A DNA stretch of 64,000 nt. Origin: Herbiconiux moechotypicola (GTDB taxonomy: Bacteria; Actinomycetota; Actinomycetes; Actinomycetales; Microbacteriaceae). Both the position numbers and the translations under genes were made by a program. This document shows, piece after piece, positions 1 to 64,000 of the stretch. Position 1 is the first letter of the stretch. Every line of letters starts with the position of its first letter. Where the stretch lies: the NCBI RefSeq assembly GCF_024979255.1, contig NZ_JANLCN010000004.1, forward strand, positions 310,001 through 374,000. Direction: 5' to 3'. The notes under the pieces were generated by a model. It did not search any database. It was not told the origin of the DNA and was given only the letters and a program-made list of their open reading frames with translations.

Positions 1-511
1 GGTTCGCGACGACAACGCGAACGAGATCTGCGCCAAGATCCTGCTGCTCGCGGCTGAAGACCCCAAGCGCGACATCTACCTCTACATCAATTCGCCCGGC
101 GGCTCCATCACGGCCGGCATGGCCATCTACGACACGATGAAGTTCGTGCCGAACGACATCGTCACCGTCGGCATCGGCATGGCGGCGTCGATGGGACAGT
201 TCCTCCTCACCTCCGGCACCAAGGGCAAGCGCTACATCACGCCCAACGCCCGCGTGCTGCTTCACCAGCCGCACGGTGGCTTCGGCGGCACCGCGAGCGA
301 CATCCAGACCCAGGCCCAGCTCATCCTGAGCATGAAGCACACGCTCGCCGAGATCACCGCCGCGCAGACGGGCAAGACCGTCGAGCAGGTCAACGAAGAC
401 GGTGACCGCGACCGCTGGTTCAGTGCCCAGGAGGCGCTGGAGTACGGCTTCGTCGACCACGTGCGCGAGTTCGCCACCGACGTCGCCGGCGGCGGCGGAA
501 CCGACGCCTGA
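1..511 (+). CDS. clpP1: ATP-dependent Clp protease proteolytic subunit 1 (5' end missing)
   Basis: Serine peptidase subunit of the cytosolic Clp protease. The frame is open from base 2, so the N-terminus lies outside the window; about 169 residues remain. Visible family marks are INSPGGS, the nucleophile serine in GMAASMGQ, the catalytic histidine in LLHQPHGG and the aspartate in GDRDRWFS. It is followed after 41 bp by a second clpP. Tandem clpP1-clpP2 forming one mixed two-ring protease that works with ClpX is the known actinobacterial arrangement. The order and sequence fit clpP1 rather than clpP2. Promoter and any ClgR site would lie upstream of the window. Confidence 0.93.
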
Positions 512-552
512 GCATCCGCACCGAGACTTCGAGAGAACAGGTAAAGAGAACC

Positions 553-1218
553 ATGGAAACCCCCACCTTCGGTGCGAGTGCCTACCGCAACGGCACGATG
601 CCCTCCGACCGCTACATCCTGCCGAGCTTCGAGGAGCGCACCGCCTACGGCTTCAAGCGTCAGGACCCCTACGCGAAGCTGTTCGAAGACCGCATCATCT
701 TCCTCGGTGTTCAGATCGACGACGCGTCGGCCGACGACATCATGGCGCAGCTGCTCGTGCTCGAGTCGCAGGACCCCGACCGCGACATCGAGATGTACAT
801 CAACTCGCCCGGTGGCTCGTTCACCGCGATGACCGCGATCTACGACACGATGCAGTACGTGCGTCCGCAGATCCAGACGGTGTGCCTCGGTCAGGCCGCG
901 TCGGCCGCTGCCGTGCTGCTCGCCGCCGGCACCCCGGGCAAGCGTCTCGCCCTGCCGAACGCGCGCATCCTCATCCACCAGCCGGCCACCGGCCAGGGCG
1001 GCGGGCAGGCGTCCGACATCGAGATCCAGGCCCGTGAGATCCTGCGCATGCGCACCTGGCTCGAGGGCACCCTCTCGAAGCACTCGAAGCGCTCGCTCGA
1101 AGAGGTCAACAAGGACATCGACCGCGACAAGATCCTCTCCGCCGACGAGGCCCTCGAGTACGGCCTCATCGACCAGGTGCTCACGTCGCGCAAGAACGTC
1201 CCGGCCTTGGTCAGCTAG
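553..1218 (+). CDS. clpP2: ATP-dependent Clp protease proteolytic subunit 2
   Basis: Second peptidase subunit of the mixed ClpP1P2 tetradecamer. Complete at 221 residues, normal for the family. The catalytic triad is readable as Ser117 (GQAASAAAV), His142 (LIHQPATG) and Asp192 (DIDRDKILS). The N-terminal stretch [13 protein letters not shown] and the variant serine motif AASAAAV (rather than AASMG) are typical of actinobacterial ClpP2. The purine-rich stretch AGAGAACAGGTAAAGAG lies just before the ATG. Co-transcribed with clpP1 and closed by a strong hairpin at 1231-1265, so clpX is probably transcribed separately. Confidence 0.96.
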
Positions 1219-1230
1219 TAGTGCTGGTCC

Positions 1231-1265
1231 AGCGAGGCCCGTCGCCGTTGGCGGCGGGCCTCGCT
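1231..1265 (+). terminator. Strong hairpin terminator after clpP2
   Basis: A 16-bp stem (one G-U pair) closed by a three-base loop starts 12 bp after the clpP2 stop. Left arm begins AGCGAGGCCCG, right arm ends CGGGCCTCGCT. No T tract follows, as is common in GC-rich actinobacteria. Confidence 0.85.
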
Positions 1266-1266
1266 G

Positions 1267-1365
1267 CTCGCGCCGCCGCTACTGCGGCGCGAGGCGACAT
1301 GTGGGTGTCCGGTCGCTGCGCGGCCGGGCTCCCACCTTGGGTCGTCGAGAAGGGCCTGATGCGTT
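1267..1365 (+). repeat. Dispersed intergenic hairpin repeat, copy A
   Basis: About 99 bp closely matching the reverse complement of 8969-9066. Shared landmarks in order are a perfect 7-bp-arm hairpin GCGCCGC/GCGGCGC with a 7-nt loop (1270-1290), then GCGACATGTGGGTGT, CGGTCGCT, CCCACC, GGGTCGTCGA and AAGGGCCTG. The arms are identical in both copies while the loops differ. The copy lies downstream of a gene, in that gene's orientation, like copy B. It ends about 30 bp before the first recognisable codon of a truncated ATPase gene. Confidence 0.8.
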
Positions 1366-1395
1366 CGGTCTCGTGATGAGGCCCGTTCACCGAAG

Positions 1396-1937
1396 GTCGG
1401 GATCGCGATGGCCTTCGGGTTTCCCGCGGAGGGAGGGTCGCGGAATGGTGGGGCGACCACCAGGGCGAGTGAGTCGCCGTTGGGGGAGTGGCTGAAGCTG
1501 CGACGGGGCTGGTGGCTCCGCGGTGGGGATTCTTCTTGCGGGCCGAGACGATGCACGGCTATTACAGCTACCTCGAGGCGCTGCCGAACTCGCCCGATCG
1601 CGATCTGCACGAGATGAGCCACGGGGAGTCGTTCCTCGCGCTGCTGGATCGCAAGATCGACTCGCCAGGCTTCTTCTGTCTCGACGAGCCGGAGGCGGCT
1701 CTCTCGTTCGATTCGACGCTGCGGTTCCTGGCCCAGCTGATGGAGTTGCGCCGGGCCGGGGCGCAGGTGGTGTGCGCGACGCACTCGCCCATCCTGGCGG
1801 CGATGCCGGATGCGACGGTGCTCGAGGTGGGGGAGTGGGGCATCCGCGAGACCGAGTGGGAGGAGCTCGAGATCGTGGGGCACTGGCGGCGTTTTCTGGA
1901 GGCGCCAGGCCGGTATCTGCGACATCTCGACGGGTGA
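1396..1937 (+). pseudogene. Relic of an AAA-family ATPase (N-terminal half lost, frameshifted)
   Basis: The C-terminal half of a small SMC/ABC-type ATPase is readable. Frame 1 gives AFGFPAEGGSRN and RASESPLGEWLKLRRG (about 1396-1500); after a frameshift near 1505-1525, frame 3 continues with GFFLRAETMHG, the signature SHGESF, Walker B FFCLDEPEAALS, the switch THSPIL and the closing HWRRFLEAPGRYLRHL. Family members of about 240 residues carry a P-loop upstream; here no Walker A is present and the homology stops close to repeat copy A. It cannot bind ATP normally. A residual ORF of 149 residues from 1488 could be mistaken for a gene. Confidence 0.75.
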
Positions 1938-1982
1938 AGGGTGAAAGCTGCGTCATTGTCCGTCTGTGTCGGGGGTTCGGGT

Positions 1983-2012
1983 TAGGCTCGTGGGAACACA
2001 GCGACTAGGAGG
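1983..2012 (+). promoter_or_regulatory. clpX promoter -10 and ribosome binding site
   Basis: A TAGGCT hexamer (1983-1988) fits an actinobacterial -10, and a perfect AGGAGG (2007-2012) stands six bases before the clpX ATG. Together with the clpP2 terminator this indicates independent transcription of clpX. I see no palindrome like a ClgR or heat-shock operator here. Confidence 0.6.
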
Positions 2013-2018
2013 CTGGGT

Positions 2019-3295
<1,277 letters not shown>

Positions 3296-3299
<4 letters not shown>

Positions 3300-4570
3300 G
3301 CCAGGTCACCGAGCCCGCGCCGAAGCGCGGGTTCTCGCTGGTGCAGCCGATCTCGGCGGGGGTCGTCGCGTCGCTCACCGGCTTCGCGAGCTCCTTCGTG
3401 CTCGTCGTGGCGGGGCTCCGCGCGGTCGGCGCCGACGACGCCCAGGCCGCGAGCGGCCTGCTCGCCGTCACCGTGGCCAGCGGGCTCTGCTGCATCATCC
3501 TGGCCCTGAGCTTCCGCCTCCCCATCTCCTTCGCCTGGTCGACCCCCGGCGCCGCGCTGCTCGTGGCCGCCGCCGGCACCACCGACGACTTCCGCGCCGC
3601 GACGGGCGCCTTTCTCGTCTGCGGCGTGCTCATCCTGCTCTGCGGTCTCTGGCCCTGGCTCGGCAGGGCCATCACGAGCATCCCGCGGCCCCTCGCCAGC
3701 GCGATGCTCGCGGGCATTCTCTTCCCCATCTGCCTCGCACCCATCACGGCCGCGGTCGAGATCCCGTGGCTGGCACTGCCCGTCATCGGTGTGTGGCTCG
3801 TGCTGTTCCGCTTCGCGCCGCGCTGGGCGGTGCCCGCCGCCATGGTGGTGGCGGTGATCGGCATCGTCGTGTCGGCCGATGGCGACTGGCTGAACGGCGC
3901 CAGCATCGTGCCCCACCCCGTGTTCGTCGCGCCCGTGTTCGACCCGCTCGTGATCGTGAGCCTCGGTCTGCCGCTGTTCATCGTGACGATGGCGGGGCAG
4001 AACGTGCCCGGGTTCGCGGTGATGTCGACGCTCGGCTACACGCTCCCGCCGAGGCCGCCGCTGTTGGCCTCGGGCATCGGCACCGTCGCGGTGTCGTTCA
4101 TCGGCGGGCACGCCGTCAACCTCGCCGCCATCACGGCCGCCATCATGGCGGGCCCCGACTCGCACCCCGACCGCTCCAAGCGCTGGATCGCGACGGTCGC
4201 CAACGGCGTCGGGTTCGTCGTGCTGGGGCTCGGCGCCGGGGTCGCCACGGCGCTCATCGCCGCCGCCCCGCCCGTGCTCATCACGGCGGTGGCGGGTCTC
4301 GCCCTGCTCGGCACGCTCGTCACGGCGGTCGTGAGCTCACTCGAGATGCCGGCCCATCGCATCCCGGCCATCGCCACCTTCCTGGTCACGGCCTCCGGGG
4401 TCACCATCGTGAGCATCGGCTCGGCGTTCTGGGGGCTGCTGGTGGGCGGTGTCATCATGCTGTGGAGCGCCTTCCCGTGGCGACGACGCCCGGCGAAACC
4501 CGACGCCGACGCCGATGCCGCGCCCGGCTCCGCGCCGGACTCCGCCCCCGACCCCGCACCGAAAGGCTGA
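3296..4570 (+). CDS. BenE-family (benzoate/H+ symporter type) membrane permease
   Basis: Integral membrane transporter of the BenE family: about 425 residues with some eleven to twelve hydrophobic segments and family-like stretches [22 protein letters not shown] and [12 protein letters not shown]. The last 30 residues are an Asp/Ala/Pro-rich cytoplasmic tail. The start is doubtful: no ATG or GTG lies near the clpX stop. A CTG at 3296 overlaps that stop and has GAAGAGAAG upstream; the first GTG (3341) would still keep the first membrane helix. Substrate is not proven; benzoate is the family name only. Probably co-transcribed with clpX and the following reductase. Confidence 0.8.
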
Positions 4571-4573
4571 CGA

Positions 4574-5557
4574 ATGACCCTCACCCCCGTGCGCCTCGGC
4601 CACTCCGGCCTCAAGCTCTCGCCGATCGTGCTCGGCTGCATGAGCTACGGCACCCCCGACCGCGGCACCCACCCGTGGACCCTGCCCGAAGAGCGGTCCC
4701 GGCCCTTCTACGTGCAGGCCCTCGAGGCCGGCATCACCACCTTCGACACCGCCGACATGTACTCCGCGGGCACCAGCGAGGAGATCACGGGCCGGATGCT
4801 CGGCGAGCTCGCCCGCCGCGACGAGATCGAGATCGCGACCAAGGTGTTCTTCCGCACCGGCCCCGGCGCGAACGCCGAAGGACTCTCGCGCGGCCACATC
4901 CTGAACGCGATCGACGCGAGCCTCACCCGGCTCGGCACCGACTACGTCGACCTCTACCAGATCCACCGCTGGGACCCGACGACCCCCATCGAAGAGACGA
5001 TGGAGGCGCTGCACGACGTGGTGAAGTCGGGCAAGGCCCGCTACATCGGCGCCAGCTCGATGTGGGCGTGGCAGTTCGCGAAGGCCCAGCACGTGGCCGA
5101 GAGCAACGGATGGACGCGGTTCGTCTCGATGCAAGACCAGTACAACCTGCTGCAGCGCGAAGAGGAGCGCGAGATGCACCCGCTCACCCTCGATCAGGGC
5201 GTGGGGGTGCTGCCCTGGAGCCCGCTCGCCCGGGGCCGGCTCACCCGGCCGTGGGGCGAGGAGACGGCCCGCACCGGCAGCGACGAGGTGACCAAGTCCA
5301 TGTACGGGCAGGCCGACGCGGCCGACCGCGCCATCACTGAGGCCGTGGGCGCGGTGGCGGATGCGCGGGGCGTGAGCCGCGCACAGGTCGCGCTGGCGTG
5401 GGTGCGGCAGCAGGAGGCGGTGACGGCGCCGATCGTGGGCGCCACGAAGCCGCACCACATCGCGGATGCGGTGGCGAGCCTCGAGATCACGCTCACGGAG
5501 GAGGAGCTCACAGCGTTGGAGGCGCCCTACACGCCCCGCTTGCCCGAGGGGTTCTGA
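4574..5557 (+). CDS. Aldo/keto reductase
   Basis: NADPH-dependent carbonyl reductase of the AKR superfamily, 327 residues, TIM-barrel length. The catalytic tetrad is readable as Asp58 and Tyr63 (TFDTADMYSAG), Lys90 (EIATKVFF) and His131 (QIHRWD). The C-terminal cofactor region includes VGATKPHH. The ATG follows the permease stop by 3 bp with AAAGG upstream, so the two are likely co-translated. The order permease-reductase may point to handling of one aromatic or carbonyl compound, but this is inference. It converges on the small gene at 5583. Confidence 0.9.
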   Translation: MTLTPVRLGHSGLKLSPIVLGCMSYGTPDRGTHPWTLPEERSRPFYVQALEAGITTFDTADMYSAGTSEEITGRMLGELARRDEIEIATKVFFRTGPGANAEGLSRGHILNAIDASLTRLGTDYVDLYQIHRWDPTTPIEETMEALHDVVKSGKARYIGASSMWAWQFAKAQHVAESNGWTRFVSMQDQYNLLQREEEREMHPLTLDQGVGVLPWSPLARGRLTRPWGEETARTGSDEVTKSMYGQADAADRAITEAVGAVADARGVSRAQVALAWVRQQEAVTAPIVGATKPHHIADAVASLEITLTEEELTALEAPYTPRLPEGF

Positions 5558-5582
5558 GCCCGGGAGCCCGGCGGACCAGCCC

Positions 5583-5822
5583 TTACGCCCCCGGCGTCAC
5601 CACGGCCGCGTCGGCCTCGGCGTCGTACTCCACGACGGTTTCGTCGTCGAGCTCGACCACCGGCTTGCCCTCGAGCCAGGTGAGAGTCCAGCTCCAGTCG
5701 TCGGCCTTCACACCCTGCTCGGCCAGCTCGCCCTCGACCTCGTAGATCGCGTCGATCACGGCCTGGGGGAGCTTCGACGGTGGCTCGTCACCGACGAGCC
5801 ACCGCGTGCCGAGCTGGATCAT
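5583..5822 (-). CDS. Small acidic protein of unknown function
   Basis: 79 residues, starting MIQLGTRWLVGDEPP and rich in Asp/Glu/Val. No recognised domain, no signal peptide and no membrane segment. It is likely real because its ATG overlaps the stop of the upstream acetyltransferase gene as TGATG, a classic translational coupling, and its codon use has the normal high GC at third positions. It probably belongs to the valS-GNAT transcription unit. I do not assign a function. Confidence 0.65.
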   Translation of the reverse strand: MIQLGTRWLVGDEPPSKLPQAVIDAIYEVEGELAEQGVKADDWSWTLTWLEGKPVVELDDETVVEYDAEADAAVVTPGA

Positions 5823-6268
5823 CAGAGAACCTTCTCGTAGGTGACCCACTTGGTCTTCGAGGCGACCGAGTCGTAGAGCTTGCGCGCGGTCTCGTTGTCT
5901 TTCGCGGTGATCCAAGTGACCACGGCGATGCCGCGCTCGCGGCCCACCGCGTAGACGGCCTCGATGAGCGCGCGGCCGACCCCGGAGGTGCGCTTCTCGG
6001 GCAGCACGAACAGGTCGTCGAGGTAGATGCCCCGGTTGCCCTCGAGCGGGCGTGCGAACTCGCGGAAGTGCGCGAGCCCGATCACGGAACCCTCGTCGTC
6101 GACCGCTACGAGGCACTCGAGCTCGTTGGCGGGATCGATGATCCAGCTCCACACCAGCACGGCCTTCTCGTCGTGCAGCGGTGTCTCGTAGAACTCTCCG
6201 TAGCCGGTGTACACCGCGTGCCACGGGAAGAACTCGCTCTCGCTCACCGGTCTGACCTCGATCGGCAT
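5822..6268 (-). CDS. GNAT-family N-acetyltransferase
   Basis: Acetyl-CoA-dependent N-acetyltransferase, 148 residues from the chosen start. The GNAT core is visible: GIYLDDLFVLPEKRTSGVG carries the acetyl-CoA pyrophosphate-binding loop (R-x-x-G-x-G/A type), followed by ALIEAVYAVGRERG and the NETARKLYDS helix. I chose the ATG at 6268 because GAGGAGG stands six bases before it; an upstream ATG at 6286 overlaps the valS stop as ATGA but lacks a ribosome site. Substrate unknown. Likely co-transcribed after valS. Confidence 0.85.
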   Translation of the reverse strand: MPIEVRPVSESEFFPWHAVYTGYGEFYETPLHDEKAVLVWSWIIDPANELECLVAVDDEGSVIGLAHFREFARPLEGNRGIYLDDLFVLPEKRTSGVGRALIEAVYAVGRERGIAVVTWITAKDNETARKLYDSVASKTKWVTYEKVL

Positions 6269-6282
6269 CGTCGCCTCCTCGC

Positions 6283-8886
6283 TCATGCTGTGCCCTCTGC
6301 CGTCTCGGCGGGCGCTAGAACTATATCGCTCACCACGAGCTCCTCCGCGGAGGCGAAGTGCAGCTCCTCGATGCGGCCCACCGCCTTGAGGTCGCCCGCG
6401 ACGAGCTGCAGCAGCTCGATCTCCTCGGCGGGGCCCGCGATGGTGGCCGAGGCCACGGGCACGCGCTGTGACACCTTCGCCTCGGTCTTGGTGCGGCGGA
6501 TGGCGATGAGCGCCCGGCCGGCGAGCTCGAGCACCCTCGCGTCTGCACCCTCGGTCATCAGCGCCGGCCACGCATCCGTCGGCCACTTGGCCGTGTGCAC
6601 GCTCTCGTCGTGGGTCCACGACCACACCTCTTCGGTGGCGAACGGCAGGTAGGGCGCGAACAGGCGCAGCTGCACCTCGAGCGCGGTGCGCAGAGCGATC
6701 ACGGCCGACGCGCGCTCCTCGGGCGAGGCGTCGGAGCGGTAGGCGCGCTCCTTCACCAGCTCGAGGTAGTCGTCGCAGAAGGTCCAGAAGAAGCGCTCCA
6801 CCGTCTCGAGCGCGCGGGCGTGCTCGTAGGAGCGGAGGTCCGTGGAGGCGGCGGCCACCACGCGGTCGAGCTCGGCGAGCATGCCCTTGTCGAGCGGGTT
6901 GCTCACCGGGAAGGAGCCCTCGGGCAGCTCGAAGCCGTAGACGAACTTGGCCGCGTTGAGGATCTTGATGGCCAGGCGGCGCCCGATCTTGATCTGCGTG
7001 GGGTTCTTCTCGTCGAACGCCGCGTCGGTGCCGAGGCGCGACGAGGCGGCCCAGTAGCGCACCGCATCCGAGCCGTGGGCGGCCAGGATGTCGGCGGGCG
7101 TGACCACGTTGCCCTTCGACTTCGACATCTTCTTGCGGTCGGGGTCGACGATGAAGCCCGAGAGCGCGGCGTGCGCCCACGGCTTCTGACCCGACTCGAG
7201 CGTGGAGCGGAGCATGGTGGAGAACAGCCAGGTGCGGATGATGTCCTGCCCCTGCGGCCGCAGGTCGTAGGGGAACACCGTCTCCCACAGGGCGGCGTCG
7301 CGCTCCCAGCCGCCCGCGAGCTGCGGGGTGAGGGAGGAGGTGGCCCAGGTGTCCATCACGTCGACCTCGCCCTGGAAGCCGCCGGGCACGCCGCGCTGCT
7401 CTTCGGAGTAGCCGGGTGCCGCATCCGACGACGGGTCCACCGGCAGCGAGGCGGCCTCGGGCAGGATCGGCTGGTCGAACACGGGGTTGCCGTCGGCGTC
7501 GAGCGGGTACCACACCGGCAGGGGCACACCGAAGAACCGCTGGCGCGAGATGAGCCAGTCGCCGGTGAGGCCGCCCACCCAGTTCTCGTAGCGCACGCGC
7601 ATGAAGTCGGGGTGCCAGTCGAGCTCCTGCCCCAGCTTGATGAGCCGGGCGCGGAGGGCTTCGTCGCGGGCACCGTTGGAGATGTACCACTGCCGGGTCG
7701 ACACGATCTCGAGCGGGCGGTCGCCCTTCTCGAAGAACTTCACCGGGTGGGTGATGGGCTTCGGGTCGCCGATGAGCTCACCCGAGGCGCGCAGCAGCTC
7801 CACCACGGCCTGCTTGGCCGAGAAGACGGTCTTGCCCGCGAGCTGCGCGTAGGCCTCGCGACCGGCCTCCGACTCGATGGCGGCCGGCGGCTCGCTCACG
7901 ACGCGGCCGTCGAAGCCGATGATGGCGCGGTTGGGCAGGTCGAGGTCGCGCCACCAGATGACGTCGGTGAGGTCGCCGAAGGTGCAGATCATGGCGATGC
8001 CGGAGCCCTTGTCGGCCTGCGCGAGGTGGTGCGCCAACACGGGCACCTCCACGCCGAACACGGGCGTGGTGACGGTGGTGCCGAAGAGGGGCTTGTAGCG
8101 CTCGTCATCCGGATGCGCGACCAGGGCCACGCAGGCGGGCAGCAGCTCGGGGCGGGTGGTCTCGATGAACACGGGCGAGCCGTCGGCCGCGTGGAACTCG
8201 AGGCGGTGGTAGGCGCCCGGCTGCTCCTTGTCCTCCAGCTCGGCCTGCGCCACCGCGGTGCGGAACGTCACGTCCCACAGGGTGGGAGCCATGGCCTGGT
8301 AGGCCTCGCCGCGCTCCACGTTGCGGAGGAACGCGAGCTGGGAGGCGGCCTGCGCCTCACGCGAGATGGTGCGGTAGGTCTGGGTCCAGTCGACCGAGAG
8401 GCCGAGGTCGCGCCAGAGCGACTCGAACTGCTTCTCGTCTTCGACGGTGAGGATCTCGCAGAGCTCGATGAAGTTGCGGCGCGAGATGGGCACCTGGTCG
8501 GCGGCCTTCGACGACTTGTTGTCGCCGCCCTCGAAGGGCGGGGTGAAGTCGGGGTCGTAGGGGAGCGACGGGTCGCAGCGCACGCCGTAGTAGTTCTGCA
8601 CGCGGCGCTCGGTGGGGAGGCCGTTGTCATCCCACCCGATCGGGTAGAACACGCGCTTGCCGGTCATGCGCTGGAAACGGGCGATCACGTCGGTGTGCGT
8701 GTAGGAGAAGACGTGACCGATGTGCAGAGAACCGGATGCGGTGGGCGGCGGGGTGTCGATGGAGTAGACGGTCTCGCGGCTCGCGCCCTCACGCGGGAAG
8801 AGGTAGGTGCCCTGCTCGGCCCACCGCGCATCCCACTTCTTCTCGAGGCCCTCGAGAGCCGGTTTCTCGGGCATGCGTTCGGACAT
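6283..8886 (-). CDS. valS: Valine--tRNA ligase
   Basis: Class I aminoacyl-tRNA synthetase charging tRNA-Val, 867 residues. The HIGH motif is intact at residues 55-58 (SGSLHIGHVF) and the KMSKS loop as KKMSKSKGN near residue 585. The long editing domain lies between them; the tRNA-binding C-terminal region follows KMSKS. The ATG has GGAGG seven bases upstream. An upstream TAGACT (complement of 8953-8958) may be its -10. I looked for a T-box leader and see none in the short leader. The next gene (GNAT) overlaps or nearly abuts its stop. Confidence 0.97.
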   Translation of the reverse strand: MSERMPEKPALEGLEKKWDARWAEQGTYLFPREGASRETVYSIDTPPPTASGSLHIGHVFSYTHTDVIARFQRMTGKRVFYPIGWDDNGLPTERRVQNYYGVRCDPSLPYDPDFTPPFEGGDNKSSKAADQVPISRRNFIELCEILTVEDEKQFESLWRDLGLSVDWTQTYRTISREAQAASQLAFLRNVERGEAYQAMAPTLWDVTFRTAVAQAELEDKEQPGAYHRLEFHAADGSPVFIETTRPELLPACVALVAHPDDERYKPLFGTTVTTPVFGVEVPVLAHHLAQADKGSGIAMICTFGDLTDVIWWRDLDLPNRAIIGFDGRVVSEPPAAIESEAGREAYAQLAGKTVFSAKQAVVELLRASGELIGDPKPITHPVKFFEKGDRPLEIVSTRQWYISNGARDEALRARLIKLGQELDWHPDFMRVRYENWVGGLTGDWLISRQRFFGVPLPVWYPLDADGNPVFDQPILPEAASLPVDPSSDAAPGYSEEQRGVPGGFQGEVDVMDTWATSSLTPQLAGGWERDAALWETVFPYDLRPQGQDIIRTWLFSTMLRSTLESGQKPWAHAALSGFIVDPDRKKMSKSKGNVVTPADILAAHGSDAVRYWAASSRLGTDAAFDEKNPTQIKIGRRLAIKILNAAKFVYGFELPEGSFPVSNPLDKGMLAELDRVVAAASTDLRSYEHARALETVERFFWTFCDDYLELVKERAYRSDASPEERASAVIALRTALEVQLRLFAPYLPFATEEVWSWTHDESVHTAKWPTDAWPALMTEGADARVLELAGRALIAIRRTKTEAKVSQRVPVASATIAGPAEEIELLQLVAGDLKAVGRIEELHFASAEELVVSDIVLAPAETAEGTA

Positions 8887-8968
8887 GGTGGGGCCTCCAG
8901 GACTATGGGCGGCACCGTGTCAGGTGAAGAGGTGCCTAATTATCTGCTGCCAAGTCTACCGAAAACGG

Positions 8969-9066
8969 GCGCAGCAGGCCCTTGTCGACGACCCAGGGTG
9001 GGTGCGCGGCCGCGTGAGCGACCGCACACCCACATGTCGCCCGCGCCGCAGAGGCGGCGGCGCGGC
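8969..9066 (-). repeat. Dispersed intergenic hairpin repeat, copy B
   Basis: Reverse-strand counterpart of 1267-1365. The perfect GCGCCGC/GCGGCGC hairpin (9043-9063) lies nine bases after the alcohol dehydrogenase stop, in the orientation of that gene, and is followed by the same ordered blocks GCGACATGTGGGTGT, CGGTCGCT, GGGTCGTCGACAAGGGCC. Arms are conserved but loop sequence differs from copy A, which suggests selection on structure. It may serve as terminator for the dehydrogenase. The rest of the 185-bp gap up to valS holds the valS promoter region. Confidence 0.8.
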
Positions 9067-9071
9067 ATCAA

Positions 9072-10112
9072 TTACGGCACCAGCACGGCGCGGCCGGTCA
9101 CCTTGCCGGCCTCGAGGTCGTCGAAGGCCTGCTGGAAGTCGGCGAGGGGGTAGCGCTTCACCTCGACCTCGAGCTTGCCCTGCTGGGCGAGAGCGATCAC
9201 CTGCAGCTGGTCGGCACGGGTGCCGCCGTAGGAGCGCTGCACGTTCACGCCCCAGGGGAGGGTCTCGGTGGAGGAGTCGGAGGCGTAGGTGAACGAGCCG
9301 CCGCCGAGCCCCACGAAGCGGAGCGCGCCCTCGGGAGCGATGATCTGCGTGGCGAGCGTGACCGTGGGCTGCACGCCGACGAAGTCGAACACCGCGTCGG
9401 CGCCGTAGCCGTTGGTGAGGTCGAGCACCTTCTGCGCCGCCTCGGAGTCGCTCTTCAGCACGACGTCGGCACCGAGCTCGCGGGCGAGCTCGAGCTTGGT
9501 CTCGTCGTTGTCGATGGCGACGATGCGGGCGCCGGTGGTGGCCTTGAGGATCTGCAGGCCCATGTGCCCGAGCCCGCCGACCGCGATGACGACGGCGGTG
9601 GAACCGGGGGTGAGCCGGTCGCGCGCGGAGTTGATGGCGTGCATGGGGGTGACGCCCGCATCCGCCAGCGGAGCCGCGGCCACGGGGTCGAGGTCGCCGA
9701 TCTTGTCGAGGTGGCGCGCCTTCACCACCATGTACTCGGCCATGGCGCCGTCGGGGCCGAGGCCCGGGGTGGTGGGGAACATGGCGCGGCTGCCGTTGAC
9801 CTCGCAGGCGTTGTCACGGCCCTCCACGCAGGCGCGGCAGTGGCCGCACGCCCACACCACGCTCACGAGCACCGCGTCGCCCTTCTCGAAGCCGTCGACG
9901 TCCGACCCGGTCGACTCCACCCATCCGGCGCCCTCGTGCCCGACGGTGCCGCCGAAGAACGGCCACTCCTCGCCCATGTGCAGCACGTGCAGGTCGGAGT
10001 GGCAGAGGCCGGCTCCCGCCACCTTCACGAGCACGTCGTCGGGGCCGAGTTCCGGCACCGCCACATCCTGCAGCTCCATCGTGTGTGGGCCCACCAGCTT
10101 GACCGCCTGCAT
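9072..10112 (-). CDS. Zinc-dependent alcohol dehydrogenase (NAD(P)-dependent)
   Basis: Medium-chain dehydrogenase/reductase, 346 residues. Catalytic zinc ligands Cys37 and His59 (GHEGAGWV) and the four structural-zinc cysteines 89, 92, 95 and 103 are present. The Rossmann nucleotide loop reads GGLGHMGLQ. It oxidises primary or secondary alcohols or reduces aldehydes; substrate unknown. It is transcribed away from the TetR gene at 10241, and the shared intergenic region carries repeated TGATC blocks and a small palindrome, so control by that regulator is a reasonable inference. Terminated by hairpin repeat copy B. Confidence 0.93.
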   Translation of the reverse strand: MQAVKLVGPHTMELQDVAVPELGPDDVLVKVAGAGLCHSDLHVLHMGEEWPFFGGTVGHEGAGWVESTGSDVDGFEKGDAVLVSVVWACGHCRACVEGRDNACEVNGSRAMFPTTPGLGPDGAMAEYMVVKARHLDKIGDLDPVAAAPLADAGVTPMHAINSARDRLTPGSTAVVIAVGGLGHMGLQILKATTGARIVAIDNDETKLELARELGADVVLKSDSEAAQKVLDLTNGYGADAVFDFVGVQPTVTLATQIIAPEGALRFVGLGGGSFTYASDSSTETLPWGVNVQRSYGGTRADQLQVIALAQQGKLEVEVKRYPLADFQQAFDDLEAGKVTGRAVLVP

Positions 10113-10130
10113 CGGAATCGTGTCCTCTCT

Positions 10131-10154
10131 TGATCGTCTGTGATCGTCGTGATC
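10131..10154 (-). promoter_or_regulatory. Direct TGATC repeats upstream of the alcohol dehydrogenase
   Basis: TGATCGTC occurs at 10131 and 10141, followed by a third TGATC at 10150, spaced 10 and 9 bp, that is about one helical turn. They lie in the probable leader of the dehydrogenase gene. Possible regulator binding sites; unproven. Confidence 0.35.
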
Positions 10155-10194
10155 CGGGCGGCATCGACGCCTGCCCGAGATTCACGATACGCCC

Positions 10195-10234
10195 TGTCTG
10201 ACACCTGTCCGATAATTCCCGGTGAACGTAAACT
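10195..10234 (+). promoter_or_regulatory. Promoter of the TetR gene with small palindrome TGTCTGACA
   Basis: TAAACT at 10229-10234 stands exactly six bases before the ATG at 10241, the spacing of a leaderless transcript. Upstream, the odd-length palindrome TGTC-T-GACA (10195-10203) falls near the -35 region and between the two divergent genes, where an autoregulatory TetR operator would be expected. Confidence 0.5.
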
Positions 10235-10240
10235 GGTGCG

Positions 10241-10837
10241 ATGGACTCGCGAGCGCTCCGAAGCCGCACCGCGCTCGTCGACGCGGCCTACCGGCTGGCC
10301 TCCGAGCGCGACATCGACGAGCTCACGGTGACCGACGTCACCGCGGCGGCGGGCATCAGCCGCGACACCTTCTACCGGCATGCGAGCGACCCGGTCGACC
10401 TCGTCGCCACCGCGCTGCACGCCGAGCTCGCCGAGGCGCTCGCCGCCTATCTCGCGATGCCGGCGACCCTGGTGGGAGCGGAGCCCGGCACGAGCGTGTT
10501 CGCCGAGCCGACCCGCGTGTTCGTGCAGCACGTGCGGGCCCACGCCGAGATCTACCGCCGATCCTCGCGCGGCGGCCTCAGCAGCCGCCTGCGGGCCGTG
10601 CTCACCGACGCGGCCGAGGAGGTGCTGTCGGCGCACCTGCGGAGGCACCCCGAGATCGTGCCCGCCTCGCTCGCCCCGCTCGATGAGGTGTCGTTCGCCA
10701 TGACGGTCGCCTACGCGGCCGGCGGCACGGTGGCGGCCACCGAGGCCTGGCTCGTGCACGGCGACCTCGACGACATCGACGGCGCCGTGCGAGTGGTGCT
10801 CGCGACGGCGCCGTCGTGGTGGCTGGGCCTCGGCTGA
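10241..10837 (+). CDS. TetR-family transcriptional regulator
   Basis: 198 residues, normal for the family. The N-terminal helix-turn-helix is clear: RTALVDAAYRLASERD, then LTVTDVTAAAGISRDTFYRH at about residues 28-47. The rest is a helical ligand-binding domain with no recognised ligand. Divergent from the alcohol dehydrogenase, which is its most likely target. Probably leaderless, since TAAACT ends six bases before the ATG and no Shine-Dalgarno fits. Confidence 0.88.
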   Translation: MDSRALRSRTALVDAAYRLASERDIDELTVTDVTAAAGISRDTFYRHASDPVDLVATALHAELAEALAAYLAMPATLVGAEPGTSVFAEPTRVFVQHVRAHAEIYRRSSRGGLSSRLRAVLTDAAEEVLSAHLRRHPEIVPASLAPLDEVSFAMTVAYAAGGTVAATEAWLVHGDLDDIDGAVRVVLATAPSWWLGLG

Positions 10838-10884
10838 GCCGAGTCCGGGTCGAGGTCGAACCCCAGCCCGAGCCGCGGCTCAGC
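10833..10884. terminator. Possible bidirectional terminator between tetR and pckG fragment
   Basis: GCTGAGCC (10833-10840) and GGCTCAGC (10877-10884) are perfect 8-bp complementary arms that overlap the stop codons of both convergent reading frames, with a 36-nt loop. The long loop keeps confidence low. Confidence 0.35.
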
Positions 10885-11492
10885 GGATGTTCGCCCTGAG
10901 GGTCGAGAGCTCGCGCTGCAGTGACGCGGGGATGCGCTCCCCGCCGATCTCGCCGAAGTACCGCTCGATCTCGTCGGCCTCGCGGCTCCAGGCCTCTCGG
11001 TCGACCGAGAGGATGGCCTGCAGGTCTTCGTAGCCGAGGTCGAGCCCGGCCACGTTGAAGTCGCGCACCCGGGGAAGCTTGCCGACGGGGGTGTCGACGG
11101 CCTCGACGTCTCCCTCGATGCGGCGCACGACCCACTCCAGCACCCGCGCGTTCTCCGAGAACCCGGGCCACAGGAACCGGCCGTCCTCGTCTTTGCGGAA
11201 CCAGTTCACCGAGAACACCGGCGGAGCCTCCGCCCCCAGCGCCTCGCCGATCTCGAGCCAGTGCGCGAAGTAGTCCGCGATGTCGTAGCCGCAGAACGGC
11301 AGCATGGCGAACGGGTCGTGGCGCAGCCGGCCGACGGCGCCCTCGGCCGCGGCCGTCGTCTCCGAGGCCATCGTGGCTCCCATGAAGACGCCGTGGTTCC
11401 AGTCCCGGGCCTGCGACACGAGCGGCACCGTGGTGGGCTGGCGCCCGCCGAACAGGATCGCGTCGATCGCGCCGACCTCGGGCGAGTCCCAC
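10880..11492 (-). pseudogene. Truncated phosphoenolpyruvate carboxykinase (C-terminal third only)
   Basis: An open frame of about 204 codons matches the C-terminal third of the intact PEPCK at 15313-17148 (about 85% identical residues, same stop position, ending LSTLRANIR versus LSTLRANVR). Homology runs without frameshift up to [14 protein letters not shown] and stops dead at 11492, inside codons where the intact copy continues. The nucleotide-binding FPSACGKTN part is absent, so it cannot be an active enzyme. It lies in the same orientation as the intact gene, forming a direct repeat around 11493-15312. An internal start at 11428 gives a spurious 182-residue ORF. Confidence 0.9.
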
Positions 11493-11742
11493 GTTCCGTG
11501 CGGTGGTGCGTCGCGAGATCGAGGCGGGCCGCACGAGCGTCGTGGTCGACCTCGGCGCGGTGACCTTCATGGACTCCTCCGGCCTCGGCGCCGTGGTCGG
11601 CTGCCTCAAGACCGCCCGGCAAGCCGGCGGCGACCTGCGCATCGCGGCCCCGAACGAGCAGGTCATGATGATCCTGCGCCTGTCGAACCTCGACCGGGCC
11701 TTCAAAGCCCACGAATCACCGGAGGTGGCCTTCCACGCTTGA
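11493..11742 (+). pseudogene. Truncated STAS-domain anti-sigma factor antagonist
   Basis: C-terminal three quarters of an anti-anti-sigma protein: VVVDLGAVTFMDSSGLGAVV holds the usual phosphoacceptor serine region (DSSG), followed by LKTARQAGGDLRIAAP and NLDRAF. The first roughly 30 residues (the opening beta strands) are missing; homology begins exactly where the pckG fragment ends. A GTG at 11503 could start a 79-residue product, but it has no ribosome site and would lack part of the fold. STAS antagonists work with SpoIIE-type phosphatases; a broken one lies at 14208. Confidence 0.75.
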
Positions 11743-11744
11743 AC

Positions 11745-14132
11745 TCAGACGTCGGGAGGGCCAGGCGTCGGGCGAATCGATGTGATTCGCGGATCATCGA
11801 CGGTGAAACCCAACCAGCGATAGTCGCTGATGACCTCATCGATGGAGCGCTTGCCGCGAGCGTGCACGGCGACCATCCAGGCGGGAACAGGGAGGGTGGG
11901 ATCCAGCCATGGTTGCTGGCCGTCGGCGTCTCTGCTGATCATCCTGAGGTGTCGGGGGCGCACCCGACTGAATTCATGTACAGGCACAGGAAGACGGCGT
12001 AGAGCTGCCTTCTCCGAGACAGAGTCCAGAGGAGGCTCGACGCCCGTAGGTGAGAAGGTGACCCCGTACGTCTTGAACCGTTCACGCGCCTCTGATTCGG
12101 AGTATCCGAGTTCGCGCGCTGCCCGCCGAACGTGAGCCGTTCGGTACGCAACCGCCGCGGAAAGGAACGGCGGCTGGCCGTCGAGGTCTCTGCTCAGCAT
12201 CACGATGTCGTCGTCGGAGGGGAGGTGATCTGGGAAGGTGAGGTCAGGTGTGGCATCGAAGCCCAAGGCATTCAGGATTTCGATCGCCTGAGCGCAGGTG
12301 ATACCTGCAGCGCGTGCCGCGCGAACGATGTGATCCAAGCCCAGCTCTTCTGACGTAGCCGACCACGGGGCAATTCCATTCGTGCCTGCACTTGCGCACA
12401 CGAGTTCCGCAGATGTGAGCATTGCGGTCTCACGATCGAAGCTCTGCGTCTCGATGAATCGTTCTCCAAGCTCCTCGGTGATTCTTGCGATCGGGACGTC
12501 GAGCTCCCATGACGTCCTGATGACGTCGAACACGGCAAGCGGCTTGAACGATCCGTCTGGCCTCCAACGATCCGAGAACGAAAGGGCCGTTCTCACCAGC
12601 TCGGTACTCGGCGGGAGAAGATGCGCATCATCGCGCGTGGGAAGGCAGAGTTGCTTGGCTCGTTCGACGATGTCGGCGAGAGGATAAGCCAGATGGCGCT
12701 CCGCTTCGTAAAGCAACGAGGTACTGGACGACCATCGAAGGGACTCTTTCGGGTTGAGTTTGGGGGACAGCTGATGATGAGAGCTCCCCAGTAGCACAGC
12801 ATCTGACGGTCGTGCGGGCACCACCCGGCGGGTTGGGAGCCGAGTACGCAGCTTCGGGAACTGGCCGGCCAGCTGGAGTCTGGCGAATCGCCAGTCGATG
12901 ACTTCTCCAGGCGCGCCGGACGTCGCGACGCCCTCGTCGCCCGACATGAACCCAGAGATCCGAATGTCGACCGCTGTGCCGTGAATGCTGAGTGTCCTGT
13001 CAGCTCTGCTGGAGGCGGCCTCCACGACGGCGTCTGCCACGCGCGGCATAAGCTCACTCATCGAGCTCAGCCAGGCGGTGTCACCGACGACACTCCAACA
13101 GTGCTCCACCGCTTCCGCTGCAGAGCGCTCCGCCAAGGTGCTGACGACGCTGGTGCGCAGATCGATGATCGAGCGTCGATCAGCCGTGAGGCGCGGGGCA
13201 AGTGGTCCGCGCAAGTTCACAATCACTCCCTTAAACCACTGGCCGACCCAGATACCATCCACCACGACCGCCCCGGGGAATCCCGGCGCAATCCACCACA
13301 ACTCACCGGGAATGGCAACCTGCGCATATGGGGGCGGGGGCGGGGTAGGAGTCGATGCCCGATTGAGTTCATCTGGCAGCCAGAGGTGCTGAGGGCCGCG
13401 GTCGTCGATCGCACTCAAGGTCACGGGGCAGACAACGACGAGTTTGCGGAGCGTTGATACCGCAGACACCTCCGCCGACGGTTTGAGCCAGAGGCGCACA
13501 TGTGTTCCGCAAGACGTCGAAGGCCCGAGATCAACGATGTCGAACTCCTCGGCGGGCCCAGGGATGTGCATCGCGAGAAGATTACCGATCGTTCCGTCGC
13601 TGTTCAGGCGTGCTGTGCGAACAGAGATCTCGCTCGCCACCATAAAGTACGACAGCACTCCGATGCCGAACAGCGAATTCTGCCAGAACTCGACGGGGGG
13701 ATCGGCCGCCGCGAACATCTCGATCTCGCGAGCGCGCTCGTCGAGATCGGAGGCACGCACCCCGGCGTGGCAAAAGGACCCCGCTAGTTCAACGAGTCCC
13801 ATGCCGGCTCCGCGATCGACGCAATCGATGTAAGCGCGCCCGTCGTCCGAAGTCCCCTGGTGGAACTCGATCACGGGGTCCTGCGCAGAACCGATGTCCG
13901 GGGGCACACCCAGAAGCTTTTGGCGAGCTATCAACAGTCGCCATGCGTCGAGGGCATTCTGATACGCCTCGCGCACGGCCAGAGCGGGGTCGCCGTACAG
14001 ACTCTCCCCGATGAGGAACTCGCGAATCCTGCCTTCAGCGAGGTGAAAGCGAAGACCCGAGGCTATGACGGGCCGCGAGGAACCTTCCATCGGCCCTCCG
14101 TCGGCATTAATGAGGTTAGCTCGAGTAAGCAC
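11745..14132 (-). CDS. Large GHKL (Hsp90-type) ATPase with C-terminal helical repeats
   Basis: 795 residues from the GTG at 14132. The Bergerat fold is readable: N-box AVREAYQNALDA (52-63), G1 box DRGAGM (106-111), G2 box FGIGVLSYFM (155-164) and TSCGTHVRLWL (206-216). The C-terminal third holds repeats of about 70-85 residues starting near 568, 640 and 725, two of them opening with LSRDLDGQPPFL and ISRDADGQQPWL, and possibly a fourth near 510. This layout resembles Hsp90-like proteins with winged-helix repeats proposed for bacterial conflict systems; that is inference. GC is near 60% in samples, against about 70% around it, suggesting transfer. TAGACT stands six bases before the GTG; an ATG at 14090 with GGAGGG upstream is the alternative start. 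No partner gene is adjacent. Confidence 0.85.
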   Translation of the reverse strand: MLTRANLINADGGPMEGSSRPVIASGLRFHLAEGRIREFLIGESLYGDPALAVREAYQNALDAWRLLIARQKLLGVPPDIGSAQDPVIEFHQGTSDDGRAYIDCVDRGAGMGLVELAGSFCHAGVRASDLDERAREIEMFAAADPPVEFWQNSLFGIGVLSYFMVASEISVRTARLNSDGTIGNLLAMHIPGPAEEFDIVDLGPSTSCGTHVRLWLKPSAEVSAVSTLRKLVVVCPVTLSAIDDRGPQHLWLPDELNRASTPTPPPPPYAQVAIPGELWWIAPGFPGAVVVDGIWVGQWFKGVIVNLRGPLAPRLTADRRSIIDLRTSVVSTLAERSAAEAVEHCWSVVGDTAWLSSMSELMPRVADAVVEAASSRADRTLSIHGTAVDIRISGFMSGDEGVATSGAPGEVIDWRFARLQLAGQFPKLRTRLPTRRVVPARPSDAVLLGSSHHQLSPKLNPKESLRWSSSTSLLYEAERHLAYPLADIVERAKQLCLPTRDDAHLLPPSTELVRTALSFSDRWRPDGSFKPLAVFDVIRTSWELDVPIARITEELGERFIETQSFDRETAMLTSAELVCASAGTNGIAPWSATSEELGLDHIVRAARAAGITCAQAIEILNALGFDATPDLTFPDHLPSDDDIVMLSRDLDGQPPFLSAAVAYRTAHVRRAARELGYSESEARERFKTYGVTFSPTGVEPPLDSVSEKAALRRLPVPVHEFSRVRPRHLRMISRDADGQQPWLDPTLPVPAWMVAVHARGKRSIDEVISDYRWLGFTVDDPRITSIRPTPGPPDV

Positions 14133-14138
14133 GATGGG

Positions 14139-14144
14139 AGTCTA
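14139..14144 (-). promoter_or_regulatory. -10 element of the GHKL ATPase gene
   Basis: TAGACT on the minus strand, exactly six bases before the GTG at 14132; supports a leaderless start there, or a 42-nt leader to the ATG at 14090. Confidence 0.5.
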
Positions 14145-14207
14145 GCCTTGCAAACGCTGTTGTGCGCGTTCTCGCCAGCGGTACGGACGGCGAGTACGCT
14201 CCGAATC

Positions 14208-15283
14208 ATGCGGAGTGTGCGAGTGGAGCGACCATGCACCGACGCCCACGAAGACGCACGTCTGGAGGCGCTCGCCGCGGTCGGGGTGCTCGGCACGCCG
14301 CCGGAGGAGCGCTTCGACCGCATCACCCGGCTCGCGCAGGAGCTGCTGCAGGCGCCGATGTCGTACCTCAACATGGTCGACCGCGACTCGTACGTGGTGA
14401 AGTCGCCGCAGCCCGAGCCTGGGCCCGCGCCGCGCTACCCGTACGGCACCGCGTTCCGCGAGTACACGGTGCACGGCGACGGTCTCTTCGAGGTTCCGGA
14501 TGCGCGGCACGATCCGCGCTTCAGCGAGACTCCCGCGGTCACCCACTTCGGTGTGGGTTCCTACGCCGGGGTGCCGCTGCGAGTGCCCGGCGCGAGGCCC
14601 TCGGCCGCTGAGCGGAGGGCGAGCTGCGCGAAGGGCCCGACGAGCCCGTCGGCACGGCTGACGCCGCGAGCCGGGCGCACGAGCTGCCGACGGTGCACGC
14701 CGGCTCGGTCGATGCGCTTCGGTGAGGTCAGCGGCGACCTGTACGGCTGGTCGGGCGACGACGAGGCGATCGTGGCGACGCTAGGCGACATGATGGGCAA
14801 GGGCCCCCGCGCCGGCGCTGTCGCCGAGGCACTGCGGTCGGCGCTGCACTCGGCAGCCTCGGGTGCGACCGAGTCCCCGGGTGAAGCACTTCCACGGGCC
14901 TCCCGTGAGCTCGCCCCGCGCTTTGACGAACTGGGCCGCTTCGCCACACTGTTCCACGCGCGCGTCGATGCCCGCACGGGGTGGTGGAGTTCGTCGACGC
15001 GGGCCACGGGCTCACCCTTCACCTGGGCAGGGAGGGCACGACTACACGTCTCACGTCGTATGACATGCCCCTCGGCCTCCAAGCGGAGTCCGACGGCTGG
15101 ACCGTGCAGCAGGTGCACCTCGAGCCGGGTGACGTGCTGCTGTCGGTCACCGACGGGGTGCGCGACGCCTACGACTCCACGCTCGCGAGCCTCGACCGCA
15201 TCGCGGAAGAGCTGCGCGTGCAGCCCGCGGTACCGGCCTTCCTCGACACGATGACCGCGCGCATAGCGATCACCTTCGGCTGA
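14208..15283 (+). pseudogene. Decayed GAF-SpoIIE (PP2C-type) serine phosphatase
   Basis: The N-terminal GAF domain is intact to about 14590 (EALAAVGVLGTPPEERFDRI, PMSYLNMVDRDSYVVKS, HFGVGSYAGVPL). The next 120 bp are unrecognisable, apparently after a deletion, and the phosphatase resumes in the same frame at FGEVSGDLYGW (about 14715), GDMMGKGPRAGAVAEALRS. A one-base loss near 14979 shifts the frame; the end is readable in frame 2 as VEFVDAGHGLTLHLG and LSVTDGVRDAYD. A relic TACGCT promoter sits seven bases before the ATG. Such phosphatases dephosphorylate STAS antagonists, fitting the broken STAS gene at 11493. It converges on pckG. Confidence 0.85.
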
Positions 15284-15312
15284 GACCCGGCCACCTCGGT
15301 CGCAGCCGGTTC

Positions 15313-17148
15313 CTACCGCACGTTGGCGCGGAGGGTGCTGAGCTCGCGGTGCAACTGGTCGGGGATGCGGTCGCTGCCGAGCTCCTCGAAGTAGTGCTCG
15401 ATCTCGTCGGCCTCACGGCTCCACGCGGCGCGGTCGACCGAGAGGATCGACTGCAGCTCCTCGTAGCCGAGGTCGAGTCCGTCGACGTTGAAGTCGCGCA
15501 CCTTGGGGAGCTTGCCGACGGGGGTGTCGACGACCTCCACGTCGCCTTCGATGCGACGGACGATCCACTCGATGACGCGTGAGTTCTCGGAGAACCCGGG
15601 CCACAGGAATTTGCCGTTCTCGTCTTTGCGGAACCAGTTCACCGAGAAGATGGGGGGCGCATCCGTTCCGAGCTTCTCACCGATGGTCAGCCAGTGGCCG
15701 AAGTAGTCGGTGATGTTGTAGCCGCAGAAAGGCAGCATCGCGAACGGGTCGTGACGGAGTCGCCCGACGGCGCCCTCGGCGGCGGCGGTGGTCTCGGAGG
15801 CCATCGTGGCTCCCATGAACACGCCGTGCGACCAGTCGCGGGCCTGCGACACCAGCGGCACCGTCGAGGGCCGGCGGCCGCCGAACAGGATGGCGTCGAT
15901 GACGACACCCTCGGGCGAGTCCCACTCGGAGGCGATCGACGGGCACTGGTCGGCGGTCACCGTGAAGCGCGAGTTCGGGTGCGCGGCCGGTGTGCTCGAC
16001 GACGGGGTCCAGTCGTTGCCCTGCCAGTCGATGAGGTGGCCGGGGGCCTTCGGGGTCAGGCCCTCCCACCACACGTCGCCGTCCTCACGGAGCGCCACGT
16101 TGGTGAAGATGGAATTGCCCCACACCGTGTCGACCGCGGTGGGGTTGGTGGTGATGCCGGTGCCGGGCGCCACGCCGAAGAAGCCGCGCTCGGGGTTGAT
16201 GGCGCGCAGCCTGCCGTCGGGACCGGGGCGCATCCAGGCGATGTCGTCGCCGATGGTCTCCACCTTCCAGCCCGGGATGGAGGGGTTGAGCATCGCGAGG
16301 TTGGTCTTGCCGCAGGCGCTCGGGAAGGCGGCGGCCACGTGGTACACCTTGCCCTCGGGGCTCGTGATCTTGATGATGAGCATGTGCTCGGCGAGCCAGC
16401 CCTCGTCGCGGGCCATGACGCTCGCGATGCGCAGGGCGAAACACTTCTTGCCGAGCAGGGCGTTGCCGCCGTAGCCCGAGCCGAACGACCAGATCTCGCG
16501 GGTCTCGGGGAAGTGCGAGATGTACTTGGTGGGGTTGTGCGGCCACGCCACGTCGGCGTGCCGCACGCCCTCGGCGTCGACGAGGGGGGCGCCCACGGAG
16601 TGCACCGCGGGCACCCAGGGGGTGTCGGGCCCGATGAGGTCGAGTGCGGCGGTGCCCATGCGGGTCATCAGCTGCATGCTGATGACGACGTAGGGCGAGT
16701 CGGTCACCTGCACGCCGAGCTGCGAGATGGGGCCGCCGAGCGGGCCCATCGAGAACGGCACCACGTACATGGTGCGGCCGCGCATGCTGCCGGCGAACAG
16801 GGTGTCGAGCTCCTCGCGCATGCCGAAGGGGTTGCGCCAGTTGTTCGTGGGGCCCGCATCCGACTGCTTCTCGGAGCAGATGAAGGTGCGGTCCTCCACC
16901 CTCGCCACGTCGGCGGGGTCGCTGCGGGCGAGGAAGCTGTTGGGGCGCCATTCGGGGTTGAGCCGGATGAGGGTACCCTGGGCCACCATCATCTTGGTGA
17001 GCTCGTCCCACTCGCGCGTGGAGCCGTCGCACCACACGATCTCGTCGGGCTTGGTGAGCAGGGCGATGTCGCGCACCCACTCGTTCACGGCCGGGTTACG
17101 GCTCGGTCCGTCGACATCGACCAGCGGGCGGCTCTCGAGGATGCTCAT
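15313..17148 (-). CDS. pckG: Phosphoenolpyruvate carboxykinase (GTP)
   Basis: Gluconeogenic enzyme converting oxaloacetate and GTP to phosphoenolpyruvate, CO2 and GDP; cytosolic. Complete at 611 residues, the usual GTP-type length. Marks include the P-loop [13 protein letters not shown] with the reactive cysteine, the metal/nucleotide motif GDDIAWM, and FFGVAPGT. It is the only intact copy in the window; a C-terminal fragment of a diverged copy is at 10880. Divergent from a RamB-like regulator at 17262, which in related actinobacteria governs acetate and gluconeogenic genes, so control by that neighbour is likely but inferred. Confidence 0.97.
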
Positions 17149-17228
17149 GCGGAGTCCTGTCTCTCGTCATCAAGGGGCGGTTCTTCGACTATTCCGCGTG
17201 TGGAGCCTCGATTCCGGATATTGTTCTC

Positions 17229-17250
17229 GTAAAGATTCGACGATCTTTAC
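17229..17250. promoter_or_regulatory. Perfect palindrome at the ramB-like/pckG divergent promoter
   Basis: GTAAAGAT and ATCTTTAC are perfect 8-bp arms around a 6-bp spacer TCGACG. The palindrome ends directly at the AGGAGG ribosome site (17251-17256) of the regulator gene, and a candidate -10 TATTGT (17219-17224) lies just upstream, so a bound protein would cover the transcription start. Probable autoregulatory operator of the adjacent gene. Confidence 0.6.
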
Positions 17251-17261
17251 AGGAGGCGAAG

Positions 17262-18704
17262 ATGCCCGACCCCTCGACCGATCTCATCACCCTCGGCAGG
17301 CGCATCCGGCACCATCGCAAGCTGCGCGAGCTCACCCTCGACCAGCTCGGCGCGCGGGTCGGCGTGGTGGGCAGCCAGCTCTCGCTCATCGAGAACGGGC
17401 GCCGCGAGCCGAAGCTCTCGCTGCTGCAGGCCATCTCGGTCGAGCTCGGGGTCTCGGTGCCCGAGCTGCTGAGCGGTGAGGCTCCGGATGCGCGCACGGC
17501 TCTCGAGATCGAGCTCGCCAAGTCGCAGGCCGGCCCGCTCTACGCCGCGCTCGGGCTTCCGGTGGTGCCGACGAGCCGCAACCTGCCGCTGGAGACCCTC
17601 GAATCGCTCGTGGGCCTCCACCGCGAGCTCACCCGCCGTGCCGGCGAATCGATCGCCACCCCCGAGGAGGCGCGGCGCGCGAACACCGAGAATCGCCTCG
17701 CCATGCGCGCCCTCGACAACTACCTGCCCGACCTCGAGCGGCTCGCCGAGGAGATGCTCGCCTCGGTGGGTCACACCACGGGCGCGCTCACGCATCGCAG
17801 CGTGTCGCTGCTCGCCGAGCGCCTGGGGTTCACCCTCATCTACGTCGACGACCTGCCGCACTCGGCGCGATCGGTGACCGATCTCGCGAACGGGCGCATC
17901 TACCTGCCGCCCGCGTCCATCCCGGGTGGCCACGGGCTCCGCTCGATGGCCCTGCAGGCGGTGGCGCACCGTGTGCTCGGTCACACGCCGCCCCAGAGCT
18001 ACGCCGAGTTCTTGCAGCAGCGGCTCGAGATCAATTACTTCGCCGCCGCCTGCCTCATGCCGCAGACCGCCTCGGTGGCCTTCCTCCAGGCGGCGAAGCA
18101 GCGCAAAGACCTCGCTGTGGAGGACTTCCGCGACGCGTTCGGCGTCACCCACGAGGCGGCGGCGCTCCGGTTGACGAACCTCTCCACCTCGCACCTCGAC
18201 ATGACGGTGCACTTCTTGCGGGTGGGGGAGGACGGCGCTATCTACAAGGCCTACGAGAACGACGGCCTGCCCCTGCCGGTCGACGTGACGGGGGCCGTGG
18301 AGGGGCAGCTGGTGTGCCGCTACTGGGCCGCCCGGGGCGCCCTGGCCCGCACCAACCGCACCACGGAGTTCTACCAGTACACCGACACCCCCGCGGGCAC
18401 CTTCTGGTGCGCCACGCAGACGGGAAAGACGGACGGCGGCTCGTTCTCCATCTCGTTCGGCGTGCCGTTCTCGCAGGCGAAGTGGTTCCGCGGGCGCGAC
18501 ACCGGCATGCGCCAGGTCTCGCGCTGCCCCGACGAGTCGTGCTGCCGCCGGCCCGCCACGGAGCTCGCCGACCGCTGGTCGGAGAACGCCTGGCCGAGCG
18601 CCAAACTGCACGCCCACATCCTCTCGCCCCTGCCCTCGGGCAAGTTCCCGGGCATCGACGACAACGAGGTCTACAGCTTCCTCGAGTCGCACTCGGGCTC
18701 CTGA
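17262..18704 (+). CDS. RamB/PrpR-like (ScfR family) transcriptional regulator
   Basis: 480 residues with the ScfR layout. An N-terminal XRE helix-turn-helix (about 8-68) includes LGRRIRHHRKL and QLSLIENGRREPKLSLLQ. An IrrE-type metallopeptidase-like middle (about 180-290) follows, with FAAACLMPQ. The C-terminal domain carries cysteines in VCRYWAARG, FWCATQTGK and SRCPDESCCRRP. Mycobacterial RamB and PrpR share this layout and sense acyl-CoA; an iron-sulphur cluster is known in PrpR and may be held here by these cysteines. Divergent position to pckG suggests control of gluconeogenesis or short-chain fatty acid use. AGGAGG fixes the ATG start. Confidence 0.88.
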   Translation: MPDPSTDLITLGRRIRHHRKLRELTLDQLGARVGVVGSQLSLIENGRREPKLSLLQAISVELGVSVPELLSGEAPDARTALEIELAKSQAGPLYAALGLPVVPTSRNLPLETLESLVGLHRELTRRAGESIATPEEARRANTENRLAMRALDNYLPDLERLAEEMLASVGHTTGALTHRSVSLLAERLGFTLIYVDDLPHSARSVTDLANGRIYLPPASIPGGHGLRSMALQAVAHRVLGHTPPQSYAEFLQQRLEINYFAAACLMPQTASVAFLQAAKQRKDLAVEDFRDAFGVTHEAAALRLTNLSTSHLDMTVHFLRVGEDGAIYKAYENDGLPLPVDVTGAVEGQLVCRYWAARGALARTNRTTEFYQYTDTPAGTFWCATQTGKTDGGSFSISFGVPFSQAKWFRGRDTGMRQVSRCPDESCCRRPATELADRWSENAWPSAKLHAHILSPLPSGKFPGIDDNEVYSFLESHSGS

Positions 18705-18714
18705 CCCGCGAGGG

Positions 18715-19755
18715 TCACGGCGCGATGAGGTCGTCGAGCTGGGCGGAGAGGCCGGCGCCGTCGGGGGCGTAGAGCCACGGGATGTCGGGGGTGGCGTGGT
18801 CGGGCTTCGAGCGGCCGCCGGCGAGCACGGCCTCGCTGGGCGAGAGCTGGCGGATGGCGACTGCCGCGACGTGGCCGGGGTGCTCCCGCGCGAACTCCCC
18901 GTAGATGGCCTCGTCGTGCTGCCCGTCGTCGCCGATGAGCACCCAGCTGATGGCGGGGAACTCCTCAGCGAGGCGGCGCAGGTTGGTCTTCTTGTGCTCG
19001 GGGCCCGAGCGGAAGAAGCGGTCAGGGGTGGGGCCCCAGTCGGTGAGCAGCAGCGGGCCGCGGGGATAGAGGTTGCGCGAGAGGAAGCGCGAGAGCGTGG
19101 GGGCCACGTTCCAGGCCCCGGTCGAGAGGTAGACCACGGGGATGCCGGGGTTCGACGCGGTGAGCCGTTCGAGGAACACCGCCATCCCCGGGGTGGGGGT
19201 GCGCGCGTGCTCGTCGAGCACGAAGGTGTTCCAGAACGCGAGGAAGGGCCGGGGGAGAGCCGTCACCATCACGGTGTCGTCGATGTCGCAGACGATGCCG
19301 TGCTCCACTCCGGGCGCCACGATGAAGACCGGCGCCTCCACCGCATCCGACCCCGGCGTGTGCATCGTGATGGTGTGCCAGCCGGGCTCGAGCTCCACGT
19401 CGACCGAGGTGTCGACCACCCCGCCGCGGTCGGCCTTGACCGTGCGCACGATGCCCTCGACCTCGATCGTCACGTCGACGTCGCCCACCGGCACGCTCGT
19501 GAAGCTGCGCCACCCGCGCACGCTCTCCTCGCGCCGCCGCCACAGCCGGGCACGCCGCGAGCCGGGCCGGGGCGGCTTGGCCAGCAGCACGCGGCCGAGC
19601 ACCCGGATGCGGGTGACCGAGCCGTAGCCGGTGTACGGGATGACCGTCGGAAGGTGCCCTCGACGCCTCGCCCACCGTTCTCTGAACTCGTGGATCGCGT
19701 CGTCGATGCGCGCGGCACGGTGCAGTCGTGGTGCCGCGGCGGGATCTTCTGGCAC
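18715..19755 (-). CDS. App1-family phosphatidate phosphatase domain protein (DUF2183)
   Basis: 346 residues with a GTG start. An N-terminal beta-rich part (about 35-150, including GYGSVTRIRVLGR) precedes the HAD-like catalytic region with the DxDxT-type motif CDIDDTV near residue 157, VVYLSTGAWN and the acidic LIGDDGQHDEAIY. The domain is named after yeast App1, a Mg-dependent phosphatidate phosphatase; the bacterial substrate is not established. No signal peptide is evident. Convergent with the ramB-like gene and divergent from the TetR gene at 19861. Confidence 0.83.
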   Translation of the reverse strand: MPEDPAAAPRLHRAARIDDAIHEFRERWARRRGHLPTVIPYTGYGSVTRIRVLGRVLLAKPPRPGSRRARLWRRREESVRGWRSFTSVPVGDVDVTIEVEGIVRTVKADRGGVVDTSVDVELEPGWHTITMHTPGSDAVEAPVFIVAPGVEHGIVCDIDDTVMVTALPRPFLAFWNTFVLDEHARTPTPGMAVFLERLTASNPGIPVVYLSTGAWNVAPTLSRFLSRNLYPRGPLLLTDWGPTPDRFFRSGPEHKKTNLRRLAEEFPAISWVLIGDDGQHDEAIYGEFAREHPGHVAAVAIRQLSPSEAVLAGGRSKPDHATPDIPWLYAPDGAGLSAQLDDLIAP

Positions 19756-19824
19756 GTCCCCAGTCTGTCACGAGCCCACGGCGCGCGGAGAAAGAGGGCA
19801 AGGACGATGCGCCGTCATGAATTA

Positions 19825-19836
19825 GACTCAGGAGTC
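19825..19836 (+). promoter_or_regulatory. Small dyad overlapping the -10 of the second TetR gene
   Basis: GACTC-AG-GAGTC overlaps a TAGACT -10 candidate (19823-19828) about 25 bp before the GTG start. Such a site would suit an autoregulatory TetR operator, but the arms are short. Confidence 0.35.
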
Positions 19837-19860
19837 GTAACAGGCGGAAGGACGGAACCG

Positions 19861-20493
19861 GTGGCTTACAACGACCTGATCGGCGGCGCTCTCACCTCGG
19901 GGGGCAAGGTTCGCAACGAACCCGTGCAGGCACGCAGCAGCGAGCGCATCGGGGCCTTGCTCGACGCCGCATCGCAGGTGGTGTCGGAGGTGGGCATCGA
20001 GCGCCTCACCACCGCCATGGTCGCCGAACGCGCTGGAGCGTCGATCGGTACGGTCTACCGCTACTTCCCCGACCGCATCGCGGTGCTCGCCGCGCTCAGC
20101 CTGCGCAGCTTCGAGCGGTTTCTGCGCGCCGGGGTCGAGAAGCTCGACGCGGCGAAGCCCGACACCCTCGTGGCGGCCTTCGACTGCCTCATCGACGCGG
20201 CGGCCGAACTGCACCGCACCGAGCCCGGCTACACCTCCATCCGGCTCTCCGACCAGGTGGCGCTGCCCGAGGTCGACGGCGGTTCCGCCATCGCGACCCG
20301 TACCGCCGGCCCTCTCGCGGCGGTGTTCGTGAGCGAACTCGGCATCACCGACGACGGCACGCTCGCCGAGCGTCTCGACGTGGCGCTGACCGTCGCCGAC
20401 GCGCTCCTGGTGCGCGCGTTCATCATCGACCCGGCGGGCGACGAGGCGGCCATCGCGGTGTGCCGTGCTGTCGTGGCGACGCAGCTCGCCTGA
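19861..20493 (+). CDS. TetR-family transcriptional regulator
   Basis: 210 residues; GTG start with GGAAGGA upstream. The helix-turn-helix spans about residues 27-72: RIGALLDAASQVVSEVG, then MVAERAGASIGTVYRYFPD. A 25-residue extension precedes it. The helical C-terminal domain is unassigned. It stands 115 bp before the osmoprotectant transporter genes on the same strand, so it may control them or the divergent App1-type gene; neither is shown by the sequence. Confidence 0.85.
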   Translation: MAYNDLIGGALTSGGKVRNEPVQARSSERIGALLDAASQVVSEVGIERLTTAMVAERAGASIGTVYRYFPDRIAVLAALSLRSFERFLRAGVEKLDAAKPDTLVAAFDCLIDAAAELHRTEPGYTSIRLSDQVALPEVDGGSAIATRTAGPLAAVFVSELGITDDGTLAERLDVALTVADALLVRAFIIDPAGDEAAIAVCRAVVATQLA

Positions 20494-20608
20494 GCGGCCG
20501 GTCACGATCGTGTGACGGTTCCTGACGTGCCCCCTTTGCGTTTCGCGCCAGGGATGTTTGGGTAGATCAGAGGATCGGAGCCCCGGTCCGTCGACGATTG
20601 GACCCGCC

Positions 20609-21421
20609 GTGATCGAGTTCCGTTCGGTGACGAAGCAGTTCCCCGACGGCACGGTCGCGGTGGACGACTTCGATCTCGTCATCCCGCCGCGCCAGACCAC
20701 GGTGCTGGTGGGGTCGTCGGGGTGCGGCAAGACCACGCTGCTGCGCATGATCAACCGCATGATCGACCCGAGTTCGGGCAGCATCCTCATCGACGGCGAG
20801 GACACCGCGAAGCTCGCCCCGGTGCAGCTGCGCCGCCGCATCGGCTACGTGATGCAGAACTCGGGTCTGCTGCCGCACCGGAAGGTCGTCGACAACGTGG
20901 CCACGGTGCCGCTGCTGAACGGCGTGCCCAAGGGGGAGGCGCGCGAGCGCGCGCTCGAACTGCTCGACACCGTCGGGCTCGACCGCTCGCTCGCCACCAA
21001 GTACCCGCGGCAGCTCTCCGGCGGCCAGCAGCAGCGCGTGGGCGTGGCGCGCGGGCTCGCGGCCGACCCGAACATCCTGCTCATGGACGAGCCCTTCGGC
21101 GCCGTCGACCCGATCGTGCGGGCCGAGCTGCAGCGCGAGACGATCCGCCTGCAGCAGGAGCTCGGCAAGACGGTGGTGTTCGTCACCCACGACATCGACG
21201 AGGCGTTCCTGCTCGGTCACCAGGTCGTCATCCTGCAGAAGGGCGGCCACATCGCCCAGCTGGGTTCCCCGGCCGAGATCCTCGCGAACCCCGCCGACGA
21301 CTTCGTGGCCACCTTCGTGGGCGCCGACCGGGGCAAGCGGGCCCTCCGCATCCAGCGGGTCGACGGCCGCGACGTCGTGGTCGACCAGAACGGCACACCC
21401 ACGGGAGTGCTGCAGCCGTGA
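20609..21421 (+). CDS. Osmoprotectant ABC transporter, ATP-binding subunit
   Basis: ATPase of a glycine betaine/carnitine/choline-type importer (OpuCA/ProV family), 270 residues. Walker A GSSGCGKT, Q-loop GYVMQNSGLLPHR, signature LSGGQQQR and Walker B ILLMDEPFGAVDP are all present. The C-terminus ends soon after the core, with no CBS pair of the full-length OpuCA type. The GTG at 20609 opens the conserved VIEFRSVTKQF; an earlier TTG at 20558 is possible. The stop overlaps the first permease start, beginning a tightly coupled four-gene operon. Confidence 0.92.
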   Translation: MIEFRSVTKQFPDGTVAVDDFDLVIPPRQTTVLVGSSGCGKTTLLRMINRMIDPSSGSILIDGEDTAKLAPVQLRRRIGYVMQNSGLLPHRKVVDNVATVPLLNGVPKGEARERALELLDTVGLDRSLATKYPRQLSGGQQQRVGVARGLAADPNILLMDEPFGAVDPIVRAELQRETIRLQQELGKTVVFVTHDIDEAFLLGHQVVILQKGGHIAQLGSPAEILANPADDFVATFVGADRGKRALRIQRVDGRDVVVDQNGTPTGVLQP

Positions 21422-22116
21422 AGTGGCTCGAGTCGAACCTCGACCTGGTGTGGGAGCTGATGGTGGACCACGTGGCGCTGTGCGTGCCGCCCATCCTGCT
21501 GGGTTTCGTCATCTCCATCCCGATCGGCTGGCTCGCGAACCGCTACCGGCCCTCGCGCGGCGTCATCCTCGTGGTGCTCGGTCTCCTCTACACGATCCCG
21601 TCGATCCCGCTCTTCGTGTTCATGCCGATCGTGCTCGGCACCCCGTTGCTGTCGCCGGTGAACGTGGTGGTGGCGCTCACCATCTACGCCGTGGCGCTCA
21701 TGGTGCGCACCGCGGCCGACGGGCTGGCCTCGGTCGACCGCGACGTGCTGCAGGCGGCGTCGGCCATGGGCTACTCGTCGTGGCAGCGGTTCTGGCGGGT
21801 GGAACTGCCGCTGTCGGGCCCGGTGCTGCTCTCCGGCCTCCGCGTGGTGTCGGCGAGTACCGTGAGCCTCGCCACCCTCGGCGTCATCATCGGTGTGCAG
21901 AGCCTCGGCTACCTGTTCACCAACGGGTTCCAGCGCAACATCCCGATCGAGGTGGTGACGGGCATCGTGGCGACTCTGCTCATCGCGGTGGTGTTCGACC
22001 TGCTGCTCGTGCTGCTCGGCCGGGTGCTGCTGCCGTGGAGCCGGGGTGACGGGCGGCAGGATGCGCGGCGCGCGCGCCGCCGCACGGCCACCCTGGTGGC
22101 GGAGGGCATCTCGTGA
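21418..22116 (+). CDS. Osmoprotectant ABC transporter, permease subunit 1
   Basis: Inner membrane permease, 232 residues, with about five to six hydrophobic helices and the coupling-loop region AASAMGYSSWQRFWRVELP typical of binding-protein-dependent permeases. Starts at a GTG overlapping the ATPase stop (GTGA) and itself overlaps the next permease, so the proteins are probably made in step. OpuCB/ProW-like: two different permeases in one operon are usual for this family. Confidence 0.9.
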   Translation: MKWLESNLDLVWELMVDHVALCVPPILLGFVISIPIGWLANRYRPSRGVILVVLGLLYTIPSIPLFVFMPIVLGTPLLSPVNVVVALTIYAVALMVRTAADGLASVDRDVLQAASAMGYSSWQRFWRVELPLSGPVLLSGLRVVSASTVSLATLGVIIGVQSLGYLFTNGFQRNIPIEVVTGIVATLLIAVVFDLLLVLLGRVLLPWSRGDGRQDARRARRRTATLVAEGIS

Positions 22117-22850
22117 ACCTCATCCTCGGCGGCATCGCCTGGATCCTCGACCCCGCCAATCAGACCGGCCCGAACGGCTGGTTCGCACGCCTGGCCGAGC
22201 AGCTGGGCTACACCTTCGGCGCGGTCGCGATCGCGGCCGTCATCGCCATCCCGCTCGGCTACCTGGTCGGGCACACCGGCAAGGGGCGCGACCTCGCGGT
22301 CTCGATCTCGGGAGGGCTGCGCGCCCTGCCGAGCCTGGGCGTGCTCATCCTGTTCGGCTTCGCCCTCGGCATCGGCTTCAAGGCGCCGCTGCTCACCCTC
22401 GTGGTGCTGGCGATCCCGCCGTTGCTGGCAGGGGCCTACTCGGGTTTCGAGGCGATCGACCGGCGCACGGTCGACGCGGCTCGTGCGGTCGGCATGACCG
22501 AGCTGCAGGTAGTGGGCAAGGTGGAGGTGCCCCTCGGGCTGCCCCTGCTCATCGGGGGAGTGCGCTCGAGCATTCTGCAGGTGGTCGCGACCGCGACGCT
22601 GGCCGGTTACATCGGCGGCGGGGCGCTCGGCACGTACATCTTCCAGGGCGCGGCCACGCGTGATTACGAGCAGATGCTCGGCGCGTCCATCCTGGTCACC
22701 GCCCTCGCACTGGTGCTCGAAGGAATCTTCGCGCTGCTGCAGAAGTTGGTGGTTCCACGCGGCGTCGTCGCGAAAGAGCCTCAAGAGGTCCGCACGCGGT
22801 CATCCCGTCCGCGTGCGGCGATGGGGAGTCCCATCCGAGAAGGGAAATGA
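22113..22850 (+). CDS. Osmoprotectant ABC transporter, permease subunit 2
   Basis: 245 residues, the second membrane subunit. Hydrophobic segments surround the permease loop AARAVGMTELQVVGKVEVP; LRALPSLGVLILFGFALG is typical of OpuCD-like proteins. GTG start overlapping the previous stop. The C-terminal 25 residues are basic and Arg/Ser-rich. It forms a heterodimer with the preceding permease, by family knowledge. Confidence 0.9.
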   Translation: MNLILGGIAWILDPANQTGPNGWFARLAEQLGYTFGAVAIAAVIAIPLGYLVGHTGKGRDLAVSISGGLRALPSLGVLILFGFALGIGFKAPLLTLVVLAIPPLLAGAYSGFEAIDRRTVDAARAVGMTELQVVGKVEVPLGLPLLIGGVRSSILQVVATATLAGYIGGGALGTYIFQGAATRDYEQMLGASILVTALALVLEGIFALLQKLVVPRGVVAKEPQEVRTRSSRPRAAMGSPIREGK

Positions 22851-23794
22851 ATCACATGTTCACAGCCATGAAGAAAGGCCGGCTCGTCGCAGGGCTAGTC
22901 GCGGTCGGTGCGGTGGTCGCGCTGGCAGGGTGTGCGTCGAGCGATCCGCTGGGCACCACGTCCACGTCGGGGTCGAGCGAGGCGGCGGCGGGCGGCCCGA
23001 TCGTGATCGGTTCGCAGGCCTACTACTCCAACGAGATCATCGCCGAGATCTACGCCCAGGCGCTCGAGGCCAACGGCATCGAGGTGACGCGCCAGTTCAA
23101 CATCGGCCAGCGCGACGCCTACCTGCCCGCGCTCGAGAGCGGCGAGGTGCAGCTCTTCCCCGAGTACACCGGCAACCTGCTGCAGTACTACGACCCCGAG
23201 ACCACCGCCAAGACCAGTGACGACGTCTACGCGGCCCTCGCCGACGCCCTCCCCGAGGGCCTCGAGGTGCTCGATCAGTCGCCGGCGACCGACCAGGACT
23301 CCTACAACGTCACCAAGGAGTTCTCCGAGGCCAACGGCGTCACGAGCCTCGACGACCTCGCCGCGGTCACCACGCCCATCACGCTCGGCGGCAACTCCGA
23401 GCTGCAGACCCGCCCCTACGGCCCCGAGGGTCTGCTCAGCACCTACGGTGTCACCGTCGGCTTCACGGCCATCGAGGACTCCGGTGGCCCGCTGACCATC
23501 CAGGCGCTGAAAGACAACACCGTGCAGATGGTGAACATCTACTCCGCCGACCCGAACATCAAGACCTCGGGTCTGGTCACGCTGGAAGACCCGAAGGGCC
23601 TCTTCCTCGCCTCGAACGTGGTGCCGCTCATCAACACCGACGCGGCCACCCCCGAGGTGACCGAGGTCATCAACAAGGTCAGCGCCGCCCTCACCGCGGC
23701 CGACCTGGTCGACCTCAACTCGCAGAGCGTCAACGACCAGGAGTCGGCCGAGGACATCGCGAGCGGCTGGCTCGAGAAGGTGGCGCTCTTCTAG
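22847..23794 (+). CDS. Osmoprotectant ABC transporter, substrate-binding lipoprotein
   Basis: 315-residue extracytoplasmic solute receptor (OpuCC/OsmF type). A lipoprotein signal is clear: basic start, hydrophobic run, and lipobox LAGC with lipidated Cys29. The mature part opens with a Ser/Gly-rich linker and the conserved IVIGSQAYYSNEIIAEIYAQ; LFPEYTGNLLQYY carries residues typical of the quaternary-amine pocket region. ATG overlaps the permease stop (ATGA). The operon closes at the hairpin 23815-23852. Confidence 0.92.
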   Translation: MNHMFTAMKKGRLVAGLVAVGAVVALAGCASSDPLGTTSTSGSSEAAAGGPIVIGSQAYYSNEIIAEIYAQALEANGIEVTRQFNIGQRDAYLPALESGEVQLFPEYTGNLLQYYDPETTAKTSDDVYAALADALPEGLEVLDQSPATDQDSYNVTKEFSEANGVTSLDDLAAVTTPITLGGNSELQTRPYGPEGLLSTYGVTVGFTAIEDSGGPLTIQALKDNTVQMVNIYSADPNIKTSGLVTLEDPKGLFLASNVVPLINTDAATPEVTEVINKVSAALTAADLVDLNSQSVNDQESAEDIASGWLEKVALF

Positions 23795-23814
23795 GCAGAA
23801 GGCTACGTCCCGCG

Positions 23815-23852
23815 ATCCCCCGGTAGTGATTACTCATCACAGCCCGGGGGAT
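23815..23852 (+). terminator. Terminator of the osmoprotectant operon
   Basis: Nested hairpin: outer arms ATCCCCCGG/CCGGGGGAT and inner arms GTGAT/ATCAC around TACTC. Located 20 bp after the stop codon of the binding protein. Confidence 0.75.
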
Positions 23853-23906
23853 TGCGGCGTTAAGGTCGCACGGACCCCCTCCCTCGACACCCCCCTCGGA
23901 GAGTTC

Positions 23907-24869
23907 GTGAAGACCCGTTCCACCATGCCCGCCCTCATCCTGGCCGTCGCGACCGCCGGCTTGCTGCTCGTCGGTGGCGGCACAGCAGCTCACGCATCCA
24001 TACCGATGGTCATGCTGCCGGGCGTCGCCTCCACCGACCAAGTCGCGGTCGACTCTCCGCTGCATCGCGTCTTCGTGCTGGGCGACAGTTCCGCCCGTCC
24101 GTCGTCGCGCGTGCTATCGATCATCGACTCCCGGACCGATACGGCGGTCGGGGGGTCGCTCTCCGCTCCGGGTGCCGACTTCCTCGCGACCGACCCCGTC
24201 GGTCATCGGGTGTACCTGGTCGATGGTGACGCCGGAACCCTTCAGATCGTCGACGCACGCACCGGTGCCACGATCAGCGGTCCGACCCGGGTCGGTGAAT
24301 CTCTGGGCGCCATCGCGGTCGACCCGTTCGCCGAGCGTGTGTTCGTCACCGACACGCGGCACCGGCTCCATGTGCTCGGCCGCGACGGGCTGCCCGTCAG
24401 GGCGCCTGTGTCGATTCCCGACAGCGGCACCAACCTCACGGTCGACTACATGAGGTCGAAGGTGTACGTGCCCCTGGACCGGGGCGGGGTGAGCGTCTAC
24501 GACGAGTCGCTCGATCGCGTCACCACCACGATCGCCACCGCCGCCCCGGTCACCGACCTGGTGGCTGATCCGCTGGCCCACTCGGTGGCGATCGCGACGC
24601 CCGGCGGCCTCAGCACCATCGACACCACCATCGACACGATCGTCTTCGCGGCCCCCCTGCCGGCCACACCGAGTCGATCCATCGGGGTCGACATCGTCAG
24701 TCACGTCTACTACGTCACGGGCGACGACGACACCGTCTTCGCGTTCCAGGGATCGGAGCTCACCCGTCTCTCATGGGACGACGCGGGCTCGATGGGAGTC
24801 GACTACCTGCTGCACAAGATCTACGCCGCCCAGCTCGGCAAGCCGTGGGTGACCGTCGTCACACGGTGA
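23907..24869 (+). CDS. Secreted beta-propeller-like protein of unknown function
   Basis: 320 residues from a GTG with GGAGAG upstream. A signal peptide is evident (KTRSTM, hydrophobic run ALILAVATAGLLLV, cleavage after AAHA). The mature part has about six repeats of roughly 40 residues with the pattern aVDPxxHRVYVxDxxxxxLxVID, for example IAVDPFAERVFVTD and TDLVADPLAHSVAIA, as in YVTN-type propellers. No catalytic motif, no C-terminal anchor. Longer in-frame extension to 23826 crosses the upstream terminator and is rejected. Function unknown. Confidence 0.75.
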   Translation: MKTRSTMPALILAVATAGLLLVGGGTAAHASIPMVMLPGVASTDQVAVDSPLHRVFVLGDSSARPSSRVLSIIDSRTDTAVGGSLSAPGADFLATDPVGHRVYLVDGDAGTLQIVDARTGATISGPTRVGESLGAIAVDPFAERVFVTDTRHRLHVLGRDGLPVRAPVSIPDSGTNLTVDYMRSKVYVPLDRGGVSVYDESLDRVTTTIATAAPVTDLVADPLAHSVAIATPGGLSTIDTTIDTIVFAAPLPATPSRSIGVDIVSHVYYVTGDDDTVFAFQGSELTRLSWDDAGSMGVDYLLHKIYAAQLGKPWVTVVTR

Positions 24870-24881
24870 CGACTCGCGCGG

Positions 24882-25565
24882 TCACCGCTCCGAGGACTCG
24901 CCTTCCCGGGCTTCGGCGTCGCCTGACGTACCCTCCATATGACGCGCCTCGGCGCGGTGGATGAGCTTCTTCACCACGAAGACCGCCACCACGAAAAGGG
25001 CGATCACCCCCACGAAGAGGTAGCCGGCCCAGTGCAGTTCGCGAGAGAGTTCTCGGTAGGACCCGGCGGCGAAGGTGCCGACGGAGACGTAGGCGAAGGC
25101 CCAGATGACGCACGCCGGCACCGTCCAGCGCATGAAGGTGCGATAGCGCATCGGGCTCATACCGACCGTGAGGGGGATGAGCGAGTGCAGCACCGGGATG
25201 AAGCGCGACAGGAACACGGCGATGCCGCCCCGCCGGGCGAGGTAGTTCTCGGCCCGCACCCAGTTCTTCTCGCCGATGCGGCGGCCGAGCCGGCTGGCGC
25301 GGAGCTTCGGGCCGAACCAGCGCCCGATGGCGAACCCCAGGCTCTCGCCGCACAGGGCTCCGACGATCACCACGGCCACCAAGGCGATGTATTCAAGCGG
25401 GGATGCAACCCCGGTCGCCGCGACGATCACCACGGTGTCGCCCGGAACGATCAGGCCGATCAGCACGCTCGTCTCGAGCATGATGGCTACCCCAGCCAAA
25501 AGCGTTCTGACCAGGGGGTCTACCGACTGGACCGTATCCAGGATCCAGGACAGCGCCTCGTTCAT
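24882..25565 (-). CDS. DedA-family membrane protein
   Basis: 227 residues from the ATG at 25565 (a GTG at 25589 would add eight). Membrane protein of the DedA/SNARE-associated (VTT domain) family, linked to membrane lipid and proton-motive homeostasis. Family marks are LIVPGDTVVIVA, GALCGESLGFAIGRWFG and the re-entrant arginine-proline motif FLSRFIPVLHSLIPLTVGM. The last 25 residues are hydrophilic. Convergent with the propeller gene and divergent from the cyd operon; the intergenic region carries a GntR-like palindrome. Confidence 0.9.
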   Translation of the reverse strand: MNEALSWILDTVQSVDPLVRTLLAGVAIMLETSVLIGLIVPGDTVVIVAATGVASPLEYIALVAVVIVGALCGESLGFAIGRWFGPKLRASRLGRRIGEKNWVRAENYLARRGGIAVFLSRFIPVLHSLIPLTVGMSPMRYRTFMRWTVPACVIWAFAYVSVGTFAAGSYRELSRELHWAGYLFVGVIALFVVAVFVVKKLIHRAEARHMEGTSGDAEAREGESSER

Positions 25566-25635
25566 GCCTGTATTCCACACCGCATGCACAGAACTCTAGC
25601 GGAGCAACCATGGGAAAGCCCGATGGTGCATTTTG

Positions 25636-25657
25636 CTTGTATACAAGTCGCTATGAT
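25636..25657 (+). promoter_or_regulatory. cydA promoter with GntR-type palindrome
   Basis: CTTGTATACAAG (25636-25647) is a perfect 12-bp palindrome with the TTGT..ACAA core typical of GntR-family operators. It lies four bases upstream of a good -10 TATGAT (25652-25657), between the -35 and -10 regions, so a bound repressor would block cydABDC transcription. No Rex-type palindrome is seen. Confidence 0.6.
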
Positions 25658-25692
25658 GGGGCTGTGGCCACGAGCCTGACAAGGAGCATCCC

Positions 25693-27105
25693 GTGAACGA
25701 TCTTCTCGACCCACTCTTACTCTCGCGGTGGCAGTTCGGCCTGACCACCATCTACCACTTCCTCTTCGTGCCGCTCACCATCGGCCTCGCCGTGACGGTC
25801 GCGATCTTCCAGACCGCGTGGGTGCGCAGTGACAAGACGAAGTACCTCCAGCTCACCCGCTTCTTCGGCAAGATCTTCCTCATCAACTTCGCCATGGGCG
25901 TGGTGACGGGAATCGTGCAGGAGTTCCAGTTCGGCATGAACTGGAGCGACTACTCGCGCTTCGTGGGCGACGTGTTCGGCGCCCCGCTGGCGCTCGAGGG
26001 TCTGCTCGCGTTCTTCCTCGAGGCCACCTTCATCGGGCTGTGGATCTTCGGGTGGAACCGGCTGCCGAGAAAGCTGCACCTCGTCACCATCTGGGCGGCC
26101 GCCGTCGGCAGCGTGCTCTCGGCGTACTTCATCATCGCCGCGAACGCGTTCATGCAGAACCCGGTGGGCTTCCAGATCAACGAGGCCAGGGGGCGGGCCG
26201 AGCTCACCGACATCTGGGCGCTGCTCACCAACAAGGTGGCGCTCGCGGCGTTCCCGCACACCATCTTCGCCTGCTTCATGGTGACCGCCGGCCTCATCAT
26301 CGCGGCGGCCGCCTGGCACCTCTACCGCAACCAGCACCTCGAGACCATGCGCCCCGCGCTCAAGTTCGGGCTCTGGATGATGGTGGTCGCGGGCATCCTC
26401 ACCGTGCTCTCGGGCGACCAGCTCGGCCTCGCCATGGTGGAGACGCAGCCCATGAAGATGGCTGCCGCCGAGGCGCTCTACAACACCTCGACGGGTGCCG
26501 CCGCATCGTTCTCGTTGTTCACGCTGGGCACGCCCGACGGCACCAGCGAGCTGTTCTCGATCCGCATCCCGTACCTGCTGTCGTTCCTGTCGACCCACAC
26601 CCTCGACGGCACGGTGGAGGGCATCAACGACCTGCAGGCGCAGTACGTGCAGCTCTACGGCCCGGGCGATTACACCCCCACCATCTGGATCACCTACTGG
26701 GCGTTCCGCTGGATGATCGCCCTCGGCATGCTGCACGTGCTGGTGGCCGTGGTGGGCCTCTGGATGACCCGCAAGGGTCGCTCGCCCCGCTGGCGGTGGA
26801 TGTGGCGAGTCGCCATCTGGGCCTTCCCCCTCTCGCTCGGCGCCATGATCGTGGGCTGGATCTTCACCGAGATGGGCCGCCAGCCCTGGATCGTGTTCAG
26901 CCTGCTGAAGACCGAAGACGCAGTCTCGCCCGGCATCACGGGCCTCGACGTGCTCATCTCGCTGATCGTGTTCACGCTGCTCTACGGCTCGCTCGCGGTG
27001 GTGGAGTTCAAGCTCATCAAGAAGGCCATCCAGAAGGGGCCCGACGCCCCGCCCCCGGTCGACGAGGAGACCGGTGAGCTCAAACACGAGGCGACGGTCT
27101 ACTAG
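25693..27105 (+). CDS. cydA: Cytochrome bd ubiquinol/menaquinol oxidase subunit I
   Basis: Haem- and quinol-binding subunit of the high-affinity terminal oxidase in the cytoplasmic membrane. 470 residues, nine hydrophobic helices. Haem ligand His22 (IYHFLFVPLT), the second histidine region AAFPHTIFACFMV, and the conserved TEMGRQPWIVF are present; the Q-loop appears short, as in other actinobacteria. GTG start with AAGGAG upstream. First gene of cydABDC, used at low oxygen. Confidence 0.97.
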   Translation: MNDLLDPLLLSRWQFGLTTIYHFLFVPLTIGLAVTVAIFQTAWVRSDKTKYLQLTRFFGKIFLINFAMGVVTGIVQEFQFGMNWSDYSRFVGDVFGAPLALEGLLAFFLEATFIGLWIFGWNRLPRKLHLVTIWAAAVGSVLSAYFIIAANAFMQNPVGFQINEARGRAELTDIWALLTNKVALAAFPHTIFACFMVTAGLIIAAAAWHLYRNQHLETMRPALKFGLWMMVVAGILTVLSGDQLGLAMVETQPMKMAAAEALYNTSTGAAASFSLFTLGTPDGTSELFSIRIPYLLSFLSTHTLDGTVEGINDLQAQYVQLYGPGDYTPTIWITYWAFRWMIALGMLHVLVAVVGLWMTRKGRSPRWRWMWRVAIWAFPLSLGAMIVGWIFTEMGRQPWIVFSLLKTEDAVSPGITGLDVLISLIVFTLLYGSLAVVEFKLIKKAIQKGPDAPPPVDEETGELKHEATVY

Positions 27106-27114
27106 GAGCGCATG

Positions 27115-28119
27115 ATGGATCTCACAATTCTCTGGTTCTGCATCGTCGGATTCCTCTTCGTCGGGTACTTCGTGCTCGACGGGTTCGACTTCGGCGTGGG
27201 CATGTCGCTGCCCTTCCTCTCGAAAGACGACACCGACCGCCGCGTGCTCATCAACACCATCGGCCCGGTGTGGGACCTCAACGAGACCTGGGTGATCGTG
27301 GCAGGCGCGGCGCTGTTCGCGGCCTTCCCCGAGTGGTACGCCACCCTGTTCAGCGGGTTCTACCTGCCGTTGCTGCTCATCCTGGCCGCGCTCATTTTGC
27401 GCGGGGTGTCGTTCGAGTACCGGCACCAGCGGCCCGAGGCGGCGTGGAAGCGGCGGTTCGACCGGATGATCGTGGTCGGCTCAGCCGTGCCCGCCTTCCT
27501 CTGGGGCGTGGCGTTCGCGAACATCGTGCGCGGGGTGCCGCTCGACGAGGGGCACAACTACATCGGCACCTTCTTCGACCTGCTGAACCCGTACTCGCTG
27601 GTCGGCGGCGTCACCACACTGCTGCTGTTCTTCGTGCACGGAGTGATCTTCGTGTCGCTGAAGACCGACGGCGAGATCCGTGAGCGGGCCCGCAGGCTCG
27701 CCGTGCGGGCGGGCGTGCTCACCATCGTGGTGGCCGCGGCGTTCCTGGTGTGGACCTCGCTCGCCTACGGCACCCTCGCATCCGTTCTGCTCTCGGCGGC
27801 CGCGGCCGTGGTGCTCATCGCCTCGTTCCTGGCCAACCTCAAGGGCCGCGAGGGGCTCGCGTTCGGCCTCATGGCCGGCACCATCGCCCTCGCGGTACTG
27901 AGCCTGTTCTTCGCGCTCTTCCCCGACGTCATGCCCGCCTCGAACGATCCGGCGAACAGCCTCACCATCGCCAACGCCTCGTCGTCGGAGTACACGCTCA
28001 CGATCATGAGCTGGGTGGCGCTGGTGTTCCTGCCGCTCATCCTGGCCTACCAGGGCTGGACCTACTGGGTGTTCCGCAAGCGCGTGACACGCGCGCAGAT
28101 CCCGGTCGAGGCACACTAG
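27115..28119 (+). CDS. cydB: Cytochrome bd oxidase subunit II
   Basis: 334 residues, membrane subunit pairing with CydA. Conserved GYFVLDGFDFGVGM and GPVWDLNETWVIVAGAALFAAFP. Nine hydrophobic segments. AGGAG (27104-27108) overlapping the cydA stop is six bases from the ATG at 27115; an in-frame ATG at 27112 is only three bases from it and less likely. Followed after 4 bp by cydD. Confidence 0.96.
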   Translation: MDLTILWFCIVGFLFVGYFVLDGFDFGVGMSLPFLSKDDTDRRVLINTIGPVWDLNETWVIVAGAALFAAFPEWYATLFSGFYLPLLLILAALILRGVSFEYRHQRPEAAWKRRFDRMIVVGSAVPAFLWGVAFANIVRGVPLDEGHNYIGTFFDLLNPYSLVGGVTTLLLFFVHGVIFVSLKTDGEIRERARRLAVRAGVLTIVVAAAFLVWTSLAYGTLASVLLSAAAAVVLIASFLANLKGREGLAFGLMAGTIALAVLSLFFALFPDVMPASNDPANSLTIANASSSEYTLTIMSWVALVFLPLILAYQGWTYWVFRKRVTRAQIPVEAH

Positions 28120-28123
28120 TACG

Positions 28124-29869
28124 GTGCGACCCCTCGATCCCCGGCTGCTGCGTTACGCCGCATCCGCCAGGGCGTTCTTCGCCGCGGGCGGCGTGCTGGC
28201 GCTCGTGCAGACGGCCACGGTGGTGGCGTTCGCCTGGCTCGTCACCCAGGTGATCGTGGGGGCGGTGCGCGGCTCCTCGCTGGAGGAGCTCGCACCGTCG
28301 TTGGCGGCGCTCGCCGCGGTGATCGCGGTGCGGTTCGTGGTGGCCTGGCTCGGCGAGGTGAACGCCACGCGCGGGGCGGCGAAGGTGAAGAGCCAGTTGC
28401 GCGGGCGGCTGCTCGACGCGATCGACCGGCTCGGGCCCGGCTGGCTCGCGTCGCGCAGCAGCACGGCGGTGGGGGTGACCGCGGGCCAGGGGCTCGACGC
28501 GCTCGACACCTACTTCGCCCGCTACCTGCCGCAGTTACTGCTCACCGCGATCGCGACCCCGATCATCCTGGTCGTCATCTGGTGGCAGGACTGGATCTCG
28601 GGGCTCACCGTCACGGTCACGCTGCCGCTCATCCCGGTGTTCATGATCCTCATCGGTCTCGCCACGCAGGCCGTGCAGCAACGGCAGTGGGAGCGGCTGC
28701 AGCGGCTGTCGACGGCCTTCCTCGATGTGGTGGGCGGGCTGTCGACCCTCACGGTGTACGGCCGCCAGCACCGGCAGGCCGCGCGCATCCGCAGCGTCAC
28801 CGAGGACTACCGCTCGCAGACCATGAAGGTGCTGCGCATCTCGTTCCTCAGCGGGTTCGCGCTCGAGCTGGCGGCGAGTCTCTCGGTGGCGCTCGTGGCG
28901 GTGTCGATCGGCGTGCGGCTCATCGACGGCTCGCTCGGGCTGGGGGTGGGGCTGTTCGTGCTGCTGCTCGCACCCGAGGCGTTCCTGCCGCTGCGGAACG
29001 TGGGGGCGCAGTTCCACGCGGCCGCCGACGGTGTCGCGGCCTCCACCGAGGTGCTCGAGATCCTCGACGAGGCGGGTGCTGCGCGATCGACCCGTCACGA
29101 CGTGCCCTCCGGTGGCGCCGAGAGGGCACTTACTGACGGGTCGATCGCTGCTGCGCCCATGGGGCTCGAGCTCGAGGGAGTGGGGGTGCGGTACGGCGAC
29201 GCCGTGGCGTTCGAGGGCCTGTCGGGGCGGGTGGAGGCGGGCGCGGTGACGGCGGTGGTGGGCCCGAGCGGCAGCGGCAAGTCGTCGCTCGTGGCGGCGC
29301 TGCTCGGGTTCGTCGCGGGCGAAGGGCGGATGCTCGTGGACGGTGTCGACGTCACCGGCGACCCGGCACCGCGACCCTGGCTGGCGTGGGCGGGGCAGCG
29401 GGCGACGGTGCTGCCCGGAACGGTGCTGGCGAACGTCGCGCTCGGAGACGCCGCGCCCGACGCCGCGGAGGCGAGGCGTGCGCTCGACGGCGTGGGCGCA
29501 TCCGGGATCGCGTTGGAGACCGTGATCGACTCGCAGGGCGGGGGGATCTCGGGTGGACAGGCGCAGCGGGTGGCGAGCGCGCGTGCCGTCTACCGCGCGC
29601 GGAGGCTCGACTGCCGCGTGGCGGTGTTCGACGAGCCGACGTCGGCCCTCGACGCCGAGACGGAGCGGGTGTTCGCCGGGTGTCTGCGGGAGCTGGCCGA
29701 CGAGGGCCGGGTGGTGCTGGTGGTGACGCACCGGCCGGCACTGGTGGAGACGGCGGATGCGGTGATCGCGTTCGGTGCGGGTGCGGGTGCGGGTGCGGGT
29801 GCGGGTGCAGGTGCCGGTGCGGGCGAGGGGGTCGCGGATGCGGCTGTGCGGTCGGGGGGTGCCCGGTGA
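28124..29869 (+). CDS. cydD: Thiol reductant ABC exporter subunit CydD
   Basis: 581 residues; half of the heterodimeric CydDC exporter of cysteine/glutathione-type thiols needed for bd oxidase assembly. An N-terminal six-helix membrane domain (about 1-310) precedes the ATPase with Walker A GPSGSGKS, signature ISGGQAQR and Walker B VAVFDEPTSALD. Two oddities: the linker between the domains contains a 66-bp nested palindrome (29083-29148) translated in frame, and the C-terminus is a (Gly-Ala)n tail from eight 6-bp repeats (29774-29821). The stop overlaps the cydC start. Confidence 0.93.
   Translation: MRPLDPRLLRYAASARAFFAAGGVLALVQTATVVAFAWLVTQVIVGAVRGSSLEELAPSLAALAAVIAVRFVVAWLGEVNATRGAAKVKSQLRGRLLDAIDRLGPGWLASRSSTAVGVTAGQGLDALDTYFARYLPQLLLTAIATPIILVVIWWQDWISGLTVTVTLPLIPVFMILIGLATQAVQQRQWERLQRLSTAFLDVVGGLSTLTVYGRQHRQAARIRSVTEDYRSQTMKVLRISFLSGFALELAASLSVALVAVSIGVRLIDGSLGLGVGLFVLLLAPEAFLPLRNVGAQFHAAADGVAASTEVLEILDEAGAARSTRHDVPSGGAERALTDGSIAAAPMGLELEGVGVRYGDAVAFEGLSGRVEAGAVTAVVGPSGSGKSSLVAALLGFVAGEGRMLVDGVDVTGDPAPRPWLAWAGQRATVLPGTVLANVALGDAAPDAAEARRALDGVGASGIALETVIDSQGGGISGGQAQRVASARAVYRARRLDCRVAVFDEPTSALDAETERVFAGCLRELADEGRVVLVVTHRPALVETADAVIAFGAGAGAGAGAGAGAGAGEGVADAAVRSGGAR
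29083..29148. repeat. In-frame nested palindrome inside cydD
   Basis: Perfect 15-bp outer arms (29083-29097 and 29134-29148, GCGATCGACCCGTCA), then four unpaired bases each side, then perfect 8-bp inner arms GTGCCCTC/GAGGGCAC (29102-29109, 29122-29129). Total 66 bp, or 22 codons, in the linker between membrane and ATPase domains. GCTGCGC occurs on both flanks (29078-29084, 29150-29156). Same architecture as 32881-32940. Confidence 0.8.
29774..29821 (+). repeat. Hexanucleotide tandem repeat encoding a Gly-Ala tail
   Basis: Eight units of GGTGCG, two of them with a last-base change (GGTGCA, GGTGCC), at the 3' end of cydD. Slippage by whole units would change tail length without a frameshift. 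Confidence 0.9.
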
Positions 29870-31509
29870 GGCGCCGCGAGGTGCTGCGGCTCGCTCAGCC
29901 GAGCCTGCGCCGGTTTCTGCCCGGGGTACTCTTCGGCCTGCTGAGCGCACTGTGCGCGGTCGGGCTGCTCGCCACCGCCGCCTGGCTCATCACGCGGGCC
30001 GCGGAGATGCCGCCCATCCTGTATCTCTCCGCCGCCATGGTGGGCGTGCGCGCCTTCGCGCTCGGCCGCGCCGCCTTCCGCTACGTGGAGCGCCTCACCA
30101 GCCACGACGCCGCGTTCGCAACCCTGCCCGAACTGCGGGTGGGCGTCTACGAGCGCCTCGTTCCGGTGGCGCCCGACGGGCTGGGCGGCACCCGCCGCGG
30201 CGATCTGCTCACGCGACTGGTCTCCGACGTCGACGAGCAGCAGAACCTGCCGCTGCGTGTGGTGCAGCCGCTCGTGGTGTCGGCCGCCGCGGCCGTGGCG
30301 AGCGTGGTGGTGGTGTGGGTGCTGCTGCCCGCCGCCGGGCTGGTGCTGCTCGTCGCGCTCGTGGCCGCCTTCGTTCTCGGCACGGTGGTGAACGCCGTGG
30401 TGTCAGGGCGTGCGGAGCGTGAGTCGGCCGGGTTGAGGGGCGACTACCAGGCCGCCCTCGCCGACCACTTGGGCGCGCTCGACCTGCTCACCGCCTACGG
30501 CGCTCTCGGTGCCGGCCGCGAGGCGCTGGCGCGAGCGGATGCGGCGCTCACCTCCGCGGGTCTGCGCCGGTCGGCGGGCGCAGGGGCGGCCGCGGCGCTC
30601 GTGACGCTCGTGTCGGGTGCCGCGACCCTCGGCATCCTGCTGGTGGGAGTGCCGGCGCTCGGGGGCGGCTTCGACGGCCCGGCTCTCGCCCTCGTGGCCC
30701 TGGTGCCCATGGCGGTGTTCGAGGTGGTGGCGATGGTGCCGCTCGCCGCGGGCGCCTGGCGGCAGGTCGCGGCGAGTGCCGACCGCATCGCGACGGTGGT
30801 GCCCGACGAGGTGCCCGCGGGCATCCCGGTCGACGGCCCTGAGGCGGCGGAAGCCGTGCCGGCCGGGCCGGTGAGGCTCGCGCTGAAGGGCGTGACCGCG
30901 CGCTGGCCCGGGGCGACGGTCGATGCACTCTCCCCGGTGTCGTTCGAGGTCGGGCCCGGCGATCGCGTGCTGGTGCGGGGCGACAGCGGGGCGGGCAAGA
31001 CCACGCTGGCGCACGTGCTCGTGCGCTTTCTCGACCACGGTGGCGAGTACACGCTCGGCGGGGTGCCGGTCGAGCGCATCCCGGCCGACGCGGTTCGCCG
31101 CGTGGTGGGCCTGTGCGAGCAGCGCCCCTACCTCTTCGACGACGACATCAGGCAGAACCTGCTGTTCGCGCGCGACACCGCGACCGACGCCGAGCTCGAG
31201 GCCGTGCTCGACAGAGTGGGGCTCGGCGACTGGATGCGCGCGCGAGGCGGACTCACGGCGCGGGTGGGTGATCGAGGCGCGCTGGTCTCGGGAGGTCAGG
31301 CGCAGCGCATCGCGCTGGCTCGGGCCCTCCTCGCGGGATTCCCGGTGCTCGTGCTCGACGAGCCGACCGCGAACGTCGACCCCGATCGGGCCGACGCCCT
31401 GCTGCGCGATCTGCTCGCCGCGGCGGGGGACGACGGGCGCTCTGTGGTGCTCATCTCGCACACGCCGGTGCCCGACGAGCTCCTGACGCGCACGGTTCGG
31501 CTCGGCTAG
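29866..31509 (+). CDS. cydC: Thiol reductant ABC exporter subunit CydC
   Basis: 547 residues, partner of CydD. The membrane domain includes AAWLITRAAEMPPILYLS and YVERLTSHDAAF, typical of CydC. The ATPase domain has Walker A GDSGAGKT, signature VSGGQAQR and Walker B VLVLDEPTANVD. GTG start overlapping the cydD stop. Here CydD and CydC are separate proteins, not the fused form seen in some actinobacteria. Its last four bases overlap the convergent pabC-like gene. Confidence 0.94.
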   Translation: MRRREVLRLAQPSLRRFLPGVLFGLLSALCAVGLLATAAWLITRAAEMPPILYLSAAMVGVRAFALGRAAFRYVERLTSHDAAFATLPELRVGVYERLVPVAPDGLGGTRRGDLLTRLVSDVDEQQNLPLRVVQPLVVSAAAAVASVVVVWVLLPAAGLVLLVALVAAFVLGTVVNAVVSGRAERESAGLRGDYQAALADHLGALDLLTAYGALGAGREALARADAALTSAGLRRSAGAGAAAALVTLVSGAATLGILLVGVPALGGGFDGPALALVALVPMAVFEVVAMVPLAAGAWRQVAASADRIATVVPDEVPAGIPVDGPEAAEAVPAGPVRLALKGVTARWPGATVDALSPVSFEVGPGDRVLVRGDSGAGKTTLAHVLVRFLDHGGEYTLGGVPVERIPADAVRRVVGLCEQRPYLFDDDIRQNLLFARDTATDAELEAVLDRVGLGDWMRARGGLTARVGDRGALVSGGQAQRIALARALLAGFPVLVLDEPTANVDPDRADALLRDLLAAAGDDGRSVVLISHTPVPDELLTRTVRLG

Positions 31510-32351
31510 AGCGGGCGGCGGAGCGCCTCGAGCCTGCGGTTCCAGGTGACCGCGCGGCGGGGGCGAGGATCGAGCGCCGGTCCACCGATCCAGTGGTCGA
31601 CCACCGAGATGCCGTGCAGGGCGCTCACGATCCACAGCTCGCACCCCTCGAGGTCGCCCGGGCGTGCCCGTTCCTCCACCACGCGGGTTCCGGTCGCCGT
31701 GGCGATGAGCCGGATGCTGCGGGCGGTGACGCTGTCGACCCGGGCCAGATCGCCGGCCGGTGCGGCGAGCACGTCTCCGCGCCACCAGAGCAGTGCCGAG
31801 CTGGCGCCGTCGGTGACGAGACCGTGGTCGAGCAGCACCAGCTCGTCGGCGCCGTTCTCCTGCGCCGCCGCCCGGAGGGCGATGAGATGCTCGAGGTCGG
31901 GCCCCTTCACGCGTGGCTCGCGCCGGGGATCGGGCCCGTCGTGCGTCACGAGCACTGCAGACGACCGGCGGCGGGGCGCCACCCGCACCCGCAGACGGAG
32001 CTCGCGGCGGCCGTCGTCGGTCTCGGCGAGCTCCACCCGCGGAAACAGGCCCGCGTCGCCGCCCGGCGCATCCTCACCGTCGGCTTTGAACGAACGGAGC
32101 CGGCCCATGGAGGCGCTCCAGAACGCGGCGACCTCCGACTCGGAGGGCGTACCGGTGTCGCTGCGCCCGCCCCGCGCACCCTGCCGCGAGGCCGCCGCGA
32201 GAAAGCGGGTGCGATGGGCGTCGAGGGCGCGCACGCTGCCCGCCGGCGTGACGAACCACGAATCGGCGGCGAGCAGTGCGCGATGGGCGGCGAGGTCGCG
32301 CTCGACGAGGGAGTCGCCCGTCCAGACGAACGAGGCCGGTGCGGATGCCAC
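31506..32351 (-). CDS. pabC: Class IV aminotransferase, probable 4-amino-4-deoxychorismate lyase
   Basis: PLP enzyme of fold type IV, 281 residues, GTG start with GGAAGGGG upstream. The PLP lysine is in PRVKGPDLEHL; ADELVLLDHGLVTDGASSALLWW matches the cofactor-binding region of the family. Back-to-back with pabB (41 bp apart), so the likely role is release of pyruvate from aminodeoxychorismate to give p-aminobenzoate for folate. A general branched-chain or D-amino acid aminotransferase is less likely in this setting. Confidence 0.82.
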   Translation of the reverse strand: MASAPASFVWTGDSLVERDLAAHRALLAADSWFVTPAGSVRALDAHRTRFLAAASRQGARGGRSDTGTPSESEVAAFWSASMGRLRSFKADGEDAPGGDAGLFPRVELAETDDGRRELRLRVRVAPRRRSSAVLVTHDGPDPRREPRVKGPDLEHLIALRAAAQENGADELVLLDHGLVTDGASSALLWWRGDVLAAPAGDLARVDSVTARSIRLIATATGTRVVEERARPGDLEGCELWIVSALHGISVVDHWIGGPALDPRPRRAVTWNRRLEALRRPL

Positions 32352-32380
32352 AGTGCCCCTTCCGTCGACGCGTCACGAAT

Positions 32381-32386
32381 TACGCT
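32381..32386 (+). promoter_or_regulatory. -10 element of pabB (leaderless type)
   Basis: TACGCT, exactly six bases before the GTG start at 32393; no Shine-Dalgarno is present. Confidence 0.5.
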
Positions 32387-32392
32387 AGTACA

Positions 32393-33832
32393 GTGCCGGC
32401 GCCGCTCCTTCGCAGAACCCTGAGCGGGCGGCACGACGCGGCAGCGGTCTTCGACGCCCTCTACTCGCGATCGGTGAATGCCTTCTGGCTCGACGGGGGA
32501 GCACATGCCTCGAGCGGCATGAGCTACCTCGGCGACTCGGAGCGCGTGCTCGAGGCAGTTTCGTGGGAGGCGCTGCTGGACGGGATCGGGATCGAGAGAG
32601 GCGAGGGCGGGCCCGGAATCCTGTCGCCGTACTCGGCCGCGAGTGCACCGCGCTTCGCACTCGGCTGGGTCGGCTGGCTGGGTTACGAGCTCGGCGTGCT
32701 CGGCGACGTGCCCTCACCGGGTGCTCGCGCATCCGTCACCCCCGTGGCGACGATGATGCGCGTCGATCGAGCCGTCGAGATCGACCACACCACCGGCGCC
32801 ACCACCCTCCTCGCCCTCGACCGCACCGGCGCCCGCTCCTGGCTCGACACCACCACCCGCATCCTCGCCTCCCTCAGCGCATCGAGTGGGCGCACTCGGT
32901 CGCTCTCAGACACAGAAGCGACCGATCGCGCCCACTCGATCGCCGGCGGAGCCCGTGAGGTGAGGATGCGGCACGGGTTCGACGAGTACGCGGCCCTGGT
33001 GGAGGAGTGCCGCGAGGTCATCCGGGCCGGTGAGGCCTACCAGCTCTGTCTCACCAACGCGTTCGAGGTGGAGGGGGGCTTCGACCCCGTCGAGGTGCAC
33101 CGGCGACTGCGGGCGTCGAGTCCGACGGCCCACGGCGGGCTCGTGCGAGCGGGCGACACCGCGCTGGTGAGCGCCTCGCCCGAGCAGTTCCTCACCGTGT
33201 CGCCGTCGGGTGTCGTCACGACCCGTCCGGTGAAGGGCACCCGCCGTCGCGACCCCGACCCGCGGCGCGACCGCGAGCTCGCCGCCGAGCTCGCGGCCAG
33301 CGACAAGGAGCAGGCCGAGAACCTCATGATCGTCGACCTCATGCGCAACGACCTCGCCCGGGTGTGCGAGCTCGGGTCGGTGGGCGTGACGAGGCTGCTG
33401 GAGGTGGAGTCGCTGCCGCAGGTGCACCAGCTGGTGTCGACCGTCGAGGGGCGACTGCGCGAAGGGCTCGGCGCCGTCGACGCGCTGGCGGCGTGCTTTC
33501 CGGCCGGATCGATGACGGGTGCGCCCAAGCTGAGCGCGATGGAGCACCTCGCCCGGCTCGAGGGGGCCCCGCGCGGCGTGTACTCGGGCGCCTTCGGGTA
33601 CCTCTCCGACGACGGCTCCGCGGAGTTCTCGATGGTCATCCGCAGCATCGTCGTCACACCCGGGCGGGCCACCGTGGGGGCGGGCGGCGGCATCACGATC
33701 CTCTCCGACCCGGTGGCCGAGGTGGAGGAGACACGACTGAAGGCGGCGGCCCCGCTCGCCGCACTGGGGGCCGAGGTGCCCCCGTGGCCGGCCCCGCGCA
33801 TCCGTTCGCCGCGGGAACACGGCGGCTTTTAG
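32393..33832 (+). CDS. pabB: Aminodeoxychorismate synthase component I
   Basis: Chorismate-binding enzyme adding ammonia to chorismate for p-aminobenzoate/folate synthesis. 479 residues. The N-terminal domain includes GWVGWLGYELG; the C-terminal chorismate domain has AYQLCLTNAFE, RPVKGTRRR, ENLMIVDLMRNDLARV and FPAGSMTGAPK. The AYQLCLTN form fits PabB better than TrpE. No glutaminase domain is fused. The linker near residues 163-182 is encoded by a 60-bp nested palindrome. Divergent from pabC. Confidence 0.9.
   Translation: MPAPLLRRTLSGRHDAAAVFDALYSRSVNAFWLDGGAHASSGMSYLGDSERVLEAVSWEALLDGIGIERGEGGPGILSPYSAASAPRFALGWVGWLGYELGVLGDVPSPGARASVTPVATMMRVDRAVEIDHTTGATTLLALDRTGARSWLDTTTRILASLSASSGRTRSLSDTEATDRAHSIAGGAREVRMRHGFDEYAALVEECREVIRAGEAYQLCLTNAFEVEGGFDPVEVHRRLRASSPTAHGGLVRAGDTALVSASPEQFLTVSPSGVVTTRPVKGTRRRDPDPRRDRELAAELAASDKEQAENLMIVDLMRNDLARVCELGSVGVTRLLEVESLPQVHQLVSTVEGRLREGLGAVDALAACFPAGSMTGAPKLSAMEHLARLEGAPRGVYSGAFGYLSDDGSAEFSMVIRSIVVTPGRATVGAGGGITILSDPVAEVEETRLKAAAPLAALGAEVPPWPAPRIRSPREHGGF
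32881..32940. repeat. In-frame nested palindrome inside pabB
   Basis: Perfect 13-bp outer arms ATCGAGTGGGCGC (32881-32893) and its complement (32928-32940), four unpaired bases each side, then perfect 7-bp inner arms GGTCGCT/AGCGACC (32898-32904, 32917-32923). 60 bp, or 20 codons, in an inter-domain linker. Same layout as the cydD element but different arm sequence. Confidence 0.8.
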
Positions 33833-33937
33833 TACAGTTGTGCTTTGGTGCGCCGAGTGCGCCCCATCCTGAGCGACCCACTCTCTGGCTTCCATCGCCG
33901 CCGTGGGTTCGCCGCGCACGCAACGAATGAGAGTCAC

Positions 33938-36514
33938 GTGGTCACCGAGAACACTGCAGCCGCCGCCGACCGAGACGACGCCGAGCGCTACGACTTCGCC
34001 GCCCTTCAGCAGAAGTGGCAGCCGCGTTGGGAGGAGCTGAAGCCCTTCCGCACCGACCTCGAGGGCGACAAGCGCCCCCGCAAGTACGTGCTCGACATGT
34101 TCCCCTACCCCTCGGGCGACCTGCACATGGGTCACGCCGAGGCCTACGCGCTGGGTGACGTGATCGCGCGCTACTGGCGTCAGCAGGGCTTCAACGTGCT
34201 GCACCCGATCGGCTGGGACTCCTTCGGCCTGCCCGCCGAGAACGCCGCCATCAAGCGCGGTCTCGACCCCCGGCAGTGGACCTACGACAACATCGAGCAG
34301 CAGCACCGCAGCTTCAAGAAGTACGCCGGCTCGTTCGACTGGGACCGCGTGCTGCACACCAGCGACCCCGAGTACTACAAGTGGAACCAGTGGCTGTTCC
34401 TCAAGATGTACGAGAAGGGCCTGGCCTACCGCAAGGCGAGCTGGGTCAACTGGGACCCGGTCGACCAGACCGTGCTCGCCAACGAGCAGGTGCTGCCCGA
34501 CGGCACCTCGGAGCGCTCGGGCGCGATCGTGGTGAAGAAGAAGCTCACGCAGTGGTACTTCCGCATCACCGACTACGCCGACCGCCTGCTCGACGACCTC
34601 AAGCAGCTCGAGGGCACCTGGCCGGCCAAGGTCATCGCCATGCAGCGCAACTGGATCGGCCGCTCGGTGGGCGCCGACGTCGACTTCGTCATCGAGGGGC
34701 GCGACGAGCCGGTGACGGTGTTCACCACCCGGCCCGACACGCTCTACGGGGCCACCTTCATGGTGGTGGCGCCCGACTCCGACCTGGCGATCGAGCTCGC
34801 CGCGGGGTCGCCGTCTCAGGATGCACGTGACCGCTTCGACACGTACCTCGCCGAGGTGCAGAAGTCGTCGGAGACCGAGCGGCAGGCCACCGACCGGCCG
34901 AAGACGGGAATCTTCCTCGAGCGGTATGCCATCAACCCGGTCAACGGCGAGCGCCTCCCCATCTGGGCCGCCGACTACGTGCTGGCCGACTACGGTCACG
35001 GTGCGGTGATGGCCGTGCCCGCGCACGATCAGCGCGACCTCGACTTCGCGCGCGCCTTCGGGCTGCCGGTGAAGGTCGTGGTGGACACCCTGGCGCCGGT
35101 GACCGGCGTCATCCCGGTGATCGACCCCGACGACCTGCCCGAGCTCGAAGACCTCGACCCCGGCACCACCGGCGTCGCGCTGGCGGGCGAGGGGCGGCTC
35201 ATCAACTCCGGCCCGCTCGACGGGCTGTCGAAGTCGAACGCCATCCGCAAGATCATCGAGATCCTCGAGGCGGCGGGCACCGGCCGGCCGGCCAAGAACT
35301 ACCGGCTGCGCGACTGGCTCATCTCGCGACAGCGCTACTGGGGCACGCCCATCCCGATCATCCACGGGGCCGACGGCTCCGAGCATCCCGTGCCCGAAGA
35401 CCAGCTGCCGGTGCTGCTGCCGGCCACCGAGGGACTGAATCTCACGCCTAAGGGGTCGTCGCCGCTCGGTGCGGCCTCTGACTGGGTCAACGTGCCCAAC
35501 CCCGTCGACGGCACGCCCGCCCTCCGGGACCCCGACACCATGGACACCTTCGTCGACAGCTCGTGGTACTTCCTGCGCTTCCTGTCGCCGCACGACGACA
35601 CGCAGGCGTTCGACCCGAAGCAGGTCGACACCTGGGCACCGGTCGACCAGTACGTGGGCGGCGTCACGCACGCCATCCTGCACCTGCTCTACGCGCGCTT
35701 CATCACGAAGGTGCTGTTCGATCTCGGCTACGTGAACTTCACCGAGCCGTTCAGCGCGCTGCTCAACCAGGGCATGGTGCTCATGGACGGCTCGGCGATG
35801 TCGAAGTCGAAGGGCAACCTGGTGCGCCTGTCCGACCAGCTCGACGAGCACGGGGTCGACGCGGTGCGCCTCACCATGGCGTTCGCCGGGCCCCCGGAGG
35901 ACGACATCGACTGGGCAGACGTGTCGCCGGCCGGGTCGGCGAAGTTCCTGGCGCGGGCCTGGCGGCTCACGGCCGACGTCACCTCGGAGCCGTCGGTGAA
36001 CTGGCGCGACGGCGACCGGGCGCTCCGGCGCGTGACGCACCGGTTCCTCGCCGAGGCGCCGGGGCTCATCGAGGCGTTCAAGTTCAACGTGGTGGTGGCG
36101 CGGCTCATGGATCTCGTGAACGCCACCCGCAAGGCCATCGACTCGGGCCCCGGCGGCGGTGACCCCGCCGTGCGCGAGGCCGTCGAGACCATCGCTCTCG
36201 GGTTGTCGCTGTTCGCGCCCTACACGGCCGAGGACATGTGGGAGCGGCTCGGCTACGAGCCGTCGATCGCCAATTACGGCTGGCGGGGTGCGGATGCGTC
36301 GCTGCTCACCGAGGAGACCGTCACGGCGGTCGTGCAGGTCGACGGCAAGGTGCGCGACCGGCTCGAGGTGTCGCCCAAGATCGACGGGGCGGCCCTGGAG
36401 GCCGAGTCGCGCGGACTGGCGTCGGTGCAGCGGTCGATCGGTGACCGGGAGATCGTGACGGTGGTGGCGCGGGCGCCGCGGCTGATCAACTTCGTGACGA
36501 AGCCTCGCGCCTAG
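33938..36514 (+). CDS. leuS: Leucine--tRNA ligase
   Basis: Class I synthetase charging tRNA-Leu, 858 residues from GTG 33938. HIGH-type motif in [20 protein letters not shown]-type loop AMSKSKGN, and the CP1 editing domain with [12 protein letters not shown] are present. The start was chosen for the family-like onset after a variable acidic segment; the frame stays open to 33845, which would add 31 unusual residues. A leader of nearly 100 bp from a TAGTAC near 33833 may exist; I see no T-box features in it. Confidence 0.95.
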
Positions 36515-36620
36515 TCTCTGCTCCTGCGCGCCAGCGCTCCAGCACTCCTGCACAGAAGCGGATGTCCGGGGCCTCGTCCCCAGATTCATCCTGTCGCGGG
36601 CTGCGAGGGGGTGAGGTCTC

Positions 36621-36626
36621 TACCGT
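36621..36626 (+). promoter_or_regulatory. -10 element of comEA (leaderless type)
   Basis: TACCGT exactly six bases before the ATG at 36633; no ribosome binding site. Confidence 0.5.
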
Positions 36627-36632
36627 GACGGC

Positions 36633-37412
36633 ATGACCGTTCACGACGAGACCACCACCCCGCTGCCACCGCTCGCGACGGCTGCCCGTCGAGAGCTGCG
36701 TTCGGGCACGAGCGATCCTCCTGAGCGTGGCGCCGGGTTCCGGCTGAGGGTGGGGGCGGGCGCGGCCGTCGTGCTCGTCATCGCGGTGCTGGTGGTGTCG
36801 GTGCTCGTGACCGCGCTGTCGCCGGTGGGGGCCACCACGATCGTGGCGAGTGGCCCTTCCGGCACACCGTCCGCACCGCCCGTGTCTGTGTCGTCTCACA
36901 CTCCGTCGCCCTCGCTGTTGCCGTCGCCGGTGTCGCCGGTGCCGTCGGTGGTGACGGTGCACGTGCTCGGGGCGGTCGGCGCTCCAGGGGTCTACGAGCT
37001 GCCGGTGGGTTCGAGGGTGGTCGACGGCGTGGAGGCGGCTGGCGGCCTGGCGGAGTCGGCCGATGCGGGGTCGGTGAATCTCGCTCGACCCTTGGTCGAC
37101 GGCGAGCAGCTGCGGGTGCTGTCGGTGGGGGAGGAGGTGCCTCGTGTGCCGACAGGGCCCGAGCCCGGCGCCTCAGGCGCCGCTGCGTCCGTCGAGCCCG
37201 CTGCGGGTGCTGGAGCGGGCGCCCTGATCGATCTCAACCGGGCTACCGCGATGGAACTCGAATCACTCCCGCGCATCGGGCCCGCGATGGCCGCTCGTAT
37301 CGTGGAGTGGCGCGATCAGAACGGTGGCTTCTCGGCGGTCGACGATCTGCTGCAGATCACGGGCATCGGCGACAAGACCTTCGAGGGCCTCCGCGACCTC
37401 GTCACGGTCTGA
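36633..37412 (+). CDS. comEA: ComEA-family DNA-binding competence protein
   Basis: 259 residues. A single membrane anchor (about 39-63, GAAVVLVIAVLVVSVLVTAL) is followed by a Ser/Pro-rich spacer, an SLBB domain (VTVHVLGAVGAPGVYELP onward) and a C-terminal helix-hairpin-helix pair (LIDLNRATAMELESLPRIG, and ITGIGDKTFEGL). Family role: extracellular double-stranded DNA receptor for uptake, passing DNA to ComEC. comEC follows after 16 bp. Whether this organism is naturally competent is unknown. Confidence 0.93.
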   Translation: MTVHDETTTPLPPLATAARRELRSGTSDPPERGAGFRLRVGAGAAVVLVIAVLVVSVLVTALSPVGATTIVASGPSGTPSAPPVSVSSHTPSPSLLPSPVSPVPSVVTVHVLGAVGAPGVYELPVGSRVVDGVEAAGGLAESADAGSVNLARPLVDGEQLRVLSVGEEVPRVPTGPEPGASGAAASVEPAAGAGAGALIDLNRATAMELESLPRIGPAMAARIVEWRDQNGGFSAVDDLLQITGIGDKTFEGLRDLVTV

Positions 37413-37428
37413 CCCGCCCTGTCACACC

Positions 37429-40320
37429 GTGAGCGGTGATGTCAGACTCGTCGTCCCCGCGGGCGTCGCCTGGGGCGTGGCGGCGCTGCTCATCGGGGCA
37501 CCTCGCCTCGCGGCATGGGCCGCCGCTGTGCTGTGGGTCGTCGTCGGCGTCCTGGTCGTCGCTGCTCTCCATCAGGTGCGTGCACGCGGTCGGCACGGAC
37601 TCGATGCCGGTCGAACGCGGGGTGGGCACTCTCGGCGCGAGCGGCTCCGTGGCCGGGGCGTGCGGGCGCTGGGTCTCGTCCTGGTGACGGTGTCTGCATC
37701 AGCAATCGTGTGCACTGCGGTGGCGGTGGCGCTTCCCTCGCGTCATCCTTCCGACCTGCTCCCTGAACCCGGTGTGCGATCGGGCACCGCCGTGCTCACG
37801 GTCACCGGGCTGCCCGAGAGGGCCTCCTCGACCCCCTTCGAGGTGGCGGGCTCGCCCCCGCGGGTGCTCTTCGACGCGGAGCTCCGCAGTTTCACGACGG
37901 GCGGCCGGCAGCACCACCTGCGATCGCCGGTGCTGGTGTTCGCGAGCGCAGCGCATCCTGAGCGGCTCGCCCTCGGCAGCGAGATCAGGGTGGCCGGCCG
38001 CCTCACCTCCACGGAGCCCGGCGACTCACGTGAGTTCCTGTTCTTCGCCCGAGGATCGCCCGAGATCGTGGCGTCGCCCCCGGTCTGGCTGTCGTGGGCC
38101 GACCCCGTCCGTTCCGCGTTCCGAGACGCTGTGGCGGGGCTCCCGGGTGACGGCCGGCAGCTGCTCATCGGGCTCGCCATCGGTGACGACCGCGACGTCT
38201 CCGACGACCTCACCGAGGCGATGACCGTCAGCGGGCTCACCCACCTCACCGCCGTGTCGGGGGCCAACTGCGCCATCGTGGTCGGCGCGGTGGTGCTCGT
38301 CGGCGGTGCGCTCGGTCTCGGCCGGCGCCTCCGGGCGATGCTGGCGCTCAGCGTGCTGCTGATGTTCGTGGTGCTCGTCACGCCCGAGCCGAGCGTGCTC
38401 CGGGCAGCGACGATGGCTGTGGTCGTGCTGATCGCGTCGCTCGCCGATCGACCGGCGGCAGGGCTCCCGCCGCTCGGCGCCTCCATGCTCGTCTTGCTCG
38501 TGGCCGACCCCTGGCTCTCCCGCAGCGCGGGCTTCGCGCTCTCCGTGCTCGCCACCGCGGGTCTGCTGCTCTTCACCCGCCCGTTCGCCGCCGTGCTGGC
38601 GCGTGTGCTGCCGCGGCCGCTGGCGCTCGCCCTTGCGGTGCCGATCGCCGCCCAGCTCACCTGCCAGCCCGTCCTGTTCCTGCTCGCACCGCAGCTCACG
38701 CCCTACACGCTCGTCGCCAATCTGCTCGCCGAGCCTGCTGCGGCACTCGTCAGCGTGCTCGGGCTGATCACGTGCGTGCTGGCGGTGGTCTCGCCGAGGC
38801 TCGCCGAAGTGGTCGTGTGGTTGCCGTGGTTGCCCTCGGCCTGGATCGGGGCGGTCGCCCGATTCTGTGCCGGGCTGCCGTTGGCGGTGCTGCCGGTCGT
38901 CGACGGTCTCGCCGCGGCGCTCGTCGCGCTGGCGCTCATCCCGCTCGTCGCGTTCTGGCTGACCGCGTGGCGCACACGGCGCGGGATCGTGAAGGTCACT
39001 CTCGCTGCGGTCGTCGCCGTGGTCGTGGCGGTGATAGGGGCGTCAGCCGGGGGAGTGATCGCCCAGCGGGGCTCCATTCCCCACGACTGGACCTTCGCCG
39101 CCTGCGACATCGGGCAGGGCGACGCGGTACTCGTGCGCGACCCGCCGTCGGGCCGGGTCGCTCTCGTCGACACCGGCCCCGATCCGGAGCCGCTGGCCGC
39201 CTGCCTCGACACGCTCGCCATCGACCGGCTCGACCTCCTCGTGCTCACCCACTACGACCGCGACCACGTGGGCGGCCTCGACGCCGTGCTCGGCCGGGCC
39301 TCGACTGCCCTGGTCGGGCCGCCCGACGGTTCGGCCGATGAAAGGATGCTCACTGCCCTCACCGATGCCGGCACCGAGGTGGTGCCCGCCTCGCAGGATC
39401 TCGTCGGCGACCTCGGTGCCACCGGATGGCAGGTGCTGTGGCCACCCTCCGGCACGCGTCTGCGCGGCAATGACGCGAGCGTCACCGTCCGGTTCGACGC
39501 GCCCGGGGGTGTGCGCTCGCTCTTCCTGGGCGACCTCGGCGAGCAAGCCCAGGATGCGTTGCTCGCGCAGGGCGAGGTGACACCGGTCGACGTCGTGAAG
39601 GTCGCCCACCACGGCAGTGCCGACCAGAGCGAGCGCCTTTACGCTGCTCTCGGAGCGCGTCTCGGCCTCATTTCGGTCGGCGCCGACAACGGCTACGGCC
39701 ACCCCACCCCCTCGCTCCTCGCCCTCCTCGGCCGCACCGCCACCACCCCCTTCCGCACCGACCTCTCAGGCCTCGTCGTCGTCACCACCCACGGCCACGA
39801 CCTCACCGTCTGGACCGAGCGCGACCCCGCCACCCCGGAATCGCTCGGCTCCGTCTCCATGTCCCCAGCGCGTACTTCACCGCGCCCCCTACGTCGTGTC
39901 GATGCCGCCCCGCGCTACCACCCCCCGACCGCGCCTCTGTCGCGTCCGTGCCCCCGTTACCGCGCTCGTGCGTGTCGCATCCGCGCACGTGTCTCCGCGC
40001 TCGCGCGTGTCGCATGTGCGCGCCTGTCTCCGCGCTCGCCGATGTCGCGTCCGAGCCCCGTGCTCCCGCCGCTGCACCTACCCGTGTCGCGCCGGCGCCC
40101 GCGCACACCCGCCTCTCACTTCGACTTCCCCACTCCGACCCCACCTCCGCGCCCAACCCGACCTCGCCTCGATCTCCACTCCCGTCGGTGCGGTGCGGTG
40201 CGGGGCGGGGTGGGTCGGTGCGGTGCGGGGCGGGGCGGTGCGGTGCGGTGCGGGGCGGGGCGGTGCGGTGCGGTGCGGTGCGGTGCGGGGCGAGGCTGTC
40301 GGCGGCGGACGGTAGTCTGA
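37429..40320 (+). CDS. comEC: ComEC/Rec2 competence channel with abnormal repeat-encoded C-terminal tail
   Basis: 963 codons from GTG 37429. The Competence domain membrane part (with HLTAVSGANCAIVVGA) precedes a metallo-beta-lactamase-like domain (IGQGDAVLV, THYDRDHVGGLD, KVAHHGSAD, GHPTPSLL). Family proteins normally end just after the sequence equivalent to HDLTVWTER (about 39820). Here the frame runs on for some 160 codons through Arg/Pro/Cys-rich low-complexity sequence from a 35-bp minisatellite and a GC-pentamer satellite, reaching a stop only at 40320. The tail has no recognisable domain and probably arose by loss of the native stop. Family role: transport of single-stranded DNA across the membrane. 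Confidence 0.88.
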   Translation: MSGDVRLVVPAGVAWGVAALLIGAPRLAAWAAAVLWVVVGVLVVAALHQVRARGRHGLDAGRTRGGHSRRERLRGRGVRALGLVLVTVSASAIVCTAVAVALPSRHPSDLLPEPGVRSGTAVLTVTGLPERASSTPFEVAGSPPRVLFDAELRSFTTGGRQHHLRSPVLVFASAAHPERLALGSEIRVAGRLTSTEPGDSREFLFFARGSPEIVASPPVWLSWADPVRSAFRDAVAGLPGDGRQLLIGLAIGDDRDVSDDLTEAMTVSGLTHLTAVSGANCAIVVGAVVLVGGALGLGRRLRAMLALSVLLMFVVLVTPEPSVLRAATMAVVVLIASLADRPAAGLPPLGASMLVLLVADPWLSRSAGFALSVLATAGLLLFTRPFAAVLARVLPRPLALALAVPIAAQLTCQPVLFLLAPQLTPYTLVANLLAEPAAALVSVLGLITCVLAVVSPRLAEVVVWLPWLPSAWIGAVARFCAGLPLAVLPVVDGLAAALVALALIPLVAFWLTAWRTRRGIVKVTLAAVVAVVVAVIGASAGGVIAQRGSIPHDWTFAACDIGQGDAVLVRDPPSGRVALVDTGPDPEPLAACLDTLAIDRLDLLVLTHYDRDHVGGLDAVLGRASTALVGPPDGSADERMLTALTDAGTEVVPASQDLVGDLGATGWQVLWPPSGTRLRGNDASVTVRFDAPGGVRSLFLGDLGEQAQDALLAQGEVTPVDVVKVAHHGSADQSERLYAALGARLGLISVGADNGYGHPTPSLLALLGRTATTPFRTDLSGLVVVTTHGHDLTVWTERDPATPESLGSVSMSPARTSPRPLRRVDAAPRYHPPTAPLSRPCPRYRARACRIRARVSALARVACARLSPRSPMSRPSPVLPPLHLPVSRRRPRTPASHFDFPTPTPPPRPTRPRLDLHSRRCGAVRGGVGRCGAGRGGAVRCGAGRCGAVRCGAGRGCRRRTVV
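39961..40065 (+). repeat. 35-bp minisatellite in the comEC tail
   Basis: Three back-to-back 35-bp units (39961, 39996, 40031), each beginning CGCGCTCG and containing GTCGC followed by a variable part ending TCTC or GCTC. Units 1 and 2 are nearly identical; unit 3 and a partial unit before 39961 are more diverged. The unit length is not a multiple of three, so copy-number change would shift the comEC frame. Confidence 0.85.
40186..40294 (+). repeat. GC-rich pentamer satellite before holA
   Basis: About 109 bp made almost entirely of GCGGT and GCGGG pentamers, strongly G-biased on the plus strand, with several GGGGCGGGG runs that could form G-quadruplexes. It ends about 30 bp before the holA ribosome site. 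Confidence 0.92.
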
Positions 40321-40341
40321 GGCGGTCGGAAAGAGGTGGTC

Positions 40342-41397
40342 ATGGCCGTGGCGCGGGGTTCCCGTTCATCGGGAGCGAAGTCGGGGTCCGGCTCGCGGTC
40401 GAGCGCGAAGGTCGCCATTCCGCAGCTCGACTGGAGCGAGATCTCGCCGGCTCCGGTGGTGCTCGTCTCCGGCACCGAGTCGTTCCTGGCCGAGCGCGCG
40501 ATCCGCCGCCTGCGCGACTTGCTGAAGGCCGAAGACCCGAGTCTCGAGGTCACCGACATCGACGCCTCAGGCTACGTGCCCGGCGAACTCCTCTCGCTCG
40601 CGAGCCCGTCGCTCTTCGGTGAGCCCCGTCTGCTGCGGGTCGCCTCGGTCGAGAAGTGCACCGACGCGTTCATCGAAGACGCCATCGCCTACCTCGGTTA
40701 CCCCGCCGACGACACCTATCTCGTGCTGCGTCACGGCGGGGGAGTGCGGGGCAAGAAGCTGCTCGACGCCGTGCGGGCCGCGGCCGGCACCGCGATCGAG
40801 GTCGTGTGCGCCGAGATCACGCGCGACAGCGACCGCTACGATTTCGCGGCCGCGGAGTTCCGGGCGGCCGGCAAACGGGTCACGCCGAGCGCTCTCCGGG
40901 CTCTGGTGTCGGCGTTCACCGACGACCTGGCCGAGCTCTCGGCCGCGTGCGCCCAGCTCGCCTCCGACTCGGCCGACGAGATCACCGAGGTGACGGTCGC
41001 CCGCTACTACGCGGGCCGGGTGGAGACGAACGCGTTCGCCGTGGCCGACGCGGCGCTCGCCGGGCACTACGGCGAGTCGCTCGCGCTGCTGCGTCACGCG
41101 CTGGCGTCCGGCGCCGATCCCGTGCCGATCGTGGCCGCCTTCGCGATGAAGCTCCGCACCATGGCGAAGGTTCTCGGCACCCGTGGTGCCTCCGGTCAGC
41201 TGGCCGGTCAGCTCGGCATGGCTCCGTGGCAGATCGACCGGGCCCGCCGCGACCTCTCCGGCTGGAGCAGCGAGGGCCTCGGCCGCAGCATCCAGGTGCT
41301 CGCCGACACCGACGAGAGCATCAAGGGCGCCGGCCGCGACCCCGTCTTCGCCCTCGAGCACATGCTCTCCGTCATCTCCGCCCGCGGCACCCTCTGA
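40342..41397 (+). CDS. holA: DNA polymerase III subunit delta
   Basis: Clamp-loader delta subunit, 351 residues, opening sliding clamps at the replication fork. After a Ser/Gly/Lys-rich start, PAPVVLVSGTESFLAERAIRRL begins the AAA-like domain I; FGEPRLLRVASVEKC and the later ELSAACAQLASD and VALAHYGESLALLRHAL-type helices fit HolA. ATG 40342 has GGAAAGAGG five bases upstream; GTG 40336 is inside that site. Convergent with rpsT, the usual actinobacterial layout. Confidence 0.93.
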   Translation: MAVARGSRSSGAKSGSGSRSSAKVAIPQLDWSEISPAPVVLVSGTESFLAERAIRRLRDLLKAEDPSLEVTDIDASGYVPGELLSLASPSLFGEPRLLRVASVEKCTDAFIEDAIAYLGYPADDTYLVLRHGGGVRGKKLLDAVRAAAGTAIEVVCAEITRDSDRYDFAAAEFRAAGKRVTPSALRALVSAFTDDLAELSAACAQLASDSADEITEVTVARYYAGRVETNAFAVADAALAGHYGESLALLRHALASGADPVPIVAAFAMKLRTMAKVLGTRGASGQLAGQLGMAPWQIDRARRDLSGWSSEGLGRSIQVLADTDESIKGAGRDPVFALEHMLSVISARGTL

Positions 41398-41622
41398 CGC
41401 GCGCACGCCCCCCGGCGCGACAATCCGACTGCGGCAGGTGCTCGGCTCGCAGCGGGCCAACCGAGGCGCACCATCCCCACGGGGCAGGCGGTTTCCCGGG
41501 GTGGCTCCCCACCTCGGCATGCCCCCATGGGCGGCGGAACCGGGTGCGGCAGGCACCCCGCCCGCCGCACCCCGCCGCCTCCACGCGCCGAAGCGCTTGC
41601 ACGCGAACGCCCCCCACACGCA
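41398..41622. other. Non-coding gap between holA and rpsT
   Basis: About 225 bp without a credible gene. It is C-rich on the plus strand with a short dyad (GTGGCTCCCCAC region near 41505) and a stretch around 41410-41530 that looks conserved in the manner of intergenic repeats, but there is no second copy in this window. The antisense reading frames here have no codon bias or start signal. Confidence 0.5.
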
Positions 41623-41651
41623 GAACGGCCCCCGCCGAGCGGGGGCCGTTC
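41623..41651 (-). terminator. rpsT terminator
   Basis: Perfect 13-bp arms GAACGGCCCCCGC/GCGGGGGCCGTTC with a three-base loop, 36 bp beyond the rpsT stop. Could also stop holA transcription. Confidence 0.88.
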
Positions 41652-41687
41652 GCGCACCCGAGGGGTGCGATGCTGTGCGCAGGTGGA

Positions 41688-41948
41688 TCAGAGGGCCGCG
41701 ACCTGCTTGGAGATCGCCGACTTGCGGTTGGCGGCCTGGTTCTTGTGGATGACGCCCTTCGAGCTCGCCTTGTCGAGCTTCTTGCCGGCCACGGCGAGGG
41801 CGGCGGTCGCCTTCTCCTTGTCGCCGGCGGCGACGGCCTCGCGGGTGGCGCGGATGGCGGTCTTGAGCTCGCTCTTGACGGCCTTGTTGCGCTCCTGGGC
41901 CTTCTTGTTGGTGCCGATGCGCTTGATCTGCGACTTGATGTTTGCCAC
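41688..41948 (-). CDS. rpsT: 30S ribosomal protein S20
   Basis: 86 residues, a basic three-helix protein that binds 16S rRNA. Sequence begins (V)[20 protein letters not shown], typical of S20. I use the GTG at 41948, which is the only start matching the family N-terminus; AGAGG lies about nine bases upstream. The frame stays open to 42077 but that part is leader. Followed by a strong terminator. Confidence 0.96.
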
Positions 41949-42130
41949 GGAAATAACCTCTGTATCTGTTCGGATGAGTGCGGTGCGATTGGTCCGCTGC
42001 GGCCGAGCCGCGGAAGGAGCCACTCGCTGTTCGCACCCACCGGGATAACACTGGATGCGTAAGCCAACAGGCAACATTACCAGCTTCCGCGCGGGCGGAC
42101 AATCCGAACCACGGAGTACCGTGAGAGCCT

Positions 42131-43297
42131 ATGCCACGCTTCGCCGCCCACACCGAGTCCGTGCCGCCCTCGGGCATCCGCCGCATCTTCGAGCTCGCGC
42201 ACGCGCTCGACGACGTGGTGTACCTGGCCGTGGGCGAACCCGACGTCGCCGTCGCCCCCGAGACCCTCGCAGCCGCCTCCGAGGCGTGGCTCGCAGACGA
42301 CACCCGCTACACCGCGAACGGCGGCATCCCCGAGCTGCGCGCGGCGATCGTGCGCACGGTCGCGGAGCGTAACGGCATCGAGACCGACCTCGAGCGCGTC
42401 TGGGTCACCAACGGCGGCGCCCAGGCCCTCTTCCTCGCCATGTCGCTCACGCTCGACCCCGGCGACGAGGTCCTCGTACCCGACCCCGGCTACACCACGT
42501 TCACCATGAACGCCCACCTGGTCAACGCCGTCCCGGTGCCCTATCCGCTCCGGCTCGAGCACGGCTTCGCCCCCGATCTCGCCGAGCTCGAGCACCTGGT
42601 CACCGCCCGCACCCGCGTCATCATCGTGAACTCGCCGTCGAACCCGCTCGGCGCGGTGTTCGCCCGCGACACCCTCCGGGCTCTCCTCGACTTCGCCGAA
42701 CGCCACGACCTCTGGCTCATCAGCGACGAGGTCTACGAGCGCTTCACCTACGGCCGCGAACACGTCTCGCTCGCCTCGCTGGGCGGCTCGGCCCCCGACC
42801 GGGTGCTGACCGTGTTCTCGGCGTCGAAGACCTACGCGCTCACCGGCGCCCGCGTCGGCTGGCTGCTGACCCCGCCGGGCGTCGCGCCCCTGCTGCGCTC
42901 GGCGCAGGAGGGCATGGTGAGCTGCATCAACACGCCGGCCCAGCGCGCCGTCGTCGAGGCCATCACCGGTTCGCAGGAGCCCGTCGAGGCGGCAGCCAGG
43001 CACTACCGCGAGAATCTCGCCCGCGCGACGGCTCTCCTCGACGAGCGAGGAATCCGCTACCTCGAGCCGGCCGGCGCCTTCTACCTCTGGGTCGACGTCT
43101 CGTACGCCAGCAACGGCGACGTGGCCGGATGGGCGGAGCGCTTCCTGCTTGAGCAGCGCGTCGCCGTCGCCCCGGGCAGCGCCTTCGGCCGCATGGGCGA
43201 GGGCTGGATCCGCGTCTGCGTCGCCGCCTCTCCCGACGACATCGCCACGGGGCTGAACCGACTCCCCGCCCCACCGGCACCCGCTCACCGGCCATGA
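42131..43297 (+). CDS. PLP-dependent class I/II aminotransferase
   Basis: 388 residues, fold type I. Conserved elements: YLAVGEPDVAVAPE, YTANGGIPELR, VTNGGAQALFLA, the cofactor-contacting NSPSNPLG and ISDEVYERF, and the PLP lysine in SASKTYALTGARVGW. Similar to aspartate/kynurenine-type or ArAT-like aminotransferases; substrate is not predictable. ATG 42131. Overlaps the following reductase gene by 4 bp (ATGA), so the two probably act in one pathway. Confidence 0.9.
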   Translation: MPRFAAHTESVPPSGIRRIFELAHALDDVVYLAVGEPDVAVAPETLAAASEAWLADDTRYTANGGIPELRAAIVRTVAERNGIETDLERVWVTNGGAQALFLAMSLTLDPGDEVLVPDPGYTTFTMNAHLVNAVPVPYPLRLEHGFAPDLAELEHLVTARTRVIIVNSPSNPLGAVFARDTLRALLDFAERHDLWLISDEVYERFTYGREHVSLASLGGSAPDRVLTVFSASKTYALTGARVGWLLTPPGVAPLLRSAQEGMVSCINTPAQRAVVEAITGSQEPVEAAARHYRENLARATALLDERGIRYLEPAGAFYLWVDVSYASNGDVAGWAERFLLEQRVAVAPGSAFGRMGEGWIRVCVAASPDDIATGLNRLPAPPAPAHRP

Positions 43298-44346
43298 CCG
43301 GCACCGCGCCCGTCGCGGCGCCAGTGCCCGACCCCGAGCGCCCGCTCCGTCTCACCGTCATCGGCGCCGGAGCGGTCGGCGGCGTCCTCACCGCGCTCGC
43401 CGACCGCGCGGGTCACGAGGTCTCGGTCACCGCCCGCGGCGAGCAGCTCACCGCCCTCCAGGCCCGCGGTCTCCACCTCTCCGGATCCTGGGGTGACCAC
43501 CTCGCGCACCCCCGCGCATCCGCGAACCTCACCGAGGCGCCCGACCTCGCCGTGCTCACGGTCAAGGCCCAGGATGCGCGCAGCGCCCTGGCCGCGAACG
43601 CCCATCACCTCGACGGGGTTCCCCTGGTCGTGCTGCAGAACGGCCTCGGGGGCGCCGAAGCGGCGGCCGCCCAGCTCCCCACCACCCCCGTGATCGGCGC
43701 GCTCGCCCTCTTCGCCGCCTCGTTCGTCGCTCCCGGCGAGGTCGCCGTGACGACCCCGGCCACCACCTACCTCGGCCCCGTCGCGGGCACCGCACCGGAG
43801 GTCTTCGACGACGTGCTCGCCACGCTCGGCACCTTCCTCGACGTGCAGTCGACCCCCAACTTCGCCGGCGCCCAGTGGACCAAGCTCATCGTCAACCAGG
43901 TGAACGCCCTCCCCGCCATCACCGGCCTCTCCGTGCAGCAGACCATCGCCGACCCGCTCCTGCGCCGCATCCTCACCGCCTCCATGCGCGAGGCCGTCAC
44001 CATCGCCCGAGCCTCCGGCGTCCACTTCGAACCCGTCTACGGCCTCGACGACCCCGTCCTCACCGCCTTCGCCGCCGCATCACCCACCACCGCCGAAGCC
44101 CTCCCGCAGTCCATCGCCACGCGAATGGGCCCCGTCCCCAACCCCGGCTCCACCCTCCAATCCCTCCTCCGCCACCACCTCACCGAAATAGACCACCTCA
44201 ACGGCGCCATAGTCACCACCGCCCACACCCTCGGCCTCAACGCCCCCCTCAACGCCACCCTGACCGCCCTAGTCCACCAAGCAGAACACACGGGCGCGTT
44301 CCTCACCCCCGCGCAGATAGCAAGCGCCGTCGGGTTGTCGGCTTAG
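43294..44346 (+). CDS. Ketopantoate reductase-like protein (PanE/ApbA family)
   Basis: 350 residues. N-terminal Rossmann motif VIGAGAVGG, then VVLQNGLGG; the C-terminal catalytic lysine region reads WTKLIVNQVNALPAITG. Catalyses NADPH reduction of 2-dehydropantoate in pantothenate synthesis or of a related 2-oxo acid. Coupled to the aminotransferase. Odd: the last 80 codons contain several ATA isoleucine and CTA leucine codons (44190-44320), rare elsewhere, and the end of the gene is the left arm of a 28-bp perfect hairpin. Confidence 0.85.
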   Translation: MTGTAPVAAPVPDPERPLRLTVIGAGAVGGVLTALADRAGHEVSVTARGEQLTALQARGLHLSGSWGDHLAHPRASANLTEAPDLAVLTVKAQDARSALAANAHHLDGVPLVVLQNGLGGAEAAAAQLPTTPVIGALALFAASFVAPGEVAVTTPATTYLGPVAGTAPEVFDDVLATLGTFLDVQSTPNFAGAQWTKLIVNQVNALPAITGLSVQQTIADPLLRRILTASMREAVTIARASGVHFEPVYGLDDPVLTAFAAASPTTAEALPQSIATRMGPVPNPGSTLQSLLRHHLTEIDHLNGAIVTTAHTLGLNAPLNATLTALVHQAEHTGAFLTPAQIASAVGLSA

Positions 44347-44403
44347 GGTCCCGGTGTGGCGGGCGTCCTCGGGCAGGACCCTAAGCCGACAACCCGACGG
44401 CGC
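44324..44403. repeat. Perfect 28-bp-arm hairpin across the panE-like stop codon
   Basis: Arms 44324-44351 and 44376-44403 are perfectly complementary over 28 bp around a 24-nt loop. The left arm encodes the last seven codons and stop of the reductase; the right arm ends 22 bp before the stop of the convergent epimerase. It could act as a bidirectional terminator but is far longer and more perfect than others here. Confidence 0.9.
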
Positions 44404-44425
44404 GACCCCACGACTCCCCGCCGAC

Positions 44426-45313
44426 CTACGAGGAATACCCCGCCCTCAACTCCTCCACGAGCCCCGGCCCATTAGGCTCCCACCCCAGATCGATCCGCGC
44501 CCCCGTCCCCGTGGCCTCCTGGTCGAGCAGCAGCGCATCCCCGAACCCCTCCCCGAGCCACGCGTGCACCTCCTCGACGGTCGTCGGCGCCACCTGCCCC
44601 GCCAGCCCGGCCGCGACCGACGCCGCCTCCCCGAGCTCCCGCACGGTCGGGTTCTCGCCGCTGGCTCCGATGTAGGTCGACCCCGCGTCGGCGAGGTCGA
44701 ACGCGAGCACGTACAGCTCGGCGAGGTCGTCGACGTACACCGTGGTCCAGTGCTGCTCGCCTGATCCGACGATCTGCAACGCCTCGCCCTCGGCGCCCGT
44801 CACGCGCGGCGCCCCCGCCACGAGCGCCGGGATGCCGCCTCCGCGCCCGAACACGATCGCCGGTGCGATCAGCGTCGTCTTCACCCCGGCGGCCGAGAGC
44901 ACCCGCTTCTCGATCGCGCCACGCCACGCCGTCAGAGCGGGTGGGTCGAGCGGCGACCGCTCGCTGATGGAGCTCGACGACCCGTAGCTCCACACGCCCC
45001 CGGTGTGCACGTAGGGCTTGTCGCTGCCCTCGAGTCCGGCGAAGACGGCCGACACGAAGGCGTCGTCGGTCGGAGCGCTCGACTCGTCACCGGGGGAGGC
45101 GGTGTGGATGACGCCGTCGCTCGCCAGCGCGAGCGAGGTGATGAGCTCCCGGTCGGTCAGCGTGCCGAGCACGGGCGTCGCGCCCGCGGCCCGCACGAGC
45201 TCCGCCTTCTGCTCGTCGCGCACGAGCGCGGTCACCTCGCGGCCCTGGGCGACGAGCGCCCGCAGAACCGCCGATCCGATGTAGCCGGTAGCCCCGGTCA
45301 GGAAGATTGCCAT
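44426..45313 (-). CDS. NAD(P)-dependent epimerase/dehydratase family protein
   Basis: 295 residues, extended short-chain dehydrogenase fold. Nucleotide motif TGATGYIGS at residues 6-14, then [18 protein letters not shown]-like segment and [12 protein letters not shown]. The usual YxxxK pair is not obvious: the position reads [11 protein letters not shown], so it may be an atypical or NmrA-like member. ATG 45313 is preceded by TATTCT seven bases upstream, fitting a leaderless transcript. Substrate unknown. Confidence 0.85.
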
Positions 45314-45353
45314 ACGTGGCAGAATAGAACGTCCGTCCGACCCAGAGGAATGC

Positions 45354-47200
<1,847 letters not shown>

Positions 47201-47204
<4 letters not shown>

Positions 47205-47902
47205 CCGCTGGTGGGCTCGCCGACGTGCCGCTCACCTATGCGGCGGTCGGAGCGACGCAGGCACCCGATCTGCTGTACTTCCCGCCGAAGGGCTACCGTC
47301 CGATCGAACGCCGGGCGCGCCTCGGCAGCGGGCGCGAGCGGTTCGAGACGGCGTCGGCGCGGCTGATGGCCTGGGGCGTGCAGCGCGGATCGGGCATCGC
47401 GGTCGACGACATCCAGCCCCCGGCCCCCTCCACTGCCGACTACGCCGGGCTCGTCTACGACGCCGACGGCGCCCCGCTCGCGCCGCGGCGGACGCACGCC
47501 GAGCAGGGTTACGCCGAAGACGGCACCCCGCTCGTGTCGCCCGGCACCACGGCCCGCCTCACGGTGCGGGCGTTCGGCGTGCCCTTCGAGGCGCCGGTGC
47601 GCGTGGTCTACACGGTCGACGAGCCCAACCGGCGCGGCTTCGCCTACGGCACGCTGCCCGGCCACCCCGAGTCGGGTGAGGAGCTGTTCTCGGTGGAGCG
47701 TCTCGCCGACGACTCGGTCTGGGTGGTCATCCGCGCCTTCTCGCGGCCGAGCACCTGGTTCTTCCGGCTCGGCTACCCGGTGCTCCGGCTGATGCAGGCT
47801 CGTGCCACCCGCAAGTATCTGCGCTCCCTGCTCCCGGGCATGGGATCGGTCCATCGCTCAGCCGCGGGCGCCGCCGCTCGTCCCGTGGCTCCCGGAGCCT
47901 AG
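47201..47902 (+). CDS. DUF1990 family protein
   Basis: 233 residues, unknown function. Family-like segments are [37 protein letters not shown] and [27 protein letters not shown]. No signal peptide or membrane helix. GTG start overlaps the lepA stop, so it is likely co-translated, and it is followed by hemW after 8 bp. The final 20 residues are Ala/Pro-rich and probably disordered. Confidence 0.88.
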
Positions 47903-47910
47903 GCGGAATC

Positions 47911-49131
47911 GTGCCCTCCGTGCTCCCCGTGGGCGATCCGGCGCCCGCCGACGGCCGGCTGCCGTTCGCCGACGCCACCGATTCGGTGGGGCGTGACCTC
48001 GGCCTCTACGTGCACGTGCCCTTCTGCCGGGTGCGCTGCGGCTACTGCGACTTCAACACCTACACCGCCACCGAGCTGCGCGGCGTGAAGCAGTCCGACT
48101 ACGCCGCCCAGGCCGTGGAGGAGATGCGGTTCGCCGACGGCGCGCTCGGCGCATCCGGAGTCGCCCGCCGGCCGCTGTCGACCGTGTTCTTCGGCGGCGG
48201 CACCCCCACGCTCCTCCCGGCCGCCGATCTCGCCCGAATGCTCGCCGCGGCCCGTGACACCTGGGGCTTCGCTCCGGATGCGGAGATCACCACCGAGGCC
48301 AACCCCGACTCGGTCGACGCGGCCTACCTCGAGGCGCTCGCCGGGGCCGGCTTCACGCGGGTGAGCTTCGGGATGCAGTCGGCCGTGCCCTCGGTGCTCG
48401 CCACCCTCGAGCGCACCCACGACCCGGAGCGCATCCCCCACGTCGTGCGGTGGGCGAAACAGGCCGGGCTCGAGGTGAGTCTCGACCTCATCTACGGCAC
48501 GCCGGGGGAGACCCTCGACGACTGGAGCCGCTCGCTCGACTCGGCGCTCGCGAACGAGCCCGGGCACATCAGTGCCTACGCGCTGATCGTGGAGGAGGGC
48601 ACGAAGCTCGCCCGGCAGATCCGCCGCGGCGAGGTGGCCGAGCCGAGCGATGAGCTGCAGGCCGACATGTACGAGCTGGCGGATGCGCGGCTCGGCGGCG
48701 CCGGTTACGACTGGTACGAGGTGAGCAACTGGTCGAGGAGCGCCGCGCAGCGTTCGCGGCACAACCTCAGCTACTGGCTCGGGCACGACTGGTGGGGCAT
48801 CGGACCGGGCTCGCACAGCTTCGTCGGCCGCACCCGGTGGTGGAATGTGAAGCACCCTGCGGCCTATGCGCAGCGGGTGGCGGCGGGGGAGTCGCCGGCG
48901 GCGGGCCGCGAGACGATCGACGACGACACGCGGCAGCTCGAGCGCGTGCTGCTGCTGTCGCGCGTGCGCGACGCCCTGCGCGTCGACGATCTCGCCCCGG
49001 AGGCGCGCCGCGAGGTGGCGGGGCTCATCGCCGACGGGCTGGTCGACGGCCCGGCAGCCTTGCGCGGAACCCTCACACTCACTCTGCGCGGCCGGCTGCT
49101 CGCCGACGCCGTAGTGCGCCGCCTCACCTGA
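47911..49131 (+). CDS. hemW: Radical SAM haem chaperone HemW
   Basis: 406 residues. The radical SAM cluster motif CRVRCGYC places Cys39, Cys43 and Cys46; GGGTPTLL and the HemW C-terminal domain with YEVSNWSR and YWLGHDWWGIGPG follow. HemW binds haem and delivers it to enzymes; it is often misannotated as oxygen-independent coproporphyrinogen oxidase. GTG start. Terminated by the hairpin 49192-49232. Confidence 0.94.
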   Translation: MPSVLPVGDPAPADGRLPFADATDSVGRDLGLYVHVPFCRVRCGYCDFNTYTATELRGVKQSDYAAQAVEEMRFADGALGASGVARRPLSTVFFGGGTPTLLPAADLARMLAAARDTWGFAPDAEITTEANPDSVDAAYLEALAGAGFTRVSFGMQSAVPSVLATLERTHDPERIPHVVRWAKQAGLEVSLDLIYGTPGETLDDWSRSLDSALANEPGHISAYALIVEEGTKLARQIRRGEVAEPSDELQADMYELADARLGGAGYDWYEVSNWSRSAAQRSRHNLSYWLGHDWWGIGPGSHSFVGRTRWWNVKHPAAYAQRVAAGESPAAGRETIDDDTRQLERVLLLSRVRDALRVDDLAPEARREVAGLIADGLVDGPAALRGTLTLTLRGRLLADAVVRRLT

Positions 49132-49191
49132 CGCGCCACCCGGTACAGCCCTCCCGGCCCCCGACCTGCCGACGCGTTCCCTCACGCAAGA

Positions 49192-49232
49192 ATCGCGGCA
49201 CCCGAGCCCCGTGACGGGGCGGAAGCCGCGAT
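49192..49232. terminator. Bidirectional terminator between hemW and DUF4870 gene
   Basis: Nested hairpin: outer ATCGCGGC/GCCGCGAT, inner GCCCC/GGGGC around GTGAC. Lies between the convergent stops at 49131 and 49254. Confidence 0.75.
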
Positions 49233-49253
49233 CCCTACGCGACCGAACAGCCG

Positions 49254-49742
49254 CTACTTGATGAAGCGGAAGTTGAAGAAGTACCGGTAGGTGCCGCCCG
49301 CGTTCACCTTCACACCCGCGATGATCGCGAAGATGAGGCCCACGATCTGCGCGGCCCAGGCGAGGAAGTAGAAGAGGAAGCCGATGAAGATGAAGGCCGT
49401 GATGGTGCCGATGATGTAGAGACCGATGACGAAGATCGCCACCGTGATCTGGAAGTTCAGCGACTCCTTGGCCTCCTGGTTGGTGAGGGGGCCGCGGTCT
49501 TTGAAGACCAGCCAGATGATGAGCGGGGGGATCCAGCCGAGGATGCCGCCGAGCTGACCGAGAAAGGCCCACTGCTTGTCTTCGGCGGGGGAGAGTGGAG
49601 CGGCGGCGGGTGCAGCACCGTAGCCGGGCTGGTACCCGGGCGGCGGGGTCTGCTGGTAGCCGGGGGGAGGAGTCTGCCCGGGGGGCGGAGTGGGCTGGCC
49701 GGCGGCCGGGTCGTACGGCGGTGTCGCGTTGGGGTCAGTCAT
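49254..49742 (-). CDS. DUF4870 domain membrane protein
   Basis: 162 residues. The N-terminal 55 residues are Pro/Gly/Gln/Tyr-rich with repeats of PPPGYQ; the rest is a DUF4870 domain with three hydrophobic segments, starting DKQWAFLGQLGGILGW and including LTNQEAKESLNFQIT. Probably a small cytoplasmic-membrane protein of unknown role. ATG with AAAGG upstream. Divergent from hrcA. Confidence 0.88.
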   Translation of the reverse strand: MTDPNATPPYDPAAGQPTPPPGQTPPPGYQQTPPPGYQPGYGAAPAAAPLSPAEDKQWAFLGQLGGILGWIPPLIIWLVFKDRGPLTNQEAKESLNFQITVAIFVIGLYIIGTITAFIFIGFLFYFLAWAAQIVGLIFAIIAGVKVNAGGTYRYFFNFRFIK

Positions 49743-49855
49743 GTCTCGCGCCTTTCAGACGTCGTGGGGATTTCTCAGCCACACGATAGCGGGACCGTCT
49801 TCCCGCGGCAACGATTTCGACGCAGGATGTCGAGCCCGGGCGCAGACGGGCGGAG

Positions 49856-49887
49856 TATGATTGGCACTCCGAACGTGTGAGTGCCAG
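49856..49887 (+). promoter_or_regulatory. CIRCE operator and -10 of hrcA-dnaJ
   Basis: TTGGCACTC (49861-49869), nine bases, GAGTGCCAG (49879-49887) is a CIRCE element, differing from the consensus TTAGCACTC-N9-GAGTGCTAA by two symmetrical changes. It begins at the last base of a TATGAT -10 (49856-49861). HrcA bound here would repress its own operon and release it on heat shock. Confidence 0.9.
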
Positions 49888-49906
49888 CGAGAGGACGGTG
49901 CGGCGG

Positions 49907-50974
49907 ATGGTGTCAGAGCGCAGCCTCGAGGTGCTCCGCGTGATCGTGCAGGACTACGTGGCTTCGCGCGAACCGGTCGGTTCGAAGTCGATCGCCGAGC
50001 GGCACAGCTTCGGCGTGTCGGCCGCCACCATCCGCAACGACATGGCGCTGCTCGAAGAAGAAGAGCTCATCACCGCGCCGCACACCTCCTCGGGTCGGGT
50101 GCCGACCGACAAGGGCTACCGGCTCTTCGTCGACCACCTCGCCGACCTCCGCCCGCTGTCGGCGGCCCAGCGCCACGCCATCGAGACCTTCCTCGGCTCC
50201 TCGGTCGACGTCGACGACGTGCTCGCCCGCACGGTGCGCCTCCTCTCGCAGCTCACACACCAGGTCGCCCTCGTGCAGTACCCCTCGCGGTCGCAGGCCC
50301 GGGTGCGCCACGTCGAACTCGTGGCCCTCGCCACCCGCCGGCTCATGACGGTGGTCATCACCGACACCGGTCACGTCGATCAGCGCATCATCGAGGTGCC
50401 CTCCGATCTCGACGACGCCCTCATCGCCGAGCTGCGCACGCGCTTCAACGAGGCGGTCGCCGGTCTCGGCCCGATCGAGGCGGCCGCCGAACTCCCCGCC
50501 GCAGCCGCGCGCATCCCGGCCCACCTGGCCGGCCAGGGCATCGCAGGCGACGACGGCCACGCTCGCACCGCTGCCATCGTGGCCGCCACCCTCCAGGAGC
50601 AGGTCTCCGCCAACCGGCAGGAGCGCCTGCTCATCGCGGGCGCGGCGAACCTCGTGCGCACTGAAGACGACTTCCGCGGCAGCATCCTCCCGGTGCTCGA
50701 GGCGGTCGAGGAGCAGGTGGTGCTGCTGCGCCTGTTCAGTGAGATGGAGGCCGACCAGCGCGGCGTGAGCGTGTCGATCGGCCGCGAGAACGAGTCGTTC
50801 GGGCTCGGCGAGACCTCCATCCTGGCCAGCGGCTACATGGGCGTGGGCAGCTCGGTCGCCCGGCTGGGCGTGCTCGGCCCCACGCGCATGGACTACTCCA
50901 GCAACATCTCGGCGGTGCGCGCCGTGGCGCGCTACCTCTCCCGCACCCTCGGCGAGTCGCCCAGCGCGAGCTGA
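49907..50974 (+). CDS. hrcA: Heat-inducible transcription repressor HrcA
   Basis: 355 residues from ATG 49907, matching the family start MVSERSLEVLRVIVQDYV. The winged helix (SVSAATIRNDM-type: FGVSAATIRNDMALLEEE) leads, followed by the GAF-like and dimerisation parts. A GTG at 49898 has GAGAGG three bases upstream and is possible; GTG 49877 lies inside the CIRCE operator and is rejected. Represses dnaJ (and probably groE elsewhere) by CIRCE binding. dnaJ follows after 52 bp. Confidence 0.94.
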   Translation: MVSERSLEVLRVIVQDYVASREPVGSKSIAERHSFGVSAATIRNDMALLEEEELITAPHTSSGRVPTDKGYRLFVDHLADLRPLSAAQRHAIETFLGSSVDVDDVLARTVRLLSQLTHQVALVQYPSRSQARVRHVELVALATRRLMTVVITDTGHVDQRIIEVPSDLDDALIAELRTRFNEAVAGLGPIEAAAELPAAAARIPAHLAGQGIAGDDGHARTAAIVAATLQEQVSANRQERLLIAGAANLVRTEDDFRGSILPVLEAVEEQVVLLRLFSEMEADQRGVSVSIGRENESFGLGETSILASGYMGVGSSVARLGVLGPTRMDYSSNISAVRAVARYLSRTLGESPSAS

Positions 50975-51026
50975 GCGGCCGTCCCCACGATCCGCACCGT
51001 CCCCCACCCCGAAGGAGAAGCCCCTG

Positions 51027-52139
51027 GTGGCTGACCACTACGACGTGCTCGGCGTCTCGCGCGAAGCGACGCCCGAGGAGATCAAGAAGGCCTATCGCCG
51101 CCTGGCGCGTGAGCTGCACCCCGACGTGAACCCGAGTCCGGATGCGCAGGAGCGCTTCAAGCAGGTCACCCACGCCTACGACGTGCTGAGCGACCCCGGT
51201 CAGCGCCGGGACTACGACCGCGGCCCCCAGCCCGGCTTCGGCGGCGCGGGCGGGGGCTTCGGCGGCTTCGGCGACATCTTCGAGACCTTCTTCGGCGGTC
51301 AGGCCGGCGGCGGGGGCCGTGGTCCGAAGTCGCGCGCCGAGCGCGGGCAGGATGCGCTGCTGCGGGTGGAGGTCGACCTCGGCGAGGTGGTGTTCGGCAC
51401 CCATCGCGACCTCGAGGTCGACACCGCCGTGGTCTGCGACACCTGCAACGGCAGCTGCTGCCTGCCGGGCACCTCGCCCGTCACCTGCGACATCTGCCAC
51501 GGCTCCGGCTCCATCCAGCGCACCGTGCGCTCGCTGCTCGGCAACGTCGTCACCAGCTCGCCCTGCGGCACCTGCCGCGGCTTCGGCACGATCATCCCGA
51601 ACCCCTGCACCACCTGCCAGGGCCAGGGCCGGGTGCGCGCCCGCCGCGTCATCCCGATCGACATCCCCGCCGGGGTCGACACGGGCCTGCGCCTGCAGCT
51701 GCCCGGTCAGGGCGAGGTGGGCCCGGCCGGCGGCCCCCAGGGCGACGTGTACCTCGAGATCAAGGTCAAGCACCACGACGTGTTCTCGCGCAACGACGAC
51801 GACCTGCTGTGCACGCTCGAGGTGCAGATGTGGGATGCGGTGCTCGGCACCACGACCACCATCAACGCACTCGACGGCGACATCGAGCTCGAGATCAAGC
51901 CGGGCATCCAGAGCGCCGACGTCATCACGGTGAAGGGCCGCGGCATCTCGCACCTGCGGGGCAGCGGTCGCGGCGACCTGCGGGTGGGCGTGCAGGTGGT
52001 CACGCCCACGAAGCTCGACCACAAGCAGAAGGAGCTCGTGAAGCAGCTGGCCGCCGCGCACAAGTACCCGGCGCCGAGCCTCGGGCAGTTCCAGCAGGGC
52101 CTGTTCGCCAAGCTCCGCGACCGCTTCCTCAACGTCTGA
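51027..52139 (+). CDS. dnaJ: Chaperone protein DnaJ (DnaJ2 type)
   Basis: 370-residue co-chaperone of DnaK. J domain with HPD at 31-33, a Gly/Phe-rich linker, then four zinc-binding motifs and the C-terminal substrate domain. The first motif is CDTCNGSC, where the usual last glycine is replaced by cysteine; the other three (CDICHGSG, CGTCRGFG, CTTCQGQG) are normal. Position behind hrcA marks it as the second, HrcA-controlled DnaJ of actinobacteria. GTG start, GAAGGAG upstream. Confidence 0.95.
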   Translation: MADHYDVLGVSREATPEEIKKAYRRLARELHPDVNPSPDAQERFKQVTHAYDVLSDPGQRRDYDRGPQPGFGGAGGGFGGFGDIFETFFGGQAGGGGRGPKSRAERGQDALLRVEVDLGEVVFGTHRDLEVDTAVVCDTCNGSCCLPGTSPVTCDICHGSGSIQRTVRSLLGNVVTSSPCGTCRGFGTIIPNPCTTCQGQGRVRARRVIPIDIPAGVDTGLRLQLPGQGEVGPAGGPQGDVYLEIKVKHHDVFSRNDDDLLCTLEVQMWDAVLGTTTTINALDGDIELEIKPGIQSADVITVKGRGISHLRGSGRGDLRVGVQVVTPTKLDHKQKELVKQLAAAHKYPAPSLGQFQQGLFAKLRDRFLNV

Positions 52140-52149
52140 CCCGCCCGTC

Positions 52150-52917
52150 ATGAGCTCGCTCTTCCTGCGCCCCGACCTCGCCGTCGTGCCCCACACGGTG
52201 GGCGACGTGGTGGTGCTCGGCGGTGACGAGGCGCGGCACGCCGCGACGGTCAACCGGCTCCGGGTCGGCGAGCACACCTCCGTCGGCGACGGCAACGGCC
52301 TCGTCGTGAGCGGCATCGTCACCCGGGTGGAGCCGAAAGAGCTCGACGTGCTCGTCGAGGAGTCGGTGCTGCATCCGGAGCCCGTGCCGCGCATCGTGCT
52401 GGTGCAGGCCCTCGCCAAGGGCGACCGCGACGAACTCGCGGTGCAGACGGCCACCGAACTGGGTGTGTCTGCGGTCATCCCGTGGCAGGCCGAGAGGTCG
52501 GTCTCGCGCTGGGTCGGCGCCAAGGCCGTGAAGGGTGTCGAGCGCTGGTCGACCATCGTGCGCGAGGCTGCGAAGCAGTCCATCCGGCCGTTCGTGCCCC
52601 CGGTCGGCGACCTCGTCGACACCGCGCAGCTGCTCGCCCTGGCCGAGGGGCAGCGGATGCTCGTGCTGGAGCCCACCGCCGAGCAGCGGTTGAGCGGGCT
52701 GCGGTTCGACCGGCTCGGTGACGGTTCGGGCGACGAACCCGACACCCCGCCCATCCTGCTCGTGGTCGGGCCCGAGGGCGGGATCTCGCCGCGCGAGCTC
52801 GACCGGCTCGCGGAGGCGGGTGCGCAGCCCGTCCGGCTGGGAGACGAGGTGCTGCGCACCTCGAGCGCCGGGCCCGCGGCTCTCGCGGTGCTCAACGTGG
52901 CACTCGGCCGCTGGTAG
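52150..52917 (+). CDS. rsmE: 16S rRNA (uracil-1498-N3)-methyltransferase
   Basis: 255 residues, SPOUT methyltransferase of the 30S decoding region. N-terminal PUA-like part includes VVLGGDEARHAATVNRLRVG; the SAM-binding trefoil knot reads LLVVGPEGGISPRELD and VRLGDEVLRTSSAGPAAL. Ten bases after dnaJ, so in the same operon, as in many bacteria. Confidence 0.95.
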   Translation: MSSLFLRPDLAVVPHTVGDVVVLGGDEARHAATVNRLRVGEHTSVGDGNGLVVSGIVTRVEPKELDVLVEESVLHPEPVPRIVLVQALAKGDRDELAVQTATELGVSAVIPWQAERSVSRWVGAKAVKGVERWSTIVREAAKQSIRPFVPPVGDLVDTAQLLALAEGQRMLVLEPTAEQRLSGLRFDRLGDGSGDEPDTPPILLVVGPEGGISPRELDRLAEAGAQPVRLGDEVLRTSSAGPAALAVLNVALGRW

Positions 52918-52920
52918 CGC

Positions 52921-52953
52921 GCGTTCTCCACAGGCGAGCGTTCTCCACAGGCG
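52921..52953 (+). repeat. Two tandem 17-bp repeats with DnaA-box-like cores
   Basis: GCGTTCTCCACAGGCG occurs at 52921 and 52938, period 17 bp. Each holds TTCTCCACA, one base away from the DnaA box TTATCCACA. They stand just upstream of the HIT-gene promoter. Confidence 0.8.
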
Positions 52954-52988
52954 CACGGGAGACCCCCTGCCGGGCCATCCTCCGAACG

Positions 52989-52994
52989 TAGGAT
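52989..52994 (+). promoter_or_regulatory. -10 element of the HIT gene (leaderless type)
   Basis: TAGGAT exactly six bases before the ATG at 53001. Confidence 0.5.
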
Positions 52995-53000
52995 GGTCAC

Positions 53001-53360
53001 ATGTCCAGCACCGAGAGCTCCACCCCGTCGATCTTCTCGCGCATCATCGCGCGCGAGATCCCGGCCACCGTCGTGCGCGAGACCGATCGGCTCATCGCCA
53101 TCGAAGACATCGCGCCGAAGGCCCCGGTGCACGTGCTGGTCATCCCGAAGACCGAGCGCTACCGCGACGTCGTGGAGCTGGCCGCGGGCGACCCCGCGCT
53201 GCTCGCCGAGCTCGTGGCCCTCGCGAACGAGATCGCCGCCGAGCGCGCCGACGGCGAGTTCCGCCTCGTCTTCAACACCGGTGAGAACGCCGGTCAGACC
53301 GTCTTCCACGTGCACGCCCATGTTCTCGCGGGCGGCTTGAAGGAATCATCACTTGGCTGA
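53001..53360 (+). CDS. HIT family nucleotide-binding protein
   Basis: 119 residues, HINT-type phosphoramidase/nucleotidyl hydrolase. The histidine triad HVHAHV is at 103-108 (His103, 105, 107); IFSRIIAREIPATVV and VPKT-like HVLVIPKTE are typical. Substrates are probably adenosine phosphoramidates. Its 3' end overlaps phoH by 8 bp in another frame, indicating coupled translation. Confidence 0.94.
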   Translation: MSSTESSTPSIFSRIIAREIPATVVRETDRLIAIEDIAPKAPVHVLVIPKTERYRDVVELAAGDPALLAELVALANEIAAERADGEFRLVFNTGENAGQTVFHVHAHVLAGGLKESSLG

Positions 53361-54429
53361 ATCCGAGACCACACCCACCCCCATCCCCGGCACCACCGAG
53401 GCCAGACTCCACGTCGACGGCATCGAGATGGTGCGACTGCTCGGCCCGCAAGACCGGCTGCTCACCACGATCGAGCGGCAGTTCCCGCTCGTGTCGGTTC
53501 TTGTGCGCGGCAACGAGATCTCGCTCTCCGGTGAGAAGTTCCAGGTCGACGCCGCACGCAAGCTCGTGGAGGAGCTGCTGCAGATGGTGCGCAACGGCCA
53601 GGAGCTCACCCCGGTCGAGGTGTCGTCGTCGGCGCGCATCCTCGAGGGCGACCGGACTGCGAGCCCGTCGGAACTGCTCGGTCAGGCGATCGTCACGGCG
53701 CGCGGCAAGGCCGTGCGCCCGAAGACCGCGGGTCAGAAGGAGTACGTCGACGCCATCGACGAGAACACGATCGTGTTCGGCATCGGTCCCGCGGGCACCG
53801 GCAAGACCTACCTCGCGATGGCCAAGGCCGTGCAGGCGCTGCAGCGCAAAGAGGTCGAGCGCATCATCCTCACCCGTCCCGCCGTCGAGGCGGGGGAGCG
53901 GCTGGGCTACCTGCCGGGCACCCTCACCGACAAGATCGATCCCTATCTGCGGCCGCTCTACGACGCCCTCAACGAGATGATGGATCCCGAGATCGTGCCG
54001 AAGCTGCTCGCCGTCGGCACCATCGAGGTGGCGCCGTTGGCCTACATGCGCGGCCGCACGCTCAACAACTCCTTCATCGTGCTCGACGAGGCGCAGAACA
54101 CCACGCCCGAGCAGATGAAGATGTTCCTCACCCGGCTCGGCTTCGGCTCGAAGATGGTGGTGACGGGCGACATCACCCAGGTCGACCTGCCCACCGGCAC
54201 GAGCGGCCTCCAGGTGGTATCGCGCATCCTCGACCGCATCGACGACATCCACTTCGCCACGCTCACGAGCGCCGACGTGGTGCGGCACACCCTGGTGGGC
54301 AAGATCGTCGACGCCTACACCAAGTACGACCAGGTGCAGCTGGCGCGTCGCGAGAACCCGGGCTACCAGGCCCCGAACGACCGCAGCCAGAACGACCGAG
54401 ACCGGCGTTACGCCGCCAGGAGGCGCTAG
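53353..54429 (+). CDS. phoH: PhoH family ATPase
   Basis: 358 residues. An N-terminal KH-like part leads into the PhoH P-loop domain with Walker A GPAGTGKT (145-152), [15 protein letters not shown] and Walker [20 protein letters not shown] start with GAAGGA upstream, overlapping the HIT gene. Next to ybeY and era, so a role in rRNA maturation is likely (YbeZ-like), though the biochemical function is not settled. Confidence 0.94.
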
Positions 54430-54433
54430 AGCC

Positions 54434-54901
54434 ATGTCCATCGAGATCAACAACGAGTCCTCGGTCGAGGTCGACGAGAACGCCATCCTGAGGCTCGCGA
54501 GCTTCGCCCTCGACCACATGCACGTGCATCCGGATGCGGAGCTCGCGATCGTGCTGGTCGACGAGGCCGCGATGGAACAGCTCCACGTGCAATGGATGGA
54601 CGAGCCCGGCCCCACCGATGTGCTGAGCTTCCCCATGGACGAGCTGCGCCCCGGCACCGAAGACTCCCCGACCCCGCCCGGTCTCCTCGGCGACGTCGTG
54701 CTCTGCCCGCAGGTCGCCGAGGAGCAGGCCAAGGCCGCGAAGCACTCCACCCTCGAAGAACTGCTGCTGCTCACCACCCACGGCATCCTGCACCTGCTCG
54801 GCTTCGACCACGCCGAGCCCGACGAGGAGCGCGAGATGTTCGGCATCCAGCGCGACATCCTGGTGGGCTTCGCCATGAGCGAGCGCCGCCGACGGCCGTG
54901 A
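54434..54901 (+). CDS. ybeY: Endoribonuclease YbeY
   Basis: 155 residues. Metal-binding motif [11 protein letters not shown] gives His116, His120 and His126. Acts in 16S rRNA 3' maturation and ribosome quality control. ATG four bases after the phoH stop with AGGAGG reading into it (AGGAGGCGCTAG). The stop overlaps the next gene's GTG. Confidence 0.94.
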
Positions 54902-56217
54902 CCATCGCCCTGTTCCTCGTCGCCGCACTGGCGCTGGTCGCGCTCGGCGGCCTCTTCGCCGCGATCGACACGGCGGTGCTCTCGCTCTCGCGCGCCGACA
55001 TCCTCGAGCTGGCAGAGCGCTACCGCGCGAAGCGCTCGCTGCGCGCGATCGCCGAAGACACCGGGGCGCACCTCAATGCGGCCAATTTCGCACGCGTGGT
55101 GTCGGAGACCACGGCCGCGGTGCTCGTCACGATCGCGTTCGCGTTCACCTTCCCGAACGAGCAGCTCTGGCTGGCCCTGCTGCTGTCCGCCGTGGTCATG
55201 ACCGGTGTCTCGTTCGTGCTCGTGGGGTCGAGCCCGCGCAGCGTCGGCCGGGTGCACGCCCGCGCCGTGGTGCGCTACGGGGCTGTTCCGGTGCACCTGA
55301 CGAGGGTCATCCTGGGTCCGCTCGCCAACGCGCTGGTGGCCATCGGCAACCGCGTCACGCCCGGTCGGCTGCGCTCGGGCACCTTCTCGTCGGAGGAGCA
55401 GCTGCTCAGCATGGTCGACGAGGCCACCGAGCTCGACGTTCTCGAAGAAGACGACCGGGAGCTCATCCACTCGATCCTCGAGTTCAACGACACGGTGGTG
55501 CGCGAGGTCATGATCCCGCGCACCGACATGGTCACGATCGACGACGACGCGACCGTGGGGCACGGTCTGGGGCTCTTCCTCAGCAAGGGCGTCTCGCGCA
55601 TGCCGATCGTGGTCGACGACCGGGTCGACGAGATCTCGGGCGTGCTCTACCTCCGCGACGCGGCCCGCGTGGCCTACGAGCGGCCCGAGCAGGTCGACCG
55701 CATGCTCGTGCGCGAGCTCGCCCGGCCCGCCCTGTTCATCCCCGAGTCGAAGAAGACCGACGACACGCTCCGGCAGATGCAGGCCGAGTCCAACCATCTC
55801 GCGATGGTGGTCGACGAGTACGGCGGCATCGCGGGCCTGGTCACGCTCGAAGACCTGCTCGAAGAGCTCGTGGGCGACATCTCCGACGAGTACGACCGCG
55901 ACGTGGTGGAGGTCGAGCCGCTCGGCGGCGAGGGTTCCGACGCCTCGTTCCGTGTGAGCGCGCGCCTTCCGGTCGACGAGCTGGGCGAGCTGTTCGGGCT
56001 CGAGCTCGACGACGACGACGTCGACTCGGCGGGAGGACTGCTCACCAAGGCCCTCGGCCGGCTTCCTCTGCCGGGCGACGAGGCGCGCATCACCGGCCTG
56101 GTGCTCACCGCCGACCGCACGGAGGGCCGGCGCCGCGTCGTCACCGTGATCGCCCGCCGAGACCCGGATGCGCCGCTGCCGGCGCGCGAGACCGCACACG
56201 CCGAGGAGGGCGCATGA
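54898..56217 (+). CDS. CNNM/CorC-type membrane protein (hemolysin-related)
   Basis: 439 residues from GTG 54898 (GTGA overlap with ybeY). An N-terminal DUF21/CNNM domain with three to four membrane helices (about 1-150) is followed by two CBS domains ([14 protein letters not shown] onward; [15 protein letters not shown] at the end) and a C-terminal CorC/HlyC domain (about 350-425). Family members are implicated in Mg2+/Co2+ efflux; 'hemolysin' is a historical name. Stop overlaps era (ATGA). Confidence 0.92.
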
Positions 56218-57119
56218 CCGACGACACCACTCCCACCTTCCGGGCCGGCTTCGCCACCTTCGTGGGCCGGCCGAACGTGGGCAAGTCCACGCTCACCAAC
56301 GCCCTGGTCGGCGAGAAGGTGGCCATCACGAGCTCGAAGCCGCAGACCACCCGGCAGGCCATCCGGGGCATCGTGCACGACCCGGCCGGCCAGCTCATCA
56401 TCGTCGACACCCCGGGCATGCACCGCCCGCGCACGCTCCTCGGCGAGCGGCTCAACTCGCTCGTGCAGCAGACGCTCGGCGACGTCGACGTGATCGGCTT
56501 CTGCATCCCGGCCGACGAGAAGATCGGGCCCGGCGACCGGTACATCAACGAGCAGCTGGACGCGTATCCGCGGGCGAAGAAGGTCGCCATCGTCACGAAG
56601 ATCGACGAGGTCTCCAAGCCCGCGGTGGGCGACCAGCTGTTCGCGGTCTCGCAGCTGCGCGACTGGGAGGCGATCGTGCCCGTGTCGGCCACCTCGCGCA
56701 TCCAGCTCGACGTACTCGTGGCCGAGCTCATCGCCCTTCTGCCGGAGTCGCAGAAGCTCTACCCCGACGACCAGTCGACCGATGCGGGGCTCGAATCGCG
56801 CATCGCCGAGCTCATCCGCGAGGCGGCCCTGGAGGGTGTGCGCGACGAGCTGCCGCACTCCATCGCGGTCACGATCGACGACCTCTCCGAGCGCGACGAC
56901 AAGGACCTGGTGGAGATCTACGCGAACCTCTGGGTGGAGCGCGACAGCCAGAAGGGCATCATCATCGGCCCGAAGGGGTCGAGGCTCGGTGAGGTGGGCG
57001 CCCGCGCCCGCGCCGAGATCGAGCCTCTGGTCGGCAAGCAGGTGTATCTCAACATCAGGGTGAAGGTGGCCAAGGACTGGCAGCGCGACGCGAAGCTGTT
57101 GGGCAGGCTCGGCTTCTGA
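56214..57119 (+). CDS. era: GTPase Era
   Basis: 301 residues. G1 GRPNVGKS (18-25), G2 region TTRQAIRG, G3 DTPG, G4 TKID, and a C-terminal KH domain with IIIGPKGSRLGEVG. Binds the 3' end of 16S rRNA and checks 30S assembly, fitting the neighbours ybeY and rsmE. Last gene of the overlapping run before an independent dapA promoter. Confidence 0.96.
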   Translation: MTDDTTPTFRAGFATFVGRPNVGKSTLTNALVGEKVAITSSKPQTTRQAIRGIVHDPAGQLIIVDTPGMHRPRTLLGERLNSLVQQTLGDVDVIGFCIPADEKIGPGDRYINEQLDAYPRAKKVAIVTKIDEVSKPAVGDQLFAVSQLRDWEAIVPVSATSRIQLDVLVAELIALLPESQKLYPDDQSTDAGLESRIAELIREAALEGVRDELPHSIAVTIDDLSERDDKDLVEIYANLWVERDSQKGIIIGPKGSRLGEVGARARAEIEPLVGKQVYLNIRVKVAKDWQRDAKLLGRLGF

Positions 57120-57125
57120 ACCCGG

Positions 57126-57131
57126 TAGCCT
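57126..57131 (+). promoter_or_regulatory. -10 element of dapA (leaderless type)
   Basis: TAGCCT exactly six bases before the second of two adjacent GTG codons (57138), which I therefore take as the start. Confidence 0.55.
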
Positions 57132-57137
57132 GGAGTG

Positions 57138-58115
57138 GTGTCTACCCCTGAGAACCCGTTCGGCCAGGTTCTGGTCGCCATGGTCACCCCCTTCACCGCC
57201 GACGGAGAGGTCGACTGGCCGGGGGTCGAGAAGCTCATCGACGACCTCATCGTGGGCGGCGCCGACGGCATCGTGGTGAGCGGCACCACCGGGGAGACCT
57301 CCACGCTCACCGACCCCGAGAAGATCCGTCTCGTCGAGGTGGGCAAGGAGGTGGCCGCGGGCCGGGCGAAGATCATCACGGGCGGCGGCTCCAACGAGAC
57401 CGCGCACGCGATGCAGCTGGCCAGGCAGAGCGAGAAGGCGGGCGCCGACGGCAACCTCGTCGTCACGCCGTACTACAACAAGCCCACCCAGGCCGGCATC
57501 CTCACGCACTTCCGCATGATCGCCGACGCCACCGACCTGCCGGTCATCCTCTACGACATTCCCGGCCGCACCGGCGTGCCCATCAAGTACGAGACCATCC
57601 TGCGGCTGGCCAAGCACCCGAACATCCTCGCCGTGAAAGACGCCAAGGGCGACTTCAGCGAGGTCAGCCGGGTGCTCAACCAGACCGACCTGCTCTACTT
57701 CTCCGGTGACGACTCCAACGTGCTGCCGCACATGGCGATCGGCGCGGCCGGCCTCATCGGCGTCACGGCCAACGTGGCGCCCGCGCCGTACCGCACCATC
57801 GTCGACGCCGTGAACGCCGGTGACCTCGCCACCGCCACGGCGGCCCACCAGTCGCTCGAGCCGCTGGTGCGCGCCATCATGACGCACGTGCCGGGCACGG
57901 TCGCGGCGAAGTACATCCTGCACGGCCTCGGCCGCATCGGCAGCCCGCGCGTGCGTCTGCCGCTCGTGGGCCCCGAGGAGTGGGAGGCCGCCGAGATCGA
58001 GAACGAGATCGACCTCGTGAAGAACATCCCCGGGCTCGACTTCAAGAATTTCCGCCCCGACCGCAACGCGGCGGCCGGCGGCGCACTCCCCAAGGTGGCC
58101 GGCACCACGCGCTGA
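57138..58115 (+). CDS. dapA: 4-hydroxy-tetrahydrodipicolinate synthase
   Basis: 325 residues, TIM-barrel aldolase condensing pyruvate with aspartate semialdehyde in the lysine/diaminopimelate pathway. The Schiff-base lysine is in ILAVKDAKGD, the tyrosine in VILYDIPGRTG, and VSGTTGETSTL near the N-terminus is typical. The extra 30 residues at the C-terminus are low complexity. Probably leaderless. Closed by a hairpin at 58122-58139. Confidence 0.95.
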   Translation: MSTPENPFGQVLVAMVTPFTADGEVDWPGVEKLIDDLIVGGADGIVVSGTTGETSTLTDPEKIRLVEVGKEVAAGRAKIITGGGSNETAHAMQLARQSEKAGADGNLVVTPYYNKPTQAGILTHFRMIADATDLPVILYDIPGRTGVPIKYETILRLAKHPNILAVKDAKGDFSEVSRVLNQTDLLYFSGDDSNVLPHMAIGAAGLIGVTANVAPAPYRTIVDAVNAGDLATATAAHQSLEPLVRAIMTHVPGTVAAKYILHGLGRIGSPRVRLPLVGPEEWEAAEIENEIDLVKNIPGLDFKNFRPDRNAAAGGALPKVAGTTR

Positions 58116-58121
58116 GCCGCC

Positions 58122-58139
58122 GCGCGCCCCGAGGCGCGC
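58122..58139 (+). terminator. Hairpin between dapA and rnj
   Basis: GCGCGCC-CCGA-GGCGCGC, perfect 7-bp arms, six bases after the dapA stop. May be a terminator or attenuator ahead of rnj. Confidence 0.6.
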
Positions 58140-58169
58140 ATCGCAATCGAACACGAACGAGGAGGGCCC

Positions 58170-59846
58170 ATGCAGAGCCCGATAGCACCGCCCCCGCCCC
58201 TGGAAGCCGGAACCCTGCGAGTCACGCCCGTCGGCGGACTCGGCGAGATCGGCCGCAACATGACCGTCTACGAGTACGAGGGCAAGCTCCTCGTGGTCGA
58301 CTGCGGCGTGCTCTTCCCCGAGGCCGACCAGCCCGGGGTCGACCTCATCCTGCCCGACTTCTCGATCGTGCGGGACCGCCTCGACGACGTGGTGGGCATC
58401 GTGCTCACCCACGGGCACGAAGACCACATCGGCGCGGTGCCCTACCTGCTCAAGCTGCGCGAAGACATCCCGCTCATCGGCTCGGGACTCACCCTCGCCC
58501 TCGTGGAGGCGAAGCTCAAGGAACACCGCATCACGCCCTACACCTTCGACGTGAAGGAGGGGCAGGTCGAGGAGCTCGGGCCGTTCACCTGCGAGTTCGT
58601 CGCGGTGAACCACTCGATCCCGGATGCGCTGGCGGTCGCCATCAAGACACCGGCCGGCGTGGTGCTGCACACGGGCGACTTCAAGATGGACCAGCTGCCG
58701 CTGGACGGCAGGCTCACCGACCTGCGCGCGTTCGCGCGGCTCGGCGAGGAGGGCGTCGACCTGTTCCTGCCCGACTCCACCAACGCCGACGTGCCCGGCT
58801 TCACGCCGCTCGAGCGCGACATCGGCCCGGTGCTGGAGTCCATCATCGAGCGCGCACCCCGGCGCGTGATCGTGGCGAGCTTCTCGAGCCACGTGCACCG
58901 CGTGCAGCAGGTGCTCGACGCCGCCCACGCCCACGGGCGGCGGGTGGCCCTGCTCGGCCGTTCGATGGTGCGCAACATGACCATCGCCGCGGAGCTCGGC
59001 TACCTCAAGGTGCCCGACGGGGTGCTGATCGACTTCAAGAAGGCGGGCGACCTGCCCGACGACCGTATCGTCTACATGTCCACTGGTTCGCAGGGCGAGC
59101 CGATGGCCGTGCTGTCGCGGATGGCGAACCTCGAGCACCAGATCGAGGTGGGGGAGGGCGACACGGTCATCCTCGCCTCCAGCCTCATCCCCGGCAACGA
59201 GAACGCGGTCTACCGCGTCATCAACGGCCTCACCAAGCTCGGTGCCAACGTGGTGCATAAGGGCAACGCGAAGGTGCACGTCTCCGGCCACGCGGCCGCG
59301 GGCGAGCTGCTCTACTGCTACAACATCCTGAAGCCCAAGAACGTGCTGCCGGTGCACGGCGAATACCGTCACCTCGTGGCCAGCCAGAAGCTCGCCATCG
59401 AGACCGGGGTGCCCGAGCGCAACACGATCGTGGCCGACGACGGCACCGTGGTCGACCTGCGGAACGGCGTCGCGCGCGTGGTGGGGCAGTACGATCTCGG
59501 TCTGGTCTACGTCGACGGCTCGTCGGTGGGCGAGATCACCGATGCCGACCTCAAAGACCGGCGCATCCTCGGCGAGGAGGGGTTCATCTCCATCATCGTC
59601 GTGGTGGAAGCGCAGACCGGCCGGATCGTGGTGGGGCCCGAGATCAACGCCAAGGGCTTCGCCGAAGACGACAAGGTCTTCGACTCCGTCAAGCCGAAGA
59701 TCAGTGCGGCGCTCGCGGAGGCCGCCGGAAACGGCGTGCGCGACCCGTACGCGCTGCAGCAGGTCGTGCGTCGCACGGTCGGCCGCTGGGTGAACACCAG
59801 CTTCCGCCGTCGGCCCATGATCGTGCCGATGGTGATCGAGGCCTGA
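58170..59846 (+). CDS. rnj: Ribonuclease J
   Basis: 558 residues, metallo-beta-lactamase/beta-CASP ribonuclease with endo- and 5' exonuclease activity. Metal motif HGHEDH at 81-86; GDFKMDQLP, LPDSTNAD, SFSSHVHRVQQ and SGHAAAGELLY complete the active site. GAGGAGGG precedes the ATG. Adjacent to dapA and ftsK as in other Microbacteriaceae-like gene orders. Confidence 0.96.
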   Translation: MQSPIAPPPPLEAGTLRVTPVGGLGEIGRNMTVYEYEGKLLVVDCGVLFPEADQPGVDLILPDFSIVRDRLDDVVGIVLTHGHEDHIGAVPYLLKLREDIPLIGSGLTLALVEAKLKEHRITPYTFDVKEGQVEELGPFTCEFVAVNHSIPDALAVAIKTPAGVVLHTGDFKMDQLPLDGRLTDLRAFARLGEEGVDLFLPDSTNADVPGFTPLERDIGPVLESIIERAPRRVIVASFSSHVHRVQQVLDAAHAHGRRVALLGRSMVRNMTIAAELGYLKVPDGVLIDFKKAGDLPDDRIVYMSTGSQGEPMAVLSRMANLEHQIEVGEGDTVILASSLIPGNENAVYRVINGLTKLGANVVHKGNAKVHVSGHAAAGELLYCYNILKPKNVLPVHGEYRHLVASQKLAIETGVPERNTIVADDGTVVDLRNGVARVVGQYDLGLVYVDGSSVGEITDADLKDRRILGEEGFISIIVVVEAQTGRIVVGPEINAKGFAEDDKVFDSVKPKISAALAEAAGNGVRDPYALQQVVRRTVGRWVNTSFRRRPMIVPMVIEA

Positions 59847-59857
59847 GCGCGGGCCGA

Positions 59858-59905
59858 CCACCCTCGGCGCGGCACCACCGCGTCGTCGGGGGTGGCGGGT
59901 AGCGT
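59858..59905 (+). promoter_or_regulatory. Imperfect terminator of rnj and -10 of ftsK
   Basis: CCACCC and GGGTGG with CGCGG/CCGCG form an imperfect hairpin (59858-59895). TAGCGT (59900-59905) follows, exactly six bases before the ftsK ATG, fitting a leaderless ftsK transcript. Confidence 0.45.
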
Positions 59906-59911
59906 CGTGGC

Positions 59912-62719
59912 ATGGCCACGAGGAGTACGTCGACGCCCCGATCCAGGGGGGCGTCCTCGGCGCGCGCGAACGGAGCGGCACCCCGCAAGCCGGCATCGCG
60001 CACCGCCGCCCAGAAGACCGTGAAGTATCCGGTCGTCACCGAGCAGAAGCCCAACGCCCTCGCGCGGATGTGGCTCGCGCTGGCCCACGTGGTGGGCGGA
60101 GCGGCGCGGGCCTTCGGGCCCGAGAAGCTGGCGAAGGAGGAGCGGAGGGACGGCCTGCCGTTCCTGTTCTTCCTGCTCGCGGTCGCGGGCGCGGTCGTCG
60201 AGTGGTTCTTCGCGTCGAACGCCGTGGCCGTGGCGCTGAACGCGTACACCTTCGGTGGGCTGTTCGGCCGGGTGGCCTACGCGCTCCCCGTCATCCTGCT
60301 CCTGCTGGCGCTGTGGTTGTTCAGGCACCCTGCGTCCGTCAACGACAACGGGCGCATCGGCATCGGTCTCGCCGTCTTCCTCGTCGCCGTCTCCGGGCTC
60401 TGTCACGTGCACGGCGGCGCGCCCGACCCGGCGGCCGGCATCGAGGGGCTCTCCGCGGCCGGCGGCATCATCGGCTGGATCGCGGGGGCGCCTCTGGTGG
60501 CGCTCATCACGCCGGTCGGCGCCACGATCGTGCTCGTGCTCTTCGCGGTGCTGTCGCTGTTCATCATCACCAAGACGCCGCCGAACCGCATCGGCCGCCG
60601 CGTGCGCGAGCTCTACGCCTACCTTTTCGGGGCCACCGCGCCTGAGGAGGGTGCGACGGGTGCGACGGCCGCCGAGGCCGCCGCCGACGCCTCGGCCGCT
60701 CCCGCCCGCAAGCGCCGTCGCAAGGGCGAGGCGGCCGGCGACGACCCCAACATGCTCGACTTCGACGCCCAGCCCTCCGACTCGGGCGCGCTGCCCTGGT
60801 GGCGTCGCAACGACTCCCAGCGCGAGGCCGATCCCGAATTCGACACCCCGCCGCTGGCGCCGCGCATCGAAGACCGTACGCCGCCGCCCGAGGACGGCCC
60901 CTACGCGAGTGCGGCCGATTTCGATGCGATGATCGCGGGACCGGGCGACGACGCCACGGAGAACTTCGGCAAGGGACTCCTGCGCGACATGCAGGCCGCC
61001 GAGCAGGCCATCAAACGCGTCACCGGGGAGATCCTCCCCGGTCGCAAGCAGGCGACGGGGCTGCTCGACGACGACGCGACGGAGTCGCTCGACGCCTTCG
61101 CCAACCCGGTTCCCGGCGACGTCGAGAGCGTCGACGGCCTCCCCGAGCCCGCCCCCGCATCCGACCCGGTCAATTACCGTCTGCCGTCGGTCTCGAACCT
61201 CTCGGTCGGTGAACCCTCCAAGGCTCGCTCCGCGGTGAACGACGACATCGTGCGGGCGATCACCGATGTGCTGAAGCAGTTCTCGGTCGACGCCACGGTC
61301 ACCGGGTTCTCGCGCGGCCCGACCGTCACCCGTTACGAGATCGAGCTCGGCCCCGGCGTGAAGGTGGAGCGGGTCACCGCGCTGTCGAAGAACCTCGCCT
61401 ACGCGGTGGCCTCGAACGAGGTGCGCATCCTCTCGCCCATCCCGGGCCGCAGCGCCATCGGCATCGAGATCCCCAACACCGACCGCGAGACCGTGTCGCT
61501 GGGGGACGTGCTGCGTTCGCAGAAGGCGATGAACGACCCCCACCCGATGACCATCGGTGTGGGCAAAGACGTCGAGGGCAAGTTCGTGCTGGCCAACCTC
61601 GCCAAGATGCCCCACCTGCTGGTGGCCGGTTCCACCGGTTCGGGCAAGTCGAGCTTCGTGAACTCGATGGTCACGAGCGTGCTCATGCGGGCGAAGCCGA
61701 GCGAGGTGCGCATGGTGCTGATCGACCCGAAGCGGGTCGAGCTCACCGCGTACCAGGGCGTGCCCCACCTCATCACCCCCATCATCACCAACCCGAAGAA
61801 GGCGGCGGAGGCGCTGGCCTGGGTGGTGAAGGAGATGGACATGAGGTACGACGACCTGGAGAGCTTCGGCTTCCGGCACATCGACGACTTCAACCGCGCC
61901 GTCATCAACGACGAGATCCAGTTGCCGCCCGCCTCGCAGCGCGTGCTGAAGCCCTACCCGTACCTCCTCGTGGTGGTCGACGAGCTCGCCGACCTCATGA
62001 TGGTCGCCCCGCGCGACGTCGAGGACTCGATCGTGCGCATCACCCAGCTCGCCCGCGCCTCGGGCATCCACCTGGTGCTCGCCACGCAACGGCCCTCGGT
62101 CGACGTGGTCACCGGTCTCATCAAGGCCAACGTGCCCTCACGCCTGGCCTTCGCGGTCACGAGCGTCACCGACTCGCGGGTCATCCTCGACCAGCCGGGA
62201 GCTGACAAGCTCATCGGCCAGGGAGACGCGCTGTTCCTGCCGATGGGCTCGTCGAAGGCCATCCGGGTGCAGGGCGCCTGGGTGGGTGAGAGCGAGATCG
62301 CCAAGGTGGTGGAGCACGTCACGAGGCAGGCGCGCCCGGAGTACCGCGACGACGTGGCGGTCACGGCCGAGAAGAAGCAGATCGACTCGGACATCGGCGA
62401 CGACCTCGAAGTGCTGCTCGCGGCGGCCGAACTCGTGGTCACCAGCCAGTTCGGCTCCACCTCGATGCTGCAGCGCAAGCTCAAGGTCGGCTTCGCGAAG
62501 GCGGGCCGCCTGATGGACCTGCTGGAGTCGCGCGAGATCGTCGGGCCCTCGGAGGGTTCGAAGGCCCGCGACGTGCTCGTCACGGCCGAGCAGCTTCCGC
62601 AGGTGCTCGCCATGATCCGGGGCGACCAGGGGGCGGTGGCGCCCGCCGCCGACCGCTACGCTGAGGACGACGACGAGTCCGGCGACGAAGACGCCTGGCA
62701 GCTGACCGGCAGGGAGTGA
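59912..62719 (+). CDS. ftsK: DNA translocase FtsK
   Basis: 935 residues. A basic Ser/Ala-rich start and about four membrane helices (70-225) anchor it at the septum; a Pro/Asp-rich linker leads to the motor with Walker A GSTGSGKS (573-580), Walker [14 protein letters not shown], and a C-terminal gamma domain ([23 protein letters not shown] in parts) that reads KOPS sequences. Segregates chromosome termini at division. Probably leaderless. Confidence 0.96.
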
Positions 62720-62723
62720 TCGC

Positions 62724-63338
62724 GTGAGCGCGGACGAGGTGCGGGTCAGCAACTGGAACCTGCCGAACGCCATCACCATCGTGCGCATCCTGCTCGCACC
62801 GGTGTTCTTCGTCATGCTGCTCGTCGACGGGCACGACCACGGCGCGCTGCGCTGGGCGGCGGCGGTGCTCTTCATCCTGGCCATCGCCACCGACGGCATC
62901 GACGGGCACATCGCGCGCAGCCGTGGCCTCGTCACCGATCTCGGCAAGCTGCTCGACCCCATCGCCGACAAGGTGCTCACGGGCGCCGCGCTCATCGGCC
63001 TGTCGATCCTCGGTGAGCTGCCCTGGTGGGTCACGGCGCTCATCCTGGTGCGCGAGGTGGGCATCACCGTGTGGCGCTTCGTGCAGCTGAAAGACCGCGT
63101 CATCCCGGCCTCGCGGGGCGGCAAGCTCAAGACCCTGGTGCAGTCGATCGCCATCTCCCTGGCGCTGCTGCCCTTCCCGGCGCTGTTCGGCGGCTGGGTC
63201 GACTGGGTGAACACCGTGTTCATGGCGCTCGCGCTGGTACTCACCGTCGTCACTGGCATCGACTACCTCGTGCAGGCGTGGCGGCTCAATCGGCCGGCGC
63301 CTGGCGCCCCGTCGAACCCGCCGTCCTCGACGAGATGA
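62724..63338 (+). CDS. pgsA: CDP-diacylglycerol--glycerol-3-phosphate 3-phosphatidyltransferase
   Basis: 204 residues, membrane enzyme making phosphatidylglycerophosphate for phosphatidylglycerol and cardiolipin. The CDP-alcohol phosphotransferase motif is complete (DGIDGHIARS, then GKLLDPIADK). Several hydrophobic helices. GTG start four bases after ftsK. Stop overlaps cinA (ATGA). The PgsA assignment follows from the N-terminal WNLPNAITIVRILLAP pattern. Confidence 0.93.
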   Translation: MSADEVRVSNWNLPNAITIVRILLAPVFFVMLLVDGHDHGALRWAAAVLFILAIATDGIDGHIARSRGLVTDLGKLLDPIADKVLTGAALIGLSILGELPWWVTALILVREVGITVWRFVQLKDRVIPASRGGKLKTLVQSIAISLALLPFPALFGGWVDWVNTVFMALALVLTVVTGIDYLVQAWRLNRPAPGAPSNPPSSTR

Positions 63339-63850
63339 CCGGCCCCGAGCCGCTCAACGGCCTCGCCCCGCGTATCGTGTCCGCTCTCCTCGCCGGCCGC
63401 ACGAGCATCGCCGTGGCAGAGTCGCTCACGGGCGGTCTCCTCACGGCGGCCCTCGTCGACGTGCCGGGCGTCTCCGCGGTGCTCCGCGGGGGAGTGGTGG
63501 CCTACGACACGGCGGTCAAGCACACGGTGCTCGGGGTCGATGCCGAGGTTCTGGCGGCTCACGGGCCGGTGCATCCGGATGTGGCGATGCAGATGGCGGT
63601 CGGAGCGCGCGAGGCTCTGGCGGTGGCGGGCGAGCCGGCGGCGGTCGGGGTCTCGACCACCGGTGTGGCGGGGCCCGACCCGCAGGACGGTCAGCCGCCG
63701 GGCACCGTGTACGTGGGTATCGCGGTGGGCAGCGACGTGCGGGCGCACGCGCTGCACATCGAAGGCGACCGGGCGGAGGTGCGGGCCGGAGCGGTGCGCG
63801 AGGCGCTCAGTCTGCTCGCTGTCGCGCTCGATCTCGAGGTGGGAATGTGA
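63335..63850 (+). CDS. cinA: CinA C-terminal domain protein (nicotinamide-nucleotide amidohydrolase type)
   Basis: 171 residues, only the C-terminal CinA/PncC domain, which is a normal stand-alone form in actinobacteria. Conserved AVAESLTGGLL, VVAYDTAVKHTVLGV and GVAGPDPQDGQPPGTVYVG. Deamidates NMN in pyridine nucleotide salvage, by family knowledge. ATG overlaps pgsA stop. Often found immediately before clgR or recA. Confidence 0.92.
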   Translation: MTGPEPLNGLAPRIVSALLAGRTSIAVAESLTGGLLTAALVDVPGVSAVLRGGVVAYDTAVKHTVLGVDAEVLAAHGPVHPDVAMQMAVGAREALAVAGEPAAVGVSTTGVAGPDPQDGQPPGTVYVGIAVGSDVRAHALHIEGDRAEVRAGAVREALSLLAVALDLEVGM

Positions 63851-63960
63851 CGCGTTTCGATCTCGTTACATCTGACGTCATTCACAAGTATTGTCCAGTC
63901 CCGGTCGTTTAGAGTCTTTGCTACGAACCACACGGTGACAGGATGCGCAAGGAGGGTCCA
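63851..63960 (+). promoter_or_regulatory. clgR upstream region
   Basis: An AT-richer 110 bp with TTGTCC (63891), TTTAGAGT (63908-63915) and a perfect AAGGAGG (63949-63955) five bases before the ATG. I cannot fix the promoter hexamers with normal spacing. It separates clgR from the cinA operon. Confidence 0.5.
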
Positions 63961-64000
63961 ATGATTCTAGTTCGTCAGGAAATCGGCGACGTGCTTCGGG
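63961..64000 (+). CDS. clgR: XRE-family regulator, probable ClgR (3' end missing)
   Basis: Only the first 13 codons are in the window: MILVRQEIGDVLR. This is the conserved N-terminus of actinobacterial ClgR, the activator of clpP1P2, clpC and related stress genes. The position after pgsA-cinA and the strong AAGGAGG support it. Its targets clpP1P2 open this same window. Confidence 0.75.
   Translation, partial: MILVRQEIGDVLR

Follow-up and report, generated by a model that had tools for sequence, protein, structure and literature searches.

A compact Hsp90-type GHKL ATPase with three C-terminal PF24410 repeats, carried by a single-gene insertion between pckA and valS

In the window (the whole 64,000-nucleotide stretch of Herbiconiux moechotypicola DNA that was analysed), an intact open reading frame on the minus strand, 11745..14132, encodes a 795-residue protein in which an Hsp90-type GHKL ATPase domain is followed by three C-terminal repeats of the Pfam family PF24410. 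The ATPase domain is intact, the gene entered its locus as a single-gene insertion, it is rare, and its product is kin to a set of large multidomain proteins. We are fairly confident in placing this family among immune-type receptors, and the reading that we favour, with moderate confidence, is that the gene encodes a compact, immune-receptor-like member of the family, with an Hsp90-type GHKL ATPase in the position of the usual STAND/NB-ARC switch. We prefer this reading because many of the large relatives carry TIR or caspase domains in the same polypeptide chain. The window protein is probably a pared-down form of an antiviral-type receptor, from a family that resembles NLR-style immune receptors, and we infer a role in defence for it.

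The Hsp90-type ATPase domain

The open reading frame has 795 codons, a GTG start (an alternative ATG start is found at codon 15) and zero internal stops. Its N-terminal Hsp90-like ATPase domain occupies residues 24-220 (13473..14063, minus strand) and contains the GHKL motifs. A Bergerat ATPase core had been proposed here by the sequence-only reading, and the motif positions that it gave proved exact: the N-box lies at residues 52-63 (AVREAYQNALDA), the G1 motif at 106-111 (DRGAGM) and the G2 motif at 155-164 (FGIGVLSYFM). The corresponding residues are kept across the alignment: E55, N59, D106, G108, G110, M111, G156 and G158 are identical in 27 of 28 aligned rows, the remaining row being gapped, and G209 and T210 are identical in 26 of the 28, the others being gaps. 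The GHKL/Hsp90-type set (N-box E/N, G1 DxGxG, G2 GxG and the GT motif) is complete in the window protein.

A Pfam search with the window protein at E values up to 1 gave no HATPase match. The NCBIfam model PRK14083 ("HSP90 family protein") matches residues 41-220 with an E value of 1.5e-6, its 27 bits falling far short of the cut-off of 455. When the profile built from the 28 aligned rows, window protein included, was compared with solved structures, the top match was HtpG (2ior, E 1.2e-11) and the further matches were mostly other Hsp90s. When eight HtpG-like proteins from its own bacterial family were compared with it by hhalign, only residues 24-220 could be aligned (probability 97.9). As judged from these profile comparisons, the N domain is of Hsp90 type, whereas nothing of Hsp90 is recognisable past residue ~220; the Hsp90 middle and C-terminal domains were not found, and the HtpG layout of ~600-660 residues does not apply. 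The protein thus shares the N-terminal ATPase domain with HtpG/Hsp90 and differs from it in length and at the C-terminus, in agreement with the earlier statement that it is not HtpG by layout, even though HtpG is its best solved N-domain match.

These matches to HtpG, to other Hsp90s and to PRK14083 are what would be expected if the protein were a diverged HtpG/Hsp90 paralogue, i.e., a chaperone or stress protein with ordinary client folding. The limited extent of the HtpG-like similarity, the PF24410 repeats at the C-terminus, the patchy presence of the gene and the fusion of its relatives to TIR and caspase domains all speak against such a chaperone, which we regard as quite improbable; an HtpG paralogue was rejected on domain extent.

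On the N-terminal side only ~25 residues precede the ATPase domain, and a Pfam search of this part of the protein revealed no iHD-CE or effector domain. In addition, four of 69 near-invariant columns are changed in the window copy (L56A, C64W, R154L and L290V), compared with 7 of 71 in the copy from genome G012 and 0 of 68 in each of the two nearest kin of the window copy (genomes G002 and G022). The four substitutions could reflect decay or relaxation.

The C-terminal repeats

The Pfam family PF24410 ("wHTH-HSP90_Na-assoc") matches the window protein in three stretches with an overall E value of 7e-31 and 106.8 bits against a cut-off of 23. Repeat 1 covers residues 575-626 (12255..12410), repeat 2 residues 640-692 (LSRDLDGQPPFL; 12057..12215) and repeat 3 residues 726-777 (ISRDADGQQPWL; 11802..11957), all on the minus strand, and a weak partial stretch is found at residues 469-495. 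At least three repeats of about 70-85 residues had been described from the sequence alone. Three repeats are real, but the units are ~52 residues long each, with starts 65 and 86 residues apart. The suggestion that they might belong to a wHTH-Hsp90-associated family was borne out by the PF24410 match.

To avoid the circularity of a profile seeded with the window protein itself, an independent seed was taken from distant relatives. A profile built from 10 units of distant homologues only recovers all three repeats (i-E 2.4e-3, 4.5e-12 and 1.8e-5) and matched 0 of 500 shuffled window proteins. The comparison of a profile of 22 units with solved structures gave no convincing relative: the best matches, with E values of 0.00056 and weaker, included designed repeat proteins, and only a short helical part was covered. 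It is the name of the Pfam family, and that name only, which suggests a winged-helix fold for the repeats. The same name states the association with an Hsp90-type ATPase; by their match the window repeats are members of this family, which, with PF24401 (iHD-CE) and PF24391 (HD-CE), is among the closest known systems. No other PF24410 match was found elsewhere in the genome of H. moechotypicola.

Large and compact relatives

In a class-level search, 113 of 394 genomes gave a match, most of them to proteins HtpG-like in size, and 22, own genome included, gave a strong match (E below 1e-70). For the follow-up, 20 class-level loci were taken, namely 19 strong ones and G1310, with two more strong ones taken separately; 90 of the 113 matching genomes, again mostly with proteins of HtpG-like size, were set aside. 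N-terminal domains were scanned in 19 of the 20 loci (all except L099). An iHD-CE domain precedes the ATPase in 18 of the 19, and the nineteenth is an HD-CE protein with a HATPase domain. Nine of the 18 iHD-CE proteins begin with a TIR_2 domain, two of these nine having also a Peptidase_C14 domain in between; Peptidase_C14 alone is present in three, and the six with neither have a short leading stretch instead (at one locus, L109, the start of the open reading frame that was used is probably too early). Among three further homologues, iHD-CE is found in all three and a caspase domain in two. PF24410 was detected in each of the six large proteins scanned for it (L028, L029, L030, L068, L100 and L110), in up to 8 stretches. 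The order of domains in the large relatives is TIR, caspase or neither, followed by iHD-CE, the Hsp90-type ATPase and the repeats.

The window protein shares with these relatives the layout in which the Hsp90-type ATPase is followed by PF24410 repeats, and it lacks the iHD-CE domain and the N-terminal effector. The two can be aligned throughout: in blocks of 20 residues, the mean occupancy of the 28-row alignment by long homologues is 0.79-1.0 from residue 21 to 700 and 0.26-0.74 in the last 95 residues. Neither PF24401 nor PF24391 was found in the window protein or its compact kin, and no effector domain was found in the compact kin either.

A survey of the neighbours of homologues had been suggested by the sequence-only reading, and a nuclease gene was found next to one compact relative. 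This relative is that of G012, where an Endonuclease_NS gene and a 115-residue open reading frame precede the compact gene and three further open reading frames follow it, two of which carry the same repeats, one strand being used throughout. On an Azospirillum megaplasmid, a protein with caspase, iHD-CE, HATPase and repeat parts adjoins a gene for a CU044_2847-like small protein (a match below the model cut-off), and the same 16 kb contain helicase-like and McrC-like open reading frames, both named by reading of the sequence.

Seven compact copies are available, six of which read as one open reading frame; that of G929 is represented by two open reading frames with the middle missing, and in the C33 copy of G887 the matched stretch holds one stop codon, upstream of the open reading frame that was used. 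The seven copies form one clade in the tree (support 100/100), and within it the five copies that lie between pckA and valS form a clade of their own (100/99). The copy from G022 groups with the other genus (97/98, and 83/93 in a second tree). A topology that holds the three same-genus copies together has a p-AU of 0.0515 and is not rejected, so conflict with the species tree is not taken as proof of transfer between genera; copies may have moved between the genera or may have been kept and lost.

These data bear on the idea that the gene is a decaying remnant, a broken-down receptor that has been deprived of its former effector and is being lost. Three of the four substitutions at near-invariant columns of the window copy are in or beside the N-box and G2, the G929 copy is split, a stop codon interrupts the matched stretch in G887, and the STAS and phosphatase genes that adjoin the window gene are already broken. 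On the other hand, the 795-codon frame is intact, as are six of the seven compact copies, and the ATP-binding motif residues are kept. Moreover, since the seven compact copies are monophyletic, the short form is old and has been kept, rather than being the product of a local truncation. We therefore consider decay unlikely.

Insertion of the gene between pckA and valS

The gene lies in an interval bounded by two core genes, pckA (15313..17148, minus strand) and valS (6283..8886, minus strand; named by sequence reading and synteny). The description of the region as a scarred accessory locus holds: the left flank of the gene is a STAS gene (11503..11742, plus strand) truncated at its N-terminus (79 residues compared with 112 in G014 and G007), the right flank is a broken GAF-SpoIIE phosphatase gene (14162..15283, plus strand), and a second copy of the pckA 3' end (10880..11492, minus strand; 82% protein identity to full pckA) forms part of the scar. 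Alignment with G014, a close relative from the same genus, delimits an inserted segment of 2.49 kb (11745..14230, minus strand) that consists of the open reading frame, with whose stop codon the insert terminates, and a 98 bp upstream leader carried with it (14133..14230, minus strand). The junctions are sharp: in G014 the flanks are contiguous with a 2-bp overlap, the gap positions 1082 and 3569 of the window genome corresponding to the adjacent G014 positions 1206 and 1205. The gene had been said to stand alone, and the comparison with G014 confirms a single-gene insert.

The phosphatase is a single open reading frame of 395-404 residues in G014, G006 and G007 and is broken in the window, where its first codons have been split off by the insertion. 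Since the insert splits a phosphatase start that is intact in three relatives, the Hsp90-type gene entered after the phosphatase/STAS pair, and alone; on this comparison, the arrangement that received the window copy is a younger one. No integrase was seen by eye among the open reading frames called between pckA and valS, no target-site duplication over 2 bp was found at the insert, no sigma-70-type promoter was matched in the 98 bp leader, and the window contains no tRNA gene and no Rfam family.

Both pckA and valS were found in all 16 genomes of the genus. Their matches lie 96-167 bp apart in nine genomes, 341 and 466 bp apart in two, and 1.4-6.4 kb apart in five (G006, G014, G007, G002 and the window genome, G000). 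The interval contains a GAF-SpoIIE-type phosphatase gene, a STAS-type gene and a cellulose-synthase-like gene in G014 and G007, and the phosphatase gene only in G006; these names follow the Pfam hits of the window genes except for the cellulose-synthase-like one, which was named by reading. In G002 the interval (2541 bp) is filled by the Hsp90-type gene alone, and in the window this gene is located between the phosphatase and STAS genes on the opposite strand. Altogether, five copies, that of the window included, occupy the pckA-valS interval in two genera, all on the pckA/valS strand, and two compact copies sit outside it. In the second genus the gene is found just before valS in G022 and G929 and just after pckA in G887, adjoining ABC/HlyD-type genes (named by reading), and G781 has those genes without it. 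The pckA-valS stretch is a core-gene interval that holds varied accessory genes in two genera.

Among 12 valS leaders of the genus that were compared, that of G002 is of the other genus' type, a single case that points to exchange between genera. As a separate observation, the fold of the valS leader has 6 invariant stem pairs and zero covariation, which is neutral on structure.

The location of the gene raises the possibility of a regulatory role at this site, with pckA, valS or the surrounding partner-switch genes under the control of a DNA-binding ATPase. STAS/SpoIIE-phosphatase modules usually include a GHKL kinase, the window gene does lie between genes of these two kinds, and the five copies of the interval all follow the pckA/valS strand. 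However, pckA and valS lie near each other without the gene between them in 14 of the 16 genomes of the genus, the gene is opposite in strand to the STAS and phosphatase genes and splits the phosphatase start, G014 and G007 have the STAS/phosphatase pair without it, two compact copies reside elsewhere, and the ATPase matches Hsp90 models. A partner-switch kinase for the flanking pair was rejected on strand, on the split phosphatase and on the presence of the pair without the gene in relatives, and local regulation in general appears very improbable to us.

Composition and distribution

The GC content of the gene is 0.62, compared with 0.69-0.75 for the remaining called genes in the stretch 9072-18704, which agrees with the value near 60% noted at the outset. 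Its GC3 is 0.70 and its codon-adaptation index 0.30; in 15 other genes of the window these values are 0.92-0.96 and 0.70-0.80, nine of the 15 having served as the codon-adaptation reference. A match was found in 4 of 60 genomes (the own genome and 3 of 59 relatives). This combination of composition and presence is not that of a core, vertically inherited gene of normal GC, the situation with which the sequence-only reading had contrasted its proposal.

In a draw from the phylum 6 of 396 genomes matched, and in a draw from the bacterial family 15 of 398, own included in both. Five of the 15 matches, again with the own one, are of the compact type (G000, G002, G022, G887 and G929), one (G978) is an HD-CE-HATPase protein, and nine are weak and HtpG-like in size; G012 is not among the matches of the family draw and may lie outside the draw. 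At the level of the order, PF24410 gave weak matches, most of them near the cut-off, in 10 of 297 genomes, own included, of which G157 was followed up. When genome contigs were searched with the window protein by itself, a single distant locus was recovered. None of 50,697 phage records contains this protein type, and of two scans of viral contigs the first gave nothing and the second gave one match, an HD-CE-type gene; an origin from a phage or prophage was rejected on these grounds. No defence island was recognised around the gene.

Search for an effector and defence models

The proposal that the protein is part of a conflict system is partly supported. The PF24410 repeats, the accessory insert of odd composition and the homologues fused to TIR and caspase domains argue for it; against it, PADLOC found no match, assigning 0 families to the window protein. 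When seven proteins were run through PADLOC, the TIR and caspase kin were recognised via those parts, the HD-CE kin were weakly matched by other models, and there was no match for either the short-motif relative or the nuclease. Hence, in the proteins tried, the TIR/caspase-fused family is flagged by PADLOC only through those effector domains.

Neither Peptidase_C14 nor TIR_2 gave a match in the genome of H. moechotypicola at an E value of 1e-3. The genome does encode one Endonuclease_NS protein, of 278 residues, on a different contig, which is 51% identical over 255 residues to the nuclease of G012. This protein reads EPGE where the G012 nuclease reads DRGH, which we take to be the catalytic motif of Endonuclease_NS, and because of this replacement it is probably inactive. 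A good effector candidate thus does not appear to be present in the own genome among Peptidase_C14, TIR_2 and Endonuclease_NS.

The gene arrangement in G012, with the compact gene downstream of Endonuclease_NS and upstream of repeat-bearing open reading frames on one strand, and the existence of the homologous 278-residue protein in the own genome would fit a receptor with an effector in trans, in which the compact protein acts as the sensor and then recruits a killer, a nuclease or some other protein, from a different locus. The own nuclease homologue, however, is devoid of DRGH and has its gene on a separate contig, and the Hsp90-type gene was inserted unaccompanied. We regard this arrangement as possible but doubtful.

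Comparison with known systems

A literature search, conducted mainly outside subscription papers, found no description of PF24410, iHD-CE, HD-CE or their combination. The EACC1-caspase two-gene conflict system, in which up to 50 alternative domains are fused behind the caspase, is an earlier example of caspases whose C-terminal parts are exchangeable (eLife 2020 e52696, PMC7159879). Two of the caspase-bearing relatives match the NCBIfam model caspase_w_EACC1 below its cut-off. The window protein differs from that system in being devoid of a caspase domain, in a genome devoid of Peptidase_C14, and in having been inserted as a single gene and not as two. The terms "Hsp90", "GHKL" and "HD domain" do not occur in the main text of that paper (PMC7159879).

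Another precedent is VcSduA, a Shedu protein with a GHKL ATPase, which is described as a single-gene defence protein with a dimer model and a clamp-like middle domain and whose ATP-hydrolysis mutant has lost defence (PMC12137116). Like the window protein, it is encoded by a single gene and has the GHKL ATPase at the N-terminus; its C-terminus, in contrast, is a PD-(D/E)xK nuclease (DUF4263), whereas the window protein has PF24410 repeats and no nuclease match. The paraMORC/MutL-type proteins of restriction systems are GHKL ATPases too, of a different subfamily, and a HEPN partner has been described for them (PMC3710099); no HEPN Pfam match was found here. The effectors shared by apoptotic systems include caspases, NucA/EndoG-like nucleases and TIR domains (eLife 2021 e70394, PMC8195603).

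Proposed mechanism and implications

The architecture of the large relatives suggests a C-terminal sensor, an Hsp90-type switch in the middle of the chain and an N-terminal output. The repeat array would sense something that comes from an invader, either a nucleoprotein or, provided that the repeats are rightly labelled winged-HTH, a nucleic acid. Upon recognition, ATP would close the lid of the N domain and two subunits would dimerise as a clamp, and the clamped state would be the output. In the large relatives clamping would unite TIR or caspase domains, with the cell being killed or stalled. In the compact form, to which our proposal extends least securely, the output may be achieved in two ways. 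The first is the clamp itself, locked on its target. Alternatively, a separate effector may be recruited, a possibility suggested by the nuclease gene that accompanies one compact relative. For the own genome we slightly favour the self-sufficient clamp over an effector in trans, since the insertion brought in no other gene.

On a broader and speculative view, to which we give limited credence, these proteins may represent a second, independent line of NLR-like receptors, with an Hsp90-type GHKL switch in place of a STAND NTPase, a winged-HTH sensor array and interchangeable outputs of the TIR, caspase or amyloid type. The window gene would be its minimal form, entering the pckA-valS interval by flanking recombination and giving protection unaided through the clamping of invader nucleic acid.

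What is new here is the compact, effector-less variant and its clean single-gene insertion. The combination of domains is already in Pfam, and we do not call the family new because the Pfam names show that these domains have been recognised by others. The finding raises the question of whether an effector-less ATPase of 795 residues protects against phage and whether ATP binding sets the threshold. If our reading is right, an immune receptor can have an Hsp90-type ATPase for its switch, and the simplest system for testing this would be the compact form with its single gene.

Sequences flanking the Hsp90-type gene

At the scar beside the Hsp90-type gene, the truncated STAS gene is joined to a duplicate of the 3' end of pckA (10880-11492, minus strand), which is followed by a TetR-family gene recognized by a domain match (10241-10837, plus strand) and then by a zinc alcohol dehydrogenase-like gene read from the sequence (9072-10112, minus strand). 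In DNA comparison with the pckA genes of the genus, the duplicate is about 82-87% identical to them, and its closest counterparts are the pckA genes of the compared genomes G015 and G003 rather than the resident one. The duplicate and its neighbours look like a stretch of foreign DNA that was attached at a single illegitimate end.

Directly 5' of the valS ribosome site lies a hairpin, GGCACC...GGTGCC (8887-8950, minus strand), which is kept in all 13 aligned loci; its loop is shorter in G002 and in the second genus. It has no Rfam match, and no covariation was detected in the 13 loci because the stem is invariant in them.

Relatives elsewhere

A genome search found an Endonuclease_NS homologue in the window's own genome (L126:5133-5969, plus strand), 51% identical to the nuclease adjoining the compact gene of G012. 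It carries EPGE at the position of DRGH in the G012 nuclease and is possibly an inactive relative.

Domain scans of two large relatives (L103:3528-10115 and L108:4562-11050, both plus strand) place TIR_2 and a caspase-family match N-terminal of iHD-CE and the Hsp90-type ATPase in a single chain. Large relatives lacking TIR or caspase (L109-L114) begin with short leading stretches such as TRNVVGGDTVAGTVVQAGSI, which may resemble bacterial amyloid signalling motifs.

A viral-contig scan of IMG/VR found a 1071-aa HD-CE-HATPase protein on a putative provirus contig (L127:6852-10067, plus strand), its gene lying near an ORF that reads as an HTH regulator. Streptomyces collinus plasmid pSCO1 encodes a 517-aa protein related to the ATPase part (L067:7545-9098, plus strand), with no PF24410 match in a Pfam scan; its gene lies immediately downstream of a sigma-factor-like HTH gene, with trypco2 and FxsT genes in the vicinity.

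The compact gene of G929 (L065:8370-10354, minus strand) is present as two separate ORFs, with residues of about 205-339 missing; as its locus reads, it is a decaying copy at the same pckA-valS locus. In G978, a domain scan of the locus identified a low-GC HD-CE-HATPase gene of another type about 2.3 kb upstream of valS (L066:8282-11434, plus strand), and thus valS-linked DNA acquired two kinds of Hsp90-type gene.
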